A DNA stretch of 64,000 nt from Sulfurimonas sp. HSL-1716 (GTDB lineage Bacteria > Campylobacterota > Campylobacteria > Campylobacterales > Sulfurimonadaceae): assembly GCF_039645975.1 (NCBI RefSeq), contig NZ_CP147918.1:1178001-1242000 (forward strand), read 5' to 3'. Positions 1 through 64,000 of the stretch are shown piece after piece. The position numbers were made by a program, and so were the translations under genes. Position 1 is the first letter of the stretch, and the number at the start of each line of letters is the position of its first letter. The notes beneath the pieces are model-generated. The model searched no databases. It was given only the letters and a program-made list of their open reading frames with translations, and was not told where the DNA came from.

Positions 1-145
1 ATTTAGAGGTTTCAAAAGTAAAGTTTAAATATTTTTTTTGCAATCTTTCAAAGATTTTTTCTAAATCTTCAATTTGATTTATATGAGATAGTTTTTCTTT
101 TGTATCATTTTCATAATGTAATTTTAATTTTTGAATTTGATTCAT
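1..145 (-). CDS. Partial unknown AT-rich gene, N-terminal 48 residues
   Basis: A reading frame starts with ATG at 145 on the minus strand and stays open to the window edge. A GGAG ribosome binding site lies about ten bases upstream (near 155). The visible 48 residues begin MNQIQKLKLHYEND and are polar and lysine/glutamate rich, with a heptad-like pattern that suggests a helical or coiled-coil N-terminus. The gene is strikingly more AT-rich than recN and the genes to its right, which may mean an accessory or transferred gene. I do not recognise the family, and no function can be assigned from this fragment. Confidence 0.55.
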   Translation of the reverse strand, partial: MNQIQKLKLHYENDTKEKLSHINQIEDLEKIFERLQKKYLNFTFETSK

Positions 146-292
146 TGCTATTACTCCAAGTTATCATAATGTTGTATAACAATATTACATTGAAAAAATA
201 TTATAGATTAAAAAAATAACAAAATGCAATATTTTTATATTACTGCCTAAAAATATGTCAAACTGATAAAAATTAAGATAAGTGTTTTAAAG

Positions 293-298
293 TATAAT
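293..298 (+). promoter_or_regulatory. Probable -10 box for recN
   Basis: A TATAAT hexamer sits 26 bases before the recN ATG, with an AGAGG ribosome binding site at 311-315. No good -35 is visible, which is usual for sigma-70 promoters of this phylum. The rest of the divergent gap 146-323 is very AT-rich and shows nothing else definite. Confidence 0.5.
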
Positions 299-323
299 TG
301 CAGACAATAAAGAGGTTTGACAG

Positions 324-1859
324 ATGATAGAGAGATTTTACCTAAAAGATTACCTGAGTTTCAACGAAGTAGAGCTTGAGCTGAAAAACGGTCTTATCGT
401 CTTTACCGGTCCCAGCGGAAGCGGTAAGTCCATACTCATGAACTCCATTCTCTCTTCACTGGGTGCAAGCAGCTGTGAGGCTTCTCTTTGCGAATCAAGC
501 GTGACTTGGGAACTTGATTTGGAAGAAACGGGCATAGAAGAGGATGACGTAAACGTCTTTAAACATATCAAAAAAGAGAAATCCCGCTATTTCATCAATA
601 ATCAGAGCGTTTCTAAAAAAGTGATGTCGGATATCGGTTCAAACTATCTCAGGCACCTGAGCCTAAGAGACTACAGTGATTTTGAGAACGAAAATCTCCT
701 CTGTATCTTGGACAACCGTGTAGAACACAAAACACAAAAGCTTGACACACTCAAAAAAGAGTATCGGGAAAGCTTCTTGGAATACAAAAAAGTCAAACAG
801 GAACTTGAAAAGATAGAAGAAGAGGAAAAAAAGATCATAGAGCTCAAAGAGTTCGCTGCTTTTGAGATACAAAAGATCCAAGAGGTAAACCCTAAAGAGG
901 GCGAAGACGAAGAACTTTTAAGTATTAAAAAAGAGCTTTCCAAAAAAGAAAAGGTGTTAGAGAGCATAGAGCTTGCAAAATCTCTTTTTGACAATGAGCA
1001 TCACGTTTTGAGTACACTTGATCTGCTGGATGCAGACAGCGCTTTTTTTGACGATGCAATGAACGAACTAAGAGTCGTATTGGATAACGCAGAAGAAAAG
1101 TTCGGGGCATTAGAGGATATAGAGGTCGAAGAGGTGCTAAACCGCATAGAGGAGCTCGGTGCCATCAAAAGAAGATACGGAAGCATTCAAGAAGCGCTTG
1201 CGTATAAAGAGCAGAAGATAAAAGAGCTTGAAGCATATGAGAACATCGAGATCACAAAAGATGAACTGGTACAAAGGCATGCTGTTTTAGAAAAAGCGGT
1301 CAATGAACTTGCAGATGCTCTAAGCGAGCTAAGAGCCAAAGAGCTAAAGTCTTTCAACGACGACCTAAACAAATATCTAAAAGACCTCTACCTAAGAGAC
1401 GCAAAAGCGGCCCTGCATGAAAACAGACTCGATATGCTTGGAAAAGACAGGATAGAACTGGAGTTGAACTCAACAGCACTAGATAAGATAAGTACGGGAG
1501 AGTTCAACAGGCTGCGTCTTGCCATACTTGCCTTAAAATCAGAGTTCATGAACAAAAACGGCGGTGTCTTGATGCTTGATGAGATAGATGCCAATCTAAG
1601 CGGTGAAGAGTCCATGAGCGTTGCAAAAGTGCTTCGCAAACTTGCAAAATATTTTCAGATATTCGTTATCTCTCACCAGCCGCAGCTTACCTCTATGGGA
1701 AATCAGCATTTTCTTATCCATAAAAAAGGCGATGAGTCTTTTGCAAAAGAGCTTGATCTTAACAGCAGGATAGAGGAGATAGCCCGCATTATCAGCGGTG
1801 AGAGCATTACAAAAGAAGCACGCCAATTCGCAAAAGAGCTTCTGGAGGCAAGCAGATAG
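324..1859 (+). CDS. recN: RecN-type DNA repair ATPase
   Basis: This is an SMC-like ABC ATPase of the RecN family, which helps hold and repair broken chromosomes. The N-terminus has a Walker A motif GPSGSGKS at residues 29-36. A long glutamate/lysine-rich coiled coil follows (about residues 130-370). The C-terminal half-site has the signature STGEFNRLRLA, Walker B LMLDEID and an ISHQPQ switch histidine. At 511 residues it is somewhat shorter than the roughly 550 of E. coli RecN. The ATG at 324 has a good ribosome binding site, AGAGG. The next small gene begins at the base directly after its stop codon, so translation is probably coupled. Family assignment is firm; activity is inferred. Confidence 0.93.
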   Translation: MIERFYLKDYLSFNEVELELKNGLIVFTGPSGSGKSILMNSILSSLGASSCEASLCESSVTWELDLEETGIEEDDVNVFKHIKKEKSRYFINNQSVSKKVMSDIGSNYLRHLSLRDYSDFENENLLCILDNRVEHKTQKLDTLKKEYRESFLEYKKVKQELEKIEEEEKKIIELKEFAAFEIQKIQEVNPKEGEDEELLSIKKELSKKEKVLESIELAKSLFDNEHHVLSTLDLLDADSAFFDDAMNELRVVLDNAEEKFGALEDIEVEEVLNRIEELGAIKRRYGSIQEALAYKEQKIKELEAYENIEITKDELVQRHAVLEKAVNELADALSELRAKELKSFNDDLNKYLKDLYLRDAKAALHENRLDMLGKDRIELELNSTALDKISTGEFNRLRLAILALKSEFMNKNGGVLMLDEIDANLSGEESMSVAKVLRKLAKYFQIFVISHQPQLTSMGNQHFLIHKKGDESFAKELDLNSRIEEIARIISGESITKEARQFAKELLEASR

Positions 1860-2042
1860 ATGTGCTTCATCATTTCCATCATCTCTTTGGTGCTGTGCTT
1901 TAACTTTTATATGGCAAATAATCTTGTATTAGCCTTATTTTCGCTGTTAGTCTCCATATTTTTTATAATTTTGATGATAAAGAATATAAAATACGTAAAA
2001 AATCTAAAAAATGAAAACAAGGAAAAAAAAGATGATAATTGA
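1860..2042 (+). CDS. Small predicted membrane protein (60 aa)
   Basis: The ATG directly abuts the recN stop codon, and the frame overlaps the start of tatD by 11 bases, so it sits like a coupled gene within the operon. The protein has two hydrophobic stretches, about residues 3-18 and 22-40, followed by a strongly charged Lys/Asn/Glu tail. That suggests a two-pass inner-membrane protein with a cytoplasmic tail. No family is recognised. Its tight fit between two genes argues that it is real, but it could also be a fortuitous frame that bridges translation from recN to tatD. Confidence 0.5.
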   Translation: MCFIISIISLVLCFNFYMANNLVLALFSLLVSIFFIILMIKNIKYVKNLKNENKEKKDDN

Positions 2043-2808
2043 CACGCATATACATCTGGATGACGGCAGATACGACGATGACTTTGAAGATGTTATAAAC
2101 AGAGCGTATCAAAACGATGTAAAGCGGTTTATCATTCCCGGTGCCGATCCTCTGACCCTTGAAAAAGCAGTAAAGATAGCAGAAACACATGAAAATATCT
2201 ACTTTGCCGTAGGAGTGCATCCGTATGATCTTGAAGCATTTGATTCTTTTGATTTTGAAAAATATCTGCAGCATGAAAAGTGTGTAGCCGTAGGCGAATG
2301 CGGGATGGATTATTTTAGGCTCGAAGGAAGCCATGAAGAAAAAGAGATCGTCAAAAAAGAGCAGGAAAGAGTCTTCAAAGCACAAATAAGACTGGCAAAA
2401 AAGTATAAAAAGCCGCTTATCGTGCATATACGCGACGCTTCACTCGATTCCAAAAGAATACTTCTTGAAGAAGAAGCGGGCGAAGTAGGGGGTGTTTTAC
2501 ATTGTTACAACGCCGATGAACAGCTTCTTTCTCTAGCACAAGAGGGCTTTTATTTCGGTATAGGCGGGGTACTGACCTTCAGCAATGCAAAAAAACTGGT
2601 CAACGTTCTGCCAAAAATTCCTTTGGAAAGGCTGGTTATAGAGACCGACGGGCCGTATTTGACTCCGACACCGCACAGAGGGGAAAGGAACGAACCCGCT
2701 TACACAAGATTTGTCGCTAAAAAAATGTCAGAACTATTACATAAAAATATCGATGAAATTGAGAATATAACGACAGAAAATGCGATAAAATTGTTTCATA
2801 TTCTTTAA
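2032..2808 (+). CDS. tatD: TatD family metal-dependent hydrolase
   Basis: TatD-family enzymes are TIM-barrel metal-dependent deoxyribonucleases acting in the cytoplasm. The protein begins MIIDTHIHLDD, giving the first metal-binding H-x-H, and continues with GECGMDY, HIRDA, LHCYNA and the late ETDGPYLTP motif. All are typical of the family, and the length of 258 residues is normal. An upstream in-frame ATG at 2011 would add MKTRKKK, but the ATG at 2032 matches the family start and follows a GGAAAAAAAAG ribosome binding sequence. It overlaps the tail of the preceding small membrane protein. The physiological substrate is not settled for the family. Confidence 0.92.
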   Translation: MIIDTHIHLDDGRYDDDFEDVINRAYQNDVKRFIIPGADPLTLEKAVKIAETHENIYFAVGVHPYDLEAFDSFDFEKYLQHEKCVAVGECGMDYFRLEGSHEEKEIVKKEQERVFKAQIRLAKKYKKPLIVHIRDASLDSKRILLEEEAGEVGGVLHCYNADEQLLSLAQEGFYFGIGGVLTFSNAKKLVNVLPKIPLERLVIETDGPYLTPTPHRGERNEPAYTRFVAKKMSELLHKNIDEIENITTENAIKLFHIL

Positions 2809-2896
2809 TATTATATAATTTGCACATATAATTTATATAATAATAATCTCTTTTTAGATAAAATAAAACACTTTTTATTATGGAAATTGTTATATT

Positions 2897-4120
2897 ATGC
2901 TTAGATTTATTTTGATTTTACTGGCTCCGTATGCACTTTTTGCTGCATTGACGTTCAGCACGAACAACAATAAAGACGTAGAACTTTTAAAGACATTCGA
3001 CATAGACTCATCCTTCCTGTATGATGAAAAACTAAATGAGATGAAATCTTCTGAACGCGCAAGATACCAATATAAACACTTTTTTCAAGCTATGGACAAT
3101 GCTTATATATTTATCCCCAGAATCAAAGAAGTACTCAACGAGTACAACGTCCCCGCAGAGTTTTTGTATCTTGCCATGGCGGAATCCAACTTTTCCACTA
3201 AGGCATATTCGAAAAAAAGAGCTACGGGTATGTGGCAGTTTATGCCCCGTACCGCAAAACTGTATAAATTAAGAATCGATGATTACGTGGATGAAAGACG
3301 TGATCTTATAAAATCCTCCAAAGCTGCAGCGCAATATCTTACTTATCTGCACAAAAAATTCGGAAAATGGTATCTGGCGGCGATCGCGTACAACTGCGGA
3401 GGAGGGTATCTCAGCCGTGCTATAAAAAGAGCGGGTACGGATGATCTAAAAGTACTTTTGGATGATAAAAAAAGATATATCCCGCGCGAAAGCAGACTTT
3501 ATATCAGAAAGATTCTTGCTTTGGCATTGGTAGGGAACGATGAAGACTATCTGATAGACAACGAGTATGAATTTTTGCTTAACCGCGGAAATGCTTATTC
3601 GCTGGCAACGGTAAAGGTCGCCAGAGGGGAATCTTTATCGAGAATCTCCAAACTGATCGGTATTCCATTGAAAGAACTAAAAGCTCTAAACCATCATTTA
3701 AGTTATGATTTTACTCCGCCCGATGTAAAAACCTACGATATTTACATTCCATACGTAAAACTTTCGGAGTTCAAACAGAAATATCATCCCGAAAGCATCA
3801 AAAACATCTATATGGTCCATACGGTCAAAGCGGGCGAAAGTCTCTACAGTATCGGTAAAAAATATAAAGTTCCCTACAAAATAATAAAAGATTTCAACAA
3901 ACTGACCACCAACAGACTCTCTTTAAAAGAGCGTCTTATCATCCCTGTGGCAGTCTCAAAACATAGTTTTCATGATAAAAAATACTATATGGTCAAAAAC
4001 GGAGATACTCTTGATTCGATAGCAAAAGCGAACAAGGTAAGCATCGGATTTATAAAATCGGTAAACAACCTGAAAAACAACACTATTAAAATCGGCGACA
4101 AGTTGTACTTAAATGAATAA
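2897..4120 (+). CDS. Membrane-bound lytic murein transglycosylase, MltD-like with LysM repeats
   Basis: This is a secreted peptidoglycan lyase. A signal peptide or anchor occupies residues 1-17. A soluble-lytic-transglycosylase domain follows, with the catalytic glutamate in AMAESNFS (E96), then TGMWQFMP and AYNCGGG. The C-terminal 170 residues carry LysM-type cell-wall-binding repeats: one weak copy near residue 240, a clear one beginning HTVKAGESLYSI, and a last one beginning MVKNGDTLDSIA. The domain order matches MltD of proteobacteria. The gene overlaps rlpA by 8 bases, so two cell-wall enzymes are made together. The 88-base gap before it is almost pure A/T and probably holds a promoter. 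Confidence 0.9.
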   Translation: MLRFILILLAPYALFAALTFSTNNNKDVELLKTFDIDSSFLYDEKLNEMKSSERARYQYKHFFQAMDNAYIFIPRIKEVLNEYNVPAEFLYLAMAESNFSTKAYSKKRATGMWQFMPRTAKLYKLRIDDYVDERRDLIKSSKAAAQYLTYLHKKFGKWYLAAIAYNCGGGYLSRAIKRAGTDDLKVLLDDKKRYIPRESRLYIRKILALALVGNDEDYLIDNEYEFLLNRGNAYSLATVKVARGESLSRISKLIGIPLKELKALNHHLSYDFTPPDVKTYDIYIPYVKLSEFKQKYHPESIKNIYMVHTVKAGESLYSIGKKYKVPYKIIKDFNKLTTNRLSLKERLIIPVAVSKHSFHDKKYYMVKNGDTLDSIAKANKVSIGFIKSVNNLKNNTIKIGDKLYLNE

Positions 4121-4892
4121 AATCCTAATCTTTATAGCTGTTTTATCTGTCTTCACGGGTTGTAGCACAAGAGGGGTCCGCTACTACGGCGGCTCGAGCA
4201 CTTACAACAACTATTCTCCAAGCAGTAGTAAAAGATATGCAAAAGCAACCATGCGTCCATATGTGGTCCGCGGAATAAGATACTATCCGACCGTTGTAAG
4301 CGTAGGTGACAAGCTTTTTGGCCGCGCAAGCTGGTACGGTCCCGATTTTCATGGAAAACTGACCTCCAACGGCGAAACTTACAACATGTACGATATGACG
4401 GCAGCGCACAAAACTCTTCCTATGAACACGATCGTAAGAGTCACAAGCAAAGCGACGGGAAAATCCGCGATAGTACGTATCAACGACCGTGGACCCTTCG
4501 TAAACAACAGGATCATTGATCTGTCTAAAGCAGCAGCTGCAAAAATAGATATGATTGGCACGGGAACTGCTTTGGTGACGCTTGAAGTACTCGGTTTTGC
4601 CGGAAAAGGAAAAGTGGGTATCCCAAAACAAAAAGAGCTTGATGCGGGACCTAAAGAGGAAGTCGTAACGGAGTTTGCTCTTCAGATCGGCTCTTTTAGC
4701 AACATAGAAGGCGCCATAAGAACACAGAAAAAATATGACGGTATAGACGGGTACAAAACTATCATAAAAGATATGCAGGCAGGTAAACAAAGAATGTTCA
4801 AAGTGTGGCTGAAAGGTTTCCAAAGCGAAGCAGAAGCCAGAGACTACAAAGCAAACGGACAGTTTGCTGGTGCATTTATAGTAAAGGAATAG
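4113..4892 (+). CDS. rlpA: RlpA-like septal ring lytic transglycosylase lipoprotein with SPOR domain
   Basis: The N-terminus is a lipoprotein signal ending FTGC with the lipid-modified cysteine near residue 17. A double-psi beta-barrel RlpA domain follows, with ASWYG, HKTLPM, NDRGPF and IDLSKAA motifs. The C-terminal 70 residues start FALQIGSF and form a SPOR domain, which binds denuded glycan strands at division sites. In Pseudomonas, RlpA cleaves peptidoglycan that lacks stem peptides. Length 259 is ordinary. It overlaps the MltD-like gene and is followed four bases later by hisB. Confidence 0.92.
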   Translation: MNKILIFIAVLSVFTGCSTRGVRYYGGSSTYNNYSPSSSKRYAKATMRPYVVRGIRYYPTVVSVGDKLFGRASWYGPDFHGKLTSNGETYNMYDMTAAHKTLPMNTIVRVTSKATGKSAIVRINDRGPFVNNRIIDLSKAAAAKIDMIGTGTALVTLEVLGFAGKGKVGIPKQKELDAGPKEEVVTEFALQIGSFSNIEGAIRTQKKYDGIDGYKTIIKDMQAGKQRMFKVWLKGFQSEAEARDYKANGQFAGAFIVKE

Positions 4893-4896
4893 ATTT

Positions 4897-5469
4897 ATGA
4901 TAAGCAAAACAAGAAAAACAAAAGAAACAGATATTACCATCTCTTTAAATCTTTACGGAGAAGGAAAGAGCAAGATAAGCACGGGAGTAGGCTTTTTAGA
5001 CCATATGCTTGAAAGTTTTGCAAAACATGCGCTTTTGGACCTGGAGATCAAATGCAGCGGCGATGTCCATATAGACGATCATCACAGCGTCGAAGACGTC
5101 GCGATCGTCCTTGGTTCGCTTTTAGCCGAATGTATCTATCCCGTAAAAAAACTTGAACGTTTCGGCAACGCCAATGTCGTGATGGATGAAGCATGCGTGA
5201 GCTGCGACATCGATCTTAGCAACCGTCCTTTCTTGGTGTATGAACTTGATGTGGCAGGTAAAGTGGGAAGCTTTGATACCGAACTTGTCGAAGAGTTCTT
5301 TAGAGCACTAATGTATAACGCAAAGATCAGCGCACATATAATTCAGCAGCGAGGAAAGAACAAACACCATATTATCGAAGCTTCTTTTAAAGCCTTGGCG
5401 GTGGCTCTTCGCCGTGCCGTAACCATAAATGAAAGAGTAGGGATACCTAGTACAAAAGATGTTTTATGA
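4897..5469 (+). CDS. hisB: Imidazoleglycerol-phosphate dehydratase
   Basis: The enzyme converts imidazole glycerol phosphate to imidazole acetol phosphate in histidine synthesis. The 190-residue protein is the monofunctional form without the HisB phosphatase domain. It has GFLDHMLESFAKHA, DDHHSVEDVA and the C-terminal HHIIEASFKA, which carry the histidines and glutamates that hold two manganese ions. It follows rlpA by four bases and overlaps kdsC by four (ATGA). It is separated here from other histidine genes, as is common in this phylum; hisS at 50482 is unrelated to the pathway. Confidence 0.96.
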   Translation: MISKTRKTKETDITISLNLYGEGKSKISTGVGFLDHMLESFAKHALLDLEIKCSGDVHIDDHHSVEDVAIVLGSLLAECIYPVKKLERFGNANVVMDEACVSCDIDLSNRPFLVYELDVAGKVGSFDTELVEEFFRALMYNAKISAHIIQQRGKNKHHIIEASFKALAVALRRAVTINERVGIPSTKDVL

Positions 5470-5960
5470 TTAAGCTGATAGTTTTGGATGTCGACGGATG
5501 TATGACCGACGGCGGTATTATATATACAAATAGCGGTGAAGAGATCAAAAAATTTGACGTCAAAGACGGTTTTGCGATAGTGAGCTGGAGAAAACTCGGC
5601 GGTGAGCTCGCCATCATCACGGGAAGAGATTCCAAGATCGTTGAAAACAGAGCCGCAGAACTTGGCATAAAGTACCTTTATCAAGGCGTAAAAGACAAAA
5701 AAGCCACTTTAGAAAAACTTTTGGAAGAGATCGGCATCTCTTTTGATCAAGTCGCTGCCATCGGTGACGACCTCAATGATTACAAACTCCTTTCATGCGT
5801 AGGGAAAAGCTTTACGCCAAATGACGGAGCCGATAAGGTAAAAGGGATGGTAGACTATGTCCTGACACGAAAAGGCGGAGATGCGGCTGTTAGAGAGATG
5901 ATCGAGATCGTCATAAAAGAAAACGGTCAGATGGAACGGTTTTTGGAACTTTGGATATGA
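5466..5960 (+). CDS. kdsC: KdsC-type HAD phosphatase (KDO 8-phosphate phosphatase)
   Basis: This 164-residue HAD enzyme starts with the nucleophile motif VLDVDGCMTDGG and has ITGRDS and the metal-binding GDDLNDYKLL motif. It has no cap insert, as is typical of the tetrameric KdsC/C0 class. KdsC removes phosphate from KDO 8-phosphate before KDO enters the LPS core. Its place immediately before lptC and lptA supports the LPS role over a related sugar phosphatase. The ATGA start overlaps hisB, and its own stop overlaps the lptC start. Confidence 0.9.
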   Translation: MIKLIVLDVDGCMTDGGIIYTNSGEEIKKFDVKDGFAIVSWRKLGGELAIITGRDSKIVENRAAELGIKYLYQGVKDKKATLEKLLEEIGISFDQVAAIGDDLNDYKLLSCVGKSFTPNDGADKVKGMVDYVLTRKGGDAAVREMIEIVIKENGQMERFLELWI

Positions 5961-6481
5961 ACATAAACTTCTATTTTATCTATATATCCGTAGGCTTGGC
6001 GATGATATATCTTTTCTTTCATCCTATGAAAATGGAAAAACTGGATAAAGGCGAGATCGCGCAGCTCGAATTGACCAAGTTCACTATATACGACCTTGAC
6101 AAAGAGGGGCTGAAAAGTATCTTTCAAGGAACGAAAGGCTACAGATATCTGGACAGATATGAGATATTTGATGTAAACTATACCGATAATTCAAAAGAAC
6201 AGATCGCTAATATCACATCAAATTTCGGTATTTATAAAGACTATATCGTCGATCTTTACGGAAATCTTATTTATAAAAGAGCTGACGGATTGACCTATAA
6301 AAGTGACGATGGGAACTATAATCAAAGAACAGGCGTCTTAAAAACCAAAAGTAAATATATTTCATATAGAAATAATGATAGAATAACCGGAAACAGCCTG
6401 ATGTATGACAGCAAACACGGTCATGCCACCTCAAAAGACGTGTCTGCGGTGTATCAATTAAAAAACAGTGAGAAACTATGA
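5957..6481 (+). CDS. lptC: LptC-like LPS transport protein
   Basis: One N-terminal transmembrane segment (about residues 3-20) is followed by a periplasmic beta-strand-rich region. That region ends in GVLKTKSKYISY and related LptC/LptA-like strands. LptC links the LptBFG exporter in the inner membrane to the LptA bridge. I chose the ATG at 5957, in an ATGA overlap with kdsC, over a TTG two codons earlier. The sequence is weakly conserved, so the call rests on the topology and on lptA beginning at 6478. Length 174 is close to the usual 190. Confidence 0.8.
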   Translation: MNINFYFIYISVGLAMIYLFFHPMKMEKLDKGEIAQLELTKFTIYDLDKEGLKSIFQGTKGYRYLDRYEIFDVNYTDNSKEQIANITSNFGIYKDYIVDLYGNLIYKRADGLTYKSDDGNYNQRTGVLKTKSKYISYRNNDRITGNSLMYDSKHGHATSKDVSAVYQLKNSEKL

Positions 6482-6954
6482 AAATAAAAACGATTTTTGC
6501 TTTACTTCTATCTTCAAGCGTGCTATTTGCCAATGAATTAAAAGTGACCGCCAACTCTTTTGACGGTGATGAAAAACAGGGGATCGCCATTTTTAAAGGC
6601 GATGTAAAAATAAAAAGAGGCGTAGACGAATTAAATGCTTCAAAGGTCACGATATATACGGATGAAAAACATGATCCTACAAAAATGCTGGCAGAAGGGA
6701 ATGTATCGTTTTTTGTCAGAACCGACAACAATTCGACATATATAGGAAAAGCGCAAAAAGCGATCTATCTGCCGAAAATAAAAGAGTATCAGTTCTATAC
6801 GAACGTACACCTGCGCCAGATCAATGAAAAGAAACAGATCGACGGAGACAAAGTCATACTTAATACCATAGACGGAAAAGCCGTGGCACAGGGTGCAAAT
6901 AAAGAACCTGTGATCATGATATTTAATATCAAAGACAAAAACGAGAGCAAGTAA
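6478..6954 (+). CDS. lptA: LptA-like periplasmic LPS bridge protein
   Basis: A signal peptide ending LLFAN near residue 19 is followed by an OstA-type beta-jellyroll, with KVTANSFDGDEKQGIAIF and GDVKIKRG typical of the repeat. LptA forms the periplasmic bridge that carries LPS to LptDE. The 158-residue length fits. ATGA overlap with lptC and a TAATG junction with engB show one continuous operon. The LptB, F, G and D partners are not in this window. Confidence 0.88.
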   Translation: MKIKTIFALLLSSSVLFANELKVTANSFDGDEKQGIAIFKGDVKIKRGVDELNASKVTIYTDEKHDPTKMLAEGNVSFFVRTDNNSTYIGKAQKAIYLPKIKEYQFYTNVHLRQINEKKQIDGDKVILNTIDGKAVAQGANKEPVIMIFNIKDKNESK

Positions 6955-7577
6955 TGGTTGATATTGTAGATGCAAAGTTCATCACATCAGCCCCCAATAT
7001 AGAAAAAGCACCTCCTTCAAGCAATCAGAACGAGGTCGTCTTCATGGCCAGATCAAATGCCGGGAAAAGCTCTCTGCTAAATGCTCTTACAAACCATAAA
7101 GGGTTGGCAAAAGTTTCCTCTACGCCTGGGAAGACACGCCTAATAAACTATTTTGACGTAACTTTTTTAGACAGAGATGCCGGCGAAAAAAGATCTGCAA
7201 GATTTGTCGATCTTCCCGGATTCGGTTATGCAAAAGTATCAAAATCTATGAAGTATGATTGGGAAAAGAACCTAACGGATTATATAGCGCAAAGAGAACA
7301 GATAAAACTTTTTATCCACCTTGTCGACTGCCGTCATCCGGAACTCGAAATAGATGCCGACGTAGCGGATTTTTTACTAAATGTCGCAAATGAATCGCAA
7401 ATAATTCTGACCGTATTTACAAAGATAGACAAGTTAAACCAAAAAGAGCAGAGTTCGTTAAGAAAGAGATTTCCGAATGCTTTGATGGTATCAAGCAGTA
7501 AAAAGCGCGGAATACCCAAGCTTGTATCGGAGATATACGAGATTTTGCAAGAGGAGATCCTCGATGATAACATATAA
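6954..7577 (+). CDS. engB: Ribosome biogenesis GTP-binding protein EngB (YsxC/YihA)
   Basis: EngB is a small TRAFAC GTPase needed for large ribosomal subunit assembly. All G motifs are visible: G1 ARSNAGKSSLL, G3 DLPGFGYAKVS, G4 FTKIDKLN and G5 SSSKKRGI. Length 207 matches the family. The ATG overlaps the lptA stop by one base. Its own stop lies beyond the start of the acetyltransferase gene at 7564. Confidence 0.95.
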   Translation: MVDIVDAKFITSAPNIEKAPPSSNQNEVVFMARSNAGKSSLLNALTNHKGLAKVSSTPGKTRLINYFDVTFLDRDAGEKRSARFVDLPGFGYAKVSKSMKYDWEKNLTDYIAQREQIKLFIHLVDCRHPELEIDADVADFLLNVANESQIILTVFTKIDKLNQKEQSSLRKRFPNALMVSSSKKRGIPKLVSEIYEILQEEILDDNI

Positions 7578-8022
7578 AAAAGCCTCTTTAAACGATATTG
7601 CAGCTATGCAGGAGCTTATAAAGCCTGAAGTCGATGCAGGTATCATTCTGCCTAGAAGCAATGACGAGATCGCTACCAATATAAGATCATATATGCTTGC
7701 CTTCGATGAAGAAAAACTTGTCGGTTTTTGTGCTTTGCATGTACATTCTCCTGCACTTGCAGAGATCAGGTCGTTGATCATACGAGAAGAATACAGATCA
7801 AAAGGCATCGGCTCAAAAATCGTAAAAAGATGCCTTGAAGAAGCAAAAGGTTTAGGTTTGAAACAGGTCTTGTCTTTGACATACAAACAAAGTTTTTTCG
7901 AGAAGCTCGGCTTTATGGAAATTCCAAAAGAATCACTACCGGACCATAAAATATGGGCAGATTGTATTAAATGCAAACATTTTCCAGTATGCAACGAAAT
8001 ATCGCTAATCAAAAATATTTAA
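7564..8022 (+). CDS. GNAT N-acetyltransferase, short ArgA-like
   Basis: This is a single-domain GNAT enzyme of 152 residues. The acetyl-CoA loop is seen in EYRSKGIGSKIVKR, and a C-terminal cysteine cluster of the form DCIKCKHFPVC follows. This combination resembles the short stand-alone N-acetylglutamate synthase/ArgA-like proteins of Campylobacterota, which would acetylate glutamate for arginine synthesis. Substrate is inference. I place the start at the ATG at 7564, preceded by GAGGAGATCC inside the end of engB; an earlier GTG/ATG would only extend into engB. The cysteines suggest a bound metal or redox control. Confidence 0.75.
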   Translation: MITYKKASLNDIAAMQELIKPEVDAGIILPRSNDEIATNIRSYMLAFDEEKLVGFCALHVHSPALAEIRSLIIREEYRSKGIGSKIVKRCLEEAKGLGLKQVLSLTYKQSFFEKLGFMEIPKESLPDHKIWADCIKCKHFPVCNEISLIKNI

Positions 8023-8477
8023 ATATTTTTATATATTTAACGCTCTTTTTGATATATGAAAGCTTAAGCAGCATATATCTGTTCCTGCCTCCGCTGTTCG
8101 CCGTTTTGTTCGTCATCTTTATAAATGCGATAAAAAACGACGATACGGTGACCCTACTTGCGGCTTCATTGGCTTTGATCCTGTTCGAAGCCCAAAAAGA
8201 CTATATACTCTTTAGTTCTATCGTCTATTTTACTTTTATATATAGGTTTCTGGTTCTAAAACTGGACAAATATATCCAATGCGTGAATTGTGTCAAGTTT
8301 TTACTGGTCTTGATCGCATATATCGGATATTATCTCTTTGCTCTGGTGCTTTCTCAAATGTTTCTGTTAAACCCGCCCGATCTTAACTTATACGTCATCT
8401 ATTACATTATCATCGAATTTGTCATTATTCTGATATTCCAGGATTGGAACTCAAAAGGGATCTGGCTTGAGGCTTAA
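7971..8477 (+). CDS. Polytopic membrane protein, probable MreD-like
   Basis: The protein is about 168 residues and very hydrophobic, with five or six membrane segments and few charges. It overlaps the acetyltransferase gene on its left and mrdA (PBP2) on its right. Placement directly before PBP2, with this size and topology, suggests MreD, the membrane partner of the elongasome. No diagnostic MreD motif can be read by eye, so the assignment is by context. The ATG at 7971 lies deep in the upstream gene; ATG 7989 is an alternative start. Confidence 0.6.
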   Translation: MQTFSSMQRNIANQKYLNIFIYLTLFLIYESLSSIYLFLPPLFAVLFVIFINAIKNDDTVTLLAASLALILFEAQKDYILFSSIVYFTFIYRFLVLKLDKYIQCVNCVKFLLVLIAYIGYYLFALVLSQMFLLNPPDLNLYVIYYIIIEFVIILIFQDWNSKGIWLEA

Positions 8478-10251
8478 AATAATACTTCTTATCTTTGCCG
8501 TTGCCTGGATATCGCTGATCGTCAGAGTTTTCTATCTGGCAATCCAGCATAATGAGTATTATGAGGACCTGTCGGATAAAAATACCATTAAAACAGAGCT
8601 CATATCTCCTGTACGAGGGGAGATACTAGACAGAAACAACAATCCTGTAGCCATAAACAAACTTGGATTTAAAATAGAGATCGCTCCGCATTTGAGCAGC
8701 GAAAAAAATATGCCCATACTTGACGACGAACTGGACACGCTGGTCAAATACATCCCTTCTCTTGACAAAGAGAAAATGAAAAAAGAGTATATGAAACAAG
8801 ACTCATATTACAACCAGAACTATATAGAGGTTGCCAGTTTTATCTCCTACAAGGACATTATGCCCGTATATTCGATCTTGAATTTGCGGGACAATATCCA
8901 TATCATCTCATCTCCTAAACGTTTTTATCCTTATAACGACACGGCTTCGCATATCATAGGATATGTGTCAAACGCCAATCAAAACGATATAGACAGGGAT
9001 CCTTTGCTTTCAATCATAGGTTCCGTGGGGAAAAACGGAATCGAAAGGTACTATAACACTTTTTTAGAAGGCGAAGCGGGAGAAAGAAAAGTAAAAGTAA
9101 GTGCCAAAAACGAGGAGATACAGGAACTTTATCATAAAAATCCGATAGAAAACCGCAAACTTATCCTCTCCATCGATATGAATCTGCAAAAATATATATC
9201 CGATATGTTTAAAAACGAATCGGGAGCCGTTATAGTCATGGATGTCAACGGTTCCGTCTTAGCGGCGGGAAGCTTCCCTGAGTATGATCTTAACACCTTC
9301 GTCTCGGGGATCTCGACAGAAAGATGGAAACAGCTTATAGAGGATATAGATGCCCCTTTTACGAACAAACTGATAAACGGTCTTTATCCTCCGGGTTCGG
9401 TCGTAAAAATAGGCTTGGGGCTGATCTTCATCACCACTGCGCTCAATGAGAGATGGGGAGTCAATTGTACGGGAAGCTATATCGTCTCAAACCGTAATTT
9501 CAGATGTTGGAAGAAAGAGGGGCATGGAAGAACGGATATAAGAAAGGCGATCAGAGAGAGCTGCGACGACTATTTCTATAAAGCAAGCGTCAATACGGGA
9601 ATAGAAACTATGAGCAAAGGTATGCTCAGATACGGTTTAGGAGAAAAAACGGGTATAGACCTGCCAAATGAGTTCATCGGTACCGTTCCCAGCCGTGAAT
9701 GGAAAAGAAAGAAATATAATCAACCATGGTACATAGGAGAAACTTTAAATACGGCGATCGGGCAGGGGGATTTTCTAGTTACTCCTATGCAGGTCGCACA
9801 GCTTACCGCCCTTATCGCTACAGGCAAACTGGTTACGCCTCATATTGCAAAAAAGATAGGGAACAAAGAGGTAAAGCCGGTATTTAAAGATGTACTAAAC
9901 GAAATTGAAAAGAAAAAGATAAATATAATAAGACAGGGAATGTACGACGTCTGTAACGCAGATCATGGTACGGCGACTCCGTTCTTGCATACAAAAATCA
10001 GACTCGCCGGTAAGACGGGTACTGCACAGGTCGTCGGGATCTCGCAGGAAACCAAAAAAAGGCTTCAAGAGCATGAAATGAAATACTATACGCGTTCTCA
10101 TGCCTGGCTTACGACTTACGGGCCTTATAAAAATCCTCAGTACGTCGTCACCGTCTTAGTCGAACACGGCGGACATGGAGGGCATGCTGCAGGAGATATC
10201 GTCTCTAAGATATATAATAAACTTTTACAAGACGGATACATAAAGAAGTAG
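8467..10251 (+). CDS. mrdA: Penicillin-binding protein 2 (elongasome transpeptidase)
   Basis: PBP2 cross-links peptidoglycan during cell elongation. One N-terminal transmembrane helix (residues 3-22) precedes the dimerisation domain. The transpeptidase domain has the active serine in PGSVVKIG (SxxK), SCDDYFYK in place of SxN, and KTGTAQV. A GHGGHAAG stretch lies near the end. Length 594 is normal. The start is TTG at 8467 with AAAAGGGA just upstream, overlapping the MreD-like gene by 11 bases. In-frame ATG codons lie too far inside. A leftward exchanger gene converges 32 bases past the stop; no convincing terminator lies between them. Confidence 0.95.
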   Translation: MRLKIILLIFAVAWISLIVRVFYLAIQHNEYYEDLSDKNTIKTELISPVRGEILDRNNNPVAINKLGFKIEIAPHLSSEKNMPILDDELDTLVKYIPSLDKEKMKKEYMKQDSYYNQNYIEVASFISYKDIMPVYSILNLRDNIHIISSPKRFYPYNDTASHIIGYVSNANQNDIDRDPLLSIIGSVGKNGIERYYNTFLEGEAGERKVKVSAKNEEIQELYHKNPIENRKLILSIDMNLQKYISDMFKNESGAVIVMDVNGSVLAAGSFPEYDLNTFVSGISTERWKQLIEDIDAPFTNKLINGLYPPGSVVKIGLGLIFITTALNERWGVNCTGSYIVSNRNFRCWKKEGHGRTDIRKAIRESCDDYFYKASVNTGIETMSKGMLRYGLGEKTGIDLPNEFIGTVPSREWKRKKYNQPWYIGETLNTAIGQGDFLVTPMQVAQLTALIATGKLVTPHIAKKIGNKEVKPVFKDVLNEIEKKKINIIRQGMYDVCNADHGTATPFLHTKIRLAGKTGTAQVVGISQETKKRLQEHEMKYYTRSHAWLTTYGPYKNPQYVVTVLVEHGGHGGHAAGDIVSKIYNKLLQDGYIKK

Positions 10252-10283
10252 CATTTTAAAAAAGCTTCAAGACCCTTTTAAGA

Positions 10284-11219
10284 TCATAATGCGTTAAAAG
10301 AATTTTGAATGAAAAGAGCAAGTATGATCAGTAAAAATATCGCTCCCGCTTTATTGTAAAGTCTGTTTGCAATAATAAAAAGAAGCGTGAAAGATGCCGC
10401 GGTCATGATCATGATATCAAAGAAGTTGTCATGAAGACTTACCGTCAAAGGGTGCAGCAGTGACGCGCCTCCGAGCACCATCGAGAAGTTGGCGACATTT
10501 GAGCCTATGATGTTGCCGACACTTAGATCTGCGTTTCCTTTTTTTATCGCGACAAGCGAAACGACGAGTTCGGGCAGACTTGTGCCAAGCGATATCAAGA
10601 ACAATCCGATGATCCACTCGCTTACACCGAAAGTTCTGGCTATGTTCGATCCGCTTTCAATGACGAAATTTGCACCGCCGATCACAAATACGAACCCGAT
10701 AATAAGAAAAGTGATGGATTTTATCCAGTTGAACTTCTCTTTTGTCAGCTCCTCATCGATACTTCCGTCAAGATCGCTCTTTGCATGAGTAAAAAGAAAC
10801 GTCAGGTAGGAGACCATCATCAGTATGAACAAAAAGCCGTCAAATCTTCCTATCTTGCCGTCTTGGATCATCAGCAGAAATATGATAACGGGTACGACCA
10901 CCCAGGCGCTGTCGATCGAGAAAAGATCTCTTTTGGGATTCATCTTCTTTGCTATAAAAAACACAAGACCCAGTATAAGTGTAATGTTAAAGGTCACGCT
11001 TCCTACGACATTTGCTACCGCCATATCGCTTTTCCCAGCATATGACGCCATCATGGATGCCGCCATCTCCGGCAGCGACGTTCCAAAGGCCACCAATGTA
11101 GCGCCGATCACAAAATGCGATATATTATAGTGAAGGGCTATTCGCTCTGACTCTTTTATAATGAAATCCGCCCCGTATATAAGAGCTGCCATAGATATTA
11201 TAAATATGATAAAATCCAT
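10284..11219 (-). CDS. CaCA-family sodium/calcium exchanger-like transporter
   Basis: The 311-residue membrane protein has the two inverted alpha repeats of the calcium:cation antiporter family: GATLVAFGTSLPEMAASM near residue 45 and LISLGTSLPELVVSL near residue 205. Each carries the ion-binding acidic residue in GTSLPE. About ten membrane segments are visible, with a charged loop in the middle (SDLDGSIDEELTKEK). It is closest in form to E. coli YrbG. The ion is inferred. ybeY lies two bases upstream on the same strand, so they are probably co-transcribed. Confidence 0.92.
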   Translation of the reverse strand: MDFIIFIISMAALIYGADFIIKESERIALHYNISHFVIGATLVAFGTSLPEMAASMMASYAGKSDMAVANVVGSVTFNITLILGLVFFIAKKMNPKRDLFSIDSAWVVVPVIIFLLMIQDGKIGRFDGFLFILMMVSYLTFLFTHAKSDLDGSIDEELTKEKFNWIKSITFLIIGFVFVIGGANFVIESGSNIARTFGVSEWIIGLFLISLGTSLPELVVSLVAIKKGNADLSVGNIIGSNVANFSMVLGGASLLHPLTVSLHDNFFDIMIMTAASFTLLFIIANRLYNKAGAIFLLIILALFIQNSFNAL

Positions 11220-11221
11220 TA

Positions 11222-11641
11222 TTATCCTTCTGTTCTGACTATCAGGCTCTCGGGCAGACCGTACTCTTTAATAATTTCGTTCTCTTTTTGACGCATTTCG
11301 CCGTTATCGCTTTCATGATCGAATCCAAGGATATGAAGCAGCCCATGTATAAAAAGAAGAGCAAATTCGTCATCCGGCGAATGATTAAACTTTTTAGAAG
11401 CACTCTCTACATAATCATACGAGATAACGATGCTTCCAAGAGGAGAAGAGGGCATCTCTTCATAAGGAAAGCTCAAAACATCGGTCGGAGCGTCTATTCT
11501 CCTGAACTCTTTATTTATGGCATGTATCTCTTCATTGTTTGTAAGGATAAGTTCGATCTCTTTGTCCGTCAGATTTCTGACTATCGACTCGATCCGGGTT
11601 AAATCAAGATTATACGGGGTTCTGTTATCAAAATCAATCAT
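11222..11641 (-). CDS. ybeY: Endoribonuclease YbeY (rRNA maturation)
   Basis: YbeY is a zinc-dependent single-strand RNase that takes part in 16S rRNA 3'-end maturation and ribosome quality control. The three-histidine zinc motif HGLLHILGFDHE is present near residue 105, and the RRIDAPTDVLSFPYEE stretch is typical. Length 139 is slightly shorter than the E. coli protein. The gene precedes the CaCA exchanger by two bases. Confidence 0.94.
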   Translation of the reverse strand: MIDFDNRTPYNLDLTRIESIVRNLTDKEIELILTNNEEIHAINKEFRRIDAPTDVLSFPYEEMPSSPLGSIVISYDYVESASKKFNHSPDDEFALLFIHGLLHILGFDHESDNGEMRQKENEIIKEYGLPESLIVRTEG

Positions 11642-11703
11642 ACGGAATTATATCGAAGAAGAGTTGTAAATGCAGTTACAGATAGAAAAACTATCTGTAA
11701 AAA

Positions 11704-11904
11704 CTATGCCAAAAGGTCTAAACTTTGCCCCAAGCCTGTCTTTTGTGCTACAGAGTCTTGAAGTTTTGCGTCTTTAAGGTTGTTGTTTTGAACAGAGGCG
11801 CTATTTAAAACATCCATAACAGCTCTTTCATCAACATCCTGACTTTTTTTCATAGCATATATTTGTGCCGCAACCGGAGCATTTGAACTTGTAACTGCGT
11901 CCAT
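11704..11904 (-). CDS. Small putative motility protein, YjfB-like
   Basis: This is a 66-residue soluble protein beginning MDAVTSSNAPVAAQIYAMKKSQD and ending GLGQSLDLLA. It resembles the short YjfB-type putative motility proteins, whose exact role is unknown. The strongest support for a motility link is the upstream sequence: a FliA-like promoter lies at 11940-11966. An AAAGGG ribosome binding site precedes the ATG. It is separated from ybeY by 62 bases and reads as a one-gene unit. Confidence 0.7.
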   Translation of the reverse strand: MDAVTSSNAPVAAQIYAMKKSQDVDERAVMDVLNSASVQNNNLKDAKLQDSVAQKTGLGQSLDLLA

Positions 11905-11939
11905 AATTTACCCTTTCACACTATATTTGCACATTTAAT

Positions 11940-11966
11940 ATATCGGCCGGATCAAAATAAATATTA
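11940..11966 (-). promoter_or_regulatory. Sigma-28 (FliA)-type promoter of the small motility gene
   Basis: On the minus strand the -10 box GCCGATAT (11947-11940) matches the FliA consensus in seven of eight positions. It is preceded after exactly 15 bases by TAAT (consensus TAAA). The predicted transcript would start about 28 bases before the ATG at 11904. Confidence 0.7.
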
Positions 11967-11998
11967 AAAATAAAAACCTTATATGATACTATTACGAT

Positions 11999-12517
11999 AT
12001 GAAGAGAAGAAAATTTATTGCGTATTCCGCCGTTTTATTAAGCAGCACGGTATTTGCCAAAGAGGCAGGTTCGTATGCTCTGCAGGTATCCGTGCTAAAA
12101 GAGCCTTACCAGACCATCTCTATGGTAATAAACGATCTTTTCCCATCCGGTGTAGGAATGCCAAATCCCCACTCTTTCAATGTAATAGGTTTTTTAAAAG
12201 CCGTTATGCAAGACAAAAGAGTTCCCGCAGAGAAGAAAAAAATACTAAGAAACGGAACAGGCTGGATAAATCAAAAGGCACAGAACCACTATATAAAAAA
12301 CTATATAGAACTTTCACCCGATCAAAGACAGAAAATACTCAAGACGATATCGCAAAAACAGTGGGGGGACACCTGGCTATGGTATCTGATGAACTATACG
12401 CTCGAGGCCATGTTCAGCGATCCGGTCTATGGCGCAAATATAAATGAAACAGGCTGGTTATGGCTTGATTACAAACCGGGTCTGCCTCGTCCTTTAAAGG
12501 TAAACAGATATGTATGA
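11999..12517 (+). CDS. Gluconate 2-dehydrogenase subunit 3-like protein, Tat signal
   Basis: The 172-residue protein begins MKRRKFIAYSAVLLSS, a twin-arginine-type signal with cleavage near SSTVFA. The mature part resembles the small gamma subunit (subunit 3) of membrane gluconate/sorbitol dehydrogenases. It overlaps the following GMC flavoprotein by 8 bases. Campylobacter jejuni has a comparable two-gene gluconate dehydrogenase (recalled as Cj0414/Cj0415), so an exported sugar-acid or alcohol dehydrogenase is likely. The true substrate cannot be read from sequence. Confidence 0.75.
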   Translation: MKRRKFIAYSAVLLSSTVFAKEAGSYALQVSVLKEPYQTISMVINDLFPSGVGMPNPHSFNVIGFLKAVMQDKRVPAEKKKILRNGTGWINQKAQNHYIKNYIELSPDQRQKILKTISQKQWGDTWLWYLMNYTLEAMFSDPVYGANINETGWLWLDYKPGLPRPLKVNRYV

Positions 12518-14186
12518 CGTATGCATTATCGGAAGCGGAGCAGGGGGCGCGCCTATCGCATATGAACTCTCACGCGCCGGCAAAAGGGTTCTGGTACTGG
12601 AAAAAGGCAGATACTACACGGAAAAAGATTTTTTTAAAGACGAGCTTGCCGTCTCAAGAAGAGACATCTACACTCCGCCGCTCGATGAGGAGCAGCATGT
12701 TATAGAGACGCAAAATAGCGACGGAGAATGGGAAGCCGTTGAAAGCAGAAAAAGCGGCTGGAACTTTTGGAACGGTTCGATGGTCGGCGGTTCGTCAAAC
12801 CTTATGAGCGGATATTTTCACCGTATGAAACCAAACGATTTCAAACTTCTTTCTACTTACGGCAAGATAGAAGGAGCCAACATAGTCGACTGGATGATAG
12901 ACTACAAAGAGCTTGAACCCTACTATGACAAAGTCGAAAAGATAGTGGGCGTTTCAGGACGAGTGGTAAAGCACCCGTTTTTAGAGCCCCGCTCGTCGGC
13001 TGAGTATCCCTTTAAACCTACTTGGGAACATCCTATCTCGTCATGGTTTGATACGGCATGTCAAAAACTTGGGCTTTATTCCATACCTACGGCACGCGCA
13101 GTTCTTCCTTCGGATGCTCTTGAACGTAAAGGATGTTCATATTCGAACTTCTGCGGCAGCTACGGATGCGCTACGGGTGCCAAAGGCAATGCCCGTTCAG
13201 CACTTTTAAACAAAGCTTTAAAAACGGGGAACTGCACTATTTTAAGTGATTCATTCGTATACAAGATAGACAACGACGGAAAAAAAGCTACTAAAATACA
13301 CTACTATAATAAAAACGGACGATCTCTTCATGCAGAAGCAAAACTCTTCGTACTGGCCGCTCAGGCCGTTGAAAGCTCGAGACTGCTGTTAAATTCGAAA
13401 AGCAGCCGTTTTAAAAACGGTCTTTTAAACAACTACGGACAGGTAGGCAAAAATCTTATATTTTCAGCCGGCGGAAGCGGTGAGGGCAGACTCAGGTTTG
13501 AGGACCTGCCAAAAGAAAAACAGAATGTACTGCTGCTGCGAGGCGCGTTTGTAAACCGTTCGCTGCAGGATTGGTATGAGTTTGAACAAGAGGGCAAAAA
13601 GATAAAAGGCGGCACAATCGACTTTTTGTTTGAACATGCAAATCCCACAAACAGGGCGATGGGAGAGGTTTATGACAAAGATCTCAACCTGATCTGGGGA
13701 GAAAGATTGCAGCAGAGGATAAAATATGCCTTTATACGGTCGAGAAAGTTTGTTTTTGAAGTATTTAATGATTGGCTGCCTACGGATGACTGCTTTGTCG
13801 GTGTTGATGAAAATGTAAAAGACAAATGGGGTGTTCCCGTCGCCAAGATACGTTTAAACTCGCACAACCATGACATCGAAGTGGGCAGTTTTCTTGCGCA
13901 AAAAGCCGAAACTCTCTTAAAAGAGATGGGAGCGGTCGAAATAAGATCAAACATCTCAAGCGCTCCTCCGCCCAATCTTGTTGCGGGAGGGTGCCGTTTC
14001 GGCAATAACGAAGAAAACTCCGTGCTAGACAGGAATTGCAAAGCGCACGCGCTTGACAATCTTTATGTCACGGATGCTTCGTTTATGCCCACGGGAGGCA
14101 GTGTCCCTTATACTTGGACAATTTATGCCAACTCTTTTAGGGTTGCTGATAAGATACTAAAGAGGTTTCATGATAAAGAACTTTGA
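12510..14186 (+). CDS. GMC-family FAD oxidoreductase (gluconate dehydrogenase-like large subunit)
   Basis: The N-terminus has the FAD dinucleotide-binding motif CIIGSGAGGAPIAYEL at residues 5-20. The second GMC region, GGSSNLMSGYFHRM, is around residue 92. The C-terminus has NLYVTDASFMPTGG with the final catalytic region VPYTWTIYANSFR. A cysteine-rich stretch, CSYSNFCGSYGC, lies mid-protein. There is no signal peptide, so it is probably carried to the periplasm by the twin-arginine signal of its small partner at 11999. No cytochrome c subunit follows, so the electron acceptor must be encoded elsewhere. Confidence 0.85.
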   Translation: MYDVCIIGSGAGGAPIAYELSRAGKRVLVLEKGRYYTEKDFFKDELAVSRRDIYTPPLDEEQHVIETQNSDGEWEAVESRKSGWNFWNGSMVGGSSNLMSGYFHRMKPNDFKLLSTYGKIEGANIVDWMIDYKELEPYYDKVEKIVGVSGRVVKHPFLEPRSSAEYPFKPTWEHPISSWFDTACQKLGLYSIPTARAVLPSDALERKGCSYSNFCGSYGCATGAKGNARSALLNKALKTGNCTILSDSFVYKIDNDGKKATKIHYYNKNGRSLHAEAKLFVLAAQAVESSRLLLNSKSSRFKNGLLNNYGQVGKNLIFSAGGSGEGRLRFEDLPKEKQNVLLLRGAFVNRSLQDWYEFEQEGKKIKGGTIDFLFEHANPTNRAMGEVYDKDLNLIWGERLQQRIKYAFIRSRKFVFEVFNDWLPTDDCFVGVDENVKDKWGVPVAKIRLNSHNHDIEVGSFLAQKAETLLKEMGAVEIRSNISSAPPPNLVAGGCRFGNNEENSVLDRNCKAHALDNLYVTDASFMPTGGSVPYTWTIYANSFRVADKILKRFHDKEL

Positions 14187-14201
14187 TATTAGGAAATATG
14201 A

Positions 14202-15875
14202 ATGTTAAATATGGTCATTGAAGTGTTTTCCGGTCTGGGAATGTTCCTGTTTGGAATGTTTTATATGGAGATCGCATTAAAAGAGCTCGCCGGTATACGA
14301 TTTAAAAAATGGATAAAAAATTCGACTTCGACAAGATCAAAATCACTGTTGACAGGTGCTTTGGCAACGGCAGTACTGCAAAGTTCCTCCGTCGTTACAC
14401 TTATGACACTTTCCTTTGTCAGCACCTCTCTTGTTCCTTTGGAATCGGCGATAGGGATCATTTTCGGTTCAAATCTCGGAACGACGGTAACGGCATGGAT
14501 AGTGGCCACATTAGGGTTTAAAGTAAAGATAGAGCTTTTTGCGCTGCCGATGATAGGGCTGGGCGGATTTATGCTGATATTAAACTCGTCTCATAAAAAG
14601 ATAGAAGCCGTAGCAAAGACGCTTATCGGCTTCGGACTACTCTTTTTCGGTCTGGAGATTATGAAAAACTCCATAGAAACACTGGGACAGAATTTCGATC
14701 TGGCTTCATATACGCACTATCCGCCAATCGCGTTCATCGGGCTTGGATTTATCATAACGGCACTCATACAGTCGAGCTCGGCAACAACTGCCATCATACT
14801 TAGTGCTTTATACGCGAATATTCTGACCTTCGAGCAATCCGCAGCGATGGTCATCGGGGCAAACATAGGCACGACTGTAACGGCCCTGCTGGGTGCTATC
14901 GGCGGTATTCCCGATAAAAAGCGTGTTGCGATGGCGCATCTTCTGTTCAATTTTATAACCGCTTTTTTTGCTTTTTTGCTTCTGCCTTATTTAAGTACTT
15001 TTTTAATGCAGACTCTTTCTTTGCATAGCGACAAAACGACTGCATTGGCACTCTTTCATACGATATTCAACCTGTTTGGAATACTGCTTTTGATCTATTT
15101 CATACCGGCAATGACAAAATATCTGCAGCTTATGTTTAAAACGAACGAAAAGCTGCCCACGCGATATATCCACCTTGCTGATCCGAAATTCCCTGATACC
15201 GCACTGGTCGCACTGCGCAACGAGATAAGCCATCTTTTTGTTAAAACACTGAAATTCGGTCTGCTTCTTACACATATACGTCCCGATGATGTACTAAACG
15301 GCAAATATGATGTCAAAGACACAATATCGAACAATCAAAAATTCATAGATTTCGACTATAAAAAAGTATATGAGAATCTCAAAGATATAGAGATAGGTAC
15401 CGTAGAGTTCGCAAATATTCTTAACCAGCAAAATCTTACTCCCGAACAAAGTCAAAATATCGATATACTGCTTACTTCCGCGAGAGAGATAGGGTATGCG
15501 GCAAAAACACTAAAGGATATAAAAAACAATATCGATGACCTGTTTGACAACGATAACATCTCGCTTCACAATATGTATAATGAGATCAGAAGCAACCTCG
15601 TGTACATAATACTTGTCTTTGTCAACTATATGAATGAGAAATGGCCGCTGGAAAAAACTCTTGCAAAATTTACGACAGCCGATGAAGAGAGCCGTCAAAT
15701 CACAAAAAAAACGACGCAGCTTGTCAGCAAGGACAACGTAAACGAAAAATACATGCTGGCTCTTTTGAATATAAACAGAAATATAAATATATCCATGAAA
15801 TCATTACTGGAAGCCTCCAAGGCCGTAAATCTGTATTTTGAGATAGAAAAGAAAAACGGCAAGACCGAACAATAA
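14202..15875 (+). CDS. Na/Pi cotransporter II-type protein with PhoU-like tail
   Basis: The N-terminal 320 residues hold about eight membrane segments with two copies of the Na/Pi cotransporter repeat: TAVLQSSSVVTLMTLSF and TALIQSSSATTAIILSA. The glycine-rich GSNLGTTVTA and GANIGTTVTA motifs follow the repeats. The remaining 230 residues form a helical, charged PhoU-like region. Together these match the bacterial NptA/YjbB family of sodium-dependent phosphate transporters; export rather than uptake has been reported for YjbB. It follows the GMC gene by 15 bases and precedes queC by 18. Confidence 0.9.
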   Translation: MLNMVIEVFSGLGMFLFGMFYMEIALKELAGIRFKKWIKNSTSTRSKSLLTGALATAVLQSSSVVTLMTLSFVSTSLVPLESAIGIIFGSNLGTTVTAWIVATLGFKVKIELFALPMIGLGGFMLILNSSHKKIEAVAKTLIGFGLLFFGLEIMKNSIETLGQNFDLASYTHYPPIAFIGLGFIITALIQSSSATTAIILSALYANILTFEQSAAMVIGANIGTTVTALLGAIGGIPDKKRVAMAHLLFNFITAFFAFLLLPYLSTFLMQTLSLHSDKTTALALFHTIFNLFGILLLIYFIPAMTKYLQLMFKTNEKLPTRYIHLADPKFPDTALVALRNEISHLFVKTLKFGLLLTHIRPDDVLNGKYDVKDTISNNQKFIDFDYKKVYENLKDIEIGTVEFANILNQQNLTPEQSQNIDILLTSAREIGYAAKTLKDIKNNIDDLFDNDNISLHNMYNEIRSNLVYIILVFVNYMNEKWPLEKTLAKFTTADEESRQITKKTTQLVSKDNVNEKYMLALLNINRNINISMKSLLEASKAVNLYFEIEKKNGKTEQ

Positions 15876-15893
15876 TATGCTAAAATCTCAAGT

Positions 15894-16571
15894 ATGAATA
15901 AGATTGAAAATAAAAAAGCCGTCTGTATCATGAGCGGCGGTATGGATTCGACACTGAGTGCTTATATGATGAAAGAGCAGGGATTTGACATCATTGCCGT
16001 CCATTTTAACTACGATCAGAGAACCGAAGCAAAAGAGCTTGAATGTTTTAACAATATCTGTAAAGCTCTCCGAGTAGAAAAAAAATACGACTTGGACATA
16101 GGTTTTTTCAAAGAGCTCGGAGCATCCGCATTGACCGATACGAACATTGAAATCCCTACAGGCGGGATCGAAGCCGGTATCCCCGTGACGTACGTGCCTT
16201 TTAGAAACGGCATATTTTTGAGCATGGCAGCGGCAATCGCCGAAAAAGAGGGTGCACAGGCGATAAGCATCGGTGTCGTCGAGGAAGACAGCAGCGGATA
16301 CCCGGACTGCAGAGAAGAGTATATAAAAAGCATGCAGCAAAGCATAAACCTCGGTACGAAAGAGGAGACTGACATAACCATCCATATGCCTTTGGTTCAT
16401 CTTAAAAAGTCACAGATCGTCAAAGAAGCGTTAAAACTAAACGTTCCTCTTGAACTTACCTGGAGCTGCTATAAGAACGAAGCAAAAGCCTGCGGCATCT
16501 GCGACAGCTGCAGACTACGCTTGAACGGTTTTGAACAAGCAGGCGTGACAGACCCGATCCCTTATGAATAG
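15894..16571 (+). CDS. queC: 7-cyano-7-deazaguanine synthase
   Basis: QueC makes preQ0 from 7-carboxy-7-deazaguanine with ATP and ammonia, on the way to queuosine in tRNA. The PP-loop [12 protein letters not shown] lies near residue 15. The zinc-binding cysteines appear at the C-terminus as [15 protein letters not shown]. Length 225 is standard. The other queuosine genes are not in the window. Its stop overlaps the following YgjP-type gene by 8 bases. Confidence 0.95.
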
Positions 16572-17223
16572 CCTCGATATCTTTGGTTTGGATATAAGAT
16601 ACAAATACAATCCGAGATTAAAAAACAGTTATATAAATATCCTTCCTTCAACTCAAGTAGTCGTTAAAACTCCCGTAAAATCGGAAAAGTACATCTATAC
16701 CCTGATAGAAAACAAATATGAGTGGATCATAAAAAAGATCGATCATATAAAAAAATATGAGAAGATAGACGTGAACATAGAGGATGAAGTTTTGATATTT
16801 GGCGAAGTATACAGTATCGATCATGAAATAGCATCGAGCCTGAAAGAAAAACTGCAAAAGCTTCGAATGCCCACACAAAAAAATATACTGATCAGTTACG
16901 ATAAATATTATAAAGAGATGGCGCAAAGCCATATACCGGGCAGGGTGGAGTATTTCAGCACTCTGATGGAGCTTTATCCGGCAAACATCAAGTTCAGAAA
17001 GATGAAAAAAAGATGGGGAAGCTGCGATAGCAAAAAGGAACTCACGTTTAATACGAACCTTTTAAAGCTCTCCTGCGAACTTATCGACTACGTCATCGTT
17101 CATGAACTTGCCCATATAAAATATATGAACCACTCAAAACAGTTTCACAATCTCGTAAACAGATATCTTATAGACTCCAAAAAGCTTGAAAAGAGGATAA
17201 GAGAACAATATTACAGATTGTGA
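16564..17223 (+). CDS. YgjP-type (DUF45) zinc metallopeptidase-like protein
   Basis: The C-terminal half carries the zinc site [19 protein letters not shown] (HExxH plus a downstream histidine). It also has the family motif [14 protein letters not shown]. This identifies the M48-related YgjP/DUF45 group, soluble proteins of unknown substrate. No signal peptide or membrane segment is seen. The overlap with queC indicates a shared transcript but does not by itself imply shared function. Confidence 0.88.
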
Positions 17224-17250
17224 TACAATAGCGGTATTGCGGAGCTTAGA

Positions 17251-18051
17251 ATGAACAAAAATATTTTATTTGTATGTGTAGAGATACCTAATACCGTATC
17301 AAAAAGAGAGCTTGAAAGCGAATTTCCGGGGATGGTACTAAGCCGGATCGAAAACTCTCTTGTAGGGGAGATCACAAACGACAAACTTATCTTCGTATCC
17401 TCTTTCGGCGTGATCACTTTTTGTAACTTCTCATTTGAAGAGATAATCTCTTTTCTTTCAAGACTGGGCATAAAACAAGCCGAGCACTATAAAACAGCTC
17501 TCATAAACCAAGACTATATGATGATAGTCAATGAAGAGTATACCAAACCGCAGATCGACGAAAATACTATCAAATATGATCGATTTAACAAATCTGTGGG
17601 CTCAATCATCTCTTTGGCTCTTTCTCAAAGCGTAGGGCTTGAGATAAAAGAGCTGTCACTGGAAAAAAAGATGGATGAGAGCAAAACGCTGTATGAAAAG
17701 ATAGAGCAGCTTAAAGTGAAGGATAGGGCAAAGCTGATGAAATTCGCAAGCTCCATAGCAAAAGAGAGATTTCATATCTTAAATCAGCTTTATCTCTTAG
17801 ATAAACCCGACATCCTGTGGGACGATCCCGAGCTGGAATCTTTATACAATCAGCTCTCTTTGCAGTTAGAACTCAAATCACGCTTTGACGTCATAGAATA
17901 CAAGATATCGTACTTAAAAGAATCCGTCGAATTTGCGACCGATATGATAAACCAAAAATCAAGCGAGTTTTTGGAGTGGATAATCATCTGGCTTATTGCA
18001 GTGGAAATAGTGTTTTCTATATATGAATATATGATAAAGCCGTTATTGTAA
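17251..18051 (+). CDS. RMD1/DUF155 family membrane-tethered protein
   Basis: The 266-residue protein has an N-terminal alpha/beta part (NILFVCVEIPN, LIFVSSFGVITF), a long helical central region and a single C-terminal membrane anchor, EWIIIWLIAVEIVFSIYEYM. This is the architecture of DUF155, the family of yeast Rmd1 and human RMND1. The bacterial role is not known. The start ATG has a CGGAG ribosome binding site. It follows the YgjP gene by 27 bases. Confidence 0.75.
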   Translation: MNKNILFVCVEIPNTVSKRELESEFPGMVLSRIENSLVGEITNDKLIFVSSFGVITFCNFSFEEIISFLSRLGIKQAEHYKTALINQDYMMIVNEEYTKPQIDENTIKYDRFNKSVGSIISLALSQSVGLEIKELSLEKKMDESKTLYEKIEQLKVKDRAKLMKFASSIAKERFHILNQLYLLDKPDILWDDPELESLYNQLSLQLELKSRFDVIEYKISYLKESVEFATDMINQKSSEFLEWIIIWLIAVEIVFSIYEYMIKPLL

Positions 18052-18141
18052 AGAGTATCGGCCTGCGAAACATACTTTGGTTAACATAATGTAAATTCTC
18101 TTGAAAATAATTTATTTATACTCTTCTGTAAAAAATATAGG

Positions 18142-18147
18142 TATAAT
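18142..18147 (+). promoter_or_regulatory. Probable -10 box for the diguanylate cyclase
   Basis: A TATAAT hexamer in the context AGGTATAATG lies 34 bases before the chosen ATG at 18176. An ACGGAG ribosome binding site follows in the expected place, supporting the 18176 start over the upstream TTG at 18101. Confidence 0.5.
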
Positions 18148-18175
18148 GAATTCAAATAATTCAACGGAGTCTCCC

Positions 18176-19456
18176 ATGCAGATAATACAAAAATATTTCC
18201 CTGAGATAGAACGATGCGTACACGACTTTAACATAAGTTTGGAAAGTCTTCAGTTTGACAACTCAAAAGATCTTTTGTATACCGGTATTATTACAAAATA
18301 TAAAAAGCTCTTTTTAAAGCTTCTGCTCTCGCCCACTAGAGAAGAAGTCGAAAAAAACACGAAAGAGCTGGTATATTTCACGATCGAGCATGAGATATCC
18401 TATCTGTTTTTGTACAGCGAACTGATCACTGTCGTACGGAATCTCCTGGGCAGCCTGCTAGAAAAACACGATCTGAAATATATCAATGAGATAAACCATT
18501 TTTTTACCGACCATGAGAACCGCATCACTGTTTTGTATCTGCAAAGGTTTTTAAAACAGCTGAAACTGAAAAACGAGCTGCGTCTGTCTCATATCGCGGC
18601 CATGCCGGACAAAAAGTTCATGATACACTACGAAAGCCATATACGATGGATAATCGATCTTATCTTATATATACAAAACAATCAAAAGGATGATGCATAT
18701 CCTCAGTTAAACCCTAATCTTTGTGATTTCGGCAAATGGATGCACAGCGCGACCACTTCATATCTGATCTCAACATCCCATTTTAAAATTATAGAAAAAC
18801 TGCATATCAACCTGCATGACTTAGCAGCAAACGTCGTGAGCCACTGCAGAAGCGAAAACGTACGCCCTTCTACTCTTATTCATCTTATGCAGAGAATCGA
18901 TTATTATTCACTTGAGATCGGTAACGAGATTGCCTTTTTAAATGAGATCGAAGAAAGTGCGAAAGATCCCCTTACCCACCTGTTGACAAGGAGATTGTTC
19001 AATAAGATCATGATAAACAAACTCGACATTGCAAAAGCTGCGGGCAGAGAGTTTGCGATGATGATGTGCGATCTGGATAATTTCAAGCGTATTAACGATA
19101 CTTACGGGCATGCCGTCGGCGATATTGTTTTACAGCATTTCTCCAATGTCTTGGAGCACACGCTTCGTAAGTCGGACTATATATTTAGATTCGGCGGCGA
19201 AGAGTTCGTAGTCCTGCTTTCCATGACGGATAAAGAGGAGGTTCTCGTACTCGCTCAAAAAGTATGTGATGCAACTGCTGCGGCAAAAGTGGATATTGAA
19301 GGTATTTCGATCAAATATACTGTAAGCATCGGGACAATATCGATCATAGTGGACAATAAAACACCTATCAGTCAAGAAACAATCGACAAATACGTCACTC
19401 AGGCAGACGAAAAGCTTTATCTCGCCAAAGAGCGTGGAAGAAACCGGGTAGAATAA
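18176..19456 (+). CDS. Diguanylate cyclase with CZB zinc-binding domain
   Basis: The protein (426 residues from the ATG at 18176) has three parts. Residues 1-140 are a helical region I cannot place with certainty; a globin-like sensor fold is possible. Residues 150-225 fit a CZB zinc-binding domain, with H155 in HIRW, C183 in CDFGKW, and H210 and H214 in HINLH as the four ligands. Residues 255-426 are a GGDEF domain with GGEEF at 340-344 and an intact product-inhibition RxxD (R331-D334). The last two parts resemble E. coli DgcZ, where zinc binding inhibits c-di-GMP synthesis. An ATG at 18146 and a TTG at 18101 are less likely starts. Confidence 0.88.
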   Translation: MQIIQKYFPEIERCVHDFNISLESLQFDNSKDLLYTGIITKYKKLFLKLLLSPTREEVEKNTKELVYFTIEHEISYLFLYSELITVVRNLLGSLLEKHDLKYINEINHFFTDHENRITVLYLQRFLKQLKLKNELRLSHIAAMPDKKFMIHYESHIRWIIDLILYIQNNQKDDAYPQLNPNLCDFGKWMHSATTSYLISTSHFKIIEKLHINLHDLAANVVSHCRSENVRPSTLIHLMQRIDYYSLEIGNEIAFLNEIEESAKDPLTHLLTRRLFNKIMINKLDIAKAAGREFAMMMCDLDNFKRINDTYGHAVGDIVLQHFSNVLEHTLRKSDYIFRFGGEEFVVLLSMTDKEEVLVLAQKVCDATAAAKVDIEGISIKYTVSIGTISIIVDNKTPISQETIDKYVTQADEKLYLAKERGRNRVE

Positions 19457-19514
19457 ATAGTCTGATGGCTTCATATTATAAAATATGAGAAAGACTGCTC
19501 TCTTTTTTTTATGT

Positions 19515-19960
19515 TAAGGTACAACGGTAAGCCGGGTTCTGTTATAGTGATATTAATCTACTTTGATCTTTACAGATCAACTCTAGCGAAACAGTAGCTT
19601 TGTAAGACGCTAACCATCTGTTTCTTGCTACCGGGTTGGGTTTACAAGCTGCCTATATTACTATAGGCACTGGTGGTCTCTTACACCGCCGTTTCACCCT
19701 TACCACTTTATTTGGAACGTTTTTCTGAGCAAAAGCCCGGTAAAACTACGCTAGCCGCTATGGCACTGAAGCACAAAAAAGCTTTCGGCTTTTTCGCAAC
19801 TCAACACCAAAATGCTGACTTGCATTTATAAGTGGCGGTTTATTTTCTGTTGCACTTTCCCTCATATTACTATGGCCATTGGTTAAATGGAACCCTGTCT
19901 TACGGTAGCCCGGACTTTCCTCTTGAACCTGTGCTCAAGCATCAACTTGTTGTACCTGCA
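19515..19960 (-). ncRNA. rnpB: RNase P RNA, type A
   Basis: Read leftward, the region contains the universal rnpB core: GAGGAAAGTCCGGGCT near 19922-19907 and ACAGAACCCGGCTTA near 19541-19527. The ends pair to form P1, with GGTACAAC at 19956-19949 and GTTGTACC at 19525-19518. The length is about 440 nucleotides. A TATCAT -10 box lies at 19968-19963. The 3' end is approximate; an 8-base run of A follows on the RNA strand rather than a canonical terminator. RNase P removes tRNA 5' leaders. Confidence 0.92.
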
Positions 19961-20005
19961 TAATGATAACCAAATATATATAAATTTACTGTTTTGCATA
20001 TAAGT

Positions 20006-20113
20006 GAACAAGTGTTCTTTTCAAACTAAGGATATATTAACAGTTGTTCATATATAATTTTATTTACATTAACAGTTGTTCATAAAAGGATATTTTTTCA
20101 AGAACAACTGTTC
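20006..20113. promoter_or_regulatory. Array of four phased palindromic operator-like sites
   Basis: Four 12-base dyads of the form (G/T)AACA-NN-TGTTC lie at 20006-20017, 20038-20049, 20070-20081 and 20102-20113. Their centres are exactly 32 bases apart each time, about three helical turns. The outer two are perfect palindromes in the arms, while the inner two share TAACAGTTGTTC. The last falls between a -35-like TTTTCA (20095-20100) and a TATAAA -10 box (20118-20123). They probably bind the TetR-type protein encoded at 20141; this is inference. Confidence 0.75.
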
Positions 20114-20123
20114 ACATTATAAA
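20095..20123 (+). promoter_or_regulatory. Probable tetR promoter overlapping an operator
   Basis: TTTTCA at 20095-20100 and TATAAA at 20118-20123 have a 17-base spacer that contains the fourth palindrome. A repressor bound there would block RNA polymerase, consistent with autoregulation. An AAAAAGG ribosome binding site follows before the ATG at 20141. Confidence 0.5.
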
Positions 20124-20140
20124 CGCAAAAAGGTCTTCAA

Positions 20141-20764
20141 ATGCCGCAAAATAGGGATAAAAACGAAACAAATCCGACAAAAAAAAAGATACTCGATGCT
20201 TCGATGAAGCTTTTTTCACAGCTGGGATATAAAAATGCTTCTGTGAGAAAGATTGCAGCAGAAGTAGGGATAAGAGAAAGCGCTTTATATAATCATTTCA
20301 AGAACAAAGAGGAGATATTTCTAAGCGTAGCTTCAGAGATCTTCTCTACGCCGTTTAATAAAGAGGACAGCCCTGCTCTCACTTCTGTGCAGTTAAGCAA
20401 TCCAAAATCATATCTGCATAAGTTTGCAATGGAATTCAAACTGATAACTTTCGACAAAGCTAAAGAGAGTCTGTTTCGAATATTGATGATAGAACTCTTT
20501 CAAAACAAACAGTTAAGAGAAGGTTTTATAAATGAGTTTCATAACAAAAACATCAAAGCTCTCTCAGGAGTGTTTTTTACGATGATGCAGGAGGGGTCGG
20601 TGAGATCCAGCGATCCGATACTGATGGCAAACGAATTTCTCTCTCCCCTGTTCTACCTTCGCCTCCATGTGACGCTTCTTCGCATAGACAACGAATCTAC
20701 GACCAATCTCTCTACGCAGTTTGAAAAACATGTTGATTTTTTTTGGGAAAGTGTCAAAGCATAA
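20141..20764 (+). CDS. TetR/AcrR family transcriptional regulator
   Basis: The 207-residue protein has a TetR N-terminal helix-turn-helix at about residues 15-60: ILDASMKLFSQLGYKNASV, then IAAEVGIRESALYNHF. The C-terminal ligand domain is helical and unassigned. No transporter or enzyme gene is adjacent. To the left is rnpB, transcribed away, and to the right the end of the oor operon converges on it. Its ligand and outside targets are therefore unknown. The phased palindromes directly upstream are the likely operator. Confidence 0.9.
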   Translation: MPQNRDKNETNPTKKKILDASMKLFSQLGYKNASVRKIAAEVGIRESALYNHFKNKEEIFLSVASEIFSTPFNKEDSPALTSVQLSNPKSYLHKFAMEFKLITFDKAKESLFRILMIELFQNKQLREGFINEFHNKNIKALSGVFFTMMQEGSVRSSDPILMANEFLSPLFYLRLHVTLLRIDNESTTNLSTQFEKHVDFFWESVKA

Positions 20765-20793
20765 TAATACTATTTAATATTAATGAAAGTGTC

Positions 20794-20823
20794 AAAAAAA
20801 ATGCAGTCCCGCATAGGGACTGC
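20794..20823 (-). terminator. Rho-independent terminator of the oor/TCA operon
   Basis: On the minus strand a perfect 8-base-pair stem, GCAGTCCC/GGGACTGC, with a five-base loop is followed by ATTTTTTTT. It lies 25 bases after the oorC stop, between the convergent tetR and oorC genes. Confidence 0.85.
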
Positions 20824-20847
20824 TCGGTAGTCAATATAATCGTATGA

Positions 20848-21402
20848 TTATTTGCCCATAGCCTCTAAGGCATATTTTTCACCCAGTTCATAAGCTTTTT
20901 TGTTCGCTGCATGAACTTTTTCAGGTACTTTTGAAAGCATAGTGTCTATTAGAGATTGCTTTGGAAGAACTTTTGTCATCGTATTTGTGATCGCAAGAGC
21001 AACAACGGATTGTGTAATAACGTTTCCGACCTCTTCTTTTGCGATAGTAATGATAGGGATCTCATGGATCACCCATTTTTTACGGTCTTCATCTGTCGGA
21101 TGAACAAGGTTCGGATCGACTACGATAATTCCGCCCGGTTTAACACCGTTTTTGAATTGATTGTAGCTGACGTTAGCAACTGAAAGCATAAAATCGATCT
21201 CACCTTCATTTGCATACGGATAACGGATCTCATCGTCGTCCAAAGTAATATCAACGACGGTAGCTCCCCCACGAACTTGAGAAGTATACGTTGCAGTCTT
21301 TAATCCGTATCCTCCGTCTTTGATCTTACAAGCAGCCATAATTTCACCGGCAAGCAAAACACCCTGCCCGCCTACTCCTGTAAAGCGTAAAGTATTTCTC
21401 AT
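20848..21402 (-). CDS. oorC: 2-oxoglutarate:acceptor oxidoreductase, gamma subunit
   Basis: This is the 184-residue gamma subunit of a four-part 2-oxoglutarate:ferredoxin/acceptor oxidoreductase. It starts with the characteristic FTGVGGQGVLLAGEI. The enzyme interconverts 2-oxoglutarate plus CoA and succinyl-CoA plus CO2 with a low-potential electron carrier, and in this phylum can run in the carbon-fixing direction. It is last in the operon, ten bases after oorB, and is followed by a clear terminator. Confidence 0.93.
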   Translation of the reverse strand: MRNTLRFTGVGGQGVLLAGEIMAACKIKDGGYGLKTATYTSQVRGGATVVDITLDDDEIRYPYANEGEIDFMLSVANVSYNQFKNGVKPGGIIVVDPNLVHPTDEDRKKWVIHEIPIITIAKEEVGNVITQSVVALAITNTMTKVLPKQSLIDTMLSKVPEKVHAANKKAYELGEKYALEAMGK

Positions 21403-21412
21403 TTATGACTCC

Positions 21413-22267
21413 TTATATTTTCTTAGCAAAATCAGCTTGTGTGATTTTTCCGCGTTTCTTTTGAGCAGCATCTTGGATCTGTGCATACATCTCACAATAC
21501 TCTTCTTGCTCGACTTCTCTTAATACGCCTGTCGGTAATTGGTTTTGTTTCTCCTCATCTGAAAGAGCTTCCCATTTTTTAAGCGGCGTAGTGATGCTGT
21601 CGATCCATGAAAGATTTTCCATAGCATTTGCCATTTTGTTTTTACGTCCGAGGTTGATATGACAATTTGACAATACCTCTATGAAACTGAAACCTTTATG
21701 TGAAAAACCTTTTACTAAGATCTTCTCAAGCTTTTTAGGATCGATCATACTTTCACGGGCAACAAATGAAGCACCTGCACCCATCGCCAGATTACAAGCA
21801 TTGAAAGTCGGGTCAATGTTTCCGTTCTTTTGACTTACCGTCCACATACCTCTTGGAGTCGTAGGCGATGTTTGAGAGTTTGTAAGTCCGTAGATAAAGT
21901 TGTTGATAAGGATCATGTTAAGATCTATGTTACGGCGACATCCGTGAATCGTATGGTTACCGCCGATCGCAAGACCGTCACCGTCACCTGCTACGATGAT
22001 GACATTCGCTTTAGGATTTGCAAGTTTGATACCTGTCGCATAAGCCACAGTACGTCCATGCGTCGTATGAACAGTGTTACAATCGATATATGAACTAAAA
22101 CGTCCCGAACAACCGATACCTGAAACGACACAAACGTTATTCATATCCCAACCCATCTTTTCGATAGCGCGGATAGTTGATTTTAGAATAACACCATCAC
22201 CACAACCCCAACACCATAGTGTCGGCATTTTATTTACACGTAAATATTTATCGTAATTAAAAGCCAT
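21413..22267 (-). CDS. oorB: 2-oxoglutarate:acceptor oxidoreductase, beta (thiamine diphosphate) subunit
   Basis: The beta subunit binds thiamine diphosphate and part of the iron-sulfur relay. Visible motifs are WCWGCGDGVILK near residue 20 (cysteines for a cluster) and VAGDGDGLAIGGNH followed by MILINN, the ThDP/magnesium motif. A further cysteine, CHINLGRKN, occurs later. Length is 284. The ATG overlaps the oorA stop region by one base. Confidence 0.95.
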   Translation of the reverse strand: MAFNYDKYLRVNKMPTLWCWGCGDGVILKSTIRAIEKMGWDMNNVCVVSGIGCSGRFSSYIDCNTVHTTHGRTVAYATGIKLANPKANVIIVAGDGDGLAIGGNHTIHGCRRNIDLNMILINNFIYGLTNSQTSPTTPRGMWTVSQKNGNIDPTFNACNLAMGAGASFVARESMIDPKKLEKILVKGFSHKGFSFIEVLSNCHINLGRKNKMANAMENLSWIDSITTPLKKWEALSDEEKQNQLPTGVLREVEQEEYCEMYAQIQDAAQKKRGKITQADFAKKI

Positions 22268-23421
22268 TACATCATCTCCTTAACTTTTGCTACCATCTCA
22301 GCAGGTGCGATCGGACGACCGTTTGCTTTAAGCAGAGTTGTAAAATCATTTCTTTTGATAATTCTTTCAATCTCTTTAGAATATTGACCCATATTAAGTT
22401 CTGTGATAAAGATCTTATCTTTGAACTTTTCACCGATCTCAGCTATTTTTTTAGCAGGAGAAGGCCATAACATGATTGGTCTGAACATACCGGCTTTAAT
22501 ACCTTCAGAACGAAGTTTTTGTACCGCTTCGTAAGCACCAAGACCGATAGAACCGTAAGCGATAACACAGACTTCCGCATCATCAAGCATATACTCTTCG
22601 TAGTTTGGAAGATCGTCAAGACCGTCATTTTGCGCAGCAACAGTATTGATTTTACCGACCAATCTTTCTATATTGTATTCACATTGGATCGCATCTTCTG
22701 TCGGGAATCCTTCATGACCGTGATGAAGACCTGTTATATGATATTTATACCCTTGGAACATCGGATTTAAAACAGCCGGCTTGTTCATTGGAGCATCATA
22801 AGGTTTGTAAGTCGACGGATCACCTTCATATTTTGCACGGTTTACTATGCTTGCTTTGATCTCTTCAAGATCTGGAAGTATCGCTTTACCATGCATATGC
22901 CCGATAGTTTCATCTAAAAGTATAAAAACCGGAGTCATATATTTTTCTGCGAGGTTAAAGGCACGTACGGTTTGAGTATAACACTCGGTTAAAGAACCTG
23001 CACATAAAGTGATCGAAGCGAAATCTCCATGTGTCGGATACTGTGCTTGTCCGATATCCGCTTGAGATACACGAGTCGGAAGACCGGTAGACGGACCGCC
23101 GCGCATAACATTTACGATAACAAGAGGAATCTCTGCGATAAATCCAAGACCGATCTGCTCAGCTTTTAATGAGATACCAGGACCTGATGTAGCAGTAAAA
23201 GATTTGACACCTGACATAGATGCACCTAAAGCTGCCGATATACCGGCAATTTCATCTTCCATTTGAATTGCAGAACCGCCCACTGCCGGTAAAAGATCAG
23301 AAGCAACATGCATTACTTCAGATGAAGGCGTAATTGGGTAACCGCCAAAAAACATTGCACCGGCATCGATAGCAGCTTCTGCAGCTAGTTCATTGCCGTT
23401 TCCGATTACTTCTCTAGCCAT
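22267..23421 (-). CDS. oorA: 2-oxoglutarate:acceptor oxidoreductase, alpha subunit
   Basis: The 384-residue alpha subunit starts IGNGNELAAEAAIDAGA and continues with FFGGYPITPSSEV, the domain that binds substrate and the pyrimidine end of thiamine diphosphate in this family. ATSGPGISLKAEQIG is also typical. Preference for 2-oxoglutarate over pyruvate or other 2-oxoacids is inferred from the neighbouring sucCD genes and from the four-gene OorDABC arrangement known in Campylobacter and Helicobacter. Confidence 0.94.
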   Translation of the reverse strand: MAREVIGNGNELAAEAAIDAGAMFFGGYPITPSSEVMHVASDLLPAVGGSAIQMEDEIAGISAALGASMSGVKSFTATSGPGISLKAEQIGLGFIAEIPLVIVNVMRGGPSTGLPTRVSQADIGQAQYPTHGDFASITLCAGSLTECYTQTVRAFNLAEKYMTPVFILLDETIGHMHGKAILPDLEEIKASIVNRAKYEGDPSTYKPYDAPMNKPAVLNPMFQGYKYHITGLHHGHEGFPTEDAIQCEYNIERLVGKINTVAAQNDGLDDLPNYEEYMLDDAEVCVIAYGSIGLGAYEAVQKLRSEGIKAGMFRPIMLWPSPAKKIAEIGEKFKDKIFITELNMGQYSKEIERIIKRNDFTTLLKANGRPIAPAEMVAKVKEMM

Positions 23422-23756
23422 TATTTTACTCCTTCTTCACTAAGTGACATATAGTTATTTGCAACAATAGCTGCTTGACGCTGTTTTGATTCTTCTGTAA
23501 GTTTTGCGAATTTGTAGTCTTTTTTATCTGCTACATAAATAGCAAAGTCAGGACAAGACAATTCACACTCACTACATCCGATACAAGCTTCAGGATGGTT
23601 GATCGAGATCATCGCACCCAAAGTCGAAGTATGGTCATATCGCATACCAAGCACACCCGACGGGCAGACTGAAACACAAATATCACATGCTTTACAGTTG
23701 TTTACATTGACCCAGACAGGTTGATTGCCAGGGTTTTCTGTTTTAAAAGTTCCCAT
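23421..23756 (-). CDS. oorD: 2-oxoglutarate:acceptor oxidoreductase, delta (ferredoxin-like) subunit
   Basis: This is a 111-residue two-cluster ferredoxin. Two complete 4Fe-4S motifs are visible: CKACDICVSVCPSG and CIGCSECELSCPDF. It would pass electrons between the catalytic subunits and a soluble carrier. The 27-base gap to the HMA-domain gene upstream and the one-base overlap with oorA downstream keep it in the TCA operon. Confidence 0.94.
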   Translation of the reverse strand: MGTFKTENPGNQPVWVNVNNCKACDICVSVCPSGVLGMRYDHTSTLGAMISINHPEACIGCSECELSCPDFAIYVADKKDYKFAKLTEESKQRQAAIVANNYMSLSEEGVK

Positions 23757-23783
23757 ATATTCTCCTAATTTTGTAGATACGAT

Positions 23784-24083
23784 TCAATTCGCATCGTCTT
23801 TAGTATTAAATTTTCCAACGGCACAAGAAACAAAGCTCTTTACTTTAAGTGTAGCCGAATTGGCATACCCTATCTCTTCGTTGAAAAGAGGATAACCAAG
23901 ATTTCTTAAAGTTTCTTTAAAATGTGCTAATGACGCCTCGTCCGTAATCATGGTTGTTACCTTACGAGGCTCGCACGATAAGTCGACTTCGATGCTTAAA
24001 AAGCCCTCTTTGCCGAGAGCTTTTTTTATGGTGTTCGCACACCCTTCGCATCTGATGTTGCCGACTTCAAAAGTCTTGAGCAT
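23784..24083 (-). CDS. Small HMA (heavy-metal-associated) domain protein inside the TCA operon
   Basis: The 99-residue protein has a CopZ-like fold with the metal site IRCEGCANTIKKAL (CxxC at about residues 12-15) and a typical beta-alpha-beta pattern up to residue 70. A short tail contains one more cysteine (FVSCAVGKF). It is two bases from sucD and 27 from oorD on the same strand. Proteins of this type carry copper or another soft metal to a target. Why one sits among oxoacid and succinyl-CoA genes is not evident from sequence. Confidence 0.85.
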   Translation of the reverse strand: MLKTFEVGNIRCEGCANTIKKALGKEGFLSIEVDLSCEPRKVTTMITDEASLAHFKETLRNLGYPLFNEEIGYANSATLKVKSFVSCAVGKFNTKDDAN

Positions 24084-24085
24084 TT

Positions 24086-24961
24086 TTATTTTTTTCCTAA
24101 GACTTCCGCTACTGCTTTGCCGATCTCTGCAGGAGAAACAACAACTTTAACACCTGCTGCTACAAGTGCATCCATCTTCTCTTTTGCCGTACCTGCACCG
24201 CCTGAAACGATCGCACCGGCATGACCCATACGTTTTCCTTTAGGAGCAGTTTGACCTGCGATGAACGCAACGACAGGTTTTGTAATGTTCTCTTTGATGA
24301 AAGCGGCAGCTTGAATCTCAAGATCTCCACCGATCTCACCGATCATAACGATCGCTTCCGTTTCCGGATCAGCTTCAAACATCGGAAGAAGTTGTTTATA
24401 TGAAAGACCGATGATAGGGTCTCCGCCGATACCCACTGCCGTAGTGATACCAAAGCCCTCTTTACATACTTGGTTTGCACCTTCATATGTTAAAGTACCG
24501 CTTTTAGAGATAAGACCGACATTCCCTTTTTTGAAGATCATACCAGGCATGATTCCTATCTTACACTCTTCAGCAGTAATGATACCAGGACAGTTCGGAC
24601 CTATTGTTTTCATGTTGTGTTTTGTCGCATACGCTTTTGCAGCCTGCATATCACGTACAGGAGCACCTTCTGTGATAACGACGGCAAGTTCGATCCCTGC
24701 ATCGGCAGCTTCCATTACCGCATCCGCAACGAACGCAGGCGGGACAAAGATCATAGAAACAGTAGCGCCTGTAGTGTCAACGGCATCTTTAACCGTATTA
24801 AATACAGGTTTTCCAAGGTGTTCTTGACCACCTTTGTTCGGTGTAACACCGCCGACGATCTTCGTACCGTATGCTAAACACTGCTCAGCATGGAAAGTTC
24901 CCTCTTTACCGGTAAAACCCTGAACGATAACTTTTGTATCTTTATTGACTAAAATACTCAT
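24086..24961 (-). CDS. sucD: Succinyl-CoA ligase, alpha subunit
   Basis: The enzyme interconverts succinate, CoA and ATP with succinyl-CoA. The 291-residue alpha subunit has the CoA-binding [13 protein letters not shown], the IGPNCPGII motif and the phosphohistidine region [13 protein letters not shown]. It follows sucC by five bases, so both subunits are produced together. In this operon it supplies or consumes the succinyl-CoA used by OorDABC. Confidence 0.97.
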
Positions 24962-24966
24962 CTAAA

Positions 24967-26139
24967 TTACTCTCCTTTCGCTGCAGCTACTGCTTTTGCC
25001 GCACCGTCTGCTAGATCTGTCGCCGCAATGACATTTGATATATTCGCATTTTTCAATATCTCCGCCGCTTCCGGTGCATTCGTACCGTCTAGACGCACAA
25101 TGACAGGAACATGTACGTCAACCAGTTTTGTTGCTTCGAGTATTCCGTTTGCGATACGATCACATCTAACGATACCGCCGAAGATGTTTACGAAAATCGC
25201 TTTTACTTTCGGGTTTTTAAGGATGATCTCAAAACCTTTTGCAACAGTCTCGGCATTCGCTTTACCGCCGACATCAAGGAAATTCGCCGGAGTACCGCCC
25301 ATATAGTTGATCGTATCCATAGTACCCATTGCAAGACCTGCTCCGTTAACCATACAACCGATCTCACCGTCTAATGATACATATGAAAGACCGTAACGGC
25401 TCGCTTCTCTTTCATCAGCATCTTCTTCTGAGATATCACGCATATCTTCGATATCAGGGTGACGTCCGAGCGCCGAATCGTCAAATCCCATCTTACCGTC
25501 AAGAGCAAGGAAATCACCTGCACCTGTTTTGATCAGCGGGTTAATCTCGATCATTTCGGCATCGTTGTCCATATAAACCTTATACAGTTTAGAAGCAAAG
25601 CTGATAAGTTTCTTCTGTTCTGCCGGGTCGGTAATACCAAGACCGAATACTAATTCACGTCCATGGAAACCTTGAAAACCGATTGCAGGATCGACTGCGA
25701 CTTTGATGATCTTTTCAGGAGTCTCTTCAGCGACTTTTTCAATCTCCATACCGCCTTCAGTAGAAGCCATGATAACAGGCATCTCTTTAGCACGGTCAAG
25801 AACTACACCAAGATACAGCTCGTCTTTTATGTCAGCACCCTCTTCTATGTAGACTTTTTGAACAAGTTTTCCTTCCGGACCTGTTTGATGCGTCACAAGC
25901 GTCATTCCAAGGATCTCTCCGGCAAGTGTTCTGACCTCCTCGATAGAACGGGCAAGCTTGACACCTCCGCCAAGACCGCGGCCGCCGGCATGGATTTGAG
26001 CTTTTACGACCCAAATCTTTCCGCCGAGTTCAGATGCGTTGGCAGCAGCCTGATCAGGCGTATTTGCCACTATGCCTCTTGGTGTCGGTACACCATATTT
26101 AGCAAAAATCTGTTTTGCCTGATATTCATGTATATTCAT
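24967..26139 (-). CDS. sucC: Succinyl-CoA ligase, beta subunit
   Basis: The 390-residue beta subunit starts MNIHEYQAKQIFAKYGVP and has an ATP-grasp domain with VKAQIHAGGRGLGGGVKLA. The C-terminal domain includes FVNIFGGIVRCD. It pairs with SucD encoded directly after it. Whether the ADP or GDP form is used cannot be read safely, although ADP is usual in bacteria. A GGAGA ribosome binding site precedes the ATG. Confidence 0.97.
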   Translation of the reverse strand: MNIHEYQAKQIFAKYGVPTPRGIVANTPDQAAANASELGGKIWVVKAQIHAGGRGLGGGVKLARSIEEVRTLAGEILGMTLVTHQTGPEGKLVQKVYIEEGADIKDELYLGVVLDRAKEMPVIMASTEGGMEIEKVAEETPEKIIKVAVDPAIGFQGFHGRELVFGLGITDPAEQKKLISFASKLYKVYMDNDAEMIEINPLIKTGAGDFLALDGKMGFDDSALGRHPDIEDMRDISEEDADEREASRYGLSYVSLDGEIGCMVNGAGLAMGTMDTINYMGGTPANFLDVGGKANAETVAKGFEIILKNPKVKAIFVNIFGGIVRCDRIANGILEATKLVDVHVPVIVRLDGTNAPEAAEILKNANISNVIAATDLADGAAKAVAAAKGE

Positions 26140-26163
26140 TTAGTTCTCCTTTTTAGATTGAAA

Positions 26164-27555
26164 TTATTCTTTTGGGCTTATCATATCTTCTGCTACGACA
26201 TATTTGTCGAACTCTTCTGAAGTCAACAATCCCAAATTAACAGCTTCCTCTTTCAACGTTGTTCCGTTTTTATGAGCCGTTTTAGCTATTTTTGCAGCAT
26301 TTTCATAACCTATATGAGGATTAAGTGCCGTTACCAGCATCAACGAATCACGCAGATAGTGATCTATTTTTTCGACATTCGCTTCTATCCCGATCGCCGC
26401 ATTGTCGTTGAACGATACGATGGAATCAGCAAGAATTCTTGAAGATTGCAAGAAGTTGTACGCAATAACCGGTTTAAATACGTTTAGCTCGAAGTTTCCT
26501 TGGCTGGCCGCAAAACCGATAGTCGCATCATTACCCATGACTTGACAAGTAACCATAGTCACGGCTTCGCTTTGTGTCGGGTTTACTTTACCCGGCATGA
26601 TCGACGAACCAGGTTCGTTTTCAGGAATTGAAATTTCACCAAGACCGCAGCGAGGGCCTGAAGCCAGCCATCTGACATCATTGGCGATTTTCATCATATC
26701 TGCAGACAATGCTTTAAGTGCACCGTGAGCGTATACAAGAGCATCGTGAGAAGTGAGTGCATGGAACTTGTTTGGCGCAGTTATGAAATCATGTCCTGTT
26801 AACTCCGAAAGTTTTTTAGCAACACGCTCTCCAAGCTCTGGGTGAGCGTTTAGACCCGTACCTACTGCCGTTCCGCCGAGTGCAAGTTCACGTACAGGTT
26901 CCAAAGAATCTTTTATCATCTTCTCACATTTGTTAAGCATCTCTACCCAGCCGCTGATCTCTTGACCGAGAGTAAGCGGTGTAGCATCTTGAAGGTGGGT
27001 ACGCCCGATCTTCACGACACTGCTGAACTCTTCACTTTTTGCCTGAAGCGTTGCTTTTAGCTTTGCCACAGCAGGAAGTAAAAGCTCCTCAACAGATATG
27101 ACAGATGCTACATGCAGCGCTGTCGGATACGTATCGTTTGAACTTTGTGACTTATTGACATCGTCATTTGGATGAACCAATTTCTCTTTTCTGAAATCTC
27201 CGCCGAGTATCTCGGTAGCACGGTTTGCCAGAACTTCATTGTTATTCATATTGGACTGTGTGCCCGAACCTGTCTGCCATACGACAAGAGGATAATTTCC
27301 GTCAAGTTTGCCTGCAAGCATATCATCAGCCGCAGCTGCTATCGCATCCGCTTTTTTCGCGTCAAGTTTTCCGAGATCTTTGTTTACAAGAGCCACCGCT
27401 TTTTTAAGATAAGAAAATGCACGAGTAATCTCGTAAGGCATTTTCTCTTCACCTATCTTAAAATTTTCTACAGAACGTTGAGTCTGCGCACCCCAATAAG
27501 CGTCCAACGGGACAGATATCTCTCCCATTGTGTCTTTTTCAATACGTGTTGCCAT
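26164..27555 (-). CDS. fumC: Fumarate hydratase, class II
   Basis: FumC interconverts fumarate and malate without an iron-sulfur cluster. The 463-residue protein has [12 protein letters not shown] and the family signature [22 protein letters not shown] is also typical. The related aspartase is unlikely given the mdh neighbour and the overall fit. It lies five bases after mdh and 24 before sucC in the TCA operon. Confidence 0.95.
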
Positions 27556-27560
27556 TAAAA

Positions 27561-28517
27561 CTACTCTCCTTTAAAAAAATTATTTTGATTCAATGTATCG
27601 ATCAATGTTTGAACCGATGCACATGATCTGGCGAACATCTCCTGCTCTTTTTCATTCAAAGTCACTTCGATGATCTTTTCGGCACCGTTTGCACCAAGCA
27701 TTACCGGAACTCCGGACACGACATCGGCGTAACCGTACTCACCGTCCAGACATACGGCACACGGATGTATCTGTTTCGTGTCTTTTAAGATCGCATCGAC
27801 CATGATAGCGGTCGATTTTGCAGGAGCATAATAAGCAGATCCTGTTTTCAGATATCCTACGATCTCGGCACCGCCATGGCGTGTACGCTGTACGATCTCA
27901 TCTATCTCGATATCCGTAAGCACGTCTGTTAGAGGAACGCCTGCTACGGTAGAATAACGAGGAAGAGGAACCATGTCATCGCCGTGTCCGCCCATAACCG
28001 AAGCACGGATCTGCCCTCCTCCGTAGCCTAGTTTCTCTTGGATGAACGAAGCCATTCTCGAACTGTCAAGAATTCCGGCCATACCGATAACCCTGCTTCT
28101 GTCAAAACCGCTTTCTTTAAGTGCGACATACGTCATTGCATCCAGCGGGTTTGAAACCATGATTACAATGGCGTTAGGCGAATACTGGGCGATACCTTTT
28201 ATGACCTCTTTGGTTATATTCGCGTTTATCATCAAAAGATCGTCGCGGCTCATACCAGGCAAACGAGGGCTTCCAGCTGTCACTACCACGATATCGCAAT
28301 CGGTCAGATCGGACATATCGTCGGCCACCTTCACAACGGTATGGCTTCTCACAGCAGAAGCAGCCTGGCTCATATCCAGCGCTTTTCCTTTGGCAACATC
28401 TATTTTGTTGTCTCTTAATATGATCTCATGACAAGATCCAAGCATAGCAAGCGAATAAGCGACTGTAGCACCAACATTACCAGCACCGACAATACCGACT
28501 CTTTTTCCTTGATTCAT
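27561..28517 (-). CDS. mdh: Malate dehydrogenase (LDH-like type)
   Basis: The enzyme interconverts malate and oxaloacetate with NAD(H). From the ATG at 28517 (GAGGAGACC ribosome binding site) the protein has 318 residues. It shows the Rossmann motif [29 protein letters not shown] and the catalytic region [15 protein letters not shown]. It belongs to the lactate-dehydrogenase-like malate dehydrogenase group. A longer in-frame start at 28601 would translate the palindrome described at 28555-28620 and is unlikely. It is the first gene of the mdh-to-oorC operon. Confidence 0.95.
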
Positions 28518-28554
28518 GTTTTGGTCTCCTCTATTATTTATATAGTATTTAGTA

Positions 28555-28620
28555 TGACCTTTAAACAATATACTTAAGCAACTTGTGCGAGCACAAACCA
28601 TTTAAGTATAAAAAAGGTCA
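28555..28620 (-). promoter_or_regulatory. Nested dyad in the leader of the mdh/TCA operon
   Basis: Three concentric inverted repeats share one centre near 28589.5. They are TTGTGC/GCACAA (28583-28588, 28591-28596), TATACTTAA/TTAAGTATA (28569-28577, 28602-28610) and TGACCT/AGGTCA (28555-28560, 28615-28620). The inner two are symmetric, and the outermost is offset by four bases. It lies 38 bases before the mdh ATG. With the TATTAT -10 box at 28643-28638 it would fall within the transcript, so it may be an operator or a hairpin leader. Confidence 0.65.
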
Positions 28621-28637
28621 CATATTTCACAAGTCTT

Positions 28638-28646
28638 ATAATATCA
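28638..28646 (-). promoter_or_regulatory. Candidate extended -10 promoter for the TCA operon
   Basis: On the minus strand TGATATTAT (TGn followed by TATTAT) fits an extended -10. The transcript would begin near 28631 and have a leader of about 114 bases containing the nested dyad. This is a single-site reading and could be wrong. Confidence 0.4.
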
Positions 28647-28706
28647 CTAAGAACAATAAGTCTACTATAAGCAGAACAAAAGATTAATCAAACTTCTTTT
28701 TATGTT

Positions 28707-29651
28707 TCATTTTGTAGCATTATTGATGTTTTTTATGTGTGTAGAATAGTTACAACTAAAGACATGGCGATTGTTTTTTGCTTTTACAAAGTAGAGATAT
28801 GATGTTTTTGCGGGAAAAATTGCAGCTTTGATCGCTTCTATGCTTACATTACAAACAGGAGCATCCGGTATCCCTCTGTAAAGATATGTATTATAGGAAC
28901 TTTTGTCTGTCATAATACGCTTGTGTGTGATCTTGATATGCGAGTACTCACCGTAATTCAGACTTCCGTCCATTTGAAGCTTCATCCCCTTTTTGATACG
29001 GTTGTATATGACCGAACTCACCAAAGGCATCTCTTCGATCGAAGCCGCTTCTTTTTGGATAATGGAAGCAACTGTTACATATCGAAACCATCTGTCTTTA
29101 TCATATTTTCCGAAGATCTTAAAAGAAAGTTCTCTCATCTGTCTATCGGATGCTGCTAAAAGCGTTTTAATAAGATTCTCTTCACTGATTCCTATAGGCA
29201 GTTTATACGTATTTGGTACGAACTCTCCCTCTTTGTATTTGCTGTATCTGTCATAATATTTTTGTAGAAGTTCTCTGTCCAGCTTCAAACTCTCAGAAAG
29301 CTGGTTCAAAAATATGTATGTCGTCTCCCCCGGTATCAACGTCACATCTTCCGTCGCAGCTTTTGCGGTTGTGAGCCTATATAAAAAATCGGCGCGCGTC
29401 ACTTTCTCTGAGCCTATATATATCCATCCTTTTTGCGGAGATCCTAAAAATCTGAGTATCAAAGCATCCAACTTGGTTACGTTATAGTTTTGCCTTGAAA
29501 GCTGTGTTATAATTTTATCAATAGAGCCGCTTGGTATGTAGACTACTGTAGGGGTGACAACGATCATATTTAGGTAGTAGATGAACGAAATAAGCATAAC
29601 CAGCGCGATTTCAAAACTCCATTTCATAATAGTAAGTATATTTCTTTTCAT
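28707..29651 (-). CDS. mltG: Endolytic murein transglycosylase MltG
   Basis: MltG cuts nascent glycan strands at the inner membrane and sets glycan length. One N-terminal membrane helix (residues 12-31) precedes a YceG domain. The catalytic glutamate region is ASIIQKEAASIEEMP, followed by VIYNRIKKGMKLQMDGS and a PDAPVCNVS stretch. Length 314 is ordinary. The ATG at 29651 follows AGAGAAGAAAAT. Its first 71 bases overlap, antisense, the beginning of the AsmA-like gene on the plus strand. A 189-base gap separates it from mdh. Confidence 0.93.
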   Translation of the reverse strand: MKRNILTIMKWSFEIALVMLISFIYYLNMIVVTPTVVYIPSGSIDKIITQLSRQNYNVTKLDALILRFLGSPQKGWIYIGSEKVTRADFLYRLTTAKAATEDVTLIPGETTYIFLNQLSESLKLDRELLQKYYDRYSKYKEGEFVPNTYKLPIGISEENLIKTLLAASDRQMRELSFKIFGKYDKDRWFRYVTVASIIQKEAASIEEMPLVSSVIYNRIKKGMKLQMDGSLNYGEYSHIKITHKRIMTDKSSYNTYLYRGIPDAPVCNVSIEAIKAAIFPAKTSYLYFVKAKNNRHVFSCNYSTHIKNINNATK

Positions 29652-32600
29652 ATTTTCTTCTCTTTTTTTAACCGTTATATCGATTTATAATGGAATTGAA
29701 ATCGAGGCTTTGGACTTTACAAATCTCAATATAAAGAAATTATACATAAAATGGGATGAAAAACTTGTCATAACGGCCGACAAGATCGAAGTAAGAACTC
29801 ATACAAAACATGATACCGGTTTTAATTACAAAAAACGCCTAAAAAGCGTGATCTATGTTTTGAAGAATTCGAACGAGCTTTCCGATCTCATCGAACGAAT
29901 CGATATAAAAAAAATAGCTTTCAACGATATGGAAGCATCGTTTAAATATAAGATCGGCGATAAAGGGCATCTTACCCTTAACTCGAAAAAGATAGCGCTT
30001 CAATGCAAAATAGAAGCTGACAGCAAACACTCGCTTATAACTATCGAGCAGTTCCATAATAACTTGAAAAGTATCGCTTTAAAGGGAAAAATACTGATCG
30101 ACAATACACATGAAACATTGTCCGCAGATATAGATATGGATATATTCGATGATGCAAAACTAAGGTTATACGCCTACTCGAACAAAAAAGATTTTTTTTA
30201 TGCGCTTTATTCGGATAAAAAGATCAAAAACCTGCAAAAAATACTAAAACTCTTTCCAATACCTGCTTATGTAGACCCTTGGATCTATGATGCGATCAAA
30301 ATGAGCGATGCAAACCTGAAAAAATTCTACGGATATATGGAGTTCTCCAAACCAAGAAGTATAATCAAAAATATGTACGGAGATATCGATCTGTATGACG
30401 TTAATTACACTTTTGACAAAAGACTCGCACCCATAGTGACCACAAGTACGAATGTCGTTTTTAAAGACGGAATCCTCAATATATATCCTAAAAACGGAAC
30501 ATTTAACAGCCAAGATCTTAATAACAGTCATCTGGATATAGATCTCAATCCGAACAAAAATATTTTAACCGTTTATCTTAGAGATCATCTTTCATTAAAT
30601 GACGATATACTCTTTTTATTAAAAACCTACCATATCGATATTCCGTTTGTCCAGACGAGTTCAACGACAGATACGAATTTGGATATAGCGATAAAACTTG
30701 CAAACTTCAATGTCGACGTGAACGGTTCTTTTAAGATCGATGACGCGGATTTTTTATATAACGGATTGAATCTGCATGCATCAAAAGGCTTTTTAACTTT
30801 AAAAGGCTCTCATGTAGACGTAAAACAGTTGAAACTCTCCTATAAAGACTCGCTGCAATCGGATATATCTGGATATTTGAATCCGGCAAAACATCTTGGA
30901 GAGATCAATATAGCTGTCAACAAAGCGGATTTTTACTCAAAAAAATTGTATTTATCCTCCAAAACAAGCAAATTGAACCTGATATATAAAGCTTCTCCAA
31001 AAGGAGATAAGATAGATGTATCTCCATCATCCTGGTTTTACAAAAACGACAAGATTAAAGTGGACGGGTTTGATCTGAATTTTAACTTTGCCGCCCTCTT
31101 TGCCAGATTCTCCGCCGTACAGATATCACTTGAAGATAAACTCTATGCGTATCTCTCCGGCGATATGGATTTCAAAAGACTTCTTGCCGATATGAAGCTC
31201 GATATAGTCAAACTCGATTACAAGGGTTTGAAGCTTGATCAGACCGTGCTTCCTCTTTCTATAAAGTACGATAAAGAGCTGCAAGCAGGCACAGCTGCCA
31301 AAAGTTTATGGAAGATCAACAATCAAAAAGTCGTCTTGAGCCCTGCCCGATTAATTTACGATGGAGAATACCTAAAATCTATAAACAGTTTTATAAACTT
31401 TCAAAACAGGTTTGATACGAATTTCGACATAGTTTACGATATGAACAAAGAGACGGGGTACCTTTCTTTGAGCAATCTAAACGTAAAAAGCAGCTATCTG
31501 AAAAGATTTTTCAGCAAAAACGACACATACCATTTAAAGATCCTAAAGAACGATAAAGAAACAAAAATGTTTTTGGACAAATACGGTTTGGAGTTTAGTT
31601 TAAACACCGATGAGCAGTGGTCTTTAAAATGTAATGACATCGGCAAGATATATATGAACGTGCCGTACCTCAAAGACTACAATATAACCGAAGGAAACAT
31701 CGAGCTCTTTTCAGGCAAAACGGGTGATTTTACGTTTAGCGGCAAAATAAAATACCCCTACAAAATTCTCGTAAAAAACAATGTTCCTGTTGAAAATTAT
31801 TATTTTAACGGCGTATACAAGCCCGATGGCACGGAAATAAACGTAAACAACGATCTTGATATAAAAATAAAAAAAGATATAAAGATAAAATCAAGTGCAA
31901 TAGGATTTAATATACCCGAAATCATAAGACTCAGCAATAACCGCAAAATGGAAACGAACAGCACAAAAACGCCTCTGGTTACGCTTGAAGCCGATAAAAG
32001 CTATCTCTACTTGAAAGATAACAAAAAGATGCTCGCAGACCATCTGGAACTGCAATATCTCAACTCCGGAATAACGGCTCAGCTGAAATATAAAAACGGC
32101 AGTGCGGGATTCAATCTGAGCAGATACGGCATATTTTACCTCTACGGTTCGCATTTTAATGACAAGTTTATGAACGAACTCTTTTCAACGTCAAATTTTT
32201 ATAACGGTGATCTCTCTTTTACTTTTAACGGGGCATTTGATAACTTTTCCGGGATAATCGAGGTTAAAAAAACGATCTTGAAAGACTACAAAGTCTTAAA
32301 CAACGTGTTTGCATTTATAAACACTGTTCCCTCTCTGGTGACGTTCAATCTGCCGGATTACTCCAAAGACGGTCTGAACGTCGAGAACATGTATGTAGGC
32401 TTCACATCAAAAAAAGGCATTTATGATCTTAGCGATATCTCCTTGAACTCAAAAGAGATCAAGATCTACGGAAAAGGCACTTTAAACCTCAATACCGAAA
32501 ATCTTGATCTTGATCTAAACCTGAAAACAGATCTGGGTTCAAAAGCCTCGAAGATACCTTTGGTAGGATACATTCTCTTTGACAAAGACAGTATATCGAC

Positions 32601-32733
32601 ATCATTAAAAGTCACGGGGAATATGTATGATCCAAAAGTGAGCACCACGATAGCAAAAGATATAGTGATCGCGCCCTTAAATATAATAAAAAGGACGCTT
32701 CTGCTACCTATGGAGCTGCTCTCTCCGCAATAG
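29581..32733 (+). CDS. Large AsmA/YhdP-like envelope protein
   Basis: This 1050-residue protein has one N-terminal membrane anchor (about residues 14-34) and a long beta-rich periplasmic body. The C-terminal 250 residues have AsmA-type features: FNGAFDNFSGIIEVKKTILK, LNTENLDLDLNLKTDLGSK, VTGNMYDPKVSTT, and an ending in LLLPMELLSPQ. The family includes YhdP and TamB, which form bridges for phospholipid movement between membranes. That role is inference here. The start at 29581 follows TAGGTAGTAG, which lies inside mltG on the other strand. Its stop is only two bases from the stop of the converging permease gene. Confidence 0.8.
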   Translation: MNEISITSAISKLHFIIVSIFLFIFSSLFLTVISIYNGIEIEALDFTNLNIKKLYIKWDEKLVITADKIEVRTHTKHDTGFNYKKRLKSVIYVLKNSNELSDLIERIDIKKIAFNDMEASFKYKIGDKGHLTLNSKKIALQCKIEADSKHSLITIEQFHNNLKSIALKGKILIDNTHETLSADIDMDIFDDAKLRLYAYSNKKDFFYALYSDKKIKNLQKILKLFPIPAYVDPWIYDAIKMSDANLKKFYGYMEFSKPRSIIKNMYGDIDLYDVNYTFDKRLAPIVTTSTNVVFKDGILNIYPKNGTFNSQDLNNSHLDIDLNPNKNILTVYLRDHLSLNDDILFLLKTYHIDIPFVQTSSTTDTNLDIAIKLANFNVDVNGSFKIDDADFLYNGLNLHASKGFLTLKGSHVDVKQLKLSYKDSLQSDISGYLNPAKHLGEINIAVNKADFYSKKLYLSSKTSKLNLIYKASPKGDKIDVSPSSWFYKNDKIKVDGFDLNFNFAALFARFSAVQISLEDKLYAYLSGDMDFKRLLADMKLDIVKLDYKGLKLDQTVLPLSIKYDKELQAGTAAKSLWKINNQKVVLSPARLIYDGEYLKSINSFINFQNRFDTNFDIVYDMNKETGYLSLSNLNVKSSYLKRFFSKNDTYHLKILKNDKETKMFLDKYGLEFSLNTDEQWSLKCNDIGKIYMNVPYLKDYNITEGNIELFSGKTGDFTFSGKIKYPYKILVKNNVPVENYYFNGVYKPDGTEINVNNDLDIKIKKDIKIKSSAIGFNIPEIIRLSNNRKMETNSTKTPLVTLEADKSYLYLKDNKKMLADHLELQYLNSGITAQLKYKNGSAGFNLSRYGIFYLYGSHFNDKFMNELFSTSNFYNGDLSFTFNGAFDNFSGIIEVKKTILKDYKVLNNVFAFINTVPSLVTFNLPDYSKDGLNVENMYVGFTSKKGIYDLSDISLNSKEIKIYGKGTLNLNTENLDLDLNLKTDLGSKASKIPLVGYILFDKDSISTSLKVTGNMYDPKVSTTIAKDIVIAPLNIIKRTLLLPMELLSPQ

Positions 32734-32735
32734 TT

Positions 32736-33938
32736 TTATTCGTTTCTAAGAACCGTAAGAATATCCACTTCACTTGCTTTTTTCGCCGGATAATAAGAGG
32801 AAAGGATTACAATGAAAAATGCACCGAAAACGATCAGCGAAAAATCGATTGTACTAAGATCAAGAGGAAGCGTCGTTGTCGGATACACGTCTTTTGGAAG
32901 ATGAACGATATCAAAATTGCTGAGTATCCAGATACCGCTCAGCCCCAAAACTATACCCGCTAAGATACCGCCTATTCCGATAACGATGCCAAGATACAAG
33001 AATATCTTTTTTATCTGGGCTTTCGATGCTCCTAAAGAGAGCAGCAGCGCGATTTCCGCACGTCTGTTCATAACAGTCATAAGCAGGGAGGATATGATAT
33101 TGATAGATGCAATCAGGATCAAAAGCATCAAAACAATGAAAAGTGAGCTTTTTTCCATCTCCAAAGCGGCAAAGAAATTTACGTTATCCTGCCACCATCC
33201 TTTGACGACAACCGAATCGGGAAGCATTTTTTTGATCCTGAGGATATCTTTATGCGGATTGTCGGAAAAGACATGGATACCGTCATACTGGTTTGAAGGG
33301 ATACCAAGGACCCTTTGCAAAGAGGTCATATCGGTATAGCTGTAAGCTTTATCGTATGCTATCAGTCCCGAATCAAAGAACTCCTTTACTTTAAACCTTT
33401 TTACTTTCGGCGTGATCGAGAGTCCACCCGGTTCGACTTCAGTAAAGATATACATCAGCTTGTCCTCTTTATGTATCTGAAACTCGTCTTTTAACGACTT
33501 TCCGATGACGACGCTGAATTTTGGGTAGTTGTAATCTTTTATCGCTTTGTTCAATATGCTGTTGACTTTCGCCTCGGCTTTAAAATCGACTCCGAAGATA
33601 TACCCTCCTTCAAGTTTCGGACCGTTTCTCGTAAGGACCGAGGACATAACATAGGGACTGAACTTCAATTTCGGAAAATCGTTTACAAGCGTGGTCAAAA
33701 GATATTCATCCACGGAACCGTAAAATTTCGGAAGTATCGTAAGAGGATAGTTCATAACGGTGAGCTTGTTTTTAAACTCTTTATCAAAACCGTTCATAAG
33801 TGCCATGGCGATGATCAAAACCATGACGCCGAGGGTTATCCCCAAAAAGGCAAGAAGCGCTGATAAAAAGATAAACGGCTGCTCTTTGTCAAAACGCAAA
33901 AAGCGTTTTACAAGATACGGGACTATGTTTTTATTCAA
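32736..33938 (-). CDS. LolC/LolE-type lipoprotein-releasing ABC permease
   Basis: The protein of about 400 residues has an N-terminal membrane helix, a periplasmic MacB-like domain, and three C-terminal helices in an FtsX fold ([19 protein letters not shown] onward). This matches the permease that releases lipoproteins from the inner membrane to LolA. Campylobacterota usually have one such protein in place of LolC plus LolE. I favour a TTG start at 33938, in a TTGA overlap with the secA stop and following AAAAAGGTG, rather than the ATG-less extension into secA up to 33980. The LolD ATPase is not in the window. Confidence 0.87.
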
Positions 33939-36508
33939 GAAGCAAATACACCTTTTTTTGGACCGCTTTTGCCGCAGCATTGCTTATATTTTTTACCGCT
34001 TCCACAAGGACAAGGATCGTTTCTCGCTATCTTTTTTTCTCCGTTTAGATCGTCGTCGTCATGCAGATTAAGCATCATCTGTGTCTCTTCCTGTTTTCTT
34101 TCGATCTCTTGACGGCGGGCAAATTCTGCCGCTTCTTCTTCAGGCGATCTTAATTGAAATTGAATAATATGAAGCGTTTTTATAGTATTGTATTTCATAT
34201 TTTCCACCAGCTCGCTAAAGAGATTAAAACTCTCCTTCTTGTACTCGACCAGCGGGTCTTTTTGATTGTATGCGCGAAGACGGATACCCGTTTTCATATT
34301 ATCCATCGTATAGAGATGTTCTCTCCATGCGGTATCGAGAGTCTTCAAGTAGAACTCTCTTTCGATATCGCCTTTCAATTCTTCGTCTATAACGCTCATT
34401 TTATCGTCATATGATTTTTTAACGGCGTCATATACAGCGGTGTATAACTCATCGTACTCCAGATCTTTTAAAGTGTCTGTCTGCAGGTCAAAGTTTATCT
34501 CCTCTTTTAACACAAGAGAAAGTTTTTCAAGATTGAAATCATCGGATGAACCGCCGTTGAAGATATCGCAGCCTAAAAGCAGGCTCGTGATATACTCCTC
34601 TCTTATCAAATCTACCTTCTTGGATATATCATACTCTGGATTTAAAAGCTCATTTCTGAACTTATAAATGATCTTTCGTTGTTCATTCGCGACATCATCA
34701 TACTCAACGATCTGTTTACGTCCCTCATAGTGAAGGTTTTCGACTTTTTTCTGCGCTTTTTCAACGGCACGCGTGACCATTTTCGATTCAATATACTCGC
34801 CGTCTTCGACACCGAGTCTTTCCATAATGGATTTGATCTTGTCCGAACCGAAGATACGCAGAAGATTATCTTCAAGAGAAAGATAAAACTGTGTCGTTCC
34901 CGGATCACCCTGACGTCCTGAACGGCCTCTGAGCTGATTATCTATACGGCGGTTCTCATGTCTTTCCGTACCGATGATATACAAACCTCCAAGGCTTTTT
35001 ACTTCGTCGTTCACCTTGATATCGACACCGCGCCCCGCCATGTTCGTAGCGATGGTAATCGCGCCCTTTTCTCCTGCGAATTTAATGATTTCGCCCTCTT
35101 GCGCGTGGTTTTTTGCATTTAACACGGTATGGGCTATCTTCTCTTTTTTCAAGAGTTCATGCAGTTTTTCCGATTTTTCGATCGATGCAGTACCGATAAG
35201 GACGGGCTGTCCGTTTTTTGAAAGTTCTTTGACTTTTTCTATGACCGCATTAAACTTTTCGGTTTCCGTTTTATAGATAAGGTCATTGAGGTCTTGACGC
35301 TCTACGGGAATGTTTGTCGGGATAGAGACGACATCGAGATTGTAGATCTGAGCAAATTCCGTAGCTTCCGTTTGTGCCGTACCCGTCATTCCCGAGAGCT
35401 TATCGTACATCCTGAAGTAGTTTTGAAACGTAATATCGGCCAAAGTTTGTGTTTCCTCTTTGATCTCTACGCCCTCTTTCGCCTCTAACGCCTGATGCAG
35501 ACCTTCTGAGAATCTGCGTCCTTCGCTAAGACGTCCCGTGAACTCATCGACTATGACGATCTCACCGTCATTAACGACGTAATCGACATCGACTTCAAAG
35601 AGATAATTTGCTTTTAAGGCCTGATCAAGGTGGTGCGAAAGAGTAGAGTTTTCCACACCGTAAAGGTTTTCCACGCCGAAAAGCTCTTCGGCTTTGGTGA
35701 TCCCCTCTTCGGTGATAAGTATGACCCTGTCTTTTTCATCTACCGTAAAATGATCCTCTCTTGTCATTTTTAGAGCGACTTCGTTTGCTTTTTTGTATGC
35801 ATCCAAGGTTCTGTTTACGGGGCCTGAAATGATGAGCGGCGTTCTGGCTTCATCTATGAGGATCGAATCGACTTCATCGACTATAACAAAATGGTGCCCG
35901 CGCTGAACCATATGCTCTTTTAAATAGCTCATATTATCGCGCAGATAATCAAATCCGAACTCGTTGTTCGTTCCGTATGTAATATCGGCTTCATACTGTC
36001 TGCGTTTCTCTTCGGGATCGGGCATAGTCTCTAAGACGGTACCTACACTGTAACCCAAAAATTCGTAAAGCGGACCCATCTCCGTTGCATCGCGTTTTGC
36101 GAGGTAATCATTTACCGTCACAAGATGCACGCCTCTGCCCGTCATCGCATTTAAAATGATCGGAAGCGTCGCTACGAGCGTTTTACCCTCACCCGTCTTC
36201 ATCTCGGCAATTCTGCCCTCATGCAGGGCCATTCCACCTACCAGCTGGACATCGTAGTGTCTCATGTTCAGTGCTCTAACGGCTGCTTCTCTCGTTATCG
36301 CAAAGGAGTGTTCCAAAACATCATCTAAACTTTTATTATCTTCTATAACAGATCTTTTCAATTCGGCAAACGAGCTTTTAAGCTCATCGTCACTCATATT
36401 TTTATAATATTGTTCTAAACTGTTTATTTTATTGACACGCTTTTTATACTTTTTCAGCTCTCTGTCATTTTTAGTACCAAGTATCTTACCCATGAATGCT
36501 TGTAGCAT
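33935..36508 (-). CDS. secA: Preprotein translocase ATPase SecA
   Basis: SecA drives proteins through SecYEG. The 857-residue protein has Walker [15 protein letters not shown], the DEAD-like [34 protein letters not shown] and [11 protein letters not shown] motifs. It ends in a SEC-C zinc motif [13 protein letters not shown], which binds SecB or ribosomes in other bacteria. I chose ATG 36508 ([11 protein letters not shown]), which has AAGG upstream and matches family starts, over 36535. The permease gene overlaps its stop. Confidence 0.96.
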
Positions 36509-36531
36509 TTGAAACCTTGTTTTGAAATTTT

Positions 36532-36696
36532 TCAATTATATCGCACGAAAGATATATTTTCGCTAAATAGCCCAAAACACGCTTTCAAATAGAACGGTTT
36601 TAAAACTATGTCGTGAAATAGTAATATAAAAAAACAAATAGCCAAAGAAAATCCGCTAAATATCTCAAACTCGTCATTCTCTTTGATATACGGCAT
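36532..36696 (-). CDS. Possible small membrane protein upstream of secA
   Basis: A 54-residue frame begins [13 protein letters not shown] and has one hydrophobic stretch ([16 protein letters not shown]), with codon use resembling the neighbours. It ends 24 bases before the secA ATG. The ribosome binding site is weak: AGGTG lies about 14 bases upstream. It could be a genuine leader gene for secA or simply the secA leader. I do not recognise a family. Confidence 0.3.
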
Positions 36697-36720
36697 TGAC
36701 TTATTAAACACCTCATTGGT

Positions 36721-36726
36721 TATAAT
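36721..36726 (+). promoter_or_regulatory. Probable -10 box for lolA
   Basis: TATAAT lies 24 bases before the lolA ATG, with a TTGGAGAG ribosome binding site at 36740-36747. The short leader fits a sigma-70 promoter. Confidence 0.5.
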
Positions 36727-36749
36727 TATGCAAAAAAAATTGGAGAGAT

Positions 36750-37265
36750 ATGAAAAAAACGATCGCTTTATCACTTTTATATGCAAATCTTTTCGGATTC
36801 GCGGACAACCTCAATACTTTTTCCGCACATTTCGTACAAACGGTAGTGGACGATAAGAACACGACCATAAGATACAGCGGCGATATAAAAGCCAAAAGAC
36901 CCAATATGGCGATGTGGAACTATGTAGAACCGATCAAAAAAGAGATCTATATCAACAATGAAGATCTCATAATAATAGAGCCGGAAATAGAGCAGGTAAT
37001 CTTAAAAAAGGTCGGCAATACCATAGCGTTCTTCGAGATGTTAAAACATGCAAAAAAGATCGATAACGAACATTACACGGCAGACTATGAGAATATGAAG
37101 CTGCATATACGTATAAAAGGCGAAAAAATCCTCTCTATCACATATTTCGATGAACTAGAAAACAAAGTCACGATAATATTTAGCGATCAGGTCGAGAACA
37201 AAGATATAGACGATAAAGAATTTAAAGCGAAGATACCGGCCGATTTTGATGTAATCTACGAATAA
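36750..37265 (+). CDS. lolA: Outer-membrane lipoprotein carrier LolA
   Basis: LolA shuttles lipoproteins across the periplasm. A short signal peptide ends near FGFA (residue 16), and the mature part begins DNLNTFSAHFVQTVVD, typical of the LolA fold. GDIKAKRPNMAMWNYVEP is the family's conserved strand region. Length 171 is slightly short. It is a one-gene unit, divergent from secA, and near the LolC/E-type permease that would load it. Confidence 0.88.
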   Translation: MKKTIALSLLYANLFGFADNLNTFSAHFVQTVVDDKNTTIRYSGDIKAKRPNMAMWNYVEPIKKEIYINNEDLIIIEPEIEQVILKKVGNTIAFFEMLKHAKKIDNEHYTADYENMKLHIRIKGEKILSITYFDELENKVTIIFSDQVENKDIDDKEFKAKIPADFDVIYE

Positions 37266-37267
37266 GG

Positions 37268-37302
37268 AATTTTTTTTGCGTGCAGGTAACTCTGCACGCA
37301 AA
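37268..37302. other. Perfect hairpin with a T-run on its 5' side between lolA and acnB
   Basis: An 11-base-pair perfect inverted repeat, TTTGCGTGCAG at 37275-37285 and CTGCACGCAAA at 37292-37302, has a six-base loop. A run of T (37270-37277) comes before it on the plus strand, and no T-run follows on either strand. It lies between convergent gene ends. It may still end transcription of lolA or acnB but does not match an ordinary intrinsic terminator. Confidence 0.6.
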
Positions 37303-37309
37303 GCCCTAA

Positions 37310-39862
37310 TTAGAGCTTATAGTCTCTGATAAGATTGAAGTTTAGATATTTATAGATATTATCCTCTTTACCGCCGATCTTTTGAGGTACTATGTTCAAG
37401 TATTCCTCTTTTGTCGGCAGGTATCCAAGCATCGCACAAACGGCTGCAAGTTCAGCAGAACCGAGATACACTTTTGCATCTTTACCTAAACGATTGTCAA
37501 AGTTACGTGTAGAAGTAGAGAATACGACTGCACCGTCACCGACGCGCGCCTGATTTCCCATACACAGTGAACATCCAGGAGTTTCCGTTCTTGCTCCTGC
37601 AGAACCGTAAACAGCGTAGTATCCCTCTTCAGTCAGTTGTTTTTCATCCATTCTCGTCGGAGGACAGACCCATAGACGTGTAGGAACGGCGCCCTCGCCT
37701 CTTAAAACCTCGCCAAGAGCGCGGTAGTGACCGATATTTGTCATACAAGAACCGACGAACACTTCGTTAATGATATGCGGTCGTTTCGGATCTGCAAGGA
37801 TCTCGGTCAGTGTTGCGACATCATCCGGATCGTTCGGACAAGCAAGGATCGGCTCAGTGATCTTGTTAAGATCGATATCGATAACCGCTGCGTACTCGGC
37901 ATCACTGTCAGCTTCCATAAGTTCAGGATTTGCCAGCCACTCATTCATCTTTTCGATTCTTCTAGCGATCGTACGTTTGTCTTCATAACCCGCTTCGATC
38001 ATCTGTTCTAAAAGAACGATGTTTGATTTGATGTACTCGATCACCGGTTCTTTGTTAAGTTTTACCGTACAAGCCGCCGCACTTCTTTCAGCAGAAGCGT
38101 CTGAAAGCTCAAAAGCCTGCTCACATTTAAGATCAGGCAGACCTTCGATCTCTAAGATACGACCGGCAAAAATGTTTTTCTTACCTTTTTTCTCAACTGT
38201 TAAAAGTCCCTCTTTGATCGCTTGGTGAGGAATAGCGTTTACAAGGTCACGAAGCGTGATACCCGGCTGTAGTTCACCGCTGAAACGCACAAGAACAGAC
38301 TCAGGCATTGTAAGCGGCATAGATCCTGTAACACCGGCAAACGCAACGATTCCAGAACCACCAGGAAAGCTGATTCCGATAGGAAAACGTGTATGGCTGT
38401 CTGCACCGGTACCGACAGTATCAGGAAGAACCATTCTGTTTAACCAAGAGTGGATAACCCCATCACCGGGACGCAGTGCAATACCGCCGCGAGTAGAGAT
38501 GAAATCCGGTAGGGTATGGTGCATCTGAACGTCTGACGGTTTTGGATATGCCGCAGTGTGACAGAAAGACTGCATTACAAGATCAGCAGAGAATCCTAAA
38601 GATGCAAGTTCTTTGATCTCATCGCGAGTCATAGGACCTGTAGTATCCTGGCTACCCACAGTAGATGTTACAGGCTCACAGTACATACCGGGTTTAACAC
38701 CCTCCATACCGCAAGCTTTACCAACCATTTTTTGAGCTAACGTAAAACCTTTGCCGTTGTCAGCCGGTTGCTCAGGACGTAAGAAGATATCATCTGTACC
38801 CATACCAAGAGCTTCACGTGCTTTAGTAGTAAGACCACGGCCGATGATAAGCGGGATACGTCCGCCTGCACGAACTTCATCGGTAATAGTATTCGGGTTT
38901 AATTTAAATGTTGCGATGCATGCACCGTTTTTATGTGCTTCACCTTTATATGGGTAGATAGTAACAACGTCACCTGTTTCCATACCGGTTACGTCTAACT
39001 CTAACGGTAATGCACCCGAATCTTCACAAGTAGCAAAAAAGATAGGAGCGATGATACCGCCAAGGACGACACCTCCGGTACGTTTGTTAGGTACACCCGG
39101 GATATCGTCACCCATATGCCATTGAACAGAGTTAACACCGGATTTACGGCTTGAACCTGTACCGACAACATCACCGACGTATGCTACCGAATGACCTTTT
39201 TCTTTAAGTTGTTTGATCGTCTCGATCGGGTTTTCCATCTTCGCTGCAAGCATAGAGTTTGCGTGAAGAGGAATGTCTGAACGAGTGAATGCTTCAGATG
39301 CAGGAGAAAGGTCATCCGTATTTGTCTCACCGGGAACTTTGTAAACCGTAACAGTGATCTCTTCTGCAAGAGCCGGTTTAGAAGTAAACCATTCAGCGTT
39401 TGCCCATGAAGTCATAACCTCGGTCGCAGCAGCGTTACCGTTTTTGTGTAACTCTGCAACATCGTTAAATGCATCATAAACAAGCAGTGTGTGTTTTAAA
39501 GCTTCTACTGCAGCTTTAACAACGGCACTGTTGCTTGATGTAAGAGCATCGATGATCGGTTTTACGTTGTATCCGCCAAGCATCATGCCAAGGATCTCGA
39601 CAGCCTGCTGCGGCGCTATTGAGGCAACCTTGACGTTTTCCTGTGCTACGTCGTTTAAAAATGCCGCTTTAACATAAGCAGCGTCATCGACACCCGGAGA
39701 GACACGATTCGTCAAGAGATCGACATTAAAAGCTGTATCACCCTCTCCTTTTTTAATCATCTCTATCAACTCGGCTGTTTGTTCAGCTGAAAGTGGAAGT
39801 GGAGGGACACCCAACTCTGCACGCTCAGCAACGTGAGCTTTATAATCTTCTATAAAAGCCAT
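37310..39862 (-). CDS. acnB: Aconitate hydratase B
   Basis: AcnB isomerises citrate and isocitrate through a 4Fe-4S cluster. From ATG 39862 ([20 protein letters not shown] ribosome binding site) the protein has 850 residues, close to the E. coli enzyme. Cluster cysteines appear in [12 protein letters not shown] and in [13 protein letters not shown]. The N-terminal HEAT-like domain of the B type is present. An in-frame start at 39904 is less likely. It complements the TCA operon at 20848-28517. Confidence 0.96.
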
Positions 39863-39893
39863 TATGACTCCTGCATTTAATTTTATTTCGAAG

Positions 39894-39899
39894 ATTATA
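39894..39899 (-). promoter_or_regulatory. Probable -10 box for acnB
   Basis: TATAAT on the minus strand (GGCTATAATC) lies 32 bases before the acnB ATG. A seven-base inverted repeat, ATGTTAC at 39927-39933 and GTAACAT at 39981-39987, flanks the upstream region. Confidence 0.5.
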
Positions 39900-39991
39900 G
39901 CCAAAAAAGTAAACAGCGAATCTGCTATGTTACAAATCTAAACACTCAATCTTTATGTTCGCAAAAAAATGTTTATTTTAGTAACATAAAA

Positions 39992-42244
39992 CTAGAGTAT
40001 CTCTCTGATACCTTTAGAATTCGGTTCCGAGAGGATTCCATTTTGTTCCAATTGTTCAATAACGCGGGCCGATCTGTTATAGCCTATTTGAAGTCTTCTC
40101 TGCAGATACGAGATAGAGGTTTTTCTCTCAGCCAAGATTATATTTCTCGCTTCTTCATAGAGCGGATCCAACTCTTCGTAAACTTCATCAGAAGCACTTT
40201 TGTTCGCATCGTTGTCTTCAAGTAAAAAACTTTTATCATAATCCGGTTCACGTTGAGATTTTATGAACTCTACGATGTTTTCTATCTCTTCTTCCGTACT
40301 CCAAGGGGCGTGAAGACGTACAAGACCCGTCGCCCCTGGAGGTGTAAAGAGCATATCTCCGCGCCCTAGAAGCGATTCTGCACCCTGCTGATCAAGAATG
40401 ATTTTGCTGTCCACTTTCTGTCCTACCCTATAGCTGATACGGGATGGAAGGTTTGCTTTTATGAGTCCCGTTACGACATCGACCGACGGACGTTGCGTTG
40501 CCACTACAAGGTGAATACCCGCAGCCCTTGCCATCTGCGCAAGCCTTGCGATTGATTGTTCCACGTCTTTACCGCTTGTCATCATCAGATCTGCGAGTTC
40601 ATCGATGATAACGACAATGTAGGGCAGCTCTTTTCCGCCCTCTTTTTTCATCTTTTCGTTGTAATTTTCTATATTTTTGGTTCTCGTATCGCTCATCATC
40701 TCATAACGGCGTTCCATCTCTACAACCATATTATTGAGCGCTACGACCGCCTGTTTGGCTTTGGTAATAACGGGAGTAAGCAGATGCGGAATATCATTAT
40801 ATATAGAAAACTCCAACATCTTCGGATCGACCATCAAAAGACGAAGATGATCAGGCGAATTCTTGTAAAGAAGGCTGAGTATCATCGCATTGATACCCAC
40901 ACTCTTACCGCTTCCCGTAGTTCCCGCGATAAGAAGATGCGGAAGCTTTTTAAGATCTGTTATAAACGGCTTGCCGACAATATCTTTGCCTAAAACAATG
41001 CTGAGCGGTGATTTGGCATTTTGAAACAGATCACTCTCAATAAGTTCTCTCAGGTAGATGGTTTCAACCGTATGATTGGGTATCTCTATCCCTACCACGT
41101 CTTTTCCCGGTATCGGTGCTTGGATACGTATGGTCTGAGCGCGAAGAGCCATGGCAAGATCGTCTTGCAGATTTAATATTTTTGAGACTTTTACGTTTGC
41201 AGCGGGTTTGAACTCGAAAGTAGAAACAACAGGACCTGCATATGTACGGATAACATCGCCTTCAATGTTAAAATGTGCAAGCTTTTCTATGAGGTCTTTT
41301 ATTTTATCGTCAAGTTCGGCCTCATCGACCGTATTGGCTTTTGCGGGAGGTTTTTGTAAGAAGTTTACAGAAGGCAATTTAAAGTTTTTCGGTTTTTCCA
41401 CTCTTCCCTTTTCAATGCTCTCAAGAAGTTTTGCATTCTCTTCAAGTTCATCGACGATAACGGTATTGTTTTTCTGCTCTTTGACCTTTTTTGCGATCGA
41501 AACTATCGTTGTCTCGTCGCCTTTAAGATCGTCGGCTTTTTTTATTTCGATCTCGTCCTCATCTTCATCCTCTTCACCGCCGTTTGTCTCGTTTTCTTTT
41601 TTTATCAGCTTTATCTCAAAAGGAGCATCTTCGATATCTGCGGAAGCTCTTAGATAAGCAGGCTTGTCCAGCTCGTCGATATCTTCCTCTTCGATCTGCG
41701 CATATGTGTCTTCTTCCTGATCCACTATATATTTTTCAGCCTGTTTTTGATTCTCTTTTTTCTCTTTTCTTTCCTGCAAAGCACTTTTGAAGTTTTCAAC
41801 CCTGTTTAAAAGAGGAGAGATGAATTCATGAAAGCTTTTTTCAAAAAAGATCGTCACCCCGACAGAGGTGGATATGAACCAAAATACCCAAACGCCGAAC
41901 AAACCGATAAAAGGAGATAAAAACTCTACAAAATCAGCGCCGAACTTACCTCTTAACTCACCTGTAGCCAAAATCCCCTGCAGTATTATAAAAGAGAAAA
42001 AAAGCAATACGGACGCCAATGCGACCTCTAAGCGTCTAGCGGTAAATGACGGATATCTGAACTGCACATAAAGAGGATAAAGAAGTAAAAACGGATATAC
42101 ATACGAAAGATACCCGAAATATTTGTGATTAAACAGGGCAAAAGCAGCCCCAAATCTCCCTATGACAGAACCGTCGGCTATAGCCGTCGATACGCCAAGA
42201 TAGATCAAAATACCAAAAAATATAATAAAAAATGCATTTCGCAA
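39992..42244 (-). CDS. ftsK: DNA translocase FtsK
   Basis: FtsK couples chromosome segregation and dimer resolution to division. The 750-residue protein has four N-terminal membrane segments (to about residue 135), a shorter and very acidic linker (DEDEDEIEIKK), and a RecA-like motor with Walker A GTTGSGKSVGINA and LMVDPKMLEFS. The C-terminal winged-helix gamma domain (SYLQRRLQIGYNRSARVIEQ) recognises KOPS-type sequences in E. coli. It is a stand-alone unit between flgL and acnB. Confidence 0.95.
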   Translation of the reverse strand: MRNAFFIIFFGILIYLGVSTAIADGSVIGRFGAAFALFNHKYFGYLSYVYPFLLLYPLYVQFRYPSFTARRLEVALASVLLFFSFIILQGILATGELRGKFGADFVEFLSPFIGLFGVWVFWFISTSVGVTIFFEKSFHEFISPLLNRVENFKSALQERKEKKENQKQAEKYIVDQEEDTYAQIEEEDIDELDKPAYLRASADIEDAPFEIKLIKKENETNGGEEDEDEDEIEIKKADDLKGDETTIVSIAKKVKEQKNNTVIVDELEENAKLLESIEKGRVEKPKNFKLPSVNFLQKPPAKANTVDEAELDDKIKDLIEKLAHFNIEGDVIRTYAGPVVSTFEFKPAANVKVSKILNLQDDLAMALRAQTIRIQAPIPGKDVVGIEIPNHTVETIYLRELIESDLFQNAKSPLSIVLGKDIVGKPFITDLKKLPHLLIAGTTGSGKSVGINAMILSLLYKNSPDHLRLLMVDPKMLEFSIYNDIPHLLTPVITKAKQAVVALNNMVVEMERRYEMMSDTRTKNIENYNEKMKKEGGKELPYIVVIIDELADLMMTSGKDVEQSIARLAQMARAAGIHLVVATQRPSVDVVTGLIKANLPSRISYRVGQKVDSKIILDQQGAESLLGRGDMLFTPPGATGLVRLHAPWSTEEEIENIVEFIKSQREPDYDKSFLLEDNDANKSASDEVYEELDPLYEEARNIILAERKTSISYLQRRLQIGYNRSARVIEQLEQNGILSEPNSKGIREIL

Positions 42245-42282
42245 TGATAGGTCCTACAACTTAAAATAAAATGGAGTATAGC

Positions 42283-42310
42283 AAAAAAAGCAGCATCAAA
42301 GCTACTTTTA
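42283..42310 (-). terminator. Rho-independent terminator of flgL
   Basis: Read leftward, AAAAGTAGC and GCTGCTTTT form a nine-base-pair stem (one G-T pair) around a six-base loop, followed by a run of T. It begins 11 bases after the flgL stop and separates flgL from ftsK. Confidence 0.75.
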
Positions 42311-42320
42311 TGGCAGTTTG

Positions 42321-44744
42321 CTAAAGATAATTGACTAAAGAAAGCTTGGATACTTTCGATAGGGATGAATATATAGCCTGATAATTCAACTGCAATTGAT
42401 TCAGTGTCAATGTTGCATCTGCTATATCGGTATCGATCACATCCGAACGCATACTGGTAGAACTGAGTTTTAGCATCTGTGTGCGGTCGGCAGCAGTTTG
42501 CAGTGATTGTGACTGCACACCCGATTTTGCCTGTTCTTTGGACATATGGCTGTTTAGATCGTCGATCATTTGTATAGCGTTTTGTATACCGACATTTCTA
42601 AGATCTCCCGTTTGGGTATCCGCTCTCATCTTTTTTTGTTCGACCGATTTGATAACCTCGTCGATCTGAGCGAAAAAATCGGTCTTAGGATCACTGATGG
42701 TCAAAGAACTGTTTGCATTGAACTCCAAAGCCGAACCGCCTTTTGTAAAATCGGTACTATTGGCATCATACAGGGAGATATCCGCTTTCGTCGTATTTGC
42801 ACTGGTCTGCTCGAAGTTTATCTGCCCTTTATTATCGAGCGTGACTACCGAACTGTTCAACGACGACGTTATAGCCGCGTCATATTCCGCATCGGTATTC
42901 GTAGTGGCAGGAGCGGTGATCGCAGGAAGGTTGTTGCTAACGATCATATTTATAACGTCGGTTAATTGTTTATAGGTCATGTCATTGCCGTTGACTGCCG
43001 TTCTTGGAGTGTCCATGTTATATATAGTATAGTTCGTAGCTCCTCCGTCAAGTGAAAAAGTAGAGCCGCCTTCGGCAAGATCGATCTGAGCATTGAACGG
43101 ATTACCGTTGATATCTATACCGTCAAGCTTAAGCTGCTGCGTAAGCGCGCTTCCCGCATCGACAAACGGGGAGTATGCAGCGACGTCAGAGAGTTTTGTC
43201 TGATCCGTGGCATACGAGTTGTCCGCTTTTACGATCTGCGGAACATTTGACAACAGATGGCTTCCCGACTTCGTGAACTTGGCATTATCGTAATCAATAC
43301 TGGCGTTTGACGACAAGGCTTTTAAAGGGTTTGAAGCCGCATCATTGGCCGTAAGCTGCATATCTATGTTGTTTTGACCCGATGTCGTAGAAAAATTTAT
43401 GCGCCCGTTGACAATGGATACATCTAAATCATCCGGTGCGACCTGATACGACGTTTTTAGCGCAGTAACCAGATCCTGAACAGTCGAAGTCGCAGTGACG
43501 TTAAAAGTATCGGCATTTGCAGAACCGTCGGTTTTAGTTCCGCCAAACGAAATCGAGCTGATATCGGATCTGAAAACGTCCGTTAAAAGAGTGGACGGAG
43601 ATACGAGATCGCTAGTCTTTGTTCTCATATCCATATTTAGTATGAAACTATCGGGATTGTATGGGTTTCTTTGCTGTCCAACAGTTGTCTGATATCCCGA
43701 TATCTCGCTTTTCGTGAACTCCACCACTCTTGTGCCGTTGGAGTTTAAAGTATCTAAGTTCGTAACGGCTCCCGCCGGATCCACGTTTGCAACCATATGA
43801 AAGTCGAGTTTCGAACTTCCCGGAAGATTGTCTTGTATCTCGATCTGTCCGTAAGCATTCAAACTCACATTTACCACTTGATTTGCGGACGTATTTCCAA
43901 ACGCTTTACCTATCTTGTCGATCAGATCTCCTACGGTCTCGTCATCCTTCATATCTATCGTCGTTTTGAAAGTTGACCCGTCATGCTTGGTTCCGCTGAT
44001 ATAAAAATGGTTTTGTGAATTTACCGTATCGACGACATTGTCGTTATCTCCGACAAGATCCCTTATGGTATCGCTTTCTGTGATATATTGCTCTGTTGCC
44101 GAACTTCTGGGCTCTGTAGGGTCTACCATGACGTCGGGATAAAGCAGTGTCTGGTTTAGATGTTTGACATTTGTTGTGATCTTTCTTTGTGTCGTGCTCT
44201 CTTCGCCTAAAAAGAGATCGGATCCCGAGATGTTATACGCCTGACGGACATTTGAACCTAAAAAGGATGTCATAGAGTCACCGTTTCCGTGATAATCCCC
44301 GTTTTGATCAATGGGCTTTTGATCTACCAGCGAACCGGAAAAAATATACTGTCCGTTTACAGAGGTGTTCGCCAGATCTCTCAGGTGGCTTTCTATACCG
44401 CGCAGTTCCGATGCAAGAGCCTGCATACTCTCGTCGGAGTTCGCACTTGAAGCTGCCTGAATAAGTTTTGTCTTAAACTGATCGAGAGTTTTTGTAAATT
44501 CGCCTATCGTGGAGTCGGTTTGTTGAGAGAATTTTGAACCGCTATTCACGCTCGATATGACTTGATCGAATGTTTTTATTTCGTCGTCCAGTCTTAATGT
44601 ATCTACAAACGTAGTAGGTGATTCATAGGCATACTGGATTTTAGAACCCGAAGATATCTGCTTGTTGACGTCAAAAAGTTTTTGGGCGATGCCGCTTCTG
44701 TCCGGATTTAGGTTTTGATAATACATACTTTGCGTTATTCGCAC
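42321..44744 (-). CDS. flgL: Flagellar hook-associated protein 3 (FlgL), long form
   Basis: FlgL is the second junction protein between hook and filament. The first 150 residues (MRITQSMYYQNLN, then SSGSKIQYAYESPT) and the last 100 (IADATLTLNQLQLNYQAIYSSLSKV) are flagellin-like coiled-coil ends. The 550 residues between are a large variable insert, so the protein is 807 residues compared with about 317 in E. coli. Similar long forms occur in Campylobacter and Helicobacter. The start is GTG at 44744 behind GGAGGTGTGAT. A sigma-54 promoter lies at 44788-44804. Confidence 0.93.
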   Translation of the reverse strand: MRITQSMYYQNLNPDRSGIAQKLFDVNKQISSGSKIQYAYESPTTFVDTLRLDDEIKTFDQVISSVNSGSKFSQQTDSTIGEFTKTLDQFKTKLIQAASSANSDESMQALASELRGIESHLRDLANTSVNGQYIFSGSLVDQKPIDQNGDYHGNGDSMTSFLGSNVRQAYNISGSDLFLGEESTTQRKITTNVKHLNQTLLYPDVMVDPTEPRSSATEQYITESDTIRDLVGDNDNVVDTVNSQNHFYISGTKHDGSTFKTTIDMKDDETVGDLIDKIGKAFGNTSANQVVNVSLNAYGQIEIQDNLPGSSKLDFHMVANVDPAGAVTNLDTLNSNGTRVVEFTKSEISGYQTTVGQQRNPYNPDSFILNMDMRTKTSDLVSPSTLLTDVFRSDISSISFGGTKTDGSANADTFNVTATSTVQDLVTALKTSYQVAPDDLDVSIVNGRINFSTTSGQNNIDMQLTANDAASNPLKALSSNASIDYDNAKFTKSGSHLLSNVPQIVKADNSYATDQTKLSDVAAYSPFVDAGSALTQQLKLDGIDINGNPFNAQIDLAEGGSTFSLDGGATNYTIYNMDTPRTAVNGNDMTYKQLTDVINMIVSNNLPAITAPATTNTDAEYDAAITSSLNSSVVTLDNKGQINFEQTSANTTKADISLYDANSTDFTKGGSALEFNANSSLTISDPKTDFFAQIDEVIKSVEQKKMRADTQTGDLRNVGIQNAIQMIDDLNSHMSKEQAKSGVQSQSLQTAADRTQMLKLSSTSMRSDVIDTDIADATLTLNQLQLNYQAIYSSLSKVSKLSLVNYL

Positions 44745-44787
44745 ATCACACCTCCATGTCTCGTGTGTTTCTACTTAATGATCTGCT

Positions 44788-44804
44788 AAGCAAATTAAGT
44801 TCCA
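44788..44804 (-). promoter_or_regulatory. Sigma-54 (RpoN) promoter of flgL
   Basis: On the minus strand TGGAACTTAATTTGCTT has GG and GC separated by exactly ten bases, as required for -24/-12 promoters. It agrees with the TTGGAACA...TTTGCTT form used by middle and late flagellar genes in Campylobacter. Confidence 0.82.
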
Positions 44805-44913
44805 TAAATTATATAAATCAATTACTCATAAATCGTCAAACAAAATATTTAATTTAAATTTCATTCATTTACACTGTTTTTAAGTTAAATATATATATTA
44901 TTTCACTCTTGTT

Positions 44914-44996
44914 GCCACCGTGGTGAAATTGGTAGACACGCCGGATTCAAAATCCGGTTCGCAAGAGTGCCGGTTCGATTCCGGCCGGTGGTACCA
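44914..44996 (+). tRNA. tRNA-Leu (anticodon CAA)
   Basis: The 83-base sequence folds as a class II tRNA. The acceptor stem is GCCACCG with CGGTGGT (one G-T pair). The anticodon loop is TTCAAAA with CAA at 34-36, the T arm is GCCGG-TTCGATT-CCGGC, and the 3' CCA is encoded. The CAA anticodon reads UUG leucine codons. A TATATATAT -10-like stretch precedes it at about 44889. Confidence 0.95.
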
Positions 44997-45082
44997 CTGC
45001 AAGAGTATATTTTCTTTCTTAATCATTCAATCAAAATTCTTTCCTTGTATATGTGATGATCGTAAAATTAACACGGGATATT

Positions 45083-45409
45083 TCAATCAAGTGCGGATTT
45101 TGTCCATGAATCTTCCACGTAGTTATTATGATCTCTGTCTTCGTGTTCTTCATCCTCTTTTAGATGGTACACGTTCTCATCGACCGTGACGCAATATATC
45201 TCGAACTCCTGAATTGAAGGATTTTGTCTGACGACGACCTCTTCCACTCCAAGAGAGATGGCGAACTTTCTGATCTCCGCCACCGCATTTTTATCGCTTG
45301 TCGTGATCTTTACAATCAGATCGCCCTTATACCCGGAATAGGTATGTATGTCGTGAATATCGTACCCGAGCGCATGCTGTATGATCTGTTTTCTTTCCTG
45401 TTGCATCAT
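45083..45409 (-). CDS. Small soluble unknown protein, downstream of the FtsH-like gene
   Basis: The protein has about 108 residues. A two-strand alpha/beta core (DIHDIHTYSGYKGDLIVKIT, then EEVVVRQN and FEIYCVTVDE) is followed by a very acidic, histidine-rich tail (EDEEHEDRDHNN). No family is recognised. A strong AGGAGG lies before a cluster of ATG codons; the ATG at 45409 has the best spacing, while 45415 is too close and 45436 would overlap the upstream stop. It is probably co-transcribed with, and may work with, the divergent FtsH-like protein. Confidence 0.65.
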   Translation of the reverse strand: MMQQERKQIIQHALGYDIHDIHTYSGYKGDLIVKITTSDKNAVAEIRKFAISLGVEEVVVRQNPSIQEFEIYCVTVDENVYHLKEDEEHEDRDHNNYVEDSWTKSALD

Positions 45410-45432
45410 CGGCATTTTCCTCCTGTTTTGGT

Positions 45433-47853
45433 TCACTTATTTTTTATTTTTTTGTTTATGATCTCTTTTAGCTCTTCGCCATCAACCACCTCTTTTGCTA
45501 TCAGCTCTTTGGCGACAGCTTCGATGGCCGGCCAAAGTCTTTTGACCTCTTTTTGCGTTTTCTTTTTCGCGTCGTCTATCCACACAAGCATACGGTCTTC
45601 TATCTTTTTAGAAAGCAGTTTTTTGTCATAGACCGATTCGATGCCGCTTATATTTATGTATCCGAGCTTTTCATCCATGCCAAAAAGCGCTATGGCCGCA
45701 TAAACCTGCATACTTGCAACTTCCAAGTCGCTGATAGCACCCGTTTCCATCCCCGATTCGCCGAATTTTTCCATCTTTGCCACTCTGCCTGCAAGCAGTA
45801 CGCAGACATCATTGAAAAGCTCCTCTTTTGAGGTAGCGTCGATATAATCGTCGTTATGATAAGAGACGAATCCCAACGCTTCGCTGCGCGGCGCTACGGT
45901 CACCTGCTCTATTTTGACGTTAGGTAGAAGAACATAGGAAAGTACCGCATGACCCGCTTCATGATAGGCCGTTTTAGCCATAGACGTTTCTATATCGCGT
46001 ATCTGTTTATTTTCCAGCTTCGTACCGTATTTTATGATGTTTATCTGTTCGAGCAATATCTCTTCGCTCAGCTCTTTTAGGCCTTTTCTGGCGGCATGAA
46101 GTGCGGCTTCCTGCCCTATCCTTTTTAGTTCGTTTCCTCCCAGACCGGAGATGTAGCGCACGACCCTCTCAATGTCTATGGCTTCGTCATGAGGTTTTTT
46201 CAACACCTCCTGTATGAAAAATCTGCGCGCTTCGATATCGAGCTTAGGCACTTCTATGCGTATGTCGATACGCCCCGCTTTGTTCAGTTCATCAGGGATG
46301 TTGGCGATGTCACTGAGCGTCGCAATGGTAAAAACGGGTGAATCGAAGCTTTGAGTGAGCGCATCAAGTTCTTCGACCAAAGGAGTGATATTCATTCTTG
46401 AGATAACACCGCTTAAGAATCCCTGTACGTCTATATCTTCGAGTATGACGATAGAAGGAGCCGACCCGTAGGCCTGAGCATATACCTTATGTATCTTTGA
46501 AGCATCGAAAAGATCGGCACCGCTTATAACGATATAGGGCATATCGCTCTCATAGGCAAAGGCGCGTGCGAGCAGTTTTTTTCCCATCCCCTGCGGACCG
46601 TATAAAAACATCCCTTTAGGAGGCGGCATATCGAAATGTTTCAGCCTCTCGGGCTCTTTTAAAAGTGCAAGAACTTCTAAAAGTTCGTTTTTCACCCTCT
46701 GCTGTCCCGCGACATCCTCAAATCGGATATCCGAGACATGCAAGACATCCTCGCTCAGCGTCGTGAGTTTCTCTTCGCTGAAAAATGCGTTCTTTATAAA
46801 GCCTTCGACGATACCTTTGCTGTATTTAAGCTCCCATTCGAGCGTGATCCTCTTATGCTGTTTGCTTATTTTTTTCAAAAGAGCGTTCTGGTTTTGCAAA
46901 GCTTCGTCCAAAAACAGGATCGATTCGTCCGATACTTTGAACTCTATCTGTTTGACATTGGTATCCATTTTTAACGCATCGTAGATCTTGTCAAACAGTA
47001 CTTCGGGCAGTTTTTTTATGATATGTCTGGCATTGATATAGGGAGCAAGAGACAAAGTAAGAAGTGAAACAAACTTATCGACATTCGTATATTCGATCTC
47101 GATCCCGCTCTCTTTTATAAAACTCTGCGAAGTTTGATGCATGGTTCTTGCCCCTATCTTGATCAGCGTAGTGAGGCTCAAGCGGTTAAACGGTATGACG
47201 GTGTGTTCATTGAGAAGAGAGAGCAGTTTTTTGTCGAATGCTTCCTCTTTTACGCCGTTTACCATCATGTATTCACGGCTTAACCTCTCCATCAAGAAGG
47301 TATGTGCCTGAAGAGGATCGCTTTTCATCAACTCGCGCAGATCTTGACGCTGTATAAGCAGACCAAGACGCGTCGTCGTCATGATGACGATCACATGGGA
47401 AAAATCTTCGCTGCTCTTTTCATCACTCGCGAAAAGCGTATATAGCGAGAGCTGAACTTGAAGATCGGCTTTTTCGATATCTTCAAAGAAAAGTATGCAT
47501 TTGGGATGTTCTTTCACGAACGAAGTGACTTCCGATTCTATGAGCGGCGAGTTGAGCTGTTCCATCCCTGCGGCAAAATTACCGCTGTACTGGTCCATGT
47601 TAAACGTTTTGATGTGTTCTATTTCGCTGTCGGCCTGCAAAAGCAGCTGTGACATATAGTGCTTGCCGCTGTTTGCCAATCCGATAAAAGTAAAAAGGGC
47701 TCTCACCCTGTTTTTACTCTTTAGCATATTCGCCTGCATGAGGGTCTTTGTCAGCGTTTTGACAGCATCTTCCTGATCGAAAAGGTTTTCGTTCAAGATC
47801 TCTTCTATTTTAGCACTGAATTCACTGCTTTGTTTACCGTTTTTCATTTTCAC
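45433..47853 (-). CDS. Divergent soluble FtsH-like protein: two degenerate AAA modules plus M41 protease
   Basis: The 806-residue protein has no membrane segment. Residues 20-200 resemble a ClpB/ClpX-type AAA module, but its P-loop is GLANSGKH and its Walker B is ILFFED. Residues 377-610 resemble the FtsH AAA module, with P-loop GPQGMGKK and Walker B IVILED. Both lack the usual Ser/Thr after GK, and both have ED where DE is normal. The FVG pore motif is not visible. In contrast the M41 peptidase has HEAGH at 631-635 and a third ligand D709 in GAISDL. True FtsH has two N-terminal helices and one AAA module. The start ATG follows GGAAGGTG. Confidence 0.85.
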   Translation of the reverse strand: MKMKNGKQSSEFSAKIEEILNENLFDQEDAVKTLTKTLMQANMLKSKNRVRALFTFIGLANSGKHYMSQLLLQADSEIEHIKTFNMDQYSGNFAAGMEQLNSPLIESEVTSFVKEHPKCILFFEDIEKADLQVQLSLYTLFASDEKSSEDFSHVIVIMTTTRLGLLIQRQDLRELMKSDPLQAHTFLMERLSREYMMVNGVKEEAFDKKLLSLLNEHTVIPFNRLSLTTLIKIGARTMHQTSQSFIKESGIEIEYTNVDKFVSLLTLSLAPYINARHIIKKLPEVLFDKIYDALKMDTNVKQIEFKVSDESILFLDEALQNQNALLKKISKQHKRITLEWELKYSKGIVEGFIKNAFFSEEKLTTLSEDVLHVSDIRFEDVAGQQRVKNELLEVLALLKEPERLKHFDMPPPKGMFLYGPQGMGKKLLARAFAYESDMPYIVISGADLFDASKIHKVYAQAYGSAPSIVILEDIDVQGFLSGVISRMNITPLVEELDALTQSFDSPVFTIATLSDIANIPDELNKAGRIDIRIEVPKLDIEARRFFIQEVLKKPHDEAIDIERVVRYISGLGGNELKRIGQEAALHAARKGLKELSEEILLEQINIIKYGTKLENKQIRDIETSMAKTAYHEAGHAVLSYVLLPNVKIEQVTVAPRSEALGFVSYHNDDYIDATSKEELFNDVCVLLAGRVAKMEKFGESGMETGAISDLEVASMQVYAAIALFGMDEKLGYINISGIESVYDKKLLSKKIEDRMLVWIDDAKKKTQKEVKRLWPAIEAVAKELIAKEVVDGEELKEIINKKIKNK

Positions 47854-48034
47854 ACCTTCCGTTTTTCATTTACATGCAACAGGACAGCTAACGATTTTAG
47901 TATATCTTATTATCCTTGAAAACTTTTAATTTCATAGCTTTTATCAATATTATTGTTTGTCACATCTGCTATACTTTGGGTTTCCTATGATTATGTTAAA
48001 ATACTTCAGATACAACAACAAAGGCTGACGAATA

Positions 48035-48904
48035 TTGCTTTTTAGATATATATTTTTATTTTTTCTGTTTCTGTCTTCTCTTTACTCCTACACCCTGCAG
48101 GAGAACTATGAGACAAAAGGCAGAGATATCTACGCTTCTGACATCATCAAAAACATAGATAAGGATTTTTTGCTCTTTTCCTACGATGAAACGAAACAGA
48201 TGCTGAGAGTCAACGCAAAAGAGGTGATGAAGATATTCAAAAAAAACGGCTACGTTTTAAAGAACAAAGATGTCAGATATGTAAATTTCAGACAAAAATC
48301 TCCCGTAAATATGCAAGACATTACCAATAGCCTGAGAAAAGAGTTCTTGTCAAAATATCCGGATCTGCGGATAAAATCCCTAAAAGTATATCCCCGCTCC
48401 TACATAACGGCACTGCCGAAGATATACTCTTTGTCTCTGCAAAGCCAGACCCTGCACAAGAACTACTCCACTGTTTCCATAGTGACACCCGAACATAAAA
48501 TGATTTTTTTCGATTATATCCTCGATGCGACGATCGACGTCATCATCACGACAAAAAAAATAGACCGCCACGAAGAACTGACATATAAAAACACAAAAAT
48601 AAAGACCGTAAAATTTACAAGTTTTAGAAACGATCCGGTAACGGATATTAAAAATCATAAATATCAAAGCAAATTTTCACTAAAATCCGATTTTATATTG
48701 ACCGAGAACGATATCGAGAAGCTGAGTCTCGTTAAAAGAGACGAAACCGTCGTCGCAACTATACATGACGGCGGTTTAAGCATAACATTCAACGCCGTTG
48801 CCGTACAAGACGGAAAAGAAGGCGATATAATTGCAATTCGAAAAGCAAACGGGAAAAAACTGATGGCAAAGGTCATCGGAAGAAAGAGAGTCGAGATCCA
48901 ATGA
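48035..48904 (+). CDS. flgA: Flagellar P-ring assembly chaperone FlgA
   Basis: FlgA helps FlgI assemble in the periplasm. A signal peptide ends near SLYSY (residue 19). The C-terminal half has the SAF/FlgA pattern: DRHEELTYKNTKIKTV, LVKRDETVVATIHDGGLSITFNA and GDIIAIRKANGKKLMAKVIG. Length 289 is larger than E. coli FlgA (219). The start is TTG at 48035, with AAGG 12 bases upstream. A TAAAAT -10-like box lies near 47995. It overlaps ubiX by four bases. Confidence 0.88.
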   Translation: MLFRYIFLFFLFLSSLYSYTLQENYETKGRDIYASDIIKNIDKDFLLFSYDETKQMLRVNAKEVMKIFKKNGYVLKNKDVRYVNFRQKSPVNMQDITNSLRKEFLSKYPDLRIKSLKVYPRSYITALPKIYSLSLQSQTLHKNYSTVSIVTPEHKMIFFDYILDATIDVIITTKKIDRHEELTYKNTKIKTVKFTSFRNDPVTDIKNHKYQSKFSLKSDFILTENDIEKLSLVKRDETVVATIHDGGLSITFNAVAVQDGKEGDIIAIRKANGKKLMAKVIGRKRVEIQ

Positions 48905-49431
48905 AAAAAGTCGTCATATCCATCAGCGGCGCAAGCGGCGCGAACCTTGGTTTAAAAGCGTTAAAGCTTCTGCCTGAGGGTATAGAAAAACATCTTATTA
49001 TCTCCGATCATGCAAAAGTAGTTTTGGATAAAGAGCACAACATCACTATTCATGACGATAAAGAGATAGCCGCAAGCATAGCAAGCGGCAGCTTTAAGGT
49101 CGATGCCATGATGATCATTCCGTGCAGTATGAATACGCTTGCAAAAATCTCCTGCGGCATCGCGGATAACCTGACTACCAGAGCCGCCGCGGTTATGATA
49201 AAAGAGAAAAAGAACCTGCTTCTTGCTCCAAGAGAGATGCCCTTTTCGCCCATAGCTTTGGAAAACATGCACAAACTTTCGACACTCGGTATTATCATTG
49301 CCCCTCCTGTGATGGCCTATTACAGCGAACAGGCGACACTTGAAGAGATGGAAAACTTTATGATCGGCAAGTGGTTCGACCTTTTGGGAATTGAAAACAA
49401 CTTATACAAACGGTGGGAAAACGATGCATAA
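48901..49431 (+). CDS. ubiX: Flavin prenyltransferase UbiX
   Basis: UbiX makes prenylated FMN, the cofactor of UbiD-type decarboxylases; in this phylum that usually serves menaquinone or futalosine-type pathways. The 176-residue protein has VISISGASGANLGLKAL, MMIIPCSMNTLAKI and LLLAPREMPFSPI, all typical. It overlaps flgA (ATGA) and coaD. Partner ubiD is not in the window. Confidence 0.92.
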   Translation: MKKVVISISGASGANLGLKALKLLPEGIEKHLIISDHAKVVLDKEHNITIHDDKEIAASIASGSFKVDAMMIIPCSMNTLAKISCGIADNLTTRAAAVMIKEKKNLLLAPREMPFSPIALENMHKLSTLGIIIAPPVMAYYSEQATLEEMENFMIGKWFDLLGIENNLYKRWENDA

Positions 49432-49915
49432 AATAGCACTATATCCGGGGACGTTCGACCCTATCACCAACGGACATTTCGACATCATAGAAAGAGCTTT
49501 GAAACTTTTTGACGAAGTCATAGTCGCCGTAGCAGATTCAAAAGAAAAAAAACCCATGTTTACGCTTGATGAACGCATAGTAATGGCAAAAGAGGCCACA
49601 AAAGAGCTGAAAAACGTACGTGTGGTAGGATTTGACAATCTGACGGTCGAACTTGCAAAAAGTCTTGATGCAACGGTCCTTATCCGCGGATTGAGAGCCG
49701 TCAGCGATTTTGAATTCGAACTTCAGCTGGGATATCTGAACAACTCTTTGGACAAGAGCATAGAGACCGTGTATCTGATGCCTAAGCTTCAGCACGCTTT
49801 TATAAGCTCCTCCATTGTCAGAAACCTTCTGAAATTTAACGGCAAAACAGAGCATCTGCTCCCCAAAGAGGTTCAAAAAATCATAGGGAGCATGACGTCA
49901 TGTACATTGCAATAG
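49424..49915 (+). CDS. coaD: Phosphopantetheine adenylyltransferase
   Basis: CoaD transfers AMP to 4'-phosphopantetheine in CoA synthesis. The 163-residue protein starts MHKIALYPGTFDPITNGH, with the T/HxGH nucleotidyl-transferase motif, and has LIRGLRAVSDFE and ISSSIVRNL. The ATG at 49424 follows GGTGGGAAAACG. An in-frame start at 49391 would add 11 unsupported residues. It overlaps ubiX by 8 and tmk by 16 bases. Confidence 0.96.
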   Translation: MHKIALYPGTFDPITNGHFDIIERALKLFDEVIVAVADSKEKKPMFTLDERIVMAKEATKELKNVRVVGFDNLTVELAKSLDATVLIRGLRAVSDFEFELQLGYLNNSLDKSIETVYLMPKLQHAFISSSIVRNLLKFNGKTEHLLPKEVQKIIGSMTSCTLQ

Positions 49916-50481
49916 AGGGTATCGATACCGCCGGAAAAAGCACACAGATCAAAGCACTGGGCGAAAGATATCCGGATGCTCTCATAACAAAAGAACCCGG
50001 AGCCACAAGACTCGGCATCAAGCTTCGCGAGATCGTTTTGTTTTCCGAAATCAAGAACCCTGTTTCGGAGCTTTTGATCTTTTTGGCGGACCGAGCAGAG
50101 CATATAGCAGAGGTAGTAGAGCCAAATCTTGACAAAACGATCATCAGCGACAGAAGCGTAATCTCGGGAATAGCCTATGCCGATGTCGTCGGACATTTCG
50201 AGATAGAAAAGCTGGTAGAACTAAACCGTTTTGCCTGCAACGAAATATTTCCAAAAAAGGCGGTTGTTCTAAAGCTCTCACGGGATGAACTGGCATACAG
50301 GCTCTCTCAAAAAGAGCATGACAAAATAGAAAAACGCGGCATAGACTATCTGCTGAGTATTCAAGATTCGCTCATAAAAGCGGCAAAAGCACTGGATATC
50401 GAGCTTTTAGAGATAGACGCGTCGCTGCATATAGAAGAGATAACTGACGAGATCGTAAAATTTATAGAGGGAAAAAACTAG
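49900..50481 (+). CDS. tmk: Thymidylate kinase
   Basis: Tmk phosphorylates dTMP. The 193-residue protein has P-loop EGIDTAGKSTQ, the DR-type motif ISDRSVISGIAYA and a lid region around KAVVLKLSRDELAYRL. Most bacterial Tmk proteins have D-x-x-G-K-T; here it is TAGKST. The stop at 50479-50481 directly abuts the hisS ATG. Confidence 0.95.
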   Translation: MYIAIEGIDTAGKSTQIKALGERYPDALITKEPGATRLGIKLREIVLFSEIKNPVSELLIFLADRAEHIAEVVEPNLDKTIISDRSVISGIAYADVVGHFEIEKLVELNRFACNEIFPKKAVVLKLSRDELAYRLSQKEHDKIEKRGIDYLLSIQDSLIKAAKALDIELLEIDASLHIEEITDEIVKFIEGKN

Positions 50482-51687
50482 ATGATACAGTCACTTAGAG
50501 GGATGAACGATATAATTGACTCGGCAAGGTTCGAGTATTTTTTAAAAGTAGCCACGAAAATAGCAAAAAATTACGGATTTAGCTATATGGAAACGCCGCT
50601 GCTTGAAGAGACGGCTCTTTTTAAACGCTCGGTAGGCGAATCCAGCGATATCGTCGGCAAAGAGATGTACCAGTTCACGGACAAAGGAGACAACGACGTC
50701 TGTCTTCGTCCGGAAGGTACCGCAGGGGTCGTCCGCGCGTTCGTACAAAACAAGTTCGACAAAGCCGGCGGAACATACAAGTTTTTCTATCACGGTCCTA
50801 TGTTTCGTTATGAACGTCCCCAAAAAGGACGTCTCAGGGAGTTTCACCAGTTTGGAGTGGAAAGTTTCGGCGAGGAGAGCGTCTACGAAGATGCTACGAT
50901 GATCATGATGATCGCAGACATTCTAAATAAACTGGGCATCGGGTACAGACTCAAGCTGAACTCTCTTGGAGACAGCAGCTGCATGCCTGCATACCGCGAC
51001 GGTCTGGTAGAGTTCCTAGAATCGCATCATGATGAGATCTGCGAAGACTGTCTCAGAAGAAAAGGTACGAATCCCATCCGCGTTTTGGACTGCAAAAACG
51101 AAAAATGCCAGGTTCTCTACATCAATGCACCAAAACTCATAAACAGCCTCTGTTCGGGCTGTAACGATGATTTTGAGAAGCTTAAGAGCATACTGATATC
51201 AAACAATATCGACTTTGAAGTGGATACGCATCTCGTGCGCGGTCTTGATTACTACTCAAAGACCGCATTTGAGTTCGTGAGCGATAACATAGGAGCGCAA
51301 AGTGCCATAGCAGGCGGCGGAAGATACGACAGGCTCGTAGAGTTTTTAGACGGAAAAGCGACTCCAGCCGTGGGTTTTGCCATAGGGATAGAACGTCTTT
51401 TAGAGCTTATTAAGATGCCTGAAGAGGAGCGTGAAGGGTATTATTTCGGTGCAATGGACGACGATGCCGTCGAATTGGTCATCTCGCTTGCACAGGCAAA
51501 AAGAAAGACGGATAAAGCCTCTGTTTTGTATAAAGCAAGAAATTTAAAAGCTCATCTGAAAAATGCGGATAAGGCAAATGCAAGATTTTGTGCGATTATT
51601 GGTGAAAATGAACTAAAAGAGAGTAAAATCTGGATAAAAGATTTGCAGGAAAAAACTGAACGGATCATACCGATCTCGGAGATATGA
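50482..51687 (+). CDS. hisS: Histidyl-tRNA synthetase
   Basis: The class II synthetase has motif 1 around LRGMNDI and MYQFTDKGDNDVCLRPEGT, motif 2 MFRYERPQKGRLREFHQFG, the histidine-specific LVRGLDYYSKTAFEF and a late GGGRYDRLVEFLDG. The C-terminal anticodon-binding domain ends the protein. Length 401 is normal. It begins right after tmk and precedes speA by a few bases. Confidence 0.96.
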   Translation: MIQSLRGMNDIIDSARFEYFLKVATKIAKNYGFSYMETPLLEETALFKRSVGESSDIVGKEMYQFTDKGDNDVCLRPEGTAGVVRAFVQNKFDKAGGTYKFFYHGPMFRYERPQKGRLREFHQFGVESFGEESVYEDATMIMMIADILNKLGIGYRLKLNSLGDSSCMPAYRDGLVEFLESHHDEICEDCLRRKGTNPIRVLDCKNEKCQVLYINAPKLINSLCSGCNDDFEKLKSILISNNIDFEVDTHLVRGLDYYSKTAFEFVSDNIGAQSAIAGGGRYDRLVEFLDGKATPAVGFAIGIERLLELIKMPEEEREGYYFGAMDDDAVELVISLAQAKRKTDKASVLYKARNLKAHLKNADKANARFCAIIGENELKESKIWIKDLQEKTERIIPISEI

Positions 51688-51713
51688 CTTAGATGTTTTT
51701 TGAGGGAGAAAAC

Positions 51714-53543
51714 GTGAGAAACTACGGCATCGATATTTGGGGAAATGACAATTTTATAGTCAAAAACGGCGAAGTCTGCATAAATCACGGCTGTAAACCG
51801 TCGATTATCGACATTACGCAAAAAGTAAGAGCATCGGGACTCAGAGGACCTTTGATACTGCGTTTTGAACATCTTATCAAAAAACAGATAGATACCCTTT
51901 TCAACTCCTTTTCAAATGCGATCGGAGAAAATAACTACAACGGAAAATTCAATGCCGTTTTTCCGTTGAAAGTAAATCAGTTTCCAAATGTCGTAGAAGC
52001 CATAACTCAAAGCGGAAAAGACAGAGGATACGGACTGGAAGCGGGTTCTAAAGCCGAACTCTTTTTGGCTATGAGTTATACGCCGCTTGGATACCCTATC
52101 ACCGTAAACGGCTTCAAAGACACCGAGCTTATCGAACTGGGTTTCATCGCTGCTCACAGCGGACACAACATCACCATAACCATAGAGGGGCTGGGAGAAC
52201 TTGAAACCATCCTTGACGTTGCGGCCTCATGCAACCTTACGATGCCAAACATAGGCATCCGTCTTCGTCTGCACTCTTCGGGAAGCGGAACATGGGCAAA
52301 AAGCGGCGGAATGGATGCAAAATTCGGTCTGACATCTACGGAGATACTTGAAGCGATGCAGCTTCTGCGCGATTTTGACAAGATGGCACATTTTAAGATG
52401 CTGCATTTTCATATCGGTTCGCAGATGTCTGATATCTCTCCTTTAAAAAGAGCGCTCAGAGAAGCCGGAAACATCTACGCCGAACTTAAAAAAATGGGAG
52501 CGGATGAGCTTGACAGCATCAATATCGGGGGAGGTCTTGCCGTAGAGTATTCTCAGCACAAGAGTGAATCTGCAAAAAACTACTCGATCGAAGAGTTTGC
52601 AAACGACGTTGTGTTCCTGCTTCGCGAAGTAAGCAACTCCAAATCCGTCGAACATCCCAATATATACACAGAATCGGGCCGTTTCATAGTAGCTTCTCAT
52701 GCCGTGCTGGTCACTCCAGTCCTTGAACTTTTTACACAAGACTACCAGATGAAACATGTCAAGATTAAAGAGAAAAATCCTCCGCTGATCGAAGAACTGA
52801 GAGAACTGTACGATCTTTTAAATCCGAAAAATGCTATGGAATATATCCATGATGCGCTTGATCATATCGAATCTCTTTTGACTCTTTTTGATCTCGGATA
52901 TATAGACCTGCAAGACAGGTCCAATGCAGAGATATTGGCACACAATATCATCAAAAAAGCGCTTTATATCTCTCAAGAAAGCCCTAATCAAGAGATAAAA
53001 AGATTGCAAGAAAGACTGCAGGAGAGATATCTTATCAACAGTTCGATATTTCAAAGTCTTCCCGACTATTGGGGACTGGGACAGAGCTTTCCCGTGATGC
53101 CGCTGGACAGACTCGATCAAAAAGCGATACGTCCGGCCTCGCTTTGGGATATCACCTGCGACAGCGACGGAGAGATAGGTTTCGATCCGAAAAAGCCGCT
53201 TTATCTGCATGATGTGGATCTTGACACCGAAGAATACTTTTTGGGATTCTTCAATGTCGGGGCTTATCAGGAAACACTCGGTATGAACCACAATCTTTTT
53301 TCTCATCCCAGCGAATGCAGCGTACAGATAAACGAGGAGGGCTTTACGCTCAATAATATCGAAGATTCGATCAGCGTTATGGATATATTAGACGATATGG
53401 GATACAATGCCCGTGAATTATTAATAAAACTTAAAACCAATCTGTTACAAAGTAACTTTATTACAGAAGAAGAAAAAAATGATACACTTCAAAAATTAGA
53501 GATATATATGTATCAAAACGGTTATCTAAGAACAACAAAGTAG
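51714..53543 (+). CDS. speA: Biosynthetic arginine decarboxylase
   Basis: SpeA converts arginine to agmatine, the first step of one polyamine route. The PLP-binding lysine is in VFPLKVNQFP. HFHIGSQMSDI and NIGGGLAVEYSQ are further family motifs, and the C-terminal beta domain is present. The best start is GTG at 51714 (MRNYGIDIWG), six bases after GAGGGAG and matching family N-termini. An ATG seven codons earlier at 51693 is an alternative. Length is 609. The carboxynorspermidine or agmatine enzymes are elsewhere. Confidence 0.94.
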   Translation: MRNYGIDIWGNDNFIVKNGEVCINHGCKPSIIDITQKVRASGLRGPLILRFEHLIKKQIDTLFNSFSNAIGENNYNGKFNAVFPLKVNQFPNVVEAITQSGKDRGYGLEAGSKAELFLAMSYTPLGYPITVNGFKDTELIELGFIAAHSGHNITITIEGLGELETILDVAASCNLTMPNIGIRLRLHSSGSGTWAKSGGMDAKFGLTSTEILEAMQLLRDFDKMAHFKMLHFHIGSQMSDISPLKRALREAGNIYAELKKMGADELDSINIGGGLAVEYSQHKSESAKNYSIEEFANDVVFLLREVSNSKSVEHPNIYTESGRFIVASHAVLVTPVLELFTQDYQMKHVKIKEKNPPLIEELRELYDLLNPKNAMEYIHDALDHIESLLTLFDLGYIDLQDRSNAEILAHNIIKKALYISQESPNQEIKRLQERLQERYLINSSIFQSLPDYWGLGQSFPVMPLDRLDQKAIRPASLWDITCDSDGEIGFDPKKPLYLHDVDLDTEEYFLGFFNVGAYQETLGMNHNLFSHPSECSVQINEEGFTLNNIEDSISVMDILDDMGYNARELLIKLKTNLLQSNFITEEEKNDTLQKLEIYMYQNGYLRTTK

Positions 53544-53553
53544 AGGTATTTGC

Positions 53554-54255
53554 TTGGGACTATTTAGTGAAATAAGAGAAGATTTTGTAAATGCTTATAA
53601 GAACGATCCTGCACTGACGTCATATGTGAATTTTTTATTTAGTTATCCCGGAGTTTGGGCGATTGCCTGGTATCGGCTGGCGAACAGACTTCATAAAAAA
53701 GGATTTAAGAAAATAGCCCGTATGCTGATGGGTATCAACCAGATCCTCACCAATATAGACATCCATCCTGCCGCAACCATCGGAAAACATGTCTTTATAG
53801 ATCATGGATTCGGTGTCGTCATCGGCGAAACGACGATCATCGAAGACAACGTACTCATCTATCAGGGCGTCACGCTAGGCGGAGTCAGCCTGGAACCCGG
53901 CAAGCGCCACCCTACGATAAAAAACAATGTCGTTATTGGTGCAGGGGCAAAAGTACTGGGAAACATCACCGTAGGCGAGCATTCAAAGATAGGAGCAAAC
54001 TCCGTTGTGGTACGAAACGTGCCTGCCTGCTCTACTGCCATAGGTATTCCTGCCCACACCATAGAAAAGGGACGCTGTAAAGATCCTTTTATGCACAATA
54101 TGCTCCCCGATATCAACAAAGAGATGTTTGAGTATCTGCTTAAACGTGTTGCAATACTCGAGCATATCATTATGGAAGACGACAAAAACCTTCTGGAAAA
54201 AGATATAGAACTGGAAAAGATATACGAAGCATTTATCAAGTCTATGAAAAATTGA
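53554..54255 (+). CDS. cysE: Serine O-acetyltransferase
   Basis: CysE makes O-acetylserine for cysteine synthesis. The 233-residue protein has an N-terminal helical part and a left-handed beta-helix: DIHPAATIGKHVFIDHGFGVVIGE, GVTLGGVSLEPGKRHPTI and GAGAKVLGNITVG, with the catalytic histidine in FIDHG. The start is TTG at 53554 behind GAGG, ten bases after speA. A helical tail of about 50 residues follows the beta-helix. Confidence 0.94.
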   Translation: MGLFSEIREDFVNAYKNDPALTSYVNFLFSYPGVWAIAWYRLANRLHKKGFKKIARMLMGINQILTNIDIHPAATIGKHVFIDHGFGVVIGETTIIEDNVLIYQGVTLGGVSLEPGKRHPTIKNNVVIGAGAKVLGNITVGEHSKIGANSVVVRNVPACSTAIGIPAHTIEKGRCKDPFMHNMLPDINKEMFEYLLKRVAILEHIIMEDDKNLLEKDIELEKIYEAFIKSMKN

Positions 54256-54343
54256 TATTTTACAACTGTAAGGCAGATAAAATCCTTTTCTTTTCTTTTC
54301 ACGATTATATTAAAGTTCCTCTCAACAGACTAAATATTTTTGG

Positions 54344-54349
54344 TATAAT
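54344..54349 (+). promoter_or_regulatory. Probable -10 box for the aminotransferase gene
   Basis: TATAAT in the context TTTGGTATAATTTC lies 31 bases before the ATG at 54380, with AAGG at 54369-54372 as the ribosome binding site. The gap from cysE is 124 bases and mostly A/T. Confidence 0.5.
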
Positions 54350-54379
54350 TTCACAATTTATTTCACCTAAGGTATAACC

Positions 54380-55546
54380 ATGCTTACTAAACGTATAAAT
54401 GCCCTATCTGAGTCTATCACTATCGCCGTATCCAACCTTGCACAGGAGCTAAAAGCGCAGGGAAAAGATATTTTGAGTTTTTCTGCCGGCGAACCGGACT
54501 TCGATACTCCGCAGGTCATAAAAAACACAGCTATAAAAGCTATAAACGACGGTTTTACCAAATATACCGCAGTCGACGGTATACCTGCCCTCAAACAAGC
54601 GATCATAGACAAGCTTCAAAGAGAAAATTCTCTGACATACAAACCCTCTCAAGTGATTGTAAACAACGGTGCAAAACACTCTCTTTTTAACCTTTTCTCC
54701 GCAATCGTAGAAGAGGGAGACGAAGTGATCATTCCTGCTCCGTACTGGGTTACGTATCCCGAACTTGTAAAGTACTGCGGGGGAACTCCTATCGAGATCA
54801 TGACAGACGATACTTCGGGCTTTAAGATGACTCCCCAGCAGCTTAAAGATGCTATCACGCCAAAAACAAAAATGATCGTCATTACCTCTCCTTCAAACCC
54901 GACAGGTTCGGTTTACACAAGAGAGGAACTAAGTGCTCTTGGCAAAATATTAGAAGGAACCGATATCATCGTAGCAAGTGACGAGATGTATGAAAAACTG
55001 ATCTACGACGGAGAGTTCACTTCATCTGCGGCGGTAAGTGAAGATATGTTCAAACGTACGATAACGATCAACGGTCTGAGTAAATCCGTTGCAATGACGG
55101 GATGGCGTTTTGGTTATATGGCCGCATATCGTGAAGATATCGTAAAAGCGACTAAAACACTTCAAAGCCAAAGTACGTCAAATATCAACTCAATCACTCA
55201 AAAAGCCGCCATCACCGGTCTTGACGGAAGTGCGGACAAAGATATAGAGATGATGAGAATCGAGTTCAAAAAACGCCGTGACGAAGCAGTAAAACTGTTT
55301 AATGCAATCGAGGGACTTTCGGTATTATCACCCGCAGGTGCCTTTTACCTTTTCGTAAATATCAAAGAGGTAAGCAATAATTCCCTGCAGTTTTCAAAAG
55401 ATCTTTTGGAAAAAACAGGTGTTGCAGTCGTTCCGGGCGTCGGCTTTGGCAGCGAGGGGTATTTCAGATTTAGTTTTGCCACGGATATCGAGAGTATAAG
55501 AGAGGGTATCAAACGCATCGAAGAGTTCGTAAAGACTCTCCGATAA
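54380..55546 (+). CDS. aspC: Class I aspartate-type aminotransferase
   Basis: The 388-residue PLP enzyme of the bacterial aspartate aminotransferase Ib group has FSAGEPDFDTPQ, NNGAKHSLFN, TSPSNPTGSVYT and the PLP lysine in NGLSKSVAMTGWRFGY. It ends in the typical RFSFATDIESIREG. Aspartate/2-oxoglutarate is the likely pair; the same group can also transaminate prephenate, so the exact amino acid is inferred. Confidence 0.88.
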   Translation: MLTKRINALSESITIAVSNLAQELKAQGKDILSFSAGEPDFDTPQVIKNTAIKAINDGFTKYTAVDGIPALKQAIIDKLQRENSLTYKPSQVIVNNGAKHSLFNLFSAIVEEGDEVIIPAPYWVTYPELVKYCGGTPIEIMTDDTSGFKMTPQQLKDAITPKTKMIVITSPSNPTGSVYTREELSALGKILEGTDIIVASDEMYEKLIYDGEFTSSAAVSEDMFKRTITINGLSKSVAMTGWRFGYMAAYREDIVKATKTLQSQSTSNINSITQKAAITGLDGSADKDIEMMRIEFKKRRDEAVKLFNAIEGLSVLSPAGAFYLFVNIKEVSNNSLQFSKDLLEKTGVAVVPGVGFGSEGYFRFSFATDIESIREGIKRIEEFVKTLR

Positions 55547-55548
55547 TC

Positions 55549-55584
55549 TTTTTTTTCTTACATGCAAAGATGTGCGTGTAAGAA
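55549..55584. other. Hairpin with a T-run on its 5' side after the aminotransferase gene
   Basis: TTCTTACATGCA (55555-55566) pairs with TGCGTGTAAGAA (55573-55584) over 12 positions with one G-T pair and a six-base loop. A run of eight T (55549-55556) precedes it on the plus strand. The arrangement repeats that seen at 37268-37302 and likewise lies between convergent gene ends. Confidence 0.55.
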
Positions 55585-55593
55585 GTTTCGCAT

Positions 55594-55812
55594 CTACTTT
55601 AACTTCGTAAGTGCTTCTATAACTTCATTTAAATTTTCTAAAGGGATATGAACCTTCCAATCCGGTTCGCTCGCTATGCCTGCCAAGGATATTCCTATGC
55701 TTGCAACAGTACCGCTGCCTGCACCGTAAGGTTCCTCTATCTTGGATACGGATATTACGCCTTTGTTCGTACCGTGTAAGTGTATCGTCGTTTCTATCGT
55801 GTTTTGAGACAT
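55594..55812 (-). CDS. Small unknown protein, last gene of the ilvBH-lpxD unit
   Basis: The 72-residue protein starts MSQNTIETTIHLHGTNKGVISV and ends WKVHIPLENLNEVIEALTKLK. It is glycine-rich in the middle (GAGSGTVASIGISLAGIAS), with no membrane segment. The compact beta-type pattern and its place 20 bases after lpxD, with AAAGGTG before the ATG, indicate a real gene. I do not recognise its family. Confidence 0.65.
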   Translation of the reverse strand: MSQNTIETTIHLHGTNKGVISVSKIEEPYGAGSGTVASIGISLAGIASEPDWKVHIPLENLNEVIEALTKLK

Positions 55813-55832
55813 ATTAGCACCTTTTTATAGTT

Positions 55833-56783
55833 TTATTTTATAAGTCTAGCCAATTTTCCTTGAAGTTTCAACCACATTTTATGATCCATCAAAGGAAAGC
55901 CTGCAAACGTCTTTCCGCTCTCTTTTATGGATTTGCTCACTCCGCTTCTTGCTGCAAGGGTAGTAAAAGGCGCTATCTCCAAATGCCCCGAAGTTGCACT
56001 CTGACCGCCCATGACCACATTTCGTCCGAGTTTTGAAGATCCGGCTATTCCCGTTTGCGAGACAAGGACGCTGTACTCGCCTATCTCACTGTTATGTCCG
56101 ATCTGGACAAGATTGTCTATACGAACCCCTTTTTTGATAAGCGTCGTAGTAAAAGCCGCTCTGTCTATGGTAGTAGAACTACCTATCTCCACATCGTTTT
56201 CTATCACGACATTACCGTTTTGGTATATCTTTGTGTGCTCGCCTCTTTTGTTCGTCGCAAAACCGAATCCGTCGCTTCCGATAGTCGTATTGGCATGGAT
56301 GATGCAGTCGCTGCCTATTTTACAATCGCGGTACACGACGACACCAGGGTACAAGATGGTGTTATCACCGACGATACAGCCGCTTCCGATATAGACGTTT
56401 GCCATTATAGTACAGTTTTTACCCACAACGGCACCGTTTGCTATCTCGGCTTTGGGAGAAACTTTCGTGCCCTCGCCTATTACTGCTTTTGGTGCATCTT
56501 CATCTTCGATATCCGGTGCGAAGTATTTTGTGATTTTTGCCATCATAAGATAGGGTTCGTCTACTATCAAAGCGATGGCATGGCGCGGAACGCTATCTAC
56601 AGTCGCTTTATCGACTATGATCGCTCCCGCTTGAGAATTTTCGACATCTTTAAAATATTTTGAATTTGTCACAAATGAGATTTGTGAAGAAGTTGCATCT
56701 TTTAAAGTATTTATACCTGTAACTTCAAATGATGCTCCATTGTAATCGATACCTATAAGTTTTGCTATCTCTTTTATATCCAT
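55833..56783 (-). CDS. lpxD: UDP-3-O-acylglucosamine N-acyltransferase (LpxD), copy 1
   Basis: LpxD adds the second acyl chain in lipid A synthesis. The 316-residue protein has an N-terminal uridine-binding domain (about residues 1-100), a hexapeptide left-handed beta-helix, and a C-terminal helix. The catalytic histidine lies in LVQIGHNSEIGEY, and GSDGFGFATN is typical. It lies three bases after a second lpxD in tandem (56787-57740), and by eye the two share over half their residues. Which one is the main enzyme is unknown. Confidence 0.93.
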   Translation of the reverse strand: MDIKEIAKLIGIDYNGASFEVTGINTLKDATSSQISFVTNSKYFKDVENSQAGAIIVDKATVDSVPRHAIALIVDEPYLMMAKITKYFAPDIEDEDAPKAVIGEGTKVSPKAEIANGAVVGKNCTIMANVYIGSGCIVGDNTILYPGVVVYRDCKIGSDCIIHANTTIGSDGFGFATNKRGEHTKIYQNGNVVIENDVEIGSSTTIDRAAFTTTLIKKGVRIDNLVQIGHNSEIGEYSVLVSQTGIAGSSKLGRNVVMGGQSATSGHLEIAPFTTLAARSGVSKSIKESGKTFAGFPLMDHKMWLKLQGKLARLIK

Positions 56784-56786
56784 TTG

Positions 56787-57740
56787 TTACTCTTTTATCA
56801 GTTTTGCTATCTTGCTTTGAAGCTTCATCCACTCCTTGTGAGGCATAAGAGGATATCCGCTCCAGACACCTTTGGGCTCTTTTATCGATTTTGTTATCCC
56901 GCTTCTTGCGGTAAAAGTAGAAAAAGGCGCGATATCCAGATGATCCGTAAATGCGCTCTGTCCGCTTACAACACAATTGCGTCCGAGTTTTGTGGAGCCG
57001 CCTACACCCGATTGCGCCACAAAAAGGCTGTATTCGCCGATCTCGCAGTTATGCCCTATATGGATGAAATTATCCAGCTTTACACCTTTTTTTATACGCG
57101 TAGAACCAAATACCGCTCTGTCTATGGCACAGTTTGCGCCGATCTCCACATCGTCTTCGATGATCACGTTTCCGTTTTGGTATATCTTGACATGCTCGCC
57201 CGCGGCGGTATGTGAAAACCCGAATCCGTCCGCACCTACGACAGCTCCGCTGTGGATAATACAGTCACTCCCTATACGACAGTCGCGATATACCGTGGTA
57301 TTGGCATAAAGCGTCGTATTGTCGCCCACTTGTACATGAGAGCCGAGATACACGCCTGCCATTATCGTGCAGTTTTTGCCGATGACCACTCCGTTTTCGA
57401 CATTGGCTCTCTTATCGACATAGCTTCCTTCGCCGAAAACAGGATCGGGTGCGTTGAAATCTATCTTTTTGGGAGCAAAAAGTTTTGTGGCGTACGCCAT
57501 TTGAAGAGAAACGTTGTCGCAAACGATATATGAAGAGTTTTGCGGCAGACTCCCGATCAAAGAGGAAGGTATCAAAAATGCCGAAGCATTGGAGTTCTTT
57601 AGATCGGTCGCGTATTTTTTATGTTCGGCGAAGCTTAGCTGACCGATCATGGCATCCGTAAGATTGTTCATGGATGTTATCTCGACATCTTCTCCGCTGT
57701 GTTTGCAAGCAAGAGCCTCGGCTATGTCAGACAGCAACAT
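56787..57740 (-). CDS. lpxD: UDP-3-O-acylglucosamine N-acyltransferase (LpxD), copy 2
   Basis: This 317-residue paralogue has the same layout: N-terminal domain, beta-helix, catalytic histidine in FIHIGHNCEIGEY, and GADGFGFSHTAAGEH. It differs from copy 1 in the N-terminal domain and has more cysteines (CDNV, CRIG, CEIG). It starts one base after the ilvH stop and ends three bases before copy 1. Recent tandem duplication is likely, but the two have clearly diverged. Different acyl-chain choice is a reasonable guess only. Confidence 0.92.
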   Translation of the reverse strand: MLLSDIAEALACKHSGEDVEITSMNNLTDAMIGQLSFAEHKKYATDLKNSNASAFLIPSSLIGSLPQNSSYIVCDNVSLQMAYATKLFAPKKIDFNAPDPVFGEGSYVDKRANVENGVVIGKNCTIMAGVYLGSHVQVGDNTTLYANTTVYRDCRIGSDCIIHSGAVVGADGFGFSHTAAGEHVKIYQNGNVIIEDDVEIGANCAIDRAVFGSTRIKKGVKLDNFIHIGHNCEIGEYSLFVAQSGVGGSTKLGRNCVVSGQSAFTDHLDIAPFSTFTARSGITKSIKEPKGVWSGYPLMPHKEWMKLQSKIAKLIKE

Positions 57741-57741
57741 A

Positions 57742-58215
57742 TCAACGCTCTAGTGCGACTGCACCGCTTCTGACTATCTCTTTTGGATGAAAACGTTTGA
57801 TGGCAGACAAAAAGTAATCGACTCTTTTTGGCTCGTCTGCGACCATTGTAATGATCACCTCTTCGCTTACGTTGACTATGTTTCCGTTATAGGCCGAACA
57901 AAGAGCGGATATATCTGCCAGATTTTCCGTGATCGGGAATTTAACGAGCGCCATCTCTTTTTCTACCAGATCGGCGTGTTCGATAACCTTTAAAACCGGT
58001 ATGAGCTTATGAAGCTGTTTTGTGATCTGTTCTATCACGCGTACCGAACCCGAGGTAACTATCGTAAGACGGGAGTATCTGCTCTCTGGTATCGGCGCTA
58101 CTGTGAGAGACGTAATGTTATAACCGCGTCCCGAGAAAAGGTCTGTAATACGAGACAGCACGCTGGCTTCGTTTATCACGATAACCGAGATTACACGTCT
58201 TTCTGCTGCTTCCAT
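57742..58215 (-). CDS. ilvH: Acetolactate synthase, small regulatory subunit
   Basis: IlvH gives valine feedback control to acetolactate synthase. The 157-residue protein begins with an ACT domain, VIVINEASVLSRITDLFSGRG, followed by ITSLTVAPI and a C-terminal domain. It directly follows ilvB with no gap, so the two subunits are coupled. The lpxD copy 2 gene starts one base past its stop. Confidence 0.95.
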   Translation of the reverse strand: MEAAERRVISVIVINEASVLSRITDLFSGRGYNITSLTVAPIPESRYSRLTIVTSGSVRVIEQITKQLHKLIPVLKVIEHADLVEKEMALVKFPITENLADISALCSAYNGNIVNVSEEVIITMVADEPKRVDYFLSAIKRFHPKEIVRSGAVALER

Positions 58216-59910
58216 TTACTTCTCCTTATACTCTAACATCATATTAAACAGTGAACCGCCCGATGGGACCATCGGCATAACGTTCTCCAATCTGTGGACT
58301 TTTACGTCGATAAAAGCGACCACGTTCTTCTCAATCGCATCTTTGAGTGCCGCATCGAACTCCTCTTTCGTACTTACTCTGTAGCCTACTCCGCCAAAAG
58401 CCTCCGCAAGCTTTACGAAATCCGGCTGCATGGAGAGATCCGTCTCGGAGTGGCGTTTATTGTAAAAAAGCGTCTGCCATTGGCGAACCATCCCAAGATA
58501 GTTGTTATTGAGGATGATATTGATGACCGGCAGTTTCTGCTCAACTGCAGTCATCAGTTCCTGAATGTTCATAAGTATCGAACCGTCACCCGTAAAATTG
58601 ACACTTATCCGCTTCGGATCGGCAGCTTTAACACCTACTGCCGCAGGAAAGCCGAATCCCATTGTCCCAAGACCGCCGGAGCTTATGAACTGACGCGGGC
58701 GTGAAAACGGATAAAACTGAGCCGTCCACATCTGATGCTGCCCGACATCCGTCGAAATATTTGCGTTATCACCGAGCGTCTCGCCTACTCTTTTAATGAC
58801 CCATTGCGGTTTCAAGTCTTCGCTGTCCTCTTTAAACGAAAGAGGATGAAGCTTGTTAAAGTTCGCAATCGTATCCAGCCAAGGAGTATAACGCTCTTTG
58901 TCTATGGTCGTCTTGGCAATATCGAGCATACTTTTAACAACATGCTTGATATCTCCTACTATCGGAAAATCGGCATTGACAAGTTTGGATATACTCGCAG
59001 GATCGATATCCACATGGATGATCTTCGCACCTTTTGCAAACTCGCTCAGTTTTCCCGTAACGCGGTCGTCAAATCTTGCCCCCAAACCGATGACCAGATC
59101 TGTTTCGCTCATAGCCATATTTGCCGCATAGCTTCCGTGCATACCCAGCATCGAGATCAAAAGAGGATCGTCGTACTTGAGCGTACCGCGTGCCATAAAT
59201 GTCTCAACAGCGGGAATTCCGGTGTTTTTAACCAGCTTTCTAACCTCTTCAGAAGCATTCGAATTTATGATACCACCGCCCAAATAAAACAGCGGACGTT
59301 TCGCATTTTTTATCGCATCGACAGCTTTTTTTATCTGTCTGGTATTGCCTTTGGTTGTCGGCTTATAGGTCTCGATATCGACCTCTTTTGAATAATCGAA
59401 CTTTGCTATCTGCGCGGTTACGTCTTTTGGAATATCGACATGAACAGGACCCGGACGGCCTGTACGTGCGATATAAAAAGCCTCTTTTAAGACGCGAGGC
59501 AGATCAGCGGCATCGGTAACAAGATAGTTGTGTTTTGTACAAGAACGGCTGATCCCGACCGCATCGATCTCTTGAAATGCATCCGTACCGATAAGGCTCA
59601 TAGGAACCTGTCCGCTGATAACGACTAAAGGAACGGAGTCCATATACGCATCCGCAAGACCCGTGACGGCATTGGTAAATCCAGGTCCGCTTGTGATCAT
59701 CGCCACACCGACTTTACCGCTGGCCTTTGAATAACCTTCTGCCGCATGGACGGCAGCTTGTTCATGACGAGTCAAAATATGTTTAAAAGAGTTTTGTTTG
59801 TATATCTCATCATAGACGTTCATGATCGCGCCACCCGGATAACCGAATATTGTATCAACTTCTTCAGCGATCAATGCTTCAATGACCATCTGTGCGCCAC
59901 TAATCTGCAT
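58216..59910 (-). CDS. ilvB: Acetolactate synthase, large catalytic subunit
   Basis: This thiamine-diphosphate enzyme makes acetolactate for valine, leucine and isoleucine. The 564-residue protein has IFGYPGGAIMNVYDE, the catalytic glutamate in RHEQAAVHAAEGYS, and the magnesium/ThDP motif GDGSILMNIQEL followed by NNNYLGMVRQWQ. The ATG follows AAAGGAGACGAT. It heads the ilvB-ilvH-lpxD-lpxD unit; ilvA lies further upstream behind ppx. Confidence 0.97.
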   Translation of the reverse strand: MQISGAQMVIEALIAEEVDTIFGYPGGAIMNVYDEIYKQNSFKHILTRHEQAAVHAAEGYSKASGKVGVAMITSGPGFTNAVTGLADAYMDSVPLVVISGQVPMSLIGTDAFQEIDAVGISRSCTKHNYLVTDAADLPRVLKEAFYIARTGRPGPVHVDIPKDVTAQIAKFDYSKEVDIETYKPTTKGNTRQIKKAVDAIKNAKRPLFYLGGGIINSNASEEVRKLVKNTGIPAVETFMARGTLKYDDPLLISMLGMHGSYAANMAMSETDLVIGLGARFDDRVTGKLSEFAKGAKIIHVDIDPASISKLVNADFPIVGDIKHVVKSMLDIAKTTIDKERYTPWLDTIANFNKLHPLSFKEDSEDLKPQWVIKRVGETLGDNANISTDVGQHQMWTAQFYPFSRPRQFISSGGLGTMGFGFPAAVGVKAADPKRISVNFTGDGSILMNIQELMTAVEQKLPVINIILNNNYLGMVRQWQTLFYNKRHSETDLSMQPDFVKLAEAFGGVGYRVSTKEEFDAALKDAIEKNVVAFIDVKVHRLENVMPMVPSGGSLFNMMLEYKEK

Positions 59911-59936
59911 ATCGTCTCCTTTTTAAAAATTCGCTA

Positions 59937-59942
59937 ATTATA
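59937..59942 (-). promoter_or_regulatory. Probable -10 box for ilvB
   Basis: TATAAT on the minus strand (TATATAATTAG) lies 27 bases before the ilvB ATG in the 95-base gap after ppx. No leader-peptide attenuator with runs of branched-chain codons is visible in the short leader. Confidence 0.5.
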
Positions 59943-60005
59943 TAGATAAAGAGCTATATATTAGGTTAAATTTGCTTAATTTTATCTATTTTAAGTGTTT
60001 ATTTA

Positions 60006-60908
60006 TCACACTTTTTCGCAAGAGGAAAGTGCTATCCCCTCTCTAAGCCCGTCATCGATCACGACGGAGCTTTCATACCCCAGAGCTTCGTAGAGCTTTT
60101 CAACTATGATTATCCCCGAGATTATGAGGTCCTCTCGTCCTACTCCGACGTAAAAAGATCTTTTTGCATCCTCCATATCAAGAAGTTCGTTCATCACCTT
60201 TTTACAGCCCTGTACATCGAGCTTGTAGCCGTTTATTTTTGTCGGATCGTAAGAGTTGTAATTCATCCCTTGCAGGTACCCTGCGATGGTGGTCGGCGTA
60301 CCCGCCGTCTGAACAAAAATATCGGGCTTTTTATGCATTTTATAATAAGAGTTTATATACTCTTTTACGGGGATCAAAAGCTTTTCAAGATTGCTTTGTA
60401 TCTCCAGTGTGTTCCCCGAGATATCCGTAAGCGTGACTATCCCTATATTAAAGCTTTTGGAGGTAATGATTCCGTTGTCGTAAAAAATTATCTCCGTCGA
60501 ACCGCCGCCTATATCTACAAGTGCAAACGATGACGAGGGCAAAGCCAGGATGTCGAGTCTGTTTTTCACGGCTTTTGTCGTATATCTTGCTTCTTTATCG
60601 CCGTCTATGATCTCAAATTTCAATCCCGTTTTAACATATATCTCTTTTAAAACGGCATCCGAATTGAGCGCCTGGCGCATCGCTTCGGTCGTTACCGCGC
60701 ATACCTCATGAGATGCAAAATCAAGCTTGTCTTGAGCCTTTTTAATGGCGTCTATGACCCTTTTTAGGGCATTTTCATTGATAGTTTTGTTTACATGCAG
60801 GTTTTCTGCAGTTTTGACAATGGCTTCATACTCTTCGCCCCACTCTTTTGTATCACAATCGTAAGTGATACATCTAAGAGTGTTCGAACCCAGATCTATG
60901 GCTATCAT
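60006..60908 (-). CDS. Ppx/GppA family phosphatase
   Basis: This 300-residue member of the ASKHA fold hydrolyses polyphosphate or pppGpp. It has the two phosphate motifs AIDLGSNTLRCITYD and ALVDIGGGSTEIIF. The length equals the N-terminal catalytic module only, without the C-terminal HD-like domain of E. coli Ppx/GppA. GppA versus Ppx activity cannot be told from sequence. It is seven bases after ilvA on the same strand. Confidence 0.9.
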   Translation of the reverse strand: MIAIDLGSNTLRCITYDCDTKEWGEEYEAIVKTAENLHVNKTINENALKRVIDAIKKAQDKLDFASHEVCAVTTEAMRQALNSDAVLKEIYVKTGLKFEIIDGDKEARYTTKAVKNRLDILALPSSSFALVDIGGGSTEIIFYDNGIITSKSFNIGIVTLTDISGNTLEIQSNLEKLLIPVKEYINSYYKMHKKPDIFVQTAGTPTTIAGYLQGMNYNSYDPTKINGYKLDVQGCKKVMNELLDMEDAKRSFYVGVGREDLIISGIIIVEKLYEALGYESSVVIDDGLREGIALSSCEKV

Positions 60909-60915
60909 ATGGGTT

Positions 60916-62127
60916 TTAGTTTATATATCTGCTCAGATATCCCTCTTTTTGCAAGACGGATATGATCTGCTCTTGATGCTCTTCACCCTTCGTTTCAAGA
61001 TGGATGGTCACGTTTGCATCCCCGTAATCAAGTGAGATGGATGTCCTGTCATAAGAGATATGCACGATATTGGCATTGAGCTCTTTGAGTATCTCCGTCA
61101 GTCTCATCAGTGAACCCGGTTTATCGACAAGAGTCACCGTCAGCTTCATCTTGCGGCTTGATTTTATGAGACCCTTTTCGATGATGACCGAAAGCAGCGT
61201 GACGTCCATATTTCCGCCGCTTAACACGACCGCTACTTTTTTGTCTTTCAACTCGGGAAGCTCGTTATGCAAAAGTGCCGCCACGCCAACGGCTCCGGCA
61301 CCTTCGACAACCAGTTTTTGACGTTCCAAAAGGTACAAAATCGCGCTTGCGATCTCTTCGTCGTCCACGGTTATAAACTTGTCCACACTCTCCATGATGT
61401 ATCCGAGGGTAACGGCAGAACAATCCCTTACTGCAATACCATCGGCAATGGTTCTTACAGAAATAGAATCCACCGGACGCCCCAACTCATAAGAGTTTTT
61501 CAGTGCGGGCGCGCCTTTTGCGCTTACTCCGATGACTTGAATATCCGGATTTAATGCTTTAAAAGCCTTTGCCATACCCGAGATAAGCCCGCCGCCGCCG
61601 ACGGGAATCAAAACGGCATCCAGCTCTTTTGCCTGTTCCAGGATCTCCAAAGCGACGGTTCCCTGTCCCGCCATCACTTCATCGTCTTCAAAAGGATGGA
61701 CGAACACTAAGGAGTTCTCCGCTCCGTATTTAAGAGCATAAGCATATGCTTCATCGTAATTCGATCCCGCAAGAATGACCTGCGCACCGTAATGTTTGAC
61801 CCCGTTTATTTTTGTAAGAGGCGTCGAATCCGGCATAACGATAGTCGCTTTGATACCGAATTTTTGAGCCGAAAACGCCACGCCCTGAGCATGATTTCCC
61901 GCACTCGAAGCCACGACCCCGCTTGCTCTTTGTTCATCGCTCAAAGAGGCTATCTTGTTGTATGCACCGCGTATCTTAAACGCGCCCGTGACTTGAAGAT
62001 TTTCTTTTTTCAAGTAGACCTCACAGCCCGATGCTTCACTTAAGTACGGAGCATATGAGAACGGCGTATTTACTACGACATCCCTTATACGTTCTCTTGC
62101 TTCGTATATTTTATTTATATCTAACAA
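60916..62127 (-). CDS. ilvA: Threonine ammonia-lyase with ACT domain
   Basis: IlvA makes 2-oxobutanoate from threonine for isoleucine. The PLP lysine is in GAFKIRGAYNK, with SSAGNHAQGVAFSA and the phosphate-binding GGGGLISGMA. The last 75 residues form one ACT-like domain (VTLVDKPGSLMRLTEIL). The 403-residue length matches the short, TdcB/IlvA2-like form, so the reaction is firm. Its biosynthetic role is inferred from ilvBH downstream. Confidence 0.92.
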   Translation of the reverse strand: MLDINKIYEARERIRDVVVNTPFSYAPYLSEASGCEVYLKKENLQVTGAFKIRGAYNKIASLSDEQRASGVVASSAGNHAQGVAFSAQKFGIKATIVMPDSTPLTKINGVKHYGAQVILAGSNYDEAYAYALKYGAENSLVFVHPFEDDEVMAGQGTVALEILEQAKELDAVLIPVGGGGLISGMAKAFKALNPDIQVIGVSAKGAPALKNSYELGRPVDSISVRTIADGIAVRDCSAVTLGYIMESVDKFITVDDEEIASAILYLLERQKLVVEGAGAVGVAALLHNELPELKDKKVAVVLSGGNMDVTLLSVIIEKGLIKSSRKMKLTVTLVDKPGSLMRLTEILKELNANIVHISYDRTSISLDYGDANVTIHLETKGEEHQEQIISVLQKEGYLSRYIN

Positions 62128-62136
62128 ACTCTTTTC

Positions 62137-62562
62137 CTATAGATTGCGGTGGTCTACCATCGCACATTGATTTTGAACTACTTTCATACCGGCATCCTGC
62201 GCTTTTTTAGCCGCGGCATTATTTACTATACCGATCTGCGACCAGAAAACCTTGACGTCGCCGCGCTCGATGCAGGCGTCTGCTATGGCGCCAAGAGCAT
62301 CGGCTTTACGGAAAATATCGACCATATCGACTGCAAAAGGTATCTCTTTTAAAGATCTGTATACCGTTTCGCCGAGAATAGTCTCGCCCTTTGGATAAAC
62401 GGGAATTATCTTGTATCCGCAATTTTGCAGATATGCCGCGACACGGTGGCTGTCTTTACCTGCATCGGGTGAAAGACCGATGACGGCGATATTTTTTACA
62501 TTTGAAAAAATCTCTCTTATATCCTCTTGGCTTGAGTTTATACTCGGAAATTCACACTCCAT
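62137..62562 (-). CDS. CoA-binding domain protein (YccU-like)
   Basis: The 141-residue protein has a Rossmann-type CoA-binding fold: NIAVIGLSPDAGKDSHRVA, then GYKIIPVYPKG and GDVKVFWSQIGIVN, ending AMVDHRN. This is the small YccU/PF13380 family, found widely but without a settled function. Unlike SucD it lacks the ligase part. It starts the three-gene unit with ilvA and ppx. Confidence 0.88.
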   Translation of the reverse strand: MECEFPSINSSQEDIREIFSNVKNIAVIGLSPDAGKDSHRVAAYLQNCGYKIIPVYPKGETILGETVYRSLKEIPFAVDMVDIFRKADALGAIADACIERGDVKVFWSQIGIVNNAAAKKAQDAGMKVVQNQCAMVDHRNL

Positions 62563-62691
62563 ACCGCATCCTTCTTGTATATGTCATATAGTTTATTTTA
62601 AAATGGATTGTATCCAAAAACGGCAAAGGAATCGATAAACTTTAAGAAAAATAGAGTTACACTTGTACTCTTGACATACAAGGAAGGACGT

Positions 62692-64000
62692 ATGAGCGAA
62701 AAGGTCAAAAATATCGGGCTTAGTTCGGCCGAAGCCGAATTGCGCTTAAAAAAATACGGTCCCAATATTTCTGCCCAAAGCAGTCCTAAAAGTCTACTCT
62801 CCATTATCATCGGCGTACTGGGCGAGCCTATGTTCTTGATGCTGCTGAGTGCGGGCGGCATCTATCTTCTTCTAGGCGATCTTGCCGAAGCTCTATTTTT
62901 ACTCGTTTTTGTGTTCGTGGTTATAGGCATTACCCTCATACAAGCGCATAAGACCGAACGCGCTTTGGAGTCTCTGCGAGATCTTTCGGCACCCAGAGCG
63001 TTAGTGATACGCGACGGCAAAGAGATACGCATTGCAGGTCAGAAGGTCGTTCCCGGCGACCTGCTCGTACTGCATGAAGGGGATCGCATTGCGGCTGACG
63101 GCAGGCTTGTTGAAGGACAGATCTTTGTAGATGAGTCGCTTCTTACCGGAGAGTCCATACCTCTTGGCAAAACGGCGGATACGGACGGTGAGAGTAAAAC
63201 GTCAAAGATCTTTGCAAGCACCGTCATAACAAAAGGCTGTGCAACGGCGATCGCAGAACTGACGGGAAACGATACGGCCGTAGGACAGATAGGCAAATCT
63301 CTTTTAACCACATACGATACGGCTTCCGGTCTACAGATATCCTCGCGTATCATCGTTAAAAATCTCGTAATGATCGCTTTTGCGACGGTATTTGTTTTGG
63401 TACTTGTCAACTGGCTTTTAAACCAGCATTCGTTTTTACAGAGCATCCTTTCGGGCATCACTTTGGCGATGGCGATACTTCCAGAAGAGATAACCGTCAT
63501 ACTCACGGTCTTTCTGGCGCTTGGCGCTTGGCGCATCTCTAAGATAAACGTACTTACCCGTGATATCGCCGCCGTCGAAGCTTTAGGCACCATCACGGTT
63601 CTTGCAGCGGATAAGACGGGAACATTGACACAAAACTCTATGCAGGTGGCGGAACTCTCCGTTGACGATGCATCTTTCATCTCCTCTTCGCAAAAAAAGC
63701 TCGAAGAAAAGTTTCACTCTCTGGTGGAATTCGCGATGCTCGCTACTCCTGCCAATCCTTTTGATCCTATGGAAAAGGCTATCCACTCTTTTGGACGCGA
63801 ACTTCTAAGCGGCACCGAACATATCCATGACAACAGCATCCCCGATTTTGAGTATGAGCTCTGTGCCGAAATACTTGCAATGACACGCGTACTCTCAACT
63901 TCAGATCCTTCGCTTTATATGCTTGCGACAAAAGGCGCACCCGAAGCCGTGGCTGATCTGTGCCACCTGCCAAAGGATGAGCTCGAAGATATCGAACAAA
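62692..64000 (+). CDS. P-type cation-transporting ATPase, N-terminal part (runs off window)
   Basis: The open frame of 436 residues continues past the right edge. Visible features are an N-terminal cation-ATPase domain and two membrane segments (residues 34-60 and 66-84). An actuator domain follows with LLTGES at 151-155, then membrane segments around 225-243 and 255-278 with AILPEEI (the PEE ion-site motif), and the phosphorylation site DKTGT at 307-311. The PEE motif and domain order suggest a type II or IIIA (Ca/Mg/proton) pump rather than a copper pump (CPC). The ion is not certain. The ATG follows AAGGAAGG. Confidence 0.9.
   Translation, partial: MSEKVKNIGLSSAEAELRLKKYGPNISAQSSPKSLLSIIIGVLGEPMFLMLLSAGGIYLLLGDLAEALFLLVFVFVVIGITLIQAHKTERALESLRDLSAPRALVIRDGKEIRIAGQKVVPGDLLVLHEGDRIAADGRLVEGQIFVDESLLTGESIPLGKTADTDGESKTSKIFASTVITKGCATAIAELTGNDTAVGQIGKSLLTTYDTASGLQISSRIIVKNLVMIAFATVFVLVLVNWLLNQHSFLQSILSGITLAMAILPEEITVILTVFLALGAWRISKINVLTRDIAAVEALGTITVLAADKTGTLTQNSMQVAELSVDDASFISSSQKKLEEKFHSLVEFAMLATPANPFDPMEKAIHSFGRELLSGTEHIHDNSIPDFEYELCAEILAMTRVLSTSDPSLYMLATKGAPEAVADLCHLPKDELEDIEQ

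Follow-up and report, generated by a model that had tools for sequence, protein, structure and literature searches.

A TetR-family gene that recurs across the order of Sulfurimonas sp. HSL-1716 is preceded, as a rule, by four palindromic sites spaced by whole helical turns, and gene and array lie together beside the replication-terminus site dif in most of the informative genomes that carry them. The sites, their spacing rule, their co-occurrence with the gene, the linkage to dif and the lack of other such arrays emerge directly from genome comparison. On this basis we propose that the TetR-family protein, instead of being an ordinary gene switch, may have its role at the chromosome terminus, and we put at about even odds (roughly 0.5) the reading that it represses its own gene cooperatively and that its four-dimer complex is of use to the terminus as well. 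The features at issue lie in a 64,000-nt stretch of the HSL-1716 chromosome (contig NZ_CP147918.1), which we call the window:

18079–18106, minus strand: dif site of the XerCD type, matching the published S. denitrificans dif at 27 of 28 positions, with its XerC half facing the array
18146–19453: gene for a GGDEF protein that also has a zinc-binding CZB domain; in this lineage the gene stands between dif and the array
19512–19958, minus strand: rnpB, also between dif and the array in this lineage; a passenger that is not kept with the array in other families
20006–20017: predicted operator dyad 1, GAACAAGTGTTC, centre 20011.5
20026–20058, plus strand: predicted tetR promoter, with (T/C)TAAG at 20026–20030, a TATAAT -10 box at 20053–20058 and dyad 2 between them
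20038–20049: predicted operator dyad 2, TAACAGTTGTTC, centre 20043.5, directly upstream of the conserved -10 box
20070–20081: predicted operator dyad 3, TAACAGTTGTTC, centre 20075.5, downstream of the predicted transcription start
20102–20113: predicted operator dyad 4, GAACAACTGTTC, centre 20107.5, in the predicted 5′ leader
20141–20764, plus strand: tetR, encoding a 207-aa TetR-family protein (PF00440 TetR_N, 9.4e-16), the predicted binder of the array, from a single-copy orthologue group

The four dyads occupy 20006–20113 with centre-to-centre steps of exactly 32, 32 and 32 bases, as a sequence-only reading of this DNA had reported; its figure of about 50 bases between the rnpB start and the most distal dyad comes out at 47. 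A scan of the whole window with the composite four-site pattern returned this single occurrence, with 0 mismatches, and none of 100 shuffled windows contained the pattern with up to three mismatches allowed. The protein encoded downstream belongs to the TetR/AcrR family by its N-terminal helix-turn-helix, which scores 57.8 bits against PF00440 (TetR_N; cut-off 24). It has an ordinary TetR fold with a ligand-type C-terminal domain, and the structures matched in a structure search were those of TetR-family proteins. When a division-type TetR was sought in the same way, the structural search gave ordinary TetR folds only and no hint of a domain for division or recombination; profile scores pointed to no convincing curated subfamily.

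The earlier assignment of the dyads to the TetR gene holds up, since array and gene co-occur across the order, and the TetR protein is probably what binds them. A profile search (threshold E ≤ 1e-40; weakest match 1.5e-56) found the gene in 109 of the 399 genomes of the order, only one of which has more than a single copy. Among 60 relatives, an initial protein search had yielded 29 clear orthologues of 44–100% identity, and clustered dyads lay upstream of all 29, regardless of genus. Upstream DNA was gathered from 123 orthologous loci in total, at which the largest cluster comprised four sites in 83 cases, three in 27, five in three and fewer in ten. Three loci had no site at all: a broken gene with several stops (G136), a locus with little upstream DNA (G387) and G266, whose orthologue (G266:C69, 25575–26168) has neither an array nor a dif nearby and is a real exception, a natural loss.

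The array thus precedes almost all orthologues and is essentially confined to them; the reversed control pattern gave 0 matches. When a pair pattern with 10–34 bases between cores was searched in the 60 relatives, with the reversed pattern as control, nearly all of its matches lay upstream of a tetR orthologue; no array was found in same-family genomes that lack tetR, such as G001. A second array, on G034:C10, was considered as a distant target and proved to be the promoter of a Sulfurovum-type tetR orthologue. This locus (L052, at the end of the contig) is a Sulfurovum-type dif–array–tetR segment on a short contig, in a genome bin that also holds a Sulfurimonas-type copy, and represents either binning contamination or a second copy. 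A wider regulon was rejected as well, because single sites in the window's own genome were no commoner than the control (42 against 43 for the reversed pattern) and almost all fell inside coding sequence. Perfect sites in 20 genomes showed a mild excess over control that was also seen in genomes without tetR, and across these 20 genomes no other target array or regulon was seen.

The regular spacing first noticed in the window is kept in its relatives, but as whole helical turns: steps within arrays measured 21–22, 30–34, 42–44 or 63–64 bases in 320 of 321 cases, the one outlier being 39. All but four of the 321 steps (317) fell within 1.6 bp of a multiple of 10.5 bp, where chance would give 30%, and the Rayleigh test gave p of about 4e-16 with each genus–step combination counted once (n = 47). 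Clades have their own habits. The usual step is 32 bases, or three turns, in the Sulfurimonadaceae-type family (f1), with 42 or 63 as occasional values; it is 42–43, or four turns, in the Sulfurovum-type family (f6; both family names are inferred), and the f4 and f18 arrays mix 22 with 32–33. Mixed arrays of 42/32/42 and 33/32/42 are present among the matches listed in a collection-wide scan. Dyad letters are 98–99% conserved and spacer letters only 61–71%, so it is the lengths of the spacers that are kept and not their sequences, and kept lengths in whole-turn steps are what same-face binding by neighbouring dimers predicts. Because the spacing varies by whole turns only, the comparison bears out the earlier suggestion that the sites lie on one face of the helix; the accompanying suggestion of cooperative binding is favoured, since a four-site array is the norm. 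Neighbouring TetR dimers would thus probably sit on the same face of the DNA and bind cooperatively. With more than 100 natural arrays, whose spacing jumps between two, three, four and six helical turns and almost never takes half-turn values, the family offers a clean natural experiment on cooperative operator binding.

The array is also tied to the promoter of the gene. In the window it is dyad 2 that adjoins the -10 box, and not the gene-proximal dyad 4, to which the promoter site had been misassigned earlier. A TATAAT-like -10 box follows a dyad by 2 or 3 bases in most clades, and in most Sulfurimonas-type relatives the (T/C)TAAG motif and the -10 box are conserved around the same kind of site. 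Which dyad precedes the box depends on the clade: the window's genus and f4 use site 2, most other Sulfurimonas-type genera use site 3, and f6 uses site 4, which there lies within the spacer of a TTGACA–TATAAT promoter. As the promoter register shifts between clades while the four sites stay, we treat the array as one unit; as the array overlaps the promoter, autorepression is implied, and tetR is likely to be repressed by its own product through these dyads.

The chromosome dimer resolution site dif, at which joined chromosomes are separated before division, lies on the far side of rnpB and the GGDEF–CZB gene, 1.9 kb from the array in the window. This neighbourhood had been missed before, as it takes comparison to see it. 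The site has the 28-bp XerC/XerD motif and the conserved XerD half of a classical dif, is intergenic (the flanking genes end at 18051 and start at about 18146) and stands near the GC-skew switch, with GC skew and AT skew changing sign at about 18–20 kb. The dif pattern has a single match in its own genome and occurs once in most genomes; no difH was found in the window. In most closed genomes, tetR is located roughly half-way round the contig. Carnoy and Roten (2009; PMC2731167) placed the dif of S. denitrificans at 1,122,264, that of Sulfurovum NBC37-1 at 1,186,929 and the difH of Nitratiruptor SB155-2 at 1,001,399. Our dif and difH matches in genomes G355, G233 and G096, which appear to be these three organisms, fall on the published coordinates (PMC2731167), and the gap between array and dif is about 0.9 kb, about 0.6 kb and about 40 bases, respectively.

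A dif or difH was found together with an array at 80 loci initially and at 22 more once longer upstream stretches were used. Among the 111 informative loci, defined as those with at least about 1.3 kb of upstream DNA or with a dif found, 98 have a dif of one type or the other (XerCD or XerH) no more than 2 kb from the array, and 102 have one within 7 kb. Of 53 classical dif sites, 52 turn their XerC half to the array. The gap spans 35–1899 bp in the first set and reaches 6.6 kb with the longer stretches, a few loci exceeding 3 kb; in the difH families it is 36–46 bp in 18 of 27 cases and is roughly fixed in the f4 difH family only. Such variable distances argue against a rigid complex with dif. 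When regions of about 10–14 kb around tetR were compared in 12 genomes of five families, tetR was the sole gene common to all, and the next most widespread neighbours occurred in five genomes, all of one family. Representatives of f4 and f18 carry, beyond difH and divergent from tetR, a tyrosine recombinase of XerH size and kind, so the linkage holds in lineages with either Xer system.

The linkage has its exceptions. In genome G007, tetR and a three-site array lie about 32 kb from dif and there is no array at that dif, an arrangement that shows the array following tetR and not dif. Several loci with long upstream DNA have no recognizable dif. Several other genomes have a dif, no tetR and no array at the dif, so the system is dispensable. 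The protein tree groups f6, f4, f18 and f10, and the pattern of family labels on it needs the fewest possible changes; it is compatible with one origin of f1 and, overall, is what vertical descent would lead one to expect. With vertical descent, one ancestral linkage that was simply retained becomes a serious alternative.

Half-degenerate copies of dif were seen beside the array at two loci, L349 (4228–4255, genome G017) and L263 (near 2749, genome G198). G017 also has an intact dif about 9.5 kb further off, as if a mobile element had inserted at dif through Xer recombination.

In the mechanism that we propose, the neighbouring TetR-family protein would bind the four dyads as operators, as four dimers three helical turns apart on one DNA face that aid each other's binding, and the dimer over the promoter would let the protein repress its own gene. 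The bound array would form a self-limiting four-dimer nucleoprotein complex with a local job at the terminus, marking or preparing it for its last steps, be it dif recombination, terminus separation or coupling to division. We propose local action at the terminus because the gene keeps its place near dif and we see no second clear target. The case for a terminus role of the array and its protein is correlational, and the exact act is speculative. We would go almost, though not quite, as far as even odds for the broader proposal of an undescribed Campylobacterota terminus system, in which an autoregulated TetR-family protein forms a helically phased four-dimer complex beside dif, takes part in dimer resolution, terminus separation or division timing, and is kept with both XerCD/dif and XerH/difH. 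A search of open papers returned nothing on point for a TetR-family protein at dif. If the linkage to dif is functional, it would make the protein a new candidate for a part in the final stages of chromosome segregation, in a phylum with poorly known terminus biology, and an otherwise orphan regulator without visible targets would be accounted for.

A credible competitor, which we nevertheless doubt, is that the protein is an ordinary autorepressor. Its cooperative, phased operators would then give a steep, low-noise self-switch, perhaps with a few weak single-site targets and a response to a ligand, and the dif neighbourhood would be a persisting accident of old gene order. Vertical descent of the families suits this account, as the linkage need not have arisen twice, and so do the presence in most clades of a site on or right beside a promoter element, the TetR fold with its ligand-type C-terminal domain and the G007 array that remains with tetR away from dif. 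The account is harder to reconcile with neighbours that all turn over between families while tetR alone stays near dif, with the recurrence of tetR next to dif whichever of two dif/Xer types a lineage has, with the lack of any other target array or regulon in 20 genomes and with a site number and phasing that are kept while the promoter register shifts.

The favoured terminus reading has a specific form that we regard as unlikely, in which the array would play the part that accessory sequences play at plasmid cer and psi: by wrapping sister dif regions or bringing them together in pairs, it would set when Xer recombination takes place or with what topology. On the chromosome, dif is normally under the control of FtsK (PMC11724359), and the gap in the XerCD families varies from 35 to 1900 bp, with a few loci beyond 3 kb; on the other side stand the position of the array on the XerC-proximal side, as with the cer and psi accessory sequences (PMC11724359), the short gap in two-thirds of the difH-family cases and a helical phasing in line with wrapping. 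Rather improbable is a local barrier, with four tightly bound dimers pausing or stopping forks and FtsK where they converge, as artificial tetO arrays do. Artificial TetR-bound arrays are reported to serve as replication roadblocks (PMC9859026), and this precedent, the terminus position and the phased array speak for it, but the natural array has four sites only, is symmetric without polarity and lies off to one side of dif.

The sequence-only reading had raised a coupling of rnpB to the TetR protein through shared regulation, which is very improbable and which we rejected as a general or conserved role because the array accompanies tetR in families without rnpB nearby. Its appeal lies in the short distance between the distal dyad and the rnpB start in this lineage, and several Sulfurimonas-type genomes do have rnpB between array and dif, but in seven relatives that carry tetR and array and belong to four other families it is absent from the 11-kb regions, and at L349 it lies downstream of tetR. 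A local effect of the TetR protein on rnpB in this lineage is possible. There is next to no chance that the sites are LexA-type (Cheo) boxes, GAAC-N4-GTTC, which the dyad resembles in sequence and which the pair pattern matches at promoters beside lexA-like genes in Firmicutes and Actinobacteria among the matches listed, but we dropped this identity because a LexA DNA-binding domain is lacking from the window's own genome and from 39 of 40 relatives, and the array is found only together with this tetR.

Beyond the Campylobacterota, the matches listed in the collection-wide scan are of mixed kinds, LexA-type sites and other TetR genes among them, and they set no bound on taxonomic range. In Photobacterium sanctipauli (L117, 586–661), a LacI-type regulator and a gene divergent from it have three GAACAGCTGTT(A/C) dyads in 32-base steps between them, a phased array that is unrelated to the one at tetR. 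Paired GAACA-NN-TGTTC dyads 20–22 bases apart occur at L088 and at L087, an f9-family locus where they immediately precede another TetR-family gene; paired GAACATATGTTC dyads 33 bases apart lie between divergent genes at three loci of the f7 family (L091, L092 and L093).

Among known systems, the autoregulated TetR/AcrR-family repressors (TetR, AcrR, MtrR and FadR) share with the present case the fold and probably dyad operators upstream of the repressor's own gene, with a site at the promoter; unlike them, it has four predicted operators, a helical-turn spacing conserved across families and no neighbouring target gene. In two families xerH, difH, the array and tetR lie within one intergenic region, and the literature found on the xerH–difH module of Campylobacterota does not describe tetR and the array as part of it. 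RefZ of Bacillus, which acts on FtsZ at division, is a TetR-family DNA-binding protein like the one here. Throughout a genus, its RBM sites keep the same chromosome positions with respect to a replication landmark (PMC6657595); they lie near oriC on both arms, whereas here one four-site array lies by dif in the promoter of its own gene, and the similarity of the window protein to the RefZ profile is weak (NCBIfam, 46.9 bits; cut-off 180). SlmA, the nucleoid-occlusion protein of E. coli, is also of the TetR family, uses chromosome position and spreads on DNA; its dozens of scattered sites are excluded from the terminus (PMC6657595), whereas the single array here is at the terminus, and the window protein scores 27.4 bits on the SlmA profile (cut-off 120). 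It is with RefZ and with cer/psi that we draw parallels, by analogy and claiming membership of neither. At plasmid cer and psi, where ArgR or ArcA acts with PepA and XerCD, protein sites of about 100–200 bp lie beside the XerC half of a dif-like core (PMC11724359). The array here differs in its TetR-family protein, its chromosomal site, its variable distance to the core (35 bp to 6.6 kb, and so not fixed and short) and its predicted second use as a promoter operator, and it resembles them in adjoining the XerC side of dif.
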